Notes under the pieces: generated by a model | What the model was told of the DNA's origin: nothing | The model's database searches: none | What the model saw: only the letters and a program-made list of their open reading frames with translations | Position numbers and translations under genes: made by a program | In this document: piece by piece, positions 1 to 32,157 of the stretch | Position numbering within the stretch: position 1 is the first letter of the stretch | Layout: each line of letters starts with the position of its first letter | NCBI GenBank assembly: GCA_036000645.1 | Contig: DASYVA010000082.1 | Coordinates: 1 to 32,157 of the forward strand | Length of the DNA: 32,157 nt | DNA from: Candidatus Methylomirabilis sp. | GTDB lineage: Bacteria > Methylomirabilota > Methylomirabilia > Methylomirabilales > JACPAU01 | Direction of reading: 5' to 3'

Positions 1-47
1 AGGTCCTGGAGCTGCTGCTGGATCTGGTCCAGGGACAGTCGGGCCAT
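1..47 (-). CDS. Start of a probable pterin-4a-carbinolamine dehydratase (partial)
   Basis: Only the first 15 codons and part of the 16th are in the window; the rest lies beyond base 1. The peptide MARLSLDQIQQQLQDL resembles the usual N-terminus of the PhhB/PCD family (M-A-x-L-S-x-x-x-I-x-x-x-L-x-x-L). That family recycles the pterin cofactor of phenylalanine hydroxylase or acts as a small regulatory protein. The ATG at 45-47 is preceded on the minus strand by AGGGGGAAGCC, a good ribosome binding site. It lies downstream of aroF on the same strand, which fits an aromatic amino acid context, but it has its own likely promoter at 96-125. The identification rests on 16 residues and is tentative; the reading frame itself is well supported. 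Confidence 0.5.
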   Translation of the reverse strand, partial: MARLSLDQIQQQLQD

Positions 48-87
48 GGCTTCCCCCTTTCCTCCGGCCTGGCTCTCGCCTCCTTTC

Positions 88-119
88 GCCCCGCGATTCT
101 AGCCCAGGCCCCGCGATTC
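88..119. repeat. 12-base direct repeat across a promoter
   Basis: GCCCCGCGATTC occurs at 88-99 and again at 108-119, spaced exactly 20 bases (about two helical turns). One copy overlaps the -10 box and the other fills the spacer of the promoter for the gene at 1-47. The arrangement suits a pair of sites for a regulator bound on one face of the DNA, but no known motif was recognised. Confidence 0.5.
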
Positions 120-125
120 GCCCAA
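96..125 (-). promoter_or_regulatory. Sigma-70-like promoter for the gene at 1-47
   Basis: On the minus strand, TTGGGC (120-125), an 18-base spacer and TAGAAT (96-101, five of six matches to TATAAT) are followed about 45 bases later by the start codon. The -35 box is weak (TTG only). A 12-base direct repeat GCCCCGCGATTC (plus-strand sequence, 88-99 and 108-119) covers the -10 box and the spacer. Confidence 0.5.
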
Positions 126-147
126 GGGGGAAGTTCCCCGCTTCGGC

Positions 148-1164
148 CTAGAAGTACCGCCCCACCGCCTTGGCCACCCCCTGCAGGTCGGACATGAGCT
201 GGGCGAAGCGGGCCGGCTTCAAAGACTGAACGCCGTCCGAGAGGGCCTCCTCCGGCTTCGGGTGCACCTCGATCATCAGGCCGTCCGCCCCCACCGCCAC
301 CGCCGCCTTCGCCAGGGCCGGCACGTACTCCCAGTGGCCGGTGCCGTGACTCGGGTCCACGATGATGGGGAGGTGGGTCAGCTTCTGAAGGACCGGGACG
401 GCGTTCAGGTCCAGGGTGAACCGGGTAGCAGTCTCGAAGGTTCGGATGCCCCGCTCGCAGAGGATCACGTCGTAGTTGCCGGCCGAGAGGACGTACTCGG
501 CCGACATCAGGTACTCCTGGATGGTGGTGGACATCCCGCGCTTCAGGAGCACCGGCTTGCGGATCTCCCCCACCTCCTTCAGTAGGGCGAAGTTCTGAAC
601 GTTGCGGGCCCCGATCTGGATGATGTCGGCGTAGCGGGCCACCAGGTCGAGGTCCCGCGGGTTCAGGACCTCGGTGACGACCTGGAGCCCGGTCGCCTCC
701 CGGGCGGCGGCCAGGAGCTTCAGGCCCTCCTCCGCCAGCCCCTGGAACGCGTAGGGGGAGGTCCTGGGCTTGAACGCCCCGCCCCGCAGGATCGTTGCCC
801 CGGCCTCCCGGACGGCCCGGGCCACCGTGAGGAGCTGCTCTTCGGACTCCACGGAGCAGGGTCCGGCCATGACGTGCAGCCGGTCCCCGCCGAGCTCCAG
901 CGCTCCGACCCGGACCACGGTCCGGGCCGGTCGGGTCTCCCGGCTCGCCAGCTTGTACGGCTGCAGGATGGGGACGACCTTCTCCACGCCGGCCAGCGCC
1001 TCGAGGGCCTGGAGCCTCGCCTTGCCCCGCTCGTCCCCCACGGCCGCCACCACGCTGCGCGTCGTCCCGCGGATGACATGGGGGTGATAGCCGAGGCCCT
1101 CCACCCGGGCGATGACCTCCCGGAGGTCCTCCTCCCGCGCCCCCGGTTTCATCACGATGACCAT
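148..1164 (-). CDS. aroF: 3-deoxy-7-phosphoheptulonate (DAHP) synthase, type I-beta
   Basis: Condenses phosphoenolpyruvate and erythrose 4-phosphate to DAHP, the first step of the shikimate pathway in the cytoplasm. The 338-residue protein has a ferredoxin-like regulatory domain (about 1-70) followed by the TIM-barrel catalytic domain, the arrangement and length of the Thermotoga maritima enzyme, where the N-terminal domain mediates Phe/Tyr feedback. Visible motifs are GPCSVES (C103, metal ligand), [13 protein letters not shown] (R127, K132), [24 protein letters not shown] (H273), IEVHP (E299) and LSDG (D310), so the metal site Cys-His-Glu-Asp is complete. The start ATG at 1162-1164 is chosen because GGAAGGAG lies eight bases upstream; the frame stays open further but nothing there resembles the family. 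It is preceded by a transcription attenuator with Trp and Phe control codons (1191-1369), so both feedback inhibition and attenuation are expected. Confidence 0.96.
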
Positions 1165-1190
1165 TGCTGTCTCCTTCCCATGAGCGGTCC

Positions 1191-1224
1191 AAAAAGCCAA
1201 AAGCCACGGCACCGGTCCGTGGCC
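1191..1224 (-). terminator. Intrinsic terminator of the aroF attenuator
   Basis: On the minus strand GGCCACGG (1217-1224) pairs with CCGTGGC (1203-1209) across a seven-base loop, and the stem is followed at once by TTTTGGCTTTTT (1202-1191). It lies between the aroF promoter and the aroF start codon, so it can only act on the leader transcript. Confidence 0.8.
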
Positions 1225-1329
1225 TCCAGAAACACGAAAGCCACGGGAGTCAGCGTCTGCTCCCGTGGCTGCTCTGCGGTCCCCGGACGGCCTAGCGGCG
1301 GCCGGTGCCCGCCCCCACGGGGCAGACGC
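1191..1329 (-). promoter_or_regulatory. Transcription attenuator in the aroF leader RNA
   Basis: Five arms can be read on the minus strand. A is GCGTCTGCCCCGTGG (1329-1315), inside the leader peptide just after its control codons. B is CCACGGGAGCAGACGC (1268-1253). C is CTCCCGTGGCT (1249-1239). D is GGCCACGG (1224-1217). E is CCGTGGC (1209-1203), followed by the T tract. A:B is 7 + 8 base pairs with one bulged A. B:C is an 11-base-pair hairpin with a ten-base loop. C:D is seven pairs plus a wobble, and D:E is the terminator. A ribosome stalled on the Trp codons leaves A free, favouring A:B and then C:D, which is readthrough. Fluent translation favours B:C and then D:E, which is termination. 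Pairings are read directly; the switching is inferred from the classical attenuation model. Confidence 0.85.
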
Positions 1330-1369
1330 CGCTAAAGAAGAACCGCCAGGCCCACCGGGTTCTCTGCAT
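1292..1369 (-). CDS. aroF leader peptide (attenuation control peptide)
   Basis: A 25-codon reading frame lies between the aroF promoter and the attenuator hairpins. It starts with ATG (1367-1369), has AGGAGG 11 bases upstream (1381-1386) and ends with TAG (1292-1294). Codons 6 to 12 read Trp-Ala-Trp-Arg-Phe-Phe-Phe (1354-1334), a density of rare aromatic codons characteristic of leader peptides of aromatic amino acid genes. There is no Tyr codon. The peptide itself probably has no function; ribosome position on the WAW and FFF codons senses charged tRNA-Trp and tRNA-Phe. Arm A of the attenuator begins at codon 14, immediately after the control region. The frame is too short for routine gene calling, which is why it is easily missed. 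Confidence 0.87.
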
Positions 1370-1399
1370 AATCGGCCGCGCCTCCTGCGCGTGCCCGTT

Positions 1400-1428
1400 T
1401 TTGTAATCCCCTTTGATCCGCGTGTCAA
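1400..1428 (-). promoter_or_regulatory. Sigma-70 promoter of the aroF leader
   Basis: On the minus strand a perfect TTGACA (1423-1428), a 17-base spacer and TACAAA (1400-1405) predict transcription from about 1392. This places the leader peptide start about 24 bases into the transcript, and aroF about 230 bases in. Confidence 0.82.
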
Positions 1429-1473
1429 GGGAATTCTCCGGAGGAGGTTTCCCTTTGCCAACGGGGCGGACGG

Positions 1474-1479
1474 TATGCT
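1474..1479 (+). promoter_or_regulatory. Possible -10 box for the yebC-ruv run
   Basis: TATGCT lies 30 bases before the yebC start, but no convincing -35 box is found at 16-19 bases upstream. The divergent aroF promoter ends at 1428, so the promoter of this run must lie somewhere in 1429-1500. Confidence 0.3.
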
Positions 1480-1509
1480 AGCGTCCCTCTGCGGAAGGGG
1501 AGGCGGACC

Positions 1510-2265
1510 ATGTCCGGGCATTCCAAGTGGCACGGGATCAAGCACAAGAAGGCCAAGGCGGACGCCGCCCGCGGGCGGATCTTCACCCGCCTGATCCGGG
1601 AGATCACCATCGCGGCCAAGACGGGGGGTGGGGATCCGGACGGCAACCCCCGCCTCCGGACGGCGGTCCAGGCGGCGAAGGCGGCCAACATGCCCGCCGA
1701 CAACATCGAGCGGGCCATCAAGAAGGGGACCGGGGAGCTGCCGGGGGTGACCTACGAGGAGCTGACCTACGAAGGGTACGGCCCCGGGGGCGTGGCGGTG
1801 ATGGTGGTGGTCACGACCGACAACAAGAACCGGACCGCGCCGGAGATCCGGAAGATCTTCGCGAAGCACGGCGGCAACCTGGGGGAGTCGGGCTGCGTCG
1901 GTTGGATGTTCGAGAAGAAGGGGGTCATCCAGGTGGAGGCCAAAGGGGTGGACGAGGAGGCGCTCCTCAGCGCCGCCCTGGAGGCCGGGGCGGAGGACAT
2001 GCGGCAGGAGGAGGGCACCTTCGAGATCCTCACCGCCCCCCGGGAGAAGGAGTTCGAGGCGGTCCGGGCAGCCGTCTCCCGGGCGAAGGTCGCCATCGCC
2101 AGCGCCGAGATCACCATGGTCCCCCAGAGCACCGTGAGGCTGGACGGCAAGGTGGCGGAGCAGATGCTCCGGCTCATGGAGGAGCTGGAGGACCACGACG
2201 ACGTCCAGAGCGTCTACGCCAACTTCGACATCCCCGAATCCGTCATGGCCGCCGTCACCGGCTGA
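1510..2265 (+). CDS. yebC: YebC/PmpR family protein
   Basis: A 251-residue cytoplasmic protein of the YebC/TACO1 family. Members have been described as DNA-binding regulators, and more recently as translation factors that relieve ribosome stalling at proline-rich stretches. The N-terminus [20 protein letters not shown] is diagnostic, followed by FTRLIREI, the [16 protein letters not shown] segment and [13 protein letters not shown]. Length is normal for the family. The start ATG has GGGGAGG about eight bases upstream. It heads a run with ruvC, ruvA and ruvB, the usual bacterial arrangement, which is why older literature suspected a link to RuvABC. Its C-terminus is intact and ruvC begins 31 bases downstream. 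Confidence 0.96.
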
Positions 2266-2296
2266 CGGCTCCCGGCGCCGCGGCCCCGAGGGGGGG

Positions 2297-2848
2297 GTGC
2301 TCATCCTGGGCATCGACCCCGGGACGGCGGTCACGGGGTACGGGCTGGTGCGGCAGCAGGGTGCCCGCCTTATCCTGGTGGGGTGCGGCGGCATCCGCGC
2401 GCCCGCCCGCCGGCCTGCCCCCGAGAAGCTGCACACCATCTACGAGGCGCTCCTCGAGCTCGTGAGGCGCTACCGCCCCGCGTGCGCCGCCGTGGAGAGC
2501 CTCTTCTTCGCGCGCAACGTCCGCAGTGCGCTGACGCTGGGCCAGGCGCGGGGGGTGGCGCTCCTGGCGGCGGTGCAGGGGGGACTCCCCGTCTTCGAAT
2601 ACACGCCCCGGGAGGTGAAGGCCGCGATCACCGGGTACGGGGCGGCGGAGAAGGAGCAGGTCCGGGGGATGGTGACCCGCTTGCTCGCCCTGCAGGATCC
2701 CCCGGCCTCCCTGGATGCGACCGACGCGCTCGCCCTGGCGATCTGCCACTGCCACGTCGCAAGCGGTGGCCCGGGGCGGCGTCTGATGGCCTCCCGGCGG
2801 GGACTCCGGGTCGGTCGAGCCGCCTGGCGGGCGCTCAAGGTGCCATGA
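2297..2848 (+). CDS. ruvC: Holliday junction resolvase RuvC
   Basis: Dimeric endonuclease that cuts Holliday junctions after RuvAB branch migration. The 183-residue protein begins [15 protein letters not shown], giving the first catalytic Asp at position 7. The second acidic residue is in [11 protein letters not shown], and the final pair is in [35 protein letters not shown] matches the family's DNA-binding region. All four catalytic acidic residues are therefore present. The start is a GTG at 2297-2299 directly after a G-rich tract, which probably serves as the ribosome binding site. A basic C-terminal tail of about 25 residues after the core is longer than usual. Its TGA overlaps the ATG of the next gene by four bases, indicating coupled translation. 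Confidence 0.95.
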
Positions 2849-3294
2849 GGGGGCCGGCGCGCGCGGGCGCTGCGGCTGCGGTGGGACTCTTCCTTGCAGC
2901 CGTCGCGGGGGCGACGGATGCTCCGCCGGTGGACCCGGCCCCCGCGGCGGTGCAGGCCCTCGAGCGGATCCTCTCGCTCTGGCACGATGGAGCCTTCGAG
3001 GCTCTCTACGAGGCGGGGACCGCCGAGACGCGCCGGCTGGTCGGGGCCGACGAGTTCCGCCTCCGGATGTCCGCGGAGGCCTGCCGGCCCGCCTGCTGCT
3101 TCGTCGCCTTCCGGCTCGCGGAAGCGGTGCCGCTCGGGCGCGAGCGGGTCCTGGTGCGGGGCACCGTCGGATTCGAGCTGCACGGGCCGGCACGCCCCCG
3201 GCGCCGGTGCGCTCCCGAGGACCGCGCCTACGTGCTCGACTGGCAGGAGGGAAGGTGGCGGCTCGCGTTGACGGATCTGCTGTCCAGCTTCTGA
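2845..3294 (+). CDS. Hypothetical secreted protein between ruvC and ruvA
   Basis: A 149-residue protein that I do not recognise. The N-terminus ([20 protein letters not shown] and following) is a typical signal peptide with a likely cleavage after AVAGA, near residue 24, so the product should be exported. The mature part starts with a Pro/Ala-rich segment, then an LERILSLWHDGAFEALYEAGT helix and a C-terminal half ending in a YVLDWQEGRWRLALTDLLSSF strand. That pattern is common in NTF2-like/lumazine-binding folds, where a helix pair precedes a curved sheet, but this is a guess from pattern only. Three Cys occur close together (EACRPACCF). It begins within the ruvC stop (ATGA overlap), so it is co-translated with a cytoplasmic recombination enzyme although its product leaves the cytoplasm. 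Confidence 0.7.
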   Translation: MRGPARAGAAAAVGLFLAAVAGATDAPPVDPAPAAVQALERILSLWHDGAFEALYEAGTAETRRLVGADEFRLRMSAEACRPACCFVAFRLAEAVPLGRERVLVRGTVGFELHGPARPRRRCAPEDRAYVLDWQEGRWRLALTDLLSSF

Positions 3295-3337
3295 GGAGGG
3301 GCGCCCGGTCCCCGGGGTCGAGCGAGGCGGGCCACCC

Positions 3338-3952
3338 ATGATCGCGCAACTCCGGGGCCGCCTGGTGGCCAAGGGGCCGGGCGAGGTGGTGGTGGACGTG
3401 CAGGGCGTCGGCTACCATGCCCACATCCCCCTGTCCACCTATTACGGCTTGCCGCCGCTCGAGGCCGAGGTCCTCCTGCACACCACCACCCACGTTCGGG
3501 AGGACACCCTCGTCCTCTTCGCTTTCCTTACGCGAGACGAGAAGGAGGCTTTCGAGCTCCTCTGCACGGTCGGCGGGATCGGGCCGCGGCTCGCCACCAA
3601 TATCCTGTCGGGGATCTCCGCCGCGGAGCTGGTGCCGGCCATCTGCACCGGGGACCTCGCCCGCCTGCAGGCGGTCCCCGGCGTCGGGAAGAAGACGGCG
3701 GAGCGGATCGTCGTGGAGCTGAAGGACAAGGCGGGCCGGCTCGCGCTCGCGCGGGTGACGCCGGCGGAGCCGGGCCCGGGCGGGGACGGCCTGGTGGAGG
3801 ATGTCGTCTCCGCCCTGGTGAACCTGGGCTACCCGCGCCAGGTGGCGGCCCGGGTGGTGGGGCAGGCCGCCCGCGGGAAGGGCGGCGCCCCGACCTTCGA
3901 GGCGCTCGTCAAAGAGGCCCTGAAGCGGCTGGCGGAGGGGGCGCGGGGCTGA
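3338..3952 (+). CDS. ruvA: Holliday junction branch migration subunit RuvA
   Basis: Tetrameric junction-binding subunit that loads RuvB hexamers. The 204-residue length is typical. Domain I (about 1-63) begins [12 protein letters not shown] and contains GVGYHAHIP. Domain II carries the two helix-hairpin-helix motifs, [19 protein letters not shown] and [20 protein letters not shown]. An acidic and Gly/Pro-rich linker (about 138-150) leads to domain III ([20 protein letters not shown]), the part that contacts RuvB. The ATG is preceded by GAGCGAGGCGGG. ruvB follows after 19 bases on the same strand, so the two are almost certainly co-transcribed. Confidence 0.96.
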
Positions 3953-3971
3953 TCCCCGCGCCGGGGGGGCG

Positions 3972-5000
3972 ATGGGCGAGCGGATCGTGAGCCAGAAGCC
4001 CAAGGGCGAGGAGCAGCAGCTCGAGCAGAGCCTGCGGCCGCGCGCCTGGGAGGAGTACGTCGGCCAGGAGAAGGTGAAGGAGAACCTCCGGATCTTCATC
4101 GAGGCGGCCCGCGCGCGGCGGGACGCCCTGGACCACGTCCTCTTTTACGGCCCGCCGGGCCTGGGGAAGACGACCCTCGCCTACATCATCGCCGGCGAGC
4201 TGGGGGTGGGCATCCGCGCCACGGGGGGCCCGGTCATCGAGCGGCCGGGGGACCTCGCGGCGCTCCTGACCAACCTGAAGGAGCGGGACATCCTGTTCAT
4301 TGACGAGATCCACCGCCTCACCCACGTGGTGGAGGAGATCCTCTATCCCGCCATGGAGGACTACCAGCTCGACCTCATGATCGGGCAGGGGCCGACCGCC
4401 CGCTCGATCAAGCTGGACCTCCCCCGCTTCACCCTGGTCGGGGCGACGACGCGGGCCGGCCTCCTCACCTCCCCCCTCCGGGACCGCTTTGGCGTCGTGC
4501 ACCGGCTGGATTACTATACGGCGGAGGAGCTGGCCCGCATCCTGGTCCGCTCGGCCCGGATCCTGGGTGTGCCCATCACGGCGGCGGGGGCGACCGAGAT
4601 CGCGCGGCGCGCGCGCGGGACGCCCCGGGTGGCCAACCGGCTGCTGCGCCGGGTCCGGGACTTCGCCCAGGTGCTCGGGGACGGGAGCGTGACGGCCGAG
4701 GTGGCCGCCTCCGGACTCAGCCGGCTGGAGGTGGACGAGCGGGGATTCGACGACATGGACCGCCGGATCCTCCAGGCCATCATCCAGAAGTTCGACGGGG
4801 GGCCGGTGGGGCTGGAGACGCTGGCGGTGGCGGTGGGGGAGGAGAAGGAGACGATCGAGGACATCTACGAGCCCTTCCTCATCCAGGTGGGGTTCCTCGC
4901 GCGGACGCCGCGCGGCCGGACCGCTACCCGGCTGGCGCTCGAGTACTTCGAGGCGAAGCCCGTCCCGGGGAAGCAGCCGGAGTTGTGGGAGGGGCGATAG
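3972..5000 (+). CDS. ruvB: Holliday junction branch migration ATPase RuvB
   Basis: AAA+ motor that drives branch migration with RuvA. The 342-residue protein has Walker [10 protein letters not shown] (60-68), Walker B with DEIH (111-114), sensor 1 in LVGATTRAG and the PLRDRFG segment holding the arginine finger. The C-terminal winged-helix domain has [32 protein letters not shown] and the usual ending [10 protein letters not shown]. Length and all motifs are normal. It sits directly after ruvA and before a DUF2905 membrane protein, an arrangement seen in many bacteria. Confidence 0.97.
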
Positions 5001-5036
5001 GGCCGCCGGAGGCCGCGCCCCGCCCGAGGATCAGCC

Positions 5037-5261
5037 ATGGGGAATCTTGAACCGCTGGGCCGCATGCTGCTCCTGATCGGGGTCATCCTGGCGCTCCTGG
5101 GAGGCCTCCTGCTCCTGGTGGGGAAGGTGCCGTTCCTGGGGCGCCTCCCCGGGGACATCGTGATCGAGCGGAAGAACTTCACCTTCTATTTCCCCCTGGC
5201 CACGTCGATTCTCCTCAGCATCGTGCTGACCCTGCTCCTCTCTCTCTTCGGCCGGCGGTGA
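5037..5261 (+). CDS. DUF2905 small membrane protein
   Basis: A 74-residue protein with two hydrophobic helices (about 9-29 and 50-70) separated by VPFLGRLPGDIVIERKNFTFYFPL. That loop is the signature of the DUF2905 family, usually annotated as an inner-membrane protein of unknown function and often found next to ruvB and queA, as here. The ATG follows CCCGAGGATCAGCC, a modest ribosome binding site. The TGA overlaps the GTG start of the next gene by two bases (GTGA), so translation of the two is coupled. Confidence 0.9.
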   Translation: MGNLEPLGRMLLLIGVILALLGGLLLLVGKVPFLGRLPGDIVIERKNFTFYFPLATSILLSIVLTLLLSLFGRR

Positions 5262-6421
5262 AGCGCCCGATGCGGGGCCGCCCCCTCCTCCTCGCCGCCC
5301 TCCTGCTGTTCCCGGCGGGGACCGCGATGCCGGAGGAGGCGGGGCCGGGGCCGTCCTGGCCGGTTCGGGTCCTCCTCCGCGAGACCGCCGACCGGCTGAC
5401 CGTGAGCGGGACCAGCGCCTTCACCCTGGCCGACCCCGCCACGGGGCTCCTCGTGGGCCACTACCGGGCCTACGCGCCGGTGGCCGTGGCGGCGGCCTAC
5501 GGGGGGCTGAGCGTGGATGGGCGCGCCTTTGCGACTTCCGCCCTGCTCGTGGAGCCTGTGCCGGGCGGGTGGGCGCGGCTGGACGGGCGGCCCTACCGGG
5601 GGGTCCTGCGGCTGCACCGCCAGGCTGGCGGCCGGCTCCTCGCGGTCAATGTGCTCCCGCTGGAGGAGTACGTCCGCGGGGTCATGCGGGCCGAGATCGC
5701 GCCCGACTGGCCCTTTGAGGCCATGAAGGCTCAAGCCGTTGTCGCGCGCACGTATGGGCTGCACGCGGCGCTGACGGCCAGCGCGGCTCCCTACGACCTC
5801 GCTGCGACCACCGCCGACCAGGTCTACGCCGGCGCCTGGGGGGAGGACACCCGGTCCGACGAGGCGGTCCTGAGCACCCGGGGGGTCGTCCTGACCTACG
5901 AGGGCATGGTGATCCCGGCCTTCTACCACTCGGCGTCGGGCGGGATGACGGAGGACGCCGTGGAGGTCTGGGAGAGGCGCTACCCCTTCATCGTCGGGGT
6001 GCCCGACCCCTTCTCGGCCGGCTCCCCGCATCACCTCTGGGAGGTCACGCTGGCGGAGGAGACGCTCCGCCGCCGGTTGGCCGCCGGGGGGTACGCCCTC
6101 GGCGTCATCCAGAGCATCGAGCCGGAGGCATGGACCCGCTCCGGTCGGGTCCAGCGCCTCCGGATCCGGCACGGGGCCGACCTGCTCACCGTCGAGGCGA
6201 AGGCGTTCCGCCACCTCGTGGGGGCGGAGGTCCTCCGGAGCACGAACTTCAGCGTCCTGCGGAACGGGGGCGGGTTCACCTTCATCGGGAAGGGGTGGGG
6301 GCACGGGGTCGGGCTGAGCCAGTGGGGCGCGAAAGGGATGGCGGACCTGGCCTTCGGCTACGAGGAGATCTTGCAGTACTATTTCCCCCTCGCGGCCCTG
6401 CGCCGCCTCCCGGAACCCTAG
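5258..6421 (+). CDS. spoIID: SpoIID/LytB domain protein (peptidoglycan lytic transglycosylase family)
   Basis: A 387-residue exported protein: an N-terminal signal sequence (about residues 5-24) is followed by a SpoIID/LytB domain. In Bacillus SpoIID cleaves denuded glycan strands during engulfment; in non-sporulating bacteria such proteins are called amidase enhancers. The core runs NVLPLEEYVRGVMRAEIAP (catalytic Glu expected at E146), AMKAQAVVARTY, ATTADQVYAG, STRGVVLTYEGMVIPAFYHSASGG and GKGWGHGVGLSQWGAKGMA near the C-terminus. No other sporulation gene is visible in the window, so a role in envelope maintenance is more likely than spore formation. The GTG at 5258 overlaps the preceding stop; an ATG at 5270 would remove only four residues and is an alternative start. 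Confidence 0.88.
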   Translation: MKRPMRGRPLLLAALLLFPAGTAMPEEAGPGPSWPVRVLLRETADRLTVSGTSAFTLADPATGLLVGHYRAYAPVAVAAAYGGLSVDGRAFATSALLVEPVPGGWARLDGRPYRGVLRLHRQAGGRLLAVNVLPLEEYVRGVMRAEIAPDWPFEAMKAQAVVARTYGLHAALTASAAPYDLAATTADQVYAGAWGEDTRSDEAVLSTRGVVLTYEGMVIPAFYHSASGGMTEDAVEVWERRYPFIVGVPDPFSAGSPHHLWEVTLAEETLRRRLAAGGYALGVIQSIEPEAWTRSGRVQRLRIRHGADLLTVEAKAFRHLVGAEVLRSTNFSVLRNGGGFTFIGKGWGHGVGLSQWGAKGMADLAFGYEEILQYYFPLAALRRLPEP

Positions 6422-6437
6422 GCGGGAGCCGAGGCCC

Positions 6438-7463
6438 TTGCGACTCAGCGACTTCTCCTACCCGCTCCCCCCGGGGCGCATCGCCCAGCACCCCCTGCCG
6501 GAGCGGGACGCCTCTCGCCTCCTGCTCCTGGATCGGGAGACCGGGGCCATCGGTCACCGGAGCTTTCGGGAGCTCCCCCCCCTGCTCCGGCCGGGCGATC
6601 TGCTCGTCTTGAACGACACCCGGGTGCTGCCGGCGCGCCTGGAGGCCGCCACGCCCCGCGGAGGTCGGGTCGAGATCCTGCTCCTCGAGGAAGAGGCGGC
6701 AGCGGCCTGGTGGGCCTGGATGAAGCCCGGGCGGCGGGCGCGGGTGGGCGCGGCCTTCTCCCTGCCGGGCGGTTTCACCGCGCGGGTGCGGGAGCGGGGA
6801 CCCGAGGGGCGGATCCTGCTCGAGCTTGCGGGATCGCTCCCGGTCCGGGAGCTCTTGCAGCGGCACGGGCGGATGCCCCTCCCGCCGTACATCAGGCGGC
6901 CGGCGGACCCGAAGGACCGGGAGCGCTACCAGACGGTCTATGCCCGGGAGGAGGGGGCCATCGCCGCGCCCACGGCGGGGCTGCACTTCACGGAGGGAAT
7001 CCTGGAGGCAGTCCACGCCCGGGGGGTGGCGGTGGCGTTCCTCACGCTCCACGTGGGCATCGGCACGTTCAAGCCGGTCCGGGTGGAGGAGGTCACGCGG
7101 CACCGGATGGATCCGGAGCGCTTCCGCATCCCCGAGGGGACGGCCCGGGCGGTGAAGGAGGCCAGGGCGCGCGGGGGGCGGGTGGTGGCGGTGGGGACCA
7201 CGACGGTGCGGGCCCTCGAGAGCGCCGCCGACGAGGGGGCCGCGCTCCGGGCCGGGGAGGGACAGGCCACCCTCTTCATCACGCCGGGATACCGGTTCCG
7301 GGTCGTGGACGGGCTCCTCACCAACTTTCACCTGCCCGGCACGACCCTCCTGATGCTGGTCAGCGCCTTCGCGGGGCGGGAGCATATCCTGGCCGCGTAC
7401 CGGGAGGCCGCGGCCGGCGGCTACCGCTTCTACTCCTATGGCGACGCCATGGTCATCCTCTAA
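6438..7463 (+). CDS. queA: S-adenosylmethionine:tRNA ribosyltransferase-isomerase QueA
   Basis: Transfers and isomerises the ribosyl part of SAM onto preQ1-modified tRNA to make epoxyqueuosine. The 341-residue length is normal. Family motifs include LRLSDFSYPLPPGRIAQHPL near the start, LLVLNDTRVLPARL, MPLPPYIRRP, RYQTVYAREEGAIAAPTAGLHFT, TLHVGIGTFKPV and the C-terminal FHLPGTTLLMLVSAFAG with FYSYGDAM. It starts with TTG (6438-6440), preceded by GGGAGCCGAGG, and ends with tandem stops TAA TAG. The tgt gene follows after 42 bases. This is the common queA-tgt arrangement, and with yajC downstream it resembles the E. coli order. Confidence 0.96.
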   Translation: MRLSDFSYPLPPGRIAQHPLPERDASRLLLLDRETGAIGHRSFRELPPLLRPGDLLVLNDTRVLPARLEAATPRGGRVEILLLEEEAAAAWWAWMKPGRRARVGAAFSLPGGFTARVRERGPEGRILLELAGSLPVRELLQRHGRMPLPPYIRRPADPKDRERYQTVYAREEGAIAAPTAGLHFTEGILEAVHARGVAVAFLTLHVGIGTFKPVRVEEVTRHRMDPERFRIPEGTARAVKEARARGGRVVAVGTTTVRALESAADEGAALRAGEGQATLFITPGYRFRVVDGLLTNFHLPGTTLLMLVSAFAGREHILAAYREAAAGGYRFYSYGDAMVIL

Positions 7464-7505
7464 TAGAAGAATAGAAGAAGGGAGCGCGGGCGGGACCGGG
7501 GGACG

Positions 7506-8651
7506 ATGAGGACCGCAGGATTCGGCTTCGAGGTTCTGGCGACGGACGCCGACACGGGGGGGCGGCGGGGGCGGCTCACGACCCCCCACGGCACCGTGGA
7601 GACGCCGGTCTTCATCCCGTGCGGGACGCAGGCGACGGTGAAGACCCTCTCCCCGCGCGATCTGGAGGAGGAGGGGGTGGAGCTGGTCCTCTGCAATACC
7701 TACCACCTCTCCCTGCGCCCGGGGGCCGAGACCATCGCCGCCCTCGGCGGCTTGCACCGCTTCATGGCCTGGCCGCACCCGCTCCTCACCGACAGCGGGG
7801 GCTACCAGGTCTTCAGCATGGCCGAGCTCCGGCGGATCAGCGAGGAGGGCGTCACCTTCCGCTCCCACCTCGATGGGTCCAGTCACGCGCTGACCCCCGA
7901 GCGGGCGATCGCCATCCAGGAGGCGCTTGGTGCCGACATCATCATGGCGTTTGACGACTGCACGTCCTACCCGGCGACGGCGGATCAGGCCCGGGCCTCC
8001 CTGGAGCTCACCCTCCGCTGGGCGGAGCGGTGCCTGAAGGCCCGGACCCGCTCGGACCAGGCCCTCTTCGGGATCGTCCAGGGGTCGGTCTACCCGGAGC
8101 TCCGGGAGGAGGCGGCGGCCCGCCTCACGGGACTGCCCTTCGACGGCTACGCCATCGGGGGGTTGAGCGTGGGGGAGAGCAAGGGGCAGATGCGGGCGGT
8201 CCTGCGGGTGACGGCGCCTCGCCTGCCGGCGGAGAGCCCGCGCTACCTCATGGGGATCGGGACCCCCGAGGATCTCCTCCTCGGGATCGCGGCCGGCGTT
8301 GACATGTTCGACTGCGTCATGCCGACCCGCCACGGGCGGACCGGCAGCCTGTTCACCCGGCAGGGGCGCCTGAGCATCAAGGCGGCCGAGTACGCCCGGG
8401 ACGAGCGGCCGGTGGACCCGGAGTGCGGCTGCTACACCTGCCGGAGCTTCAGCCGCGCCTACCTCCGGCACCTGTTCGTGGCGGACGAGACGCTGGGGCT
8501 GCGCCTCAATACCCTCCACAACCTCCATTTCTACGTGACCCTGATGGCCGAGGCGCGAGGCGCCCTGGCCGAAGGGACCTTTGCCAAGTTCCTGGACGAA
8601 CGGCTGGCCGTCCTCCGGGGCGCGCCGGACGCCCTCGCCGACCTCGACTAA
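7506..8651 (+). CDS. tgt: tRNA-guanine transglycosylase
   Basis: Exchanges guanine 34 of GUN-anticodon tRNAs for preQ1. The 381-residue protein has the expected TIM-barrel landmarks: TPVFIPCGTQATVK, NTYHLSLRPG, LLTDSGGYQVFS (D96, general acid/base), FDDCTSYPA, GIVQGS, YAIGGLSVGE and GVDMFDCVMPTRHGRTG (nucleophile Asp in MFDC). The structural zinc site is complete, with C307, C309, C312 and H338 at the spacing known for the enzyme. The ATG follows a purine-rich stretch. Together with queA it provides two of the last steps of queuosine synthesis; the preQ1-forming genes and queG/queH are not in this window. Confidence 0.97.
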   Translation: MRTAGFGFEVLATDADTGGRRGRLTTPHGTVETPVFIPCGTQATVKTLSPRDLEEEGVELVLCNTYHLSLRPGAETIAALGGLHRFMAWPHPLLTDSGGYQVFSMAELRRISEEGVTFRSHLDGSSHALTPERAIAIQEALGADIIMAFDDCTSYPATADQARASLELTLRWAERCLKARTRSDQALFGIVQGSVYPELREEAAARLTGLPFDGYAIGGLSVGESKGQMRAVLRVTAPRLPAESPRYLMGIGTPEDLLLGIAAGVDMFDCVMPTRHGRTGSLFTRQGRLSIKAAEYARDERPVDPECGCYTCRSFSRAYLRHLFVADETLGLRLNTLHNLHFYVTLMAEARGALAEGTFAKFLDERLAVLRGAPDALADLD

Positions 8652-8663
8652 AGGAGGAGACGC

Positions 8664-8993
8664 GTGCTCACACCCACGCCGGCATACGCGGGAGCCCTCG
8701 GTGACGGCGGCGCCGGAGGCTACCAGGCCCTGCTCCCCCTGCTCCTCATGTTCGCCGTCTTCTACTTCATCCTGATCCGCCCGCAGCAGAAGAAGCAGAA
8801 GACCCACCGGGAGATGCTCCAGAACCTGAAGACCGGGGACCAGATCATTACCAGCGGGGGGCTCCACGGGACCATCGTGGCGATCGATGAGCAGAAGATC
8901 ACCTTGCGGGTTGCGGAGAACGTGAAGGTCGAGGTGGGCCGGAGCTTCGTCGCGTCCCGCGTGGGCTGGGAAGGGGAGCGGAAGAAGGACTAG
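8664..8993 (+). CDS. yajC: Preprotein translocase subunit YajC
   Basis: Small inner-membrane accessory subunit of SecDF-YajC. The 109-residue protein has one transmembrane helix (about 23-43, LLPLLLMFAVFYFILIRPQQ), immediately followed by the family signature RPQQKKQKTHREML and a cytoplasmic domain with LKTGDQIITSGGLHGTI. The start is a GTG (8664-8666) with AAGGAGGAGA six bases upstream. Normally secD and secF follow; here the next gene runs in the opposite direction and their stop codons share the bases CTAG (8990-8993), so secDF must be elsewhere. yajC is the last gene of the ten-gene plus-strand run. Confidence 0.95.
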   Translation: MLTPTPAYAGALGDGGAGGYQALLPLLLMFAVFYFILIRPQQKKQKTHREMLQNLKTGDQIITSGGLHGTIVAIDEQKITLRVAENVKVEVGRSFVASRVGWEGERKKD

Positions 8994-9868
8994 CCGGCCG
9001 CCGGCTTCTCTGTCACCAGGATCGCAGCGTAGCCGACCCGGCTCATGCCGGGGACGGCCCGCAGGGCGTGGTCGAGCCGCCCGAGCCGCATGATCACGCG
9101 CTTGAGGGTGTCGTACAGCGCCTGGCCGTTCTTATAGGCGGTCTGGTAGGGTTCGGGAACGATCGAGGAGATCATGTGCAGGCCCAGGCGCCGGACGACC
9201 CGGAGGCCGGCGCCGGCGAGGAGTTGCGTCATCTCGCGCCCGGTGTAGGTCTTGTAGATGAAGTCCACCCGCTCGGGCCGGGTCACGTAGGTGTAGGTCC
9301 AGATCCGCCTGTCCCCCACCCCCGGTGTCCACACGGCTTGCGCCAGCTCGTCCGGCTCCCACAGCAGCCCCACGTGCCACTTGTTGTCATATTGGATCGT
9401 GACCGTTCCCCCGGGGCGGCAGACCCGGGCGAGCTCGGCGATCGCGGTGGGGTAATCCGGAATCAGGCCGATCACGTCCCCGTAGCAGCAGACGAAGTCC
9501 ACGCTCCCGTCCGCGAGCGGCAGGGCGGTGGCGTCTCCCCGGAGGAAGGAGACGTTCCCGCACCCGAGGCGCCTCACCTTCTCCTGCGCCTTGCGGAGGA
9601 GATCAGCGGCCAGGTCCAGGGCGAGGACCCGCTTGGCATGGGGGGCGAACTGGGCCGTCTGCAGCCCCGTGCCCGCGCCCACATCGAGGACGACCTTCCC
9701 CTCCCACCGGGGGCGGAGGGCCTCGAGCGTGGCCCGGGTCACCCGGTAGTCGTTGATGAAGAACGGGGTGTCGGCGTCGTAGCGGTCGTACTCCTCCGCC
9801 ATCCGGTCGTAGGCGGAAGCGACGAGCTCCCCGTAGCGCTGGCCGAACTCCGGCTGGCCCATCCTCAT
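8990..9868 (-). CDS. Class I SAM-dependent methyltransferase (UbiE/COQ5-like)
   Basis: A 292-residue cytoplasmic methyltransferase of unknown substrate. Motif I is VVLDVGAGTGLQTAQFAP (about residue 59 on), the acidic end of strand 2 is LALDLAADLL, motif II/III RGDATALPLADGSVDFVCC, and LARVCRPGGTVTI closes the Rossmann core. The C-terminal 110 residues carry no motif I know. The N-terminal part (YGELVASAYDRMAEEYDRY) is typical of small-molecule methyltransferases. ATG at 9868 is chosen because AGGGGCGGG precedes it; an ATG two codons later is possible. It begins 20 bases after the RlmI-like gene on the same strand, so the two are probably co-transcribed. Its stop shares four bases with the yajC stop. 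Confidence 0.82.
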   Translation of the reverse strand: MRMGQPEFGQRYGELVASAYDRMAEEYDRYDADTPFFINDYRVTRATLEALRPRWEGKVVLDVGAGTGLQTAQFAPHAKRVLALDLAADLLRKAQEKVRRLGCGNVSFLRGDATALPLADGSVDFVCCYGDVIGLIPDYPTAIAELARVCRPGGTVTIQYDNKWHVGLLWEPDELAQAVWTPGVGDRRIWTYTYVTRPERVDFIYKTYTGREMTQLLAGAGLRVVRRLGLHMISSIVPEPYQTAYKNGQALYDTLKRVIMRLGRLDHALRAVPGMSRVGYAAILVTEKPAAG

Positions 9869-9888
9869 CCGGTGCCCGCCCCTGCCTC

Positions 9889-11061
9889 TCAGAGCCGCTC
9901 CAGGAAGACGCACTTCAGGTACCGGGTCTCCCGCACCCCCAGGAGGATGGGGTGGTCGGCGGCCTGCGTCCGGACCGCCAGGACCCGCATCCGGCAGTGC
10001 GCGTCCCCCGCCGCCTCCTCCAGCATCGCCAGGAAGGTCGCCTCGTCGATGTGGTAGGAGCAGGAGCAGGTGATCAAGATCCCGCCGGGGCGCAGGAGCC
10101 GCATGGCCCGGAGGTTGATCTCCTTGTAGCCCCGCAGCGCCGCGCCGACCGCCCCCTTCGCCTTGGTGAAGGCGGGGGGATCCAGGATGAGGCAGTCGAA
10201 CTGGCGCCGGGTCTTGTCCAGAAGGCGCAGCTCATCGAAGGCGTTGGCGGCCCGGAACCGGCAGCGCCCCTCGAGGCCGTTCAGGCGCGCGTTCGCCTCG
10301 GCGGCGGCCACGGCCTCGGGGGAGATGTCCACCCCCTCCACGAGCGTGGCGCCGGCCTCCGCCAGGTGCACGGCAAACGCGCCGCTGTAGCAGAAGCAGT
10401 CCAGGACCGTCCGCCCGGCCGCCAGCTCCCGAGCGGCAAGGCGATTCTCCCGCTGGTCCAGGAAGAAGCCCGTCTTCTGCCCGCCCGCGACATCCACGCG
10501 GAAGCGGCACGGCCCCTCGCGGATCTCCACCTGCTCCGGGCCCTCCCCCCGCCCCCAACCCCGCTCGAGCGGGAGTCCCTCCAGGGTCCGGACCGAGGCG
10601 TCGTTGCGCAGGTAGATGCCGCGCGGCGCGAGAACCTCCGCGACCACGTCGAGGGTCGCCCCGCGCAGCCGCTCCATCCCCGCCGTGAGGAACTGGGCGG
10701 CCACCACGGGCCCGTAGCGGTCTAGGATGAGCCCCGGCAGCAGATCGCCCTCGGAGGAGACGACCCGATAGGCGGCCTCCGGCACCGCCAGGGCCTGCCG
10801 CCGCGCCGCCGCGGCCGCGATCCGCCGACGCAGGAAGGCCGCATCGATCGCCTCGGCCTCGGTGGTCAGGACCCGGAGAGTGATCTGGGAGCGGGGGTTG
10901 TAGGTCCCCCGCCCCAGGAACTGGCGGTTCGGGGAGGCGATGTCCACCACCTCGCCAGGCTCTGTGGACCCCTGCACCTCCTGGATGTCGCTCCGGTAGA
11001 TCCAGGGGTGCCCCCTGAGCAGGCGCCGTTGGCCGCTCCCCCGAAGGACGGCGGTGGCCAT
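9889..11061 (-). CDS. RlmI-like 23S rRNA (cytosine) methyltransferase, class I SAM
   Basis: A 390-residue protein of the RlmI/YccW family, which methylates a cytosine C5 of 23S rRNA. It starts with a PUA-like domain (RLLRGHPWIYRSDIQEVQG, GQFLGRGTYNP type sequence), then an intermediate region (SSEGDLLPGLILDRYG) and a catalytic domain with GGQKTGFFLDQRENRL, VLDCFCYSGAFAVHLA (motif I), VDISPEAVAAAEANA, LILDPPAFTK (motif IV) and LITCSCSYH, which contains the catalytic Cys. The ATG at 11059-11061 has no ribosome binding site, but a promoter whose -10 box lies ten bases upstream suggests a leaderless message. The frame stays open upstream; those extra residues do not resemble the family. The precise target nucleotide cannot be deduced. 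Confidence 0.88.
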   Translation of the reverse strand: MATAVLRGSGQRRLLRGHPWIYRSDIQEVQGSTEPGEVVDIASPNRQFLGRGTYNPRSQITLRVLTTEAEAIDAAFLRRRIAAAAARRQALAVPEAAYRVVSSEGDLLPGLILDRYGPVVAAQFLTAGMERLRGATLDVVAEVLAPRGIYLRNDASVRTLEGLPLERGWGRGEGPEQVEIREGPCRFRVDVAGGQKTGFFLDQRENRLAARELAAGRTVLDCFCYSGAFAVHLAEAGATLVEGVDISPEAVAAAEANARLNGLEGRCRFRAANAFDELRLLDKTRRQFDCLILDPPAFTKAKGAVGAALRGYKEINLRAMRLLRPGGILITCSCSYHIDEATFLAMLEEAAGDAHCRMRVLAVRTQAADHPILLGVRETRYLKCVFLERL

Positions 11062-11071
11062 GCCGGCCGTA

Positions 11072-11100
11072 GTTGTACTGCCCGCGCGGCCAAAATGCAA
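11072..11100 (-). promoter_or_regulatory. Promoter of the RlmI-like gene, probably leaderless
   Basis: On the minus strand TTGCAT (11095-11100), a 17-base spacer and TACAAC (11072-11077) stand ten bases before the ATG. Transcription would begin about at the start codon. The -35 box is weak. Confidence 0.45.
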
Positions 11101-11114
11101 GGGCCGATGCTTGG

Positions 11115-11225
11115 TCAGGGAAGGCGCCCCGTGCCGCGGCACTGGAGGCACTTCACCGTGATCCAGGTGCCGCTGGCATTCCGGATCTGGAAGGTGCCGG
11201 TCCCGTTGCAGCCGGGGCAGCTCAT
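11115..11225 (-). CDS. Small zinc-ribbon protein with two CxxCxGxG motifs
   Basis: A 36-residue reading frame: MSCPGCNGTGTF at the start and KCLQCRGTGRLP at the end. The two CxxCxGxG motifs (Cys 3/6 and 26/29) are those of DnaJ-type zinc-binding domains, here reduced to a single pair able to hold one zinc ion. Between them lies a short stretch (QIRNASGTWITV) that would form a beta hairpin. The frame lies 41 bases after the nadE stop on the same strand. No clear ribosome binding site is seen, so translation may depend on coupling to nadE. Small proteins of this kind are usually annotated as hypothetical or as an isolated DnaJ-like zinc finger; the function is unknown. Confidence 0.7.
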   Translation of the reverse strand: MSCPGCNGTGTFQIRNASGTWITVKCLQCRGTGRLP

Positions 11226-11266
11226 GGAGTGGGGTGCGTCAGGGCGAAGCTCGGGGGCGCGCGGTG

Positions 11267-12100
11267 CTACAGGCCCCAGTCGCGCGGGTAGCGGAAGTCC
11301 CGGTCTATGGTCCGCCGGGAGATCTTGGCGATGACCGGGGGCCGGCGCTTGTACTGGGAGGCCCGCACCCGCTCCGCCACCGCCTGCACGAAGCGCTCGT
11401 CAAACCCCGCCGCGAGGAGCGCCGCCGTGTCGTAGCGGAGGTCCACCATGTGGTAGAGGAGCTGGTCCACCTCCTCGTAGGTGAAGCCCAGCTCGGCCTC
11501 GTCCGTCTGCCCTTTCCACAGGTCGGCGCTGGGCGCCTTCTCCACGATGGCGGCCGGGACGCCCAGGTGCCGGGCCAGGGCCCGGACGTGGGTCTTGTAG
11601 AGGTCCCCCAGGGGATTCAGGGCCGAGGCCATGTCCCCGTAGAGGGTCCCGTAGCCGAGGAGCAGCTCGGTCTTATTGCTGGTCCCGAGGACGAGGGCCC
11701 GGAGCTTCGCCGAGTAATCGTAGAGGATGGTCATCCGCTCCCGGGCCATCTTGTTCCCCCGGCGCATCCGGTCGGCCTCCGGCTCCCGGGTGAAGTAGGC
11801 GTCGATCATCGGGGTGATGTCGATGGTCTCCGACTGGATCTCCAGCCACCGGACGACGAGCTCGGCGTGCACCCGGCTCTCCGGGCTGCTCTCCCGGTAG
11901 GGGAGGAGGAGCCCCCAGACGCTCTGGGGCCCGAGCGCCTTGGCTGCCAGGGCGGCCGAGGTGGCCGAGTCCACCCCCCCCGAGAGACCCACCACGACCC
12001 GGTCGAACCCGGACTTGCGGACCTCATCCTCGATGAAAGCGGTCAGAACCTGGGCCGTGACCGCGTAATCCAGGGTGAGGGGGAGCCTGTCGGTGCTCAC
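11267..12100 (-). CDS. nadE: NAD(+) synthetase (NadE synthase subunit)
   Basis: Amidates nicotinic acid adenine dinucleotide to NAD using ATP. The 277-residue protein is only the synthetase domain. Motifs are [18 protein letters not shown] (PP-loop, about 36-53), [65 protein letters not shown] and the C-terminal [25 protein letters not shown]. It starts with GTG (12098-12100), overlapping by four bases (GTGA) the stop of the nitrilase-type gene upstream. That partner carries the residues of the glutaminase domain found fused to NadE in glutamine-dependent enzymes, so the two products probably act as one complex. Used alone, this domain would rely on free ammonia. Confidence 0.93.
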
Positions 12101-12966
12101 GGCGCCTCCTCCCCCGGCGTCTCCCCCAGAATCCGCTTCAGGGCCCGGAGCGTGAGCTCGGGCCGCTCGTCCCGCAGGAGCGGGTTCGCCAGACGCTCGC
12201 GGCGGATGGCCCCCCGGTCAATGGTGGCGAAGAGGAGGGCCTCCTCCAGGGGCGGGGCCTGGGCGAGCGGCGTGCCGTCCGGTCCCAGGACCTCCGATCC
12301 TCCCCAGAAGCAGGCGCCGTCCTCGAAGCCCACCCGGTGGGCGAAGGCGACGGCGCAGGTGAAGAGCTGGGCGTAGGTCCGGCTCATGTGGTGCCAGCCG
12401 ATCGCGTTCGCGAAGCGGCCGTCCGCGGTGAGCCCCCGCCCGGGGCTGTTGGAGGGAGCCAGGAGGACCTGGGCCCCGTCCAGGGCCGCCAGGTAGGGCA
12501 AGGCGGGGTGCCACAGGTCCTCGCAGATCAGGAGGGCCATCCGGCCGAAGCCGGTGTCGAAGGCGGCGACCCGGTCCCCCTGGGCGAAGTAGCGCTGCTC
12601 GTCGAAGATCCCGTAGGTGGGGAGATACACCTTCCGGTGGACGTGGCGGACCTCTCCTCCCTCCAGATACATGGCGGCATTGTAGTAGCGGAAGTCGGGG
12701 GACTCCTCGACGAAGCCCACGACGATGGCCACGTCGCGGCTCTTGGCCCGCAGCCACTCCAGGCGCCGGTCGGTCGGCCGCAAAGCCACCGCCGGGACCA
12801 GGTCCTTGAGGAAGTAACCGGTCAGGCTCAGCTCGGGGAAGAGGACGAGGCGCGCCCCGCCCCGCTCCGCCTCCTGGATAAGCTTCTCGTGTAGGGCGAG
12901 GTTCCGCTCCAGGTCGCCCAGGTGGGGCTGGAGCTGGGCGATGGCCAGCGGGATGCGGTCCGTCAT
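12097..12966 (-). CDS. Stand-alone glutaminase/nitrilase subunit of NAD synthetase
   Basis: A 289-residue carbon-nitrogen hydrolase. The catalytic triad is visible as E45 ([10 protein letters not shown]), K112 ([10 protein letters not shown]) and C148 (LICEDLWHP). The wording around these residues, [21 protein letters not shown] and ICEDLW, is that of the glutamine amidotransferase domain of NAD synthetases rather than of general nitrilases or omega-amidases. In most bacteria with glutamine-dependent NadE this domain is fused to the N-terminus of the synthetase; here it is a separate gene placed directly before nadE with a four-base overlap. It overlaps the upstream methyltransferase gene by four bases as well (ATGA, 12963-12966). 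The likely role is to release ammonia from glutamine and channel it to NadE. Confidence 0.85.
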
Positions 12967-13739
12967 GCGATCGCCTCTCGCGGCGGATGTCCGAAGGCCG
13001 CGTAGATGGCCTGGAGGGCGGGGGAGAAGGCGCGCCCCGGCCCGCTGTAGAGGGTGAGAGGTGGGAGGAGCGTGACGCCCTGCGTCCCCCCCCGCGCCGC
13101 GCGTGCCAGGAAGAAGGTCGCCGGCCCGTCGGCGCGGGAGTGGACCGGCCGGAGCAGGACGCAGCGGAGGCCATGCGCCTGGAACGCCGCCGTGAGATCC
13201 GGCAGCCGGGCGGCCCGGTGGATCATCCAGAGACGGCCTTGCGGCGCGAGGGCGTACGCGGCCGCCCCCACCACCTCGTCCAGCGTGCAGAGGATCTCGT
13301 GCTTCGCCGCCGCGGCTTCGGGCACCCGGCTCACGAGTCCGATGCCCGCGGGCCAGTAGGGCGGGGCGCTGACCACCAGGTCGAAGCCCCCGCGCGCGAG
13401 GCAGGTAGCGGGACGGCGGAGGTCGCCGGTGACGATGTTGACCTGGTGCTCACAGCCGTTCAGGCGGACGGCTCGCCGGGCGCGGTCGGCCAGGGGCTCC
13501 TGGATCTCCAGGCCAACGATCCGGCAGGCGGGCGCCTTCGCCGCCAGGAGGAGGGCGACCGCTCCCGTCCCCGCCCCCAGGTCCAGGATCCGCTCTCCGG
13601 GCTGCGGGTCGGCCGCGTGGGCCACCAGGATGGCATCCACCGAGTACCGGTAGCCGCGCCGGGCCTGGATGATCTTCAGGCCGGTCCCGACGAGGGGCGT
13701 GATCTCCTCATCCGGAACCGCCGTGCCGGCCGCGCCCAC
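12963..13739 (-). CDS. TrmN6-like tRNA1(Val) adenine methyltransferase
   Basis: A 258-residue N6-adenine methyltransferase-type protein. The start region GLKIIQARRGYRYSVDAILVAHAA is typical of YfiC/TrmN6, which methylates A37 of tRNA1-Val. Motif I is RILDLGAGTGAVALLLAAK, strand 2 VGLEIQEPLADRARRAV, and the NPPY box appears as SAPPYWP, with Ser in place of Asn. That substitution is unusual, because the first residue normally contacts the target amino group. The start is uncertain: a GTG at 13737-13739 (VGAAGTAVPDEEITPL) is the best in-frame choice, with no clear ribosome binding site. It heads the trio with the nitrilase subunit and nadE and diverges from the HEAT gene at 13779. Confidence 0.78.
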   Translation of the reverse strand: MGAAGTAVPDEEITPLVGTGLKIIQARRGYRYSVDAILVAHAADPQPGERILDLGAGTGAVALLLAAKAPACRIVGLEIQEPLADRARRAVRLNGCEHQVNIVTGDLRRPATCLARGGFDLVVSAPPYWPAGIGLVSRVPEAAAAKHEILCTLDEVVGAAAYALAPQGRLWMIHRAARLPDLTAAFQAHGLRCVLLRPVHSRADGPATFFLARAARGGTQGVTLLPPLTLYSGPGRAFSPALQAIYAAFGHPPREAIA

Positions 13740-13769
13740 TTGACACCCCCCGGGACCTTCCCGTACGCT
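13740..13769 (+). promoter_or_regulatory. Promoter of the 196-residue HEAT gene, leaderless
   Basis: A perfect TTGACA (13740-13745), an 18-base spacer and TACGCT (13764-13769) end nine bases before the ATG at 13779. No ribosome binding site exists. The spacer contains the near-palindrome CGGGACCTTCCCG (13751-13763), which recurs at 17447-17459. Confidence 0.7.
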
Positions 13770-13778
13770 GGCGCCGCC

Positions 13779-14369
13779 ATGGCCATCCCCACCGCTCGCC
13801 AGGCCCTGACGGAGTCCCTGCGGGACGCTGACGCCGAGGTGCGCCGTGCCGCCGCCCTCGCACTGGAGCGGCTCGAGAGCCTGGCGGGCCTGCAGCGCCT
13901 CATCCAGGCCATCGAAGCTGGAGCGCCACCCCAGGCCCTCAGGGCCGTGCACGCCCTCGGCGAGCTCGGCGGGCCCCGCGCCCTCTCTGCCGTGGTGGCC
14001 GCCCTGCGCGCCCCCCTGAAGGAGGTCCGGGCGGCCGCCGTCAAGGTTCTGGGGGCCGCCCGGGACGCGCGCCTCCTGGGTCCCCTCACGGAGATCCTGG
14101 ACGACCCCGATCCGGACGTCCAGGTGCTGGCGGTGCGCGCCCTGGGCGATCTCCGGGACGGCCGCCTGCTGCCGATCCTGCGGACGCTGCTCCAGGGAGC
14201 GTCCCTCGATGTGCGCGAGGCGGCGGCGGAGGCCCTGGGGAAGCTCGGCGATCCGCAGGTCCTCCCGGACCTGATGACCTGCCTGCAGGACCCCGAGGCG
14301 CTCGTGCGGCGGCGGGCGGCGTGGGCGATCGGCGAGATCGCCGTCCAGTCCGCCGACGCGGCGCGGTAA
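13779..14369 (+). CDS. HEAT-repeat protein (PBS lyase-like), 196 residues
   Basis: Made almost entirely of about six 31-residue HEAT/PBS-lyase-type helical pairs, each with the pattern D-x-x-V-R-x-A-A-A-x-A-L-G-x-L-x-D/G-P-x-x-L-x-x-L. Examples are DAEVRRAAALALERL, LKEVRAAAVKVLGAARDARLL, DPDVQVLAVRALGDLRDGRLL and SLDVREAAAEALGKLGDPQVL. Such proteins are scaffolds; no catalytic residue is evident and there is no signal peptide. The frame is open upstream, but the promoter immediately before 13779 argues strongly for this ATG and a leaderless message. It ends 20 bases from the HD-GYP gene that converges on it, close to a second HEAT protein, which suggests a shared process. Confidence 0.85.
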   Translation: MAIPTARQALTESLRDADAEVRRAAALALERLESLAGLQRLIQAIEAGAPPQALRAVHALGELGGPRALSAVVAALRAPLKEVRAAAVKVLGAARDARLLGPLTEILDDPDPDVQVLAVRALGDLRDGRLLPILRTLLQGASLDVREAAAEALGKLGDPQVLPDLMTCLQDPEALVRRRAAWAIGEIAVQSADAAR

Positions 14370-14389
14370 GCGCCGCCGCCCGCCGTTCC

Positions 14390-15808
14390 TCAGCCTGCCT
14401 TCGTGCCGCTCGACTCCTTGTCCAGCCACTGGGAGACGTCGATCCCCTTGCTGGCCGGGTCCACGGCGACCAGGATCGAGCGCCGGTAGGCGCCGGTCGC
14501 GGGGTCCTTCTCCAGCAGGTCGACCTCGTTCTTCTCCCGGATGTCGTCCCCCGCAGAATCCCGCAGCAGCCGCACCACGGGCCGGGCGGAGTCCTCCCGG
14601 TTCGGGCGGAGGACCAGCGCCAGCTCCGCCGTATCCAGGCGGACCACGGCGCCAGCCGGGTAGATCCCCAGCATCTCGATGAACTTCTCGAGCACGGAGG
14701 GCTCCAAGGCTGTCCCCGCGAGATCCTTCATGCGGGCGAGGGCCCGCGTCGGCTCCATGGCGGTCGCGTAGGGGCGAGCGGTGGTCATGGCGTCGTAGGT
14801 GTCGCAGGTCTGCACGATGATGCCGAAGGGGTGGATCTGGTACTCGCGGGGGCGCGGGGGGTACCCGCTGTGGTCGAACCGCATGTGGTGCTCGAGGACC
14901 GGCCGGATGGACACCTTGGAGATCCCCTCCATTCGGGAGATCAGCTTCACCCCCTCCTCGGGGTGGCTCTTGACGACCCGCCACTCCTCTTCCGAGAGGT
15001 CGCGCGGCTTGTTGTAAATCTCGTCCGGCCAGCTCACCTTGCCCAGATCGTGCAGGAAGGCCCCCACCCCCAGATCGTGGAGTGCATCTCCCTTGTACCC
15101 GAGGTGCTCGCCGAGGGCGATGGAGAGGATCCCGACGTTCACCGAGTGGTTGAAGAGGTATTCGTCGTAGGACTTGATCATGGTCAGGGCCATGAGGGAG
15201 TGGCGGGATTTCAGGACCCCGTCCACCATCCCCTGGACCGCCACCTTCACCTCGCCGCTGGTGGGGACCCGCCCAAGCCGGGCCTCCTCGAAGACCTTCC
15301 GCGAGGCGTTGCGGGCGTTGTTGTAGATGAGGCGCGACTGGAAGAGATCCAGGCCCTCCGGCTTCTCCTCCGGCTCCTGGGCGGCCGCCGCCCCCGCCAC
15401 CTGGATTCGGGTCACGCCGTCTCGCGCGAGGACGGCCCCGACCCCCCCCGCCTGCTGCAGGCTGGCGGTATCCTGGGTCAGGCACTGGAGAAGCCGCTGG
15501 AGGTCGGCCGTGGTGACGCCCCGGAGGAGGGTCAAGGAGCCGACCCCTCGGGCCGCCAGCCGCTCCGTCAATCCCCGGCGCGCCTCCGGCCCCCCCAGGA
15601 CCGGCACCCCCTCCACCACGAGATCGCCCTCCAGGATGCTGAGGGTGAACTGATCGGCCTCGCCGAGCAGCGGGGTCAGGGTCTCGCCCACCTTCTCGAA
15701 GAACTTCGCCGCCGCCGGGTGGCTGGCCGGGTAGAGGGCGAGTCCCCGGAGCGCGGCGTTCACGCTCCGCACGAACGTCTCCACCTGCTCCGTCCAGTCC
15801 GGGCTCAC
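14390..15808 (-). CDS. HD-GYP domain protein with an unnamed N-terminal module
   Basis: A 472-residue cytoplasmic protein. Residues about 10-140 form a module that begins NAALRGLALYPASHPAA and is shared with the adjacent HEAT protein. Residues about 185-380 are an HD-GYP domain, a cyclic-di-GMP phosphodiesterase class. Visible are HSVNVG (H221), HDLGK (253-257), SHPEEG (H282), EHHMRFDHSGYP (H307, H308, GYP 315-317) and CDTYDAMT (D336), so the metal ligands and GYP loop are intact, with His replacing the usual Gly in the DGSGYP segment. About 90 C-terminal residues follow. The start is GTG at 15806-15808. The HEAT gene upstream ends seven bases before, so both are on one message. No GGDEF protein occurs in the window. 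Confidence 0.9.
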   Translation of the reverse strand: MSPDWTEQVETFVRSVNAALRGLALYPASHPAAAKFFEKVGETLTPLLGEADQFTLSILEGDLVVEGVPVLGGPEARRGLTERLAARGVGSLTLLRGVTTADLQRLLQCLTQDTASLQQAGGVGAVLARDGVTRIQVAGAAAAQEPEEKPEGLDLFQSRLIYNNARNASRKVFEEARLGRVPTSGEVKVAVQGMVDGVLKSRHSLMALTMIKSYDEYLFNHSVNVGILSIALGEHLGYKGDALHDLGVGAFLHDLGKVSWPDEIYNKPRDLSEEEWRVVKSHPEEGVKLISRMEGISKVSIRPVLEHHMRFDHSGYPPRPREYQIHPFGIIVQTCDTYDAMTTARPYATAMEPTRALARMKDLAGTALEPSVLEKFIEMLGIYPAGAVVRLDTAELALVLRPNREDSARPVVRLLRDSAGDDIREKNEVDLLEKDPATGAYRRSILVAVDPASKGIDVSQWLDKESSGTKAG

Positions 15809-15815
15809 GCCACCC

Positions 15816-17429
15816 TCACCGCGCCCCCATCAGACGCTCCAGGGCCACCTGGCAGGCGCGGACGACGGGACCTTCCCCGCGCTTGGCGTCTGCCTGGAGG
15901 GCCTCGGTGGCCGGCTCGGTCCCGACCGTCCCCAGCGCCGCGGCTGCGGCCACCCGGATCTCGTCGTTCAGGCGCCGGTTCAGCCAGGTCCGGCGGCGCA
16001 GGAGCCCGACGAGCACCGGAACCGCCTGGGGATCCCCGATGGACCCCAGGGCCGTGATGGCCGCCTTCTGGGAGTCCACGTCTTTGGCGAAGGCGGAGAA
16101 CTGCCCCGCCGCCTCGGCGAGCGGCCCGATGGCCCGGGTGACCCTCAGGGTGCCCAGGGCGGCCATCACGCTCTGCCGCACCCCGGGGTCGGCGTCTCCC
16201 AGTCGCTGGAGAAGGGCATCGGCCGCCGCGGGGGTTCCGATGCGGGTCAGGGCCTTCACCGCCTCCTTGCGCACGCGGGGATCCGCGTGCGTGAGGACCG
16301 GACGGAGGGGGAGGATCGCCTCCGGCAGGCCGATCGTCCCCAGCACCAGGGCGAGGTTTCGGATCACGTACCAGCGGCTGTCCTTCAGGCCGGCGATCAA
16401 GTGGGGCAGCGCCACGGGCCCGAGGCGGGACAGGGTCCCCATGACCTTGCGCCGGGCAGAGAGGGTCTCCTCCTCCGCAAGCCGCTCCAGGAGCGTCGGG
16501 ACGACCGCATCCCCGAGCGAGACCAGGAGGAAGATGAGGTCGTCATCGAGGGTGCAGTCCTTCTCGCAGAGCTTTCCGATCAGGTACGCAACGCCCGCGG
16601 CGTCCCCGAGGGCCGCGATGGCCCCCTCTGCCTCCGCCTGGACCCAGGGAGGCTTCACGCTCTGCGGGTGGGTGTGGAAGACGAAGGCGGAGAGGATCCG
16701 AACGAAGGTCTCGAGGTCGTTGCCGGTGCGGGCCGTCCGGCCCCATTCCAGGAGACGGCCCGCCGTCCGCTGGTAGGTCCCGATGTCGGCGGCCTCCTCG
16801 AGGCGATTGAGGAGGCCCTCCAGCGTCGGGGCCTCCTCGGGGAGCGGCGGTTCGGGCTCGGGCTCGGGCTCGGAGACGGCGGGCGCGATGACTTCTGGAG
16901 CAACCGGGGGCGGCTCCTCGAGGAGAACCGGGGCCGCCGCCTGTACCTCGTCCTGGAAGCGAACCTCCAGCTCGGTAACGTGCAGCCGGGCGACCCCTTT
17001 CGCCCGCAGCACCCGGGCCGGCCCCCCTTCCTCCATCACCCGCCTCGGGTCCATGGCCAGCATCTCCAGGAATCCGCGGACGTCCTCCGGCCCGAGCCCC
17101 GCGTCGAAGAGGATCCGCTGGATGCGACGGGTGTAGAGGTCAGAGGCGAGCTGCCGGAGGACGAGGTTGTCTTTCCCCAGGAGCGCCTTTCCGTACTGCA
17201 GGGTGTGGCGCGCCACCGTGATGCTCAGGGGAGATTCGCGGGTCAAGAGGCCGAGGAGCGCCTGGCACGCGCGGTCGAGGGACTGGGCGAGGGCGGGGTG
17301 GCTGGCGGGGTAGAAGGCCAGGTCCCGGGCGGTTTTCTTGACGCCGATCATCCCTTCCTCCAGGTCCTTGAGGAAGCGGCCGTCCGGGGAATCGGAAGCG
17401 GGATGTCGGAGCGTGGGATCCCTGTCCAT
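15816..17429 (-). CDS. HEAT-repeat protein with the same N-terminal module as the HD-GYP protein
   Basis: A 537-residue cytoplasmic protein. Residues about 30-160 (VKKTARDLAFYPASHPALAQ to VARLHVTELEVRF) align with the N-terminus of the neighbouring HD-GYP protein. A Pro/Glu-rich linker (about 171-201, including EPEPEPEP) follows, then a helical region and HEAT repeats from about 280 to the end (DSRWYVIRNLALVLGTIG, DPRVRKEAVKALTRIGTPAA, DPGVRQSVMAALGTLR). The ATG at 17427-17429 is chosen because an upstream in-frame ATG lies inside the -10 box of the promoter at 17500-17527. The ribosome binding site is weak (GCAAGG). Probably a scaffold or adaptor that works with the HD-GYP protein; no enzyme motif was seen. 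Confidence 0.85.
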   Translation of the reverse strand: MDRDPTLRHPASDSPDGRFLKDLEEGMIGVKKTARDLAFYPASHPALAQSLDRACQALLGLLTRESPLSITVARHTLQYGKALLGKDNLVLRQLASDLYTRRIQRILFDAGLGPEDVRGFLEMLAMDPRRVMEEGGPARVLRAKGVARLHVTELEVRFQDEVQAAAPVLLEEPPPVAPEVIAPAVSEPEPEPEPPLPEEAPTLEGLLNRLEEAADIGTYQRTAGRLLEWGRTARTGNDLETFVRILSAFVFHTHPQSVKPPWVQAEAEGAIAALGDAAGVAYLIGKLCEKDCTLDDDLIFLLVSLGDAVVPTLLERLAEEETLSARRKVMGTLSRLGPVALPHLIAGLKDSRWYVIRNLALVLGTIGLPEAILPLRPVLTHADPRVRKEAVKALTRIGTPAAADALLQRLGDADPGVRQSVMAALGTLRVTRAIGPLAEAAGQFSAFAKDVDSQKAAITALGSIGDPQAVPVLVGLLRRRTWLNRRLNDEIRVAAAAALGTVGTEPATEALQADAKRGEGPVVRACQVALERLMGAR

Positions 17430-17499
17430 GCCTTGCGCCGATCCGGCGGGACCTTCCCGCGAGAGTGGCGGCCCGGGGCCACGGGGTCCGGCCGAGGGG

Positions 17500-17527
17500 A
17501 TCATAACAGACACCCGACAAATGTCAA
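17500..17527 (-). promoter_or_regulatory. Sigma-70 promoter of the HEAT/HD-GYP pair
   Basis: On the minus strand a perfect TTGACA (17522-17527), a 16-base spacer and TATGAT (17500-17505) predict a start near 17493 and a leader of about 64 bases. The leader holds the inverted repeat GCGGGAAGGTCCCGC (17446-17460). Confidence 0.8.
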
Positions 17528-17563
17528 CGCGACGGGGCCCCAGACCCCTTGATCGCCGCGGCC

Positions 17564-20050
17564 TTACCAGAGATCCAGGGGGTCAACGTCCACCTCAATG
17601 CTGAGGCCGGCGCGACCGGGGGGAGGCCCGCCCGTGAGGGCCGCCCGGACCGCCCGATGCAGCGCGCTGGCGACCCTTCCCTTCGCGAGGAGGTGCCACC
17701 GGTACGCGCCCCGCAGGCGAAGGAGGGGGGCGGGAGCGGGGCCGTCCACCTCCACCCCGGGCCGATCTTGCAAGAGCCCGGCCAGGCGCTCCGCTGCGGC
17801 CCGGGCGGCTCCCTCGTCCGGCGCGGTGCAGAGCACGCGGACGGTGCGGGTGAAGGGGGGGAGGCGACGGGCCTGCCGGAGCGGCACCTCCTCCCGGTAG
17901 AAGCCGGGATAGTCCTGCGCGAGCGCCGCGCGGATGGCGTAGTGCTCGGGGGAAAAGGTCTGGATGATCCCTTCCCCCGGGTCCCGCCCTCGCCCCGAGC
18001 GTCCCACCATCTGGGTGAGGAGGGCGAAGGTCCGCTCCCCCGCGCGGAAGTCCGGCAGGTTCAACGTGAGGTCGGCGGCCACGATGCCCACCAGCGTGAC
18101 CCCGGGGAAGTCGTGCCCCTTGGCGATCATCTGCGTCCCGACCAGGACATCCAGGGACCCGTCAGCCAGGCGGGAGAGGATGGCGCGGACTCCCGCCGCC
18201 CCAGCGGTCGTGTCCCGGTCCATCCGGGCGACCCGCGCGTTGGGATAGGTCTCCAGAACCACCCGTTCGAGCTGTTGGGTCCCGATGCCGAACTGGCGCA
18301 ACCGGCTCCCGCGGCATTCCGGGCAGGCCTCCGGCACCTTGCGCGCATGCCCGCAGTGGTGACAGAGGGCGCGCGCCACCGTGGCGTGCCAGATGAGGCT
18401 GACGCTGCAGCGGGGACAGCGCAGGATCAACCCGCATTCCCGGCAGAGGAGGGCGGCGGCGTACCCGCGCCGGTTCAGCAGGAGGAGAACCTGGCCCCCG
18501 CGCCCGAGGTGGGCCCCGATCCGCTCCCGCAGCAGGGGGGAGAGGAGGGGGAGGCGCCCCGCGCGGGCCAGCTCCTGGCGCATGTCCACCACGTGGACCG
18601 TGGGGAGGCGGGCCTCCCCGAGCCGTGCCGGCAGGGTCAGCAGGCGGTAGCGCCCCCGCTCGGCGTTGGCGTACGACTCCAGCGCGGGGGTGGCGGACCC
18701 GAGGAGGACGGGGCAGCCGAGGAGACGCGCCCGCAGGACCGCCACGTCCCGCGCGTGGTAGCGGGGGACCTCCTCCTGCTTGTAGGCCGAATCCTGCTCC
18801 TCGTCCACGATCAGCAGGCCGAGGCGGGGGAGCGGGGCGAAAATTGCGGAGCGAGCGCCGACCACGATGTCGGCCTCCCCCGCCCGGATCCGGCGCCACT
18901 CGTCGAAGCGCTCCCCCGGGCGGAGCCCGCTGTGCAAGAGCGCGACGCGGCGGCCGAAGCGGGCGGCGAAGCGGGTGGTGGCTGCCGGGGTCAAGCCGAT
19001 CTCGGGGACCAGGACCAGCGCCTGCCGGCCCGCGGCGAGCGCGGCCGCGATCGCCTGCAGGTAGACTTCGGTCTTTCCGCTCCCCGTCACGCCGAAGAGG
19101 AGGAAGACGGCAAAGCGCCCCGCCCGGAGGGCGGCGAGGCTGGCGGCCAGCGCCTCGGCCTGCGCCGGGGTCGGGGGGAAGGGGAGCTCTGTGGCCTCCG
19201 CGGGGTAGTCGGCCAGCGGGTCCCGCCGCACCTCGCGGATCTCTGCGCGGAGCAGCCCCCGGCGGACGAGGGCCAGTTCGGCGGCGCTTCCGCCCCGCCG
19301 GCGCAGCTCCGAGACGGGGAGCTCGCCCCCCGCCTGCACGAGGCGCTCGAGGATGTCGGCCTGGCGCGGGGCGCGGCCCCGGAGCGCCTCGGCCTGGCGC
19401 CGCGCCTCCTCCGGGGGCACCGCCAGCGCGTAGCATCGGACGGCGCGAGGCCGGTCCCGGGGGGCCGGCAGGAGCGGCTCCACCCGGAGGAGGTCGCGCC
19501 GGGCGAGGCGCGTGAGGCAGGCGCGCGCGGCGGCGGGACCGATCCGGCTGGCCAGGGTGCGGGTGGGGATGGCGACCCGCCGGGTCAGGAGCGCGGCCAG
19601 TTGCTGCGCGGCCGGAGAGGCGTCCGCCGCGAGGAGGTCGGCCACGGTCGTCCCGGGGGTCAACCGGATGACCGGCCGCGCGAGAGCGGTGAGGCCCGGG
19701 GGGAGGGCCGCCCGGATGACCTCCCCCCACGGGGCGAAGTAGTAGTCGGCAATCCAGCGGGTGAGCTCCAGGAGATGCCCGTCGAGAACCGGGACCTCAT
19801 CCAGGACCTCCAGGATCGGCCGGAGCCGGAGGGGGGGTGGTTCGGACGGGAATCCGACCACGTAGCCGGTGGCCTCGCGGCGCGCCAGGGGGACGCGGAC
19901 CCGCACGCCGATCTGGAGGGTCGCGGCCAGCTCCGGGGGGATGCTGTAGGTGAGGGGAGCCGGGAGCGGCAGGGGGAGGGCCACCGCCGCGTAGGGCCGC
20001 GGGGCTCCCGCCCCGGGGAGAGGCGCCGAATTGCTTTGACCTTTTGCCAT
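17564..20050 (-). CDS. priA: Primosomal replication restart helicase PriA
   Basis: 3'-5' DNA helicase that reloads the replisome at stalled forks. The 828-residue protein has an N-terminal DNA-binding region (about 20-115, AAVALPLPLPAPLTYSIP, GVRVRVPLARREATGYVVG), a long Ala/Arg-rich winged-helix linker, Walker A GVTGSGKTE (320-328), DEEQD (416-420), GSATPALES and the GRAGRG-type C-terminal helicase motif seen here as LLTQMVGRSGRG. The zinc-binding cysteines are complete as four pairs: C536/C539, C545/C548, C563/C566 and C576/C579. The ATG at 20048-20050 lies within a compact divergent region; the -35 box of a plus-strand promoter overlaps its first codons. Confidence 0.96.
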   Translation of the reverse strand: MAKGQSNSAPLPGAGAPRPYAAVALPLPLPAPLTYSIPPELAATLQIGVRVRVPLARREATGYVVGFPSEPPPLRLRPILEVLDEVPVLDGHLLELTRWIADYYFAPWGEVIRAALPPGLTALARPVIRLTPGTTVADLLAADASPAAQQLAALLTRRVAIPTRTLASRIGPAAARACLTRLARRDLLRVEPLLPAPRDRPRAVRCYALAVPPEEARRQAEALRGRAPRQADILERLVQAGGELPVSELRRRGGSAAELALVRRGLLRAEIREVRRDPLADYPAEATELPFPPTPAQAEALAASLAALRAGRFAVFLLFGVTGSGKTEVYLQAIAAALAAGRQALVLVPEIGLTPAATTRFAARFGRRVALLHSGLRPGERFDEWRRIRAGEADIVVGARSAIFAPLPRLGLLIVDEEQDSAYKQEEVPRYHARDVAVLRARLLGCPVLLGSATPALESYANAERGRYRLLTLPARLGEARLPTVHVVDMRQELARAGRLPLLSPLLRERIGAHLGRGGQVLLLLNRRGYAAALLCRECGLILRCPRCSVSLIWHATVARALCHHCGHARKVPEACPECRGSRLRQFGIGTQQLERVVLETYPNARVARMDRDTTAGAAGVRAILSRLADGSLDVLVGTQMIAKGHDFPGVTLVGIVAADLTLNLPDFRAGERTFALLTQMVGRSGRGRDPGEGIIQTFSPEHYAIRAALAQDYPGFYREEVPLRQARRLPPFTRTVRVLCTAPDEGAARAAAERLAGLLQDRPGVEVDGPAPAPLLRLRGAYRWHLLAKGRVASALHRAVRAALTGGPPPGRAGLSIEVDVDPLDLW

Positions 20051-20065
20051 CGATTCCGGTACTCT
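20036..20065 (+). promoter_or_regulatory. Sigma-70-like promoter facing the 20051-20377 gap
   Basis: TTGACC (20036-20041), an 18-base spacer and TACTCT (20060-20065) are followed by GGGAGGTGG and an ATG at 20088. The -35 box lies inside the first codons of priA on the other strand. Confidence 0.55.
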
Positions 20066-20087
20066 GGCGGCGGGAGGTGGACAGGGC

Positions 20088-20336
20088 ATGGGATTAGGGG
20101 CGAGGAAACGGCGTCCTTCCCTCCGCTACGACCAGGTGGTCCATGATCTGTGGGTAGGCTTGATCGAGGGGGATCGCCGCTACCACTCTACGCACCCGCA
20201 GCACCAGCGTTCCCTCCTCTCGGAGTTGCTGAGGGGAGGATTCGCGCGGGGTTTTATCCGCATGCGCCTGCCACGCCTCGCTACGCTCTTGCCGCAGCAC
20301 CCGCCGACCCGCCCGGTCCGCCCCAAGGCTTCCTGA
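20088..20336 (+). CDS. Tentative small gene of 82 codons in the priA-udg gap
   Basis: I do not recognise the product. The 82-residue frame starts MGLGARKRRPSLRYDQVVHD, has a middle rich in His and Arg and ends in a basic, Pro-rich tail (LLPQHPPTRPVRPKAS). Support comes from its signals: the promoter at 20036-20065 and GGGAGGTGG seven bases before the ATG. Against it, third-position GC is lower than in the neighbouring genes (18 of 80 codons end in A or T), and the composition is close to random. The 327-base gap 20051-20377 contains nothing clearer. On the minus strand a 36-codon frame (GTG near 20204, AGGAGG upstream, containing AIPLDQAYPQIMDHLVVAEG, ending at 20094) is an equally uncertain rival. 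A small non-coding RNA from the same promoter is also possible. Confidence 0.35.
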   Translation: MGLGARKRRPSLRYDQVVHDLWVGLIEGDRRYHSTHPQHQRSLLSELLRGGFARGFIRMRLPRLATLLPQHPPTRPVRPKAS

Positions 20337-20377
20337 CCGCCCCCTCGCTCGGAGACCTACAATTCGTCGCAGCCACT

Positions 20378-21073
20378 CTAGGTGCGGCCGGTGAGGCGGG
20401 CGAGCTCCCGCTGCAGGAGCTGCATGTCCTGCCAGACGGTTTTCTTCTCGTAGGGGTTCCGGAGGAGATACGCGGGGTGGTAGGTGGGCAGGAGGGGGAT
20501 GCCCCGAAACTCGAAGAGCCGGCCGCGCAGGCGGGAGATCGGCTCCTTCGTCTTCAGGAGGGTGTGGGCGGCGGGGCCCCCGAGGGCGCAGATCAGCTTG
20601 GGCCGGATCGCCGTGAGCTGCTTGAACAGGAACGGCTCGCAGGTGGCGATCTCGTCCGGCTCCGGGGTCCGGTTGCCCGGCGGGCGGCACTTGATGATGT
20701 TGCAGATGTAGACGTCCTCCCGCCTGAGCCCGATCGCCTGGATGATCCGGGTCAGGAGCTGGCCGGCCCGCCCCACGAACGGCTCCCCCTGCGCGTCTTC
20801 CTCGGCCCCCGGCGCCTCCCCCACGAAGACCAGGTCGGCCTGCGGGTTGCCGACCCCGAAGACGATCTGGGTCCGGCCCCGGCAGAGCTTGCACCGGGTG
20901 CACTCCCCCAGCTCCTCCCGGACCTCGGCGAGCGTGAGAGGCGGTCGGGCGGGCGCGGGCCCCGCCAGGGGTGCTCCGGGGACGAACTCGAGGCCGAGCT
21001 GGCGCTGCGCCTCGAGGTAGATCCTGGTGGCGCGCGTGAGCTCCCGCAGCTCGTCCCGGGGGTCGGCGTCCAT
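20378..21073 (-). CDS. Family 4 uracil-DNA glycosylase (iron-sulfur type)
   Basis: Removes uracil from DNA to start base excision repair. The 231-residue protein has the family motifs [21 protein letters not shown] (motif A, with Glu instead of the Asp of family 1) and [11 protein letters not shown] (motif B, H199). Four cysteines for a [4Fe-4S] cluster are present: C58 and C61 (ECTRCKLC), C129 ([10 protein letters not shown]) and C145 (ATCEPFL). This family is common in thermophiles and in many mesophilic GC-rich bacteria. The ATG at 21071-21073, 20 bases after coaBC on the same strand, lacks a good ribosome binding site, and an upstream start overlapping coaBC cannot be excluded; the first 45 residues are a variable extension. 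Confidence 0.93.
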
Positions 21074-21093
21074 GGTTGGGTGGAGGATTGGCG

Positions 21094-22305
21094 TCAGGCG
21101 CGCTTCGGGCGGGCCGCCAGCAGGCGGGCGACCCGGTCGAGGATCCGGTGGGCCACCTCCCGCTTGCTGAGCAGGGGGAGGGGCTCGACCTCCCCGTCCG
21201 CGCCCACCAGCGTCACCCGGTTGGTCTCGACGCCGAAGCCGGCGTCCTTCGCCCCCACGTCGTTGGCCACCACCAGGTCCAGGTTCTTCTTCCGGAGTTT
21301 CTCCCTGGCGTTGGCGACGATCTCCTCGGTCTCCGCGGCGAAGCCGACCAGGACGGCCTTCCCCTTGCGCCGCGACAGCTCGGCGAGGATATCCGGGGTG
21401 GGGGTCAGCTCCACGGTCAACACTTCCCGCCCCTTCTTGATCTTGGTCGGGGCGACCCGGGCCGGCCGGTAATCGGCGGGGGCGGCCGCCTTGATGACCG
21501 CATCCGTCCCCTCGGCGTGCGCCAGGACCGCCTCGTACATCTCCTGAGTGGTCTCGACCCGGATGCACTCCACGCCGGCCGGGGGGGCGAGGGGCGTGGG
21601 TCCGGTCACCAGGAGGACCCGCGCGCCCCGGGCCGCCGCCGCCTCGGCGAGGGCGAATCCCATCCGGCCCGAAGAGCGGTTCCCGACGAAGCGGACCGGG
21701 TCGAGCGGCTCGTAGGTCGGCCCCGCGGTCACCAGGAGGCTCCGGCCGCCCAGGTCGCGGGCGCGCGCCAGGAGTGCCTCGACCGCCCCCACGATCTCGG
21801 CCGGCTCGGCGAGGCGGCCGGGACCCGTGAGGCCCGAGGCCAGATCCCCGCTGGCGGGCCCGATGAAGTGGACCCCGCGCTGGACGAGCGTGGTCACGTT
21901 CGCCTGGGTGGCGGGGTGCCGCCACATCTCGACGTCCATGGCGGGCGCCAGGAGGACGGGACACGTGGCGGCAAGGAAGAGGTTGGTCAGGAAGTCGTCG
22001 GCCAGCCCGTGGGCGAACTTGGCCAGGGTGTGGGCGGTGGTCGGGGCCACCAGGAAGAGATCCGCCCCGCCGGCCGCCGCGATGTGCGCGATCTGCCCTT
22101 GGGGGTCGGGCGCGTACGGGTCGGTGAGGACGGGCCGGCGGGAGAGGGTCTCGAAGGTGAGGGGGGCCATGAAGCGAGCCGCGCTCTCGGTCATGGCGCA
22201 GTGGACATCGGCTCCCCGCCGGGTCAGCTCGCGGAGGAGCTCCACCGCCTTGTAGGCGGCGATGCTCCCCGTCACCCCCAGCAGGATTCGCTTCCCCGTG
22301 AGCAT
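21094..22305 (-). CDS. coaBC: Bifunctional phosphopantothenoylcysteine decarboxylase/synthase CoaBC
   Basis: Couples cysteine to 4'-phosphopantothenate (CoaB) and decarboxylates the product with FMN (CoaC) in coenzyme A synthesis. The 403-residue protein has the CoaC domain (1-180: ILLGVTGSIAAYKA, active-site His in QIAHI at H74, APTTAHTLAKFAHGLADD) and the CoaB domain (about 187-403: LVTAGPTYEPLDPVRFVGNRSSG, KAAAPADYRP, VGFAAETE, ANDVG). Two CoaC residues differ from the E. coli form: the PAMN motif reads PAMD (D124), and the ACG loop reads ASG (S157), where E. coli has the catalytic Cys158. I recall a similar Asp/Ser pattern from some other phyla, so this is probably a subfamily trait. AGGAGG lies four bases before the ATG. 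Confidence 0.94.
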   Translation of the reverse strand: MLTGKRILLGVTGSIAAYKAVELLRELTRRGADVHCAMTESAARFMAPLTFETLSRRPVLTDPYAPDPQGQIAHIAAAGGADLFLVAPTTAHTLAKFAHGLADDFLTNLFLAATCPVLLAPAMDVEMWRHPATQANVTTLVQRGVHFIGPASGDLASGLTGPGRLAEPAEIVGAVEALLARARDLGGRSLLVTAGPTYEPLDPVRFVGNRSSGRMGFALAEAAAARGARVLLVTGPTPLAPPAGVECIRVETTQEMYEAVLAHAEGTDAVIKAAAPADYRPARVAPTKIKKGREVLTVELTPTPDILAELSRRKGKAVLVGFAAETEEIVANAREKLRKKNLDLVVANDVGAKDAGFGVETNRVTLVGADGEVEPLPLLSKREVAHRILDRVARLLAARPKRA

Positions 22306-22338
22306 GCTTCCTCCTGGTCGCCCGATGTCCCGGCTCCC

Positions 22339-23148
22339 TTACCCGTCCTCCTCGAATCCGGCCCCCTTCAGTCCGACCAGGTGGTTGAGGGGGCCCCGCC
22401 CCTTCCCGATGGCGACCGCGGCCCGGAGCCCCTCGGCCACGTAGGCTTGAGCGGCGGCCACGGCGGTCGGGACGGCCTGGCCGCGGGCCAGTCCGGCGGC
22501 GATGCCCGCGGAGAGCGTACACCCGGTCCCGTGGCTGTTCGTGGTCTCGATCCGCGGCCCTTCCCGGACGATGAACTCCTGCCCGTCGTAGAGCACGTCG
22601 AGGACCCGCGGACCCGGCAGGTGTCCCCCCTTGACCAGCACGTGGCGCGCGCCCAGGGCATGGATCGCCCGCGCCGCCTCCTTCATCCCCGGGAGGTCCC
22701 GGATCTTCTCCCCAGCCAGGATGGCGGCCTCGTCGAGGTTGGGGGTCACCACCAGGGCCAGGGGGAGGAGGACCTGCTTCACCGCCTCCTCGGCACCGGG
22801 ATCCAGGAGGGGATCCCCGCTGGCTGCCACCATGACGGGGTCCACGACGAGCGCCCTGAGCTCGAAGGCGCGCAGCTCCCGGGCCACCGCTTCCACGATG
22901 TCGGCCGTGGCCAGCATCCCGGTCTTTGCGGCGTCCGCCCCGATATCCCCCAGGACCGATCGGATCTGCGCGACCACGAACTCCGGGGGCAGGACGTGGA
23001 CCCCCTGGACCCCCAGGGTGTTCTGGGCGGTGATGGCGGTGAGCGCTGACATCCCGTAGACCCGGAACGCCGTGAAGGTCTTGAGGTCGGCCTGGATGCC
23101 GGCACCTCCCCCCGAGTCCGACCCCGCGATCGTCAACGCTTTGCGCAT
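22339..23148 (-). CDS. thiD: Hydroxymethylpyrimidine/phosphomethylpyrimidine kinase ThiD
   Basis: Phosphorylates HMP and HMP-P in thiamine synthesis. The 269-residue ribokinase-fold protein begins MRKALTIAGSDSGGGAGIQAD, the family signature, with TAITAQNTLGV, DPVMVAASGDPLL, VVTPNLDEAAIL, HVLVKGGH and the anion hole/catalytic segment NSHGTGCTLSAGIAAGLA. The ATG at 23146-23148 is favoured by GGAGG seven bases upstream; a longer frame would start within the -10 box at 23189-23194. It leads thiD-coaBC-udg, two cofactor genes and a repair gene on one probable message. No TPP riboswitch is present, because the leader is only about 35 bases. Confidence 0.94.
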   Translation of the reverse strand: MRKALTIAGSDSGGGAGIQADLKTFTAFRVYGMSALTAITAQNTLGVQGVHVLPPEFVVAQIRSVLGDIGADAAKTGMLATADIVEAVARELRAFELRALVVDPVMVAASGDPLLDPGAEEAVKQVLLPLALVVTPNLDEAAILAGEKIRDLPGMKEAARAIHALGARHVLVKGGHLPGPRVLDVLYDGQEFIVREGPRIETTNSHGTGCTLSAGIAAGLARGQAVPTAVAAAQAYVAEGLRAAVAIGKGRGPLNHLVGLKGAGFEEDG

Positions 23149-23188
23149 CGAGATGCCTCCGGGAAGGAGAGGCGCGCCCCGCGACTGC

Positions 23189-23194
23189 ATTATA
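23189..23194 (-). promoter_or_regulatory. -10 box of the thiD-coaBC-udg message
   Basis: A perfect TATAAT on the minus strand, 40 bases before the thiD ATG. No good -35 box is seen at 16-18 bases upstream, so an activator or the strong -10 box may suffice. Confidence 0.6.
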
Positions 23195-23294
23195 CGGCAG
23201 GGGGCTCAGCGAGCGCCACGCCGTTCTCCGGGCGCGTGCACGAGGGGTTCCCGGGCCGGGCCCCCTCCGGGTGGCAGCGGGCGATCGCCGCCCG

Positions 23295-25511
23295 TCAGTC
23301 CTGGGGAGTGCGGCCGGGTTCCGCCGCCGGGGGCTCGGGCGGTGCCGCAGGCGCCTGAGCGTACAGCGCCTGGTACCGGTGGTAGCTGGCCAGGACCCGT
23401 TTCACGTATTCCCTGGTCTCGGCGTAGGGGATGGCCTCGATGAAGCGGTCCGGGTCGGCGGCCGGGATCTCCTGGAGCCAACGCCGGACCGCCTGCGGGC
23501 CGGCGTTGTAGGCGGCCAGCGCGAGCGGCAGGTTCCCCCCGAAGTCCTCGAGGACCTGCGCCAGGTAGGCGGTGCCCAGCGTGAGGTTCACCGTCGGCGC
23601 GTGCAGTCCCTCGGGGTGGGGATCCGGCAGGGCGAGGGCGCGGGCGACGCGCCGGGCGGTGGCCGGCATCAGTTGCATCAGGCCTCGGGCCCCGGCTCGG
23701 GAGACGGCTGCGGAGCCGAAGGCGCTCTCCTCTCGCATCACGGCGGCAACCAGGTGGGGATCCACGCCGCGGGCCGCGGAGAGCTCCTGGACCGCGTCCC
23801 AGTAGGCGAGGGGGTAGAGCAACTCCCAGAACGCGGGGAGCGGGAGGGCCAGCGGATTCTGGCGGTAGGCGGTCAGCAGGATCCGCCGGGCGATCCAGAG
23901 GACCCGGTCGAACCGGCGAGCCCGCAGGAATGCCTCGACGGCCTCCTGCTGCAACCCCCGGTCCCCGGGGTGGGTGCGGACGAGGAGCCAGTACTCCTCC
24001 GTCGCCTCATCCCAGAGGCGCAGGGCGCTCAGTTCGCGGGCGGTGGCGAGGCGAGGGTGGTCCCCGGGGGGATCCACGGGGGCCGCGGCCGGCCGGGGCG
24101 GGTCGGGCGAGGCCGGGCTGCCGTGGGACGCGAGGAGCTCCCGCGCCCGCGCCGCATAGTAGTCCCCCCCTGCCCCCTCTGCTGCGCTTTGGAAGCGCTG
24201 CCGCGCCTCTTCCCGATCCCCCGCGGCCTCCAGGAGGCGCCCCTCCCAGAAGAGGGCCTGGGTGGCGTACGGGGAGGCCCGCCGCCCTGCGAGGGTTTTG
24301 AGGAGGGGCCGGGCCTGCCCCACGCGACCGTCCCGGATGTGCGTCCAGGCCCGCCGCCAGAGCGCGGCGTCGGCGAACTCCCCGTCAGGGTAGGTCCGCT
24401 CCAAGCGGGCGAACGCCTCGAGCGCCTCCTGGCGCCGCCCCAGGTCCTCCAGGTTCTCTGCCAGCAAGAAGAGTGCGTCGTCAGCGAGGGGGTGGGTCGG
24501 TCTGAGAACCACGAGCCGCTGCAGGAGGGTGTTGGCCCCGGCGGGGTCGCCCCCGCGGGTCCGGGCCCGAGCCGCCCAGAAGAGGGCGCGCGCCTGGTGG
24601 GGGCCCCCGCGGGAGGCGGCTGCCGCCAGCTGCCGCGCGGCCTCGGGGTACTCCCGGAGGCGGAAGTAGCTCTGCCCCAGCAGGTATTGGGCCTCCTCCC
24701 GGTGGGGGCCCGGCGCGGTGGCGAAGGGGACCAGGGCCTCCACCGCCTGACTGAAGGCCTCGATCCGGTACAGCCCCCGGGCGCGGGCGAACAGGTCGGT
24801 CGCCGTGACGGCCACGGGGGCTCCGAGGGCCTCGAGGAGCGCCGCGGCCTCGTCGCCCGCTCTGCTCCCCGGCTCCTCCCGCCAGAGCTCGAGCAGAAGC
24901 GGAAGGGCTTCCGCCGGATCCCCCGCCCGGAGCCGGACGCGGGCCAGCAGGAGGCGGCCCGTGGGGGCGCGCGGGGAGGTCCCGAACTGCGCCAGGTACT
25001 GCCGGAGGCTCAGGGTGGCGGCGTGCAGGTCGAGGGCGGTCGCCTGGCTCTCCGCGAGGAGGAGGAGGGCGGGCTCGACCAGAGGGCTCTCGGGGTAGGT
25101 AGCCAGGAGCCGGGCGAGGGGGGCAATGGCCTCCTGGGGGACGCCGCGGCGCTGCTCGGCCTCGCCCCAGGCGAGCAGGGCGTAGTCGGCCACCTCCGGG
25201 GAGGCTGCGGCCGCGGCCCGGAGGTGCGGCAGCGCCTCCTCGTAGCGGCCGAGGCGATGGTGGCAGATCCCGAGGAGGAGATCGACCCGGCGGGCGAGGG
25301 GTTCCGGCAGCGCCGGGCCGGCCAGGGGGCCGAGCTGCGCGGTGACCCCCTCGCAATCTCCCTCCGCCACGGCCTCCAGGGCGTCGGCAAAGGTGGCCGC
25401 AGGGTCCGGGGAGGGGGGCGAGTCCACCGACGGGGAGGGGCCCGGGAGGAGAAGGGCAAGGGCCAGGAGGATCGCGCGCGCCGGCTTGGCCTGCCCGGTT
25501 CCTTCCGTCAT
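23295..25511 (-). CDS. Soluble lytic murein transglycosylase (Slt70-like) with helical-repeat arm
   Basis: A periplasmic peptidoglycan-cleaving enzyme of 738 residues. A signal sequence (about 10-28, AILLALALLLPG) is followed by some 500 residues of TPR-like helical pairs (examples LLLGICHHRLGRYEEALPHLRAA and LFLLAENLEDLGRRQEALEAFARLERTYPDGEFADAALWR). The catalytic SLT domain occupies about 575-715, with GVDPHLVAAVMREESAFGSAAVS (catalytic Glu at about 595), GARGLMQLMPATA, NLTLGTAYLAQVL, ALAAYNAGPQAVRRWL and ETREYVKRVLASYHRY. A Pro-rich tail ends the protein. AGGAGG lies four bases before the ATG. It follows the DUF4388 regulator by 34 bases on the same strand. Confidence 0.92.
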   Translation of the reverse strand: MTEGTGQAKPARAILLALALLLPGPSPSVDSPPSPDPAATFADALEAVAEGDCEGVTAQLGPLAGPALPEPLARRVDLLLGICHHRLGRYEEALPHLRAAAAASPEVADYALLAWGEAEQRRGVPQEAIAPLARLLATYPESPLVEPALLLLAESQATALDLHAATLSLRQYLAQFGTSPRAPTGRLLLARVRLRAGDPAEALPLLLELWREEPGSRAGDEAAALLEALGAPVAVTATDLFARARGLYRIEAFSQAVEALVPFATAPGPHREEAQYLLGQSYFRLREYPEAARQLAAAASRGGPHQARALFWAARARTRGGDPAGANTLLQRLVVLRPTHPLADDALFLLAENLEDLGRRQEALEAFARLERTYPDGEFADAALWRRAWTHIRDGRVGQARPLLKTLAGRRASPYATQALFWEGRLLEAAGDREEARQRFQSAAEGAGGDYYAARARELLASHGSPASPDPPRPAAAPVDPPGDHPRLATARELSALRLWDEATEEYWLLVRTHPGDRGLQQEAVEAFLRARRFDRVLWIARRILLTAYRQNPLALPLPAFWELLYPLAYWDAVQELSAARGVDPHLVAAVMREESAFGSAAVSRAGARGLMQLMPATARRVARALALPDPHPEGLHAPTVNLTLGTAYLAQVLEDFGGNLPLALAAYNAGPQAVRRWLQEIPAADPDRFIEAIPYAETREYVKRVLASYHRYQALYAQAPAAPPEPPAAEPGRTPQD

Positions 25512-25545
25512 ACGCCTCCTGTCGCCGGGATCCCTCGCCGCGGGC

Positions 25546-26499
25546 CTAGACCTTCTCCAGCATCGCCTTGCTGTGGAGCTTGTGGACGTTCTCGAGGGCC
25601 TTCAGGTCGTCGATGCCGCTTTCCTCGATGACGGCGTGGATGTCCCGGCTCCCGTCGAAGAGGCCCAGGAACCGCTCCAGATCGGGGGCCAGCTTCTTGC
25701 CTGCAAGCATCTGGCGAAGTCGGGGGCTGGCCTTGAGCCGGGCGGTGAGCGGCGGCAGCTGCTTGGCCAGGCGGGCGGTCTCATCCACGCGGCGCAGTCC
25801 CTCCATGATGAGGGACTGGTTGCCCCGGCTGATCTGCGCGGGGCCGGTGGGGGGGGTGGTCCCCAGCGACTCCAGCTCGAAGTCCCCGTCGCTCCAGCTC
25901 AGGAGCCGGTAGACCGCCCCCTCTCCCCGCAGGTTTCCCTGCAGGGCGTTCACGACCTTGCCGTCCTGGAAGTAGAGGTGCCCCGCGCGCCCCTCCGAGA
26001 CGATGCTGAGAATGCCGGTCTTTTTCTCCAGCTCCAGGAACTGGATGAGGTTGACGAGGCTCATGTCCCGGAGCTTCCCCTTGACGCCGGCACTCCCCCC
26101 CCCGCCCTTCTCGGACTTCTCCGCCTCCGACTTCCGCAGGACCTTCTTGACCCGGACCAGGAGCTCGTCGAAGTGGAAGGGCTTCGTGACGTAATCCTCC
26201 GCACCGAGCTGCAGCCCCCGCACCTTGTCCTTCACCTGGGAGAGGGCGGTGAGGAAGATGATGGGGATGGTCGCGGTCCGGGGGTTCTCCTTCAGGATCT
26301 TGGCCACCTCGAACCCATCGATCTTCGGCATCATGACATCCAGGAGGATGAGATCGGGGACGTGCTCCCAGGCCATCTCGAGCGCCTCCACCCCGTTGCT
26401 CGCCCTGAGGACGTCCACGTAGAGCTCCTGCAGGCGGTCGGTGAGCATCTGGGCGATGAGCGGCTCGTCGTCGACCACCAGGACCTTCTCACCCGCCAT
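25546..26499 (-). CDS. Response regulator with DUF4388 (PATAN) domain
   Basis: A 317-residue two-component protein without a DNA-binding domain. The receiver domain (1-125) has the acidic pair D10/D11, phosphoacceptor D54 (ILLDVMMPKIDGFE), T84 and K106 (YVTKPFHFDELL). After a Gly/Lys-rich linker, residues about 140-235 match DUF4388: GKLRDMSLVNLIQFLELEKKTGILSI, GHLYFQDGKVVNALQGNLRGEGAVYRLLSWSDGDFEL. This module is frequent in delta-type and related bacteria and is thought to mediate protein contacts. The C-terminal 80 residues (RQMLAGKKLAPDLERFLGLFDGSRDIHAVIEESG) resemble helical extensions seen in other such regulators. It begins two bases after the mtnA stop. No histidine kinase is in the window. 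Confidence 0.92.
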   Translation of the reverse strand: MAGEKVLVVDDEPLIAQMLTDRLQELYVDVLRASNGVEALEMAWEHVPDLILLDVMMPKIDGFEVAKILKENPRTATIPIIFLTALSQVKDKVRGLQLGAEDYVTKPFHFDELLVRVKKVLRKSEAEKSEKGGGGSAGVKGKLRDMSLVNLIQFLELEKKTGILSIVSEGRAGHLYFQDGKVVNALQGNLRGEGAVYRLLSWSDGDFELESLGTTPPTGPAQISRGNQSLIMEGLRRVDETARLAKQLPPLTARLKASPRLRQMLAGKKLAPDLERFLGLFDGSRDIHAVIEESGIDDLKALENVHKLHSKAMLEKV

Positions 26500-26501
26500 C
26501 G

Positions 26502-27554
26502 CTACCGGTCCTCCCGGCCACCCAGAAGGGCGGCCAGGCTCTCCGTGTACGGGGGACGCGCCACCCCCCGCTCCGTGATGATGGCTGTCACCAGCGCGGC
26601 CGGGGTCACATCGAAGGCCGGGTGGAGGGCCGGGACCCCGGCCGGGGCGATTCGTCGTCCGGCCAGGGTCGTGACCTCCTCGGGGCTCCGCTCCTCGATG
26701 GGGATGGCGGCGCCGCTCTCGAGGGTGGGGTCGAGCGTGGAGAGGGGCGCGGCCACGTAGAAGGGGAGGCCGTGGGCCCGACAGGCGAGGGCCAGACCGT
26801 AGGTCCCGATCTTGTTCGCCACATCCCCGTTGCGGGCGATCCGGTCCGCTCCCACCAGGACCAGGTCCACGAGGCCCCGTGCCATGAGAGCCGGCGGCAT
26901 CCCGTCCGTGACCAGGGTGACCGGGATGCCCTCCCGGTGCAACTCCCAGGCGGTCAGGCGGGCCCCCTGCAGGAAGGGGCGCGTTTCGTCGGCCAGGACC
27001 CGGATCCCCTTCCCCGCGGCGTGCGCGGCCCGCACCACCCCCAGGGCCGTCCCGTAGCCGACCGTCGCCAGGGCGCCGGCGTTGCAGTGGGTCAGGACCC
27101 GGGATCCCGGGGCCAGGAGCGGCTCTCCGTAGCGGCCGATCGCCCGGTTCGCCTCCAGGTCCTGCGCCCAGAGGCGCCTCGCCTCTGCCTCGAGGTGCGC
27201 CGTGATCGCGGGAACCGGGAGATCGCGGTGCTTGAGGGCCACCTGCTTCATCCGCTCGAGGGCCCAGGAGAGGTTGACGGCGGTCGGGCGCGTGGCGGCG
27301 AGCTCGCCGGCGATGCGGCAGAGGTCGGCGTAGAAGGGCTCAAACGCGGCTGCACGGCTCTGCCGGGCCCCCAGGGCGAGACCCATGGCTGCCGCGATCC
27401 CGATGGCCGGGGCTCCCCGGACCTGCATTCGCCGGATCGCCTCGGCCACGGCCGCGGCGTCCCTGCACTCCACGTAGAGTTCTTCTTCGGGGAGCCGGGT
27501 CTGATCCAGAAGCCGGACCATGCCCTCGTCTGTCCACTCGAGGGTCCGGATCAT
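26502..27554 (-). CDS. mtnA: S-methyl-5-thioribose-1-phosphate isomerase
   Basis: Converts methylthioribose 1-phosphate to methylthioribulose 1-phosphate in methionine salvage. The 350-residue length is standard. Signature segments are [50 protein letters not shown] (catalytic C157), [18 protein letters not shown] and [24 protein letters not shown] (catalytic D237). The family is related to eIF2B alpha, but these residues identify the isomerase. The ATG at 27552-27554 has no ribosome binding site and lies only ten bases after a -10 box, so the message appears leaderless. Other salvage genes (mtnP, mtnB, mtnC and so on) are not adjacent; the gene instead leads a message with a response regulator and slt. 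Confidence 0.95.
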
Positions 27555-27564
27555 GATGAAAGGT

Positions 27565-27592
27565 ACAGTAGCACCGCCGATGCTAATGTCAA
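27565..27592 (-). promoter_or_regulatory. Promoter of mtnA, probably leaderless
   Basis: On the minus strand a perfect TTGACA (27587-27592), a 16-base spacer and TACTGT (27565-27570) end ten bases before the mtnA ATG. Predicted transcription starts within a few bases of the start codon. Confidence 0.7.
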
Positions 27593-27634
27593 CCGAAATG
27601 TGGGATTTTGGCGGGATTGGAGCCTCGGGAGCGC

Positions 27635-27663
27635 TTGACAGGCGCTCCGGCGCCCACTATTCT
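27635..27663 (+). promoter_or_regulatory. Sigma-70 promoter of the permease-glpD genes
   Basis: A perfect TTGACA (27635-27640), a 17-base spacer and TATTCT (27658-27663, five of six) give a start near 27670, about 30 bases before the ATG at 27700. The spacer holds the inverted repeat GGCGCTCCGGCGCC (27641-27654). Confidence 0.82.
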
Positions 27664-27699
27664 CGGCCGGCCTGGCAGCCCCCGCGGACTCCATACACG

Positions 27700-28812
27700 A
27701 TGCTGCTGTCGAGTCTTTACTACCTCCTCCTCACCTTTACGGGAATCCTCGGCCTGGGCTTCGGGACCGTCCTCCCCGCCGTGCAGGCTTCCTGGCCCAC
27801 CTCTCCATGGGTCGGGCCCGCTGCGGCAGGGCTCCACTTCATCGGCGCCGCCGCGGGCGCGGGCTGGGCCGGGCGGTGGGCGCGCGCCCGCCCGGAGGCC
27901 TGGGTCGCGGCAGGCGCCGTCGTGCTCGGGGCGAGCGCGCTGCTCACCCCCGGCGTCTTTCGCCCCGAGTGGCTTCTCCTGCTCCGGCTCACGGGGGGCG
28001 TCGGGGCTGGGGTGATCGGGGTGGCCGCGCTCGAGCATCTCCTGGAGGCGCTGCCCCGTGAGATGGGGGCAGCGGCGGCGGGCGGGGCCGCCGCGGCCGT
28101 GAGCGCCGGGGCCGCAATCGCCTTCTGGGGGGGGCCGCGTCTCATTCCCGAGATGGGGTGGCAGGGTGCCGTGGCCCTTCCCGGCGGGGGCCTCCTCGGC
28201 CTGAGCCTGGCGGTCCTGGTCTTCGCCCGCAGGACGGACCCCGCTGCCTCACCGATGGCGGCGGCGAGCCGGCTGCCCCTCCGCCGGCTCCTTCCCTTGC
28301 TTGCGGCGGCGCTCGTCGCCAACGGGGCCTTCGGGGCCGGCCTCCTCCTCCTGCCCCTCTCTCTCGACGAGCGGGCGGCGTTCTCGCCCCGGGGTGCCGG
28401 CGCCCTCGCCGCCGCCGCCGCGGTGGCCACAATCCTGGCGGGCCCGCTCGTCGGAGTGGTCGGAGATGTTGCGGCTCGGCGGCGCTCGCTTTATAGTGCC
28501 AGCGCCGCCCTGCTCGCCTCCATCGGCCTGGGGTTCGCGTTGCGCCCCGCAGACCCGGGCTGGGGTGCAGCGTTCCTCGCCGTGGCCTGGGGCGCGGCGG
28601 GGGCTGGGCTTCCGGCGCTCTTTCCCCTGGCGGCGGCGAGGGCGGGGCCGGAGGGGGCGCAGCCGGCGCGGGTCGCGCTGGTCACCGTCTGCCACCTGGG
28701 AGCGGGAATGTTCCTCCTCGTGGCGATGACGGGGGCGGGGCCTTTCCTCTGGGTCGGTCTCGCCGCCGCCGCCGCGGGCGGGGGGCTCGTGGCGCTCTGC
28801 GTGAAGGAGTGA
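27700..28812 (+). CDS. MFS-like membrane transporter
   Basis: A 370-residue, strongly hydrophobic protein with 10-12 predicted helices in two halves, separated by a loop near residues 170-190 (FARRTDPAASPMAAASRLPLRR). The first half starts YYLLLTFTGILGLGFGTVLPAVQ and contains GRWARARPEAW, a shortened form of the MFS loop 2-3 motif. The second half has LVGVVGDVAARRRSLYS, a second copy of that motif (G-x-x-x-D-x-x-x-R-R). Substrate unknown; the neighbour glpD hints at a glycerol-3-phosphate or organic phosphate link, but that is context only. It is shorter than typical MFS proteins (about 400). The ATG at 27700 is chosen because earlier in-frame ATGs precede the promoter. There is no clear ribosome binding site. 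Confidence 0.78.
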   Translation: MLLSSLYYLLLTFTGILGLGFGTVLPAVQASWPTSPWVGPAAAGLHFIGAAAGAGWAGRWARARPEAWVAAGAVVLGASALLTPGVFRPEWLLLLRLTGGVGAGVIGVAALEHLLEALPREMGAAAAGGAAAAVSAGAAIAFWGGPRLIPEMGWQGAVALPGGGLLGLSLAVLVFARRTDPAASPMAAASRLPLRRLLPLLAAALVANGAFGAGLLLLPLSLDERAAFSPRGAGALAAAAAVATILAGPLVGVVGDVAARRRSLYSASAALLASIGLGFALRPADPGWGAAFLAVAWGAAGAGLPALFPLAAARAGPEGAQPARVALVTVCHLGAGMFLLVAMTGAGPFLWVGLAAAAAGGGLVALCVKE

Positions 28813-28814
28813 GG

Positions 28815-30464
28815 ATGCGACAAGCGCGCTTCGGCGCGATCGCCGATCGGGAGGTGGACGTTCTCGTGATCGGCGGGGGGATGGCGGGGGCCGGCATCGC
28901 CCGGGACGCGGCCTTACGCGGGCTCAGCGTCGTGCTCGTGGAGAAGCGCGACTTCGCCTACGGGACGACGAGCCGCTCCTCCAAGCTCATCCACGGGGGG
29001 CTCCGGTACCTGGAGATGTTCGACTTCGGCCTGGTCGCCGAGTCGCTCCGGGAGCGGGAGCGCCTCCGCCGGCTGGCCCCGCACCTGATCCGGCCGCTCC
29101 CCTTCGTGATCCCGGTCTACCGTGGGGGCAAGCGGGGGATGATTCAGATCCGCATCGGGATGGCCCTCTACGATCTGTTGACCCCGGGCCGTCGGGTCGG
29201 CCGGTACGGCGGCGTCTCGCGGGACCGCGCGCTGGCGCTCGAGCCGGGCCTCAACGCCACGGACCTCAAGGGCGCCGGGTTCTACTTTGACGACCTGCTG
29301 CTGAACCCGGAGCGGCTGTGCCTGGAGAACGTCCTCTCGGCCCGGCGCCACGGCGCCCAGGTCTACAACTACGCCCGGGTCGAGGAATTCCTCCGGGACG
29401 GGTCGCGCGTGGTCGGCGCCGTGGTGCGCGATGTCCTGACGGGCCAGGTGGCCCGCCTGCGGGCGGCCGTCCTGGTCAATGCGACCGGTCCCTGGATCGA
29501 CGGGGTCCGGGCACTGGCGGGCCTCGACGGGGGGCGGCGGATCGTCCGGACGACCAAGGGGATCCACCTCCTCGTCCCCCGGCTGACCAGCCACGCGGTT
29601 TACCTAGAGGCTCGCGACGGCCGGATGTTCTTCGTCATCCCCTGGCGGACCTTCTCGCTGGTGGGCACGACCGACACCGACTTCGCCGGCGACCTGGATC
29701 GCCTCGCCGCGACCGCGGAGGAGGTGGAGTACCTGCTCGCGGGGACTCGCCGGGTCTTCCCGCAGGCGCGGATCGGCCCCGCCGACATCGCCTATACGTA
29801 TGCCGGGGTCCGGCCCCTCACCTACGAGGAGGGGAAGCGCGCCTGGCAGGTCTCCCGGGCCCACAAGGTCATCGTGGAGGGCGAGGGGGGCAACTTCCTC
29901 TCCATCACCGGTGTGAAGCTGACGTGCTACCGCCAGCAGGCCGAGGAGGCGGTGGACCGGATCAGCCAGCTGCTCGGGCGGCGCGGGCCCGTCCGGACGC
30001 ACCGGCTCGCCCTGGACGGGCTGGACACGGACACGACCGTGGGGGAGGCGCGCATCCTGGTGGATGCGGCTGCGGAGGCCGCCCGCTACGGGGTGGAGCC
30101 GGCCCTCCTGGAGATGCTGGTCGAGACCTACGGGCGCCGGTACCGGGAGGTGCTGGAGCGGACGGTCTCGCGCCCGGACATGAAGGCGCGGCTCTGCCCC
30201 TCCAACCCCGACATTGCGGCGCAGCTTGCGCAGGCGGTGGAGTCCGAGGCCGCGGTCAGCCTGGCCGACGTGCTGTTCCGGCGGACCGGGATCGGGACCA
30301 GCCCCTGCGTGGGGCGGGACTGCGCCGAGGCCATCGCGGCGCGGATGGCGGCCCTCTGCGGATGGGACGACGTCCGGCGCGAGCGGGAGCTGGCGGCGTA
30401 CTGGGAGGAAGTCGCCCTGGGGCAGGAGTTTCGGGAGGGGGCCGCCGCAAAAAAAAGAGCTTGA
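28815..30464 (+). CDS. glpD: FAD-dependent glycerol-3-phosphate dehydrogenase
   Basis: Oxidises sn-glycerol 3-phosphate to dihydroxyacetone phosphate at the inner membrane, passing electrons to quinone. The 549-residue protein begins with the FAD-binding motif VDVLVIGGGMAGAGIARDAALRG, then KRDFAYGTTSRSSKLIHGGLRYLE, the GlpD signature. Later come GAGFYFDDLLLNPERL, LVNATGPWIDGVR, TKGIHLLVPR, FFVIPWRTFSLVGTTDTDF and GNFLSITGVKLTCYRQQAEEAVD, then a C-terminal helical domain with SLADVLFRRTGIG. ATG 28815 is preferred because AAGGAG lies six bases upstream; a GTG at 28809 overlapping the permease stop is an alternative. Codons at the end include a run of eight A residues just before the stop. Confidence 0.92.
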   Translation: MRQARFGAIADREVDVLVIGGGMAGAGIARDAALRGLSVVLVEKRDFAYGTTSRSSKLIHGGLRYLEMFDFGLVAESLRERERLRRLAPHLIRPLPFVIPVYRGGKRGMIQIRIGMALYDLLTPGRRVGRYGGVSRDRALALEPGLNATDLKGAGFYFDDLLLNPERLCLENVLSARRHGAQVYNYARVEEFLRDGSRVVGAVVRDVLTGQVARLRAAVLVNATGPWIDGVRALAGLDGGRRIVRTTKGIHLLVPRLTSHAVYLEARDGRMFFVIPWRTFSLVGTTDTDFAGDLDRLAATAEEVEYLLAGTRRVFPQARIGPADIAYTYAGVRPLTYEEGKRAWQVSRAHKVIVEGEGGNFLSITGVKLTCYRQQAEEAVDRISQLLGRRGPVRTHRLALDGLDTDTTVGEARILVDAAAEAARYGVEPALLEMLVETYGRRYREVLERTVSRPDMKARLCPSNPDIAAQLAQAVESEAAVSLADVLFRRTGIGTSPCVGRDCAEAIAARMAALCGWDDVRRERELAAYWEEVALGQEFREGAAAKKRA

Positions 30465-30490
30465 AGGCGGGCGTACCCGCATGCCATAGT
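30461..30490 (+). promoter_or_regulatory. Possible promoter of the ABC transporter genes
   Basis: TTGAAG (30461-30466), an 18-base spacer and CATAGT (30485-30490) stand about 90 bases before the solute-binding protein gene. Both boxes match only four of six positions. The spacer contains the small hairpin GCGGG-CGTA-CCCGC (30467-30480). Confidence 0.35.
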
Positions 30491-30579
30491 GCGGCCCCCG
30501 ACTGTCGCCCGTCCCGCCGCTTCTCAGTCTTCCCCGGGGATCCCGGGGCGGTTGTCTTCGTCATCGGAAGGAGGGGAGC

Positions 30580-31713
30580 ATGAGACGGATCCGCACTGCG
30601 CTCCTGGGGGGGCTCGCCCTCGCGCTGGCCGTGGGGCTGGTCCCGGGGATGGCCGCCGCCCAGGCGATCGAGGACGAGCTCGTCCTCATCACCCCCGTCT
30701 CCAAGTTCATCCACGACGCCGCGCTGAAGGCGTTCGCCGAGTACGCGAAGGAGACCTGGAACGTCACGGTGAAGGTAAATGCCCTCGCCGCCGGCACCCC
30801 GGTTGCCTACGGACGGATCGTGGAGTGGAAGGGGAGACCGGAGGTGGACATCTTCTGGGGCGGGGAGAGTGCCCTCTTCGATAAGCTCACCGACCAGAAG
30901 CTCCTGAGCAAGCTGGACCTTTCGAAGGCCAGCTGGGACGCCATCCCGGTCTCCGTCGGCAAGCCCAAGCCGATTCCCCTGAAGGACCCGCGCGGCTACT
31001 GGGTGGGCACGGCGCTCGAGCCCTACGGCCTGGTCTATCATCCGCGCGTCCTCAAGCGGCTCGGGGTCCCCGACCTCAAGACCTGGGACGACCTCCTGGA
31101 CCCACGGCTGAAGGGAAACGTGGCCCAGTGCGCACCCACCCGAAGCAGCAGCAGCAACGCCACCTACGAGGTGATCCTCCAGAGCCTCGGGGAGGAGAAG
31201 GGCTGGGACTGGCTGAAGAAGCTGGCGGGCAACTCCGGCATCTTCACCGCCCGGAGCCGTGACGTGCCTTCCGTCGTGGCGAAGGGGGAGTTTGCCGCGG
31301 GGTTCGCCGTCCCCTCCTACATGGCCTTCGAGGAGCGACTGGCCGGCTTTGACATCAAGTTCGTCGCCCCACAGAATGCCTTCGTCACCCCGGAACCGAT
31401 GGCCATCCTGGCCGGGGCGAAGCACCCGAAGGCAGCCGCCGCCTTCATCGAGTTCCTCCTCACCGAGCGGGGCCAGCGGGTCTTCATGGAACGGGGTCTC
31501 TTCCCCATCACCCCCAAGTACCGGGTTCAGGGAGCCCCGGGCTCGCCGGCGGAGATGGCGGTCGAGTTCACCGGGGGCGTGCGGTCGTACTTCGAGAGCG
31601 ACGTGAGCAACGTCTACGATGATGCCATCGCCAACAAGCGGTCGGAGAGCCTGAAGGCCAAGTATCGGGCCGAGATCGAGGCCAAGTGGGAGGAACTGAA
31701 GAAGGCGCAGTAG
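30580..31713 (+). CDS. ABC transporter substrate-binding protein (iron/organic-anion type, family 1)
   Basis: A 377-residue periplasmic binding protein. The signal peptide covers about 1-28 (LALALAVGLVPGMAAAQA, cleavage near AAA-QA). The mature part opens DELVLITPVSKFIHDAALKAFAEY and has the hinge and cleft patterns of the AfuA/PotD-like group: EVDIFWGGESALFDKL, GYWVGTALEPYGLVYHPRVLKRLG, LKTWDDLLDPRLKG, TPEPMAILAGAKHPKAAAAFIEFLLTERGQRVFMERGLFPITPKY. Members bind ferric iron, putrescine, 2-aminoethylphosphonate or phosphoglycerate-type ligands. No Tyr pair typical of ferric binding can be assigned with certainty, so the ligand remains open. GGAAGGAGGGG precedes the ATG. The ATPase gene follows after 18 bases. 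Confidence 0.88.
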   Translation: MRRIRTALLGGLALALAVGLVPGMAAAQAIEDELVLITPVSKFIHDAALKAFAEYAKETWNVTVKVNALAAGTPVAYGRIVEWKGRPEVDIFWGGESALFDKLTDQKLLSKLDLSKASWDAIPVSVGKPKPIPLKDPRGYWVGTALEPYGLVYHPRVLKRLGVPDLKTWDDLLDPRLKGNVAQCAPTRSSSSNATYEVILQSLGEEKGWDWLKKLAGNSGIFTARSRDVPSVVAKGEFAAGFAVPSYMAFEERLAGFDIKFVAPQNAFVTPEPMAILAGAKHPKAAAAFIEFLLTERGQRVFMERGLFPITPKYRVQGAPGSPAEMAVEFTGGVRSYFESDVSNVYDDAIANKRSESLKAKYRAEIEAKWEELKKAQ

Positions 31714-31731
31714 CGGGTACCCCCCTCCGGC

Positions 31732-32157
31732 ATGCGGATCCGGATCACCGACCTGACCAAGCGCTTCGGCCCGCTCGAGGCGGTCAGCCACGTCTCCCTC
31801 GAGATCCGGGACGGGGAGCTCTTCACCCTCCTGGGGCCCTCGGGCTGCGGGAAGAGCACGCTCCTCCGCCTCATCGGGGGCTTCCACGTCCCCGACACCG
31901 GCGAGATTTACTTCAACGACCGCCTGGTCAACCCCATCCCCCCCTACCAGCGGAACATCGGCATGGTGTTCCAGAACTACGCTCTCTGGCCGCATATGAC
32001 GGTCTGGCAGAACGTGGCCTACGGACTGAAGCTCAAGCGACTCCCTGCCCAGGAGCTCCAGGCCCGGGTGGCGGAGGGCCTGCGGAAGGTGAACCTGACG
32101 GGGCTTGAGGACCGGTATCCGGGGCAGCTCTCCGGCGGGCAGCAGCAGCGGGTGGCG
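31732..32157 (+). CDS. ABC transporter ATP-binding protein (partial, cut by window end)
   Basis: The first 142 codons of an ABC ATPase of the PotA/FbpC type. Present are the A-loop region LTKRFGPLEAVSHVS, Walker A LLGPSGCGKSTLLR, the Q-loop GMVFQNYALWPHMTVWQNVAYGL and the signature LSGGQQQRVA, at which the window ends; Walker B and the C-terminal regulatory domain lie beyond. The start ATG at 31732 lacks a clear ribosome binding site but directly precedes the conserved N-terminus. It forms a transport operon with the solute-binding protein; permease genes should follow outside the window. Confidence 0.93.
   Translation, partial: MRIRITDLTKRFGPLEAVSHVSLEIRDGELFTLLGPSGCGKSTLLRLIGGFHVPDTGEIYFNDRLVNPIPPYQRNIGMVFQNYALWPHMTVWQNVAYGLKLKRLPAQELQARVAEGLRKVNLTGLEDRYPGQLSGGQQQRVA

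Follow-up and report, generated by a model that had tools for sequence, protein, structure and literature searches.

Does the short region ahead of aroF in Candidatus Methylomirabilis sp. couple the enzyme that opens the shikimate pathway to the supply of aromatic amino acids? The window (the whole 32,157-nucleotide stretch of contig DASYVA010000082.1 that was analysed) carries aroF on the minus strand, encoding a type I-beta (Thermotoga-type) DAHP synthase with an N-terminal regulatory domain. AroF is a full-length match to T. maritima 1rzm/3pg9, and its nearest named relative is that of candidate division NC10 bacterium CSP1-5. The region between aroF and the divergent yebC (1510-2265, plus strand) had been described in an earlier note as a Trp/Phe leader-peptide attenuator. 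There is a high probability that it is a ribosome-mediated (leader-peptide) transcription attenuator of aroF, a claim upheld by its anatomy and by 42 homologous leaders, and it very likely turns the gene on when aromatic amino acids run short. This reading is based on the features of the sequence, on their conservation and compensatory pairing, and on where and in which orientation they lie; from these we infer the stalling and its kinetics, the direction of the response and the aromatic amino acids that matter in this species. The features are as follows, with the evidence for each in brackets.

1423-1428, minus strand: -35 hexamer TTGACA (sequence; TTGAC present in 41 of the 42 homologous leaders)
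1400-1405, minus strand: -10-like hexamer TACAAA, at a spacing of 17 nt from the -35 hexamer (sequence; relatives have a TA-rich -10 at similar spacing)
1381-1386, minus strand: Shine-Dalgarno sequence AGGAGG of the leader frame (sequence)
1292-1369, minus strand: leader ORF of 25 codons, ATG at 1369 to TAG at 1292 (homologous aromatic-run frames in relatives)
1334-1354, minus strand: control codons Trp6, Trp8 and Phe10-12, codons 6-12 reading W A W R F F F (aromatic enrichment in the coding frame only)
1342-1359, minus strand: arm 1, which holds both Trp codons and pairs with arm 2 over 16 bp (minimum-energy fold of the window RNA)
1315-1330, minus strand: arm A, antiterminator strand within the leader frame, with a GUCUGCC core (core near-invariant or covarying in 42 leaders)
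1307-1316, minus strand: arm A', local hairpin partner of arm A (minimum-energy fold)
1282-1299, minus strand: arm 2, partner of arm 1, overlapping the leader stop codon (minimum-energy fold)
1251-1270, minus strand: arm B, partner of A (antiterminator) or C (pairing, alignment of relatives)
1239-1249, minus strand: arm C, partner of B or D (pairing, alignment of relatives)
1229-1238, minus strand: T-rich stretch after B:C, TTTCGTGTTT (sequence; stronger T-tracts here in families f2, f3 and f5)
1212-1224, minus strand: arm D, partner of C or E (pairing, alignment of relatives)
1202-1211, minus strand: arm E, forming the 3′ side of the D:E terminator (terminator scan, pairing, alignment)
1191-1202, minus strand: T-rich tract of the D:E terminator, TTTTGGCTTTTT (terminator scan match)
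148-1164, minus strand: aroF, ATG at 1164 (NF006421 and TIGR01361 above cut-off; T. maritima match)

Promoter, ribosome-binding site and short frame all lie upstream of aroF, and the terminator scan places an intrinsic terminator, D:E with its T tract, before the structural gene. Arm A starts 3 nt past the last Phe codon and the leader stop codon lies 33 nt past the A core; the window's own leader has no Tyr codons. The promoter, AGGAGG, 25-codon frame and arms A to E are all where the earlier note had put them. Its inventory of five arms stands, with two stems overlooked, the 16-bp 1:2 stem and A:A' within the frame. Another pair of hexamers from the promoter scan, TTGGCA/GAGAAT at 1461-1433, was dropped; relatives keep TTGACA/TACAAA instead.

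Leader RNA made from this promoter would carry the 25-codon frame with its aromatic control codons. When aromatic aminoacyl-tRNA is scarce, the ribosome would stall in the run and leave arm A, just behind it, uncovered. A could then pair with B as B leaves the polymerase, and B would be lost to C. The freed C would pair with D, neither terminator (B:C or D:E) would form and aroF would be transcribed. With charged aromatic tRNAs, the ribosome would pass A to the stop codon and A would be masked or locally folded (A:A', 1:2). A being unavailable, B:C and D:E would form and transcription would end near 1191. D:E would thus act as a second terminator, governed through C:D. The choice between A:B and B:C amounts to the classical antiterminator/terminator choice with an extra terminator, D:E, attached. 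The scheme had been presented as unlike the classical one, a view that does not hold up, as A, B and C would act like trp segments 2, 3 and 4 and B:C in the window is terminator-like itself, via the T-rich stretch behind it.

The leader folds better than its dinucleotide shuffles (z -3.6), with duplex energies of -36.2 kcal/mol for A:B, -24.5 for B:C, -19.6 for C:D and -21.4 for D:E. The unconstrained minimum-energy fold forms 1:2 (the 16-bp stem that includes the Trp codons), A:A', B:C and D:E together. Equilibrium folding of the untranslated window RNA gives 1.00 for both B:C and D:E, contradicting the proposal that lack of translation favours readthrough. Some relatives in family f7 behave in the opposite way, favouring A:B without a ribosome, so that there is no general rule and the default state without translation probably differs among species. 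When the ribosome is placed on the first Trp codon of the full leader, D:E drops to 0.13 and equilibrium still favours B:C; readthrough would therefore need kinetic trapping of A:B. A ribosome mask at the last Phe codon covers part of A, and A:B stands at 0.28 by the end of B, which may fit a graded response. Because the stop codon lies so far past the core, A would stay uncovered by a ribosome paused at it, and folding under a mask placed on that codon even favours A:B. Termination in the window would then come about through A:A' and 1:2 refolding after release, or through timing. The 13 f7-type leaders whose stop codon comes no more than 21 nt beyond the point where the core begins behave differently from the window in this respect: a stop-codon mask abolishes A:B, and when the ribosome is placed early in the aromatic run or midway along it, A:B has usually formed by the time B is complete. 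Equilibrium folding with ribosome masks does not reproduce the switch in every leader and, as it ignores transcription order, is used as support only.

Comparison within the phylum provides the main test of the pairings. A covariance model built from 11 leaders of one order, with only B:C and D:E as structure, was run on 95 genomes; its family-f7 matches, which are out-of-sample, mostly lie directly before aroF. In all, 42 distinct aroF leaders were aligned with MAFFT, which is blind to pairing. TTGAC lies upstream in all but one of them (2.4 expected). Standard pairs make up 95.5% of A:B, 98.5% of B:C, 96.8% of C:D and 97.8% of D:E, and pairing falls to about 29-57% when one strand is slid by 1-3 columns. 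Double changes occur in 23 cells of A:B (6.4 in shuffles), 13 of B:C (4.8) and 10 of D:E (2.8). Examples are the A:B column pairs 17/94 (CG to GC in 13 sequences) and 21/90 (UA-UG-CG), the B:C pair 82/108 (AU to GC in 13) and the D:E pair 135/153 (GC to AU). Mutually exclusive antiterminator and terminator pairings are thus kept by compensatory change in A:B, B:C and D:E. No double compensatory pair occurs in C:D among the 42 leaders, where one position varies as UA/UG/CG and the sequence is tied to B:C and D:E. The expectation that related aroF upstream regions would keep the control codons and show compensation in all four pairings is therefore borne out for an aromatic run and for three pairings, and not for C:D.

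Family f7 offers the best test of the predicted five-arm relay. Its B:C has no T-tract behind it, leaving D:E as the only possible terminator, and A:B, B:C, C:D and D:E are all kept; C:D is conserved where B:C cannot terminate. This conservation, with the masked folding of the 13 leaders, backs the proposed chain in which a stall in the run would expose A, A:B would free C and C:D would disrupt D:E. The arrangement of terminators varies in other families. T-rich stretches stand behind both B:C and D:E in the window and f3, a T-tract follows B:C only in f2, f8 and f10, and some relatives have A/B/C alone with D:E absent.

The eight control positions across the phylum are F in 39%, Y in 18% and W in 9%. 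The coding frame holds on average 5.26 aromatic residues per eight codons, compared with 1.1 in the other two frames; both codons of Phe and both of Tyr are in use. The run stands before a DAHP synthase and its codons specify W, F and Y, the end products of the pathway. The label of a Trp/Phe sensor is too narrow, as the codon usage points to a sensor that is aromatic in general across the phylum. Strong hairpins with T-tracts would look much the same if the region were a constitutive tandem terminator or an mRNA-stabilising structure carrying a chance short frame, and one f3 genome (L018) does have a promoter and a terminator there but neither the leader frame nor A/B/C. The confinement of the aromatic run to the coding frame (5.3 vs 1.1) makes this very unlikely, as do the compensatory changes in A:B, which spans about 60 nt, and the aromatic-run frames that precede aroF in many phyla.

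The peptide behind the run, GVCP, is kept in Methylomirabilota. Such conservation would be expected if the leader peptide itself arrested the ribosome by nascent-chain sensing, as TnaC does for Trp, with no sensing of tRNA at the level of codons. However, the peptide changes where the arm is altered or is translated in a different frame. Where A is changed to GUCCGCC, B is changed to GGGCGGACC and EVRP takes the place of GVCP; in f8 and f10 (L183, L176) run and arm stand in a different relative frame and the arm reads RRLP; and in Geobacterales the same arm reads RPSA. The GUCUGCC arm is thus read in three frames across groups, which means that the arm is conserved as RNA and the run as codons. 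The run is also variable in length, order and W/F/Y composition, and a TnaC-type leader answers to excess, the wrong sense for a biosynthetic gene. Nascent-chain arrest is very unlikely on these grounds, and codon-level sensing by a translating ribosome is preferred.

T-boxes on aromatic genes occur in Firmicutes, and terminator/antiterminator alternatives are common to all classes of this kind, so a T-box or metabolite riboswitch could in principle sense aromatic amino acids directly, the short frame being incidental. Rfam gave nothing relevant at the gathering threshold, either for the window or for 14 related loci, and for the leader, with the limit relaxed to an E-value of 1, it gave nothing of relevance beyond a chance microRNA match. 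No aptamer-like conserved element lies outside A-E. Together with the conserved aromatic frame, the lack of an Rfam family at threshold renders direct sensing very improbable and leaves the leader-peptide attenuator as the reading adopted here.

Homologous leaders are found in the window's order in families f1, f2, f3 and f5 and in one f6 genome. Most f6 genomes lack the leader, and in them aroF follows immediately on a gene that by eye is ATP-synthase epsilon-like. The presence of the leader in related genomes, on which the earlier claim depended, is thus confirmed by the 42 leaders, with most f6 genomes and L018 as exceptions. L018, from one f3 genome, keeps the promoter and a terminator hairpin, but its leader frame and arms A-C are gone, either by natural deletion or by assembly error. 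At another locus (L171/L028, G010:C61 48.8-50.3 kb) some 1.35 kb separates the leader from aroF, apparently an insertion that by eye resembles an IS110-type transposase gene on the opposite strand. Several f7/f9 genomes carry tandem aroF copies, mostly behind one leader (G072:C35, G078:C19, G080:C321, G084:C34, G086:C124, G093:C357). The aroF leader of L202 (G066:C182) keeps its arms and has nearly lost the aromatic run (MRSRAACTGCYVSCFPSREVCPRALTD).

Similar leaders occur outside the phylum. When 80 aroF loci picked by AroF similarity alone were scanned with the covariance model, nearly all matches lay directly upstream of aroF and on its strand, in Syntrophales (L042, L044, L052, L069), Geobacterales/Desulfuromonadales and Planctomycetes. 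A model-independent scan for a short frame with at least five W/F/Y in nine codons was applied to 78 aroF upstream regions, nearly all from outside the phylum. Such a frame is present in 44 of them, compared with 3.9 expected from dinucleotide shuffles and with 7 of 336 random stretches of the same loci. Several outside leaders keep the A/B/C layout with other sequences (L052 GATCTGTCCA/TGGGCAGATC, L063 GCGGGACTTC/GAAGTCCTGC); in leaders of this type B lies in a hairpin that is followed by T's.

The covariance models also match other operons in the same genomes. In the window's genome a Val-codon leader, MRAISLTVGRVVVGVTEGVCPWAGGPRV (VVVGV...GVCP type), precedes malate synthase (G000:C21:44728-44877, L147:4029-4178), and a further copy ends near a contig edge (G000:C233, L148). 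VVVGV-type leaders stand before a small Cys-rich protein (CxCG..CxxCG..CCPxC) in L149 (2096-2235), L157, L158, L161, L162, L169, L170, L155 and L167, with isocitrate lyase, putative hydro-lyase PRK05463, oxoprolinase-like genes or a LivK-like transporter downstream. An Ile/Val-run leader (IIVVV) ending in IIVVVGFSGICPPGGGR precedes acyl-CoA dehydrogenase in L154, L156, L159, L160 and L163; this gene is probably catabolic, and the sense of the response may be reversed there. In L150-L153 a leader ending in RSVVVAVVRACPRAGGV (VVVAVV), with weak A:B, precedes a sigma-54-type regulator with an NAD-binding-like N-terminus, and in L150 a crotonyl-CoA carboxylase/reductase gene lies about 2 kb beyond the regulator. 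A Gly-rich leader (LGIGVGSGRGVCPRAGGT) is found directly before a glyoxylate-type aminotransferase (L164:2987-3109). In family f7, a Leu/Ile leader ending in LGLILLALPGLPGASAK and having the same arms precedes pyruvate phosphate dikinase (PPDK; L190, L192, L193, L208, L210-L224), which is followed in L192 and L193 by an acetolactate-synthase-like gene.

Synonymous variation (GTA/GTG/GTC) at the Val codons of these leaders leaves Val itself unchanged. Many of the non-aroF leaders show clear A:B pairing, and in some it is weak or absent: a shuffle test, which has low power for the GC-rich PPDK rows, gave p of 0.05 or lower in 14 of 32, with A:B absent or weak in L150-L153. Since these results are uneven, the claim of a modular family falls short of certainty. 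We lean slightly towards the view that the A/B/C unit built around the GUCUGCC core, which D/E often accompanies, is a modular attenuator that has been re-deployed in any of three frames with interchangeable control-codon cassettes. These would be aromatic for aroF in several phyla; Leu/Ile for PPDK; Val, Ile or Ala for malate synthase, isocitrate lyase with hydro-lyase, acyl-CoA dehydrogenase and the sigma-54-type regulator; and Gly for the aminotransferase. If so, Methylomirabilota would possess a leader-peptide regulon reaching central carbon metabolism, and copies with swapped codons would let regulons of uncultured bacteria be read from sequence. As for aroF itself, leader-peptide control of the shikimate-pathway entry enzyme would be widespread among I-beta DAHP synthases and would extend to groups with few descriptions of such control (Methylomirabilota, Planctomycetes, Geobacterales, Syntrophales). 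The system is suited to testing both the five-arm relay and the integration of several amino acids by one codon run.

The E. coli trp and pheA leaders are ribosome-mediated attenuators with control codons. The leader described here resembles them in its predicted stall-dependent choice between an antiterminator (2:3, here A:B) and a terminator (3:4, here B:C). It differs in that A lies inside the leader frame, D:E is coupled via C:D and several aromatic amino acids serve as control codons; the 16-bp counterpart of the trp-type 1:2 hairpin is known from the window alone. Leader control of DAHP synthases has precedents. In Corynebacterium glutamicum, aroR is described as a Phe-Tyr-Phe leader peptide on aroF, whose transcription is reported to go up on Phe limitation (Neshat et al. 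2014, cited in PMC11802643; also PMC4046766). It shares with the present system a leader peptide ahead of DAHP synthase, but belongs to another phylum and is described with Phe-Tyr-Phe and no Trp, a distinction drawn at the level of the published description. The predicted motif uORFC-13-1, reported upstream of aroF from Acholeplasma and environmental sequences only, likewise combines a terminator with a short frame that holds one or more Phe codons ahead of aroF (PMC8632094). In contrast, its description there mentions at least one Phe codon and no alternative-pairing relay. Attenuation has been hypothesized for E. coli aroF-tyrA (cited in PMC8632094 and PMC2659441) and proposed for Vibrio aroA-I-alpha-Y > tyrA (PMC1173090). 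E. coli aroF and Vibrio aroA-I-alpha are I-alpha enzymes of gamma-Proteobacteria, whereas the window's enzyme is I-beta. A 2010 survey gives leader peptides as known in Proteobacteria and Actinobacteria and adds Firmicutes (PMC2965389). No Rfam family covers the present leader, and no earlier leader attenuator on a Thermotoga-type (I-beta) enzyme was found in the searchable literature, which leaves most subscription papers outside. The suggestion that such a leader is without precedent thus survives for the I-beta enzyme and not for DAHP synthases at large, given C. glutamicum and Acholeplasma. Judged against these systems, what appears to be new is the distribution, the all-aromatic sensor, the predicted five-arm relay and the apparent re-use of the switch ahead of other operons with Val, Leu or Gly codons.
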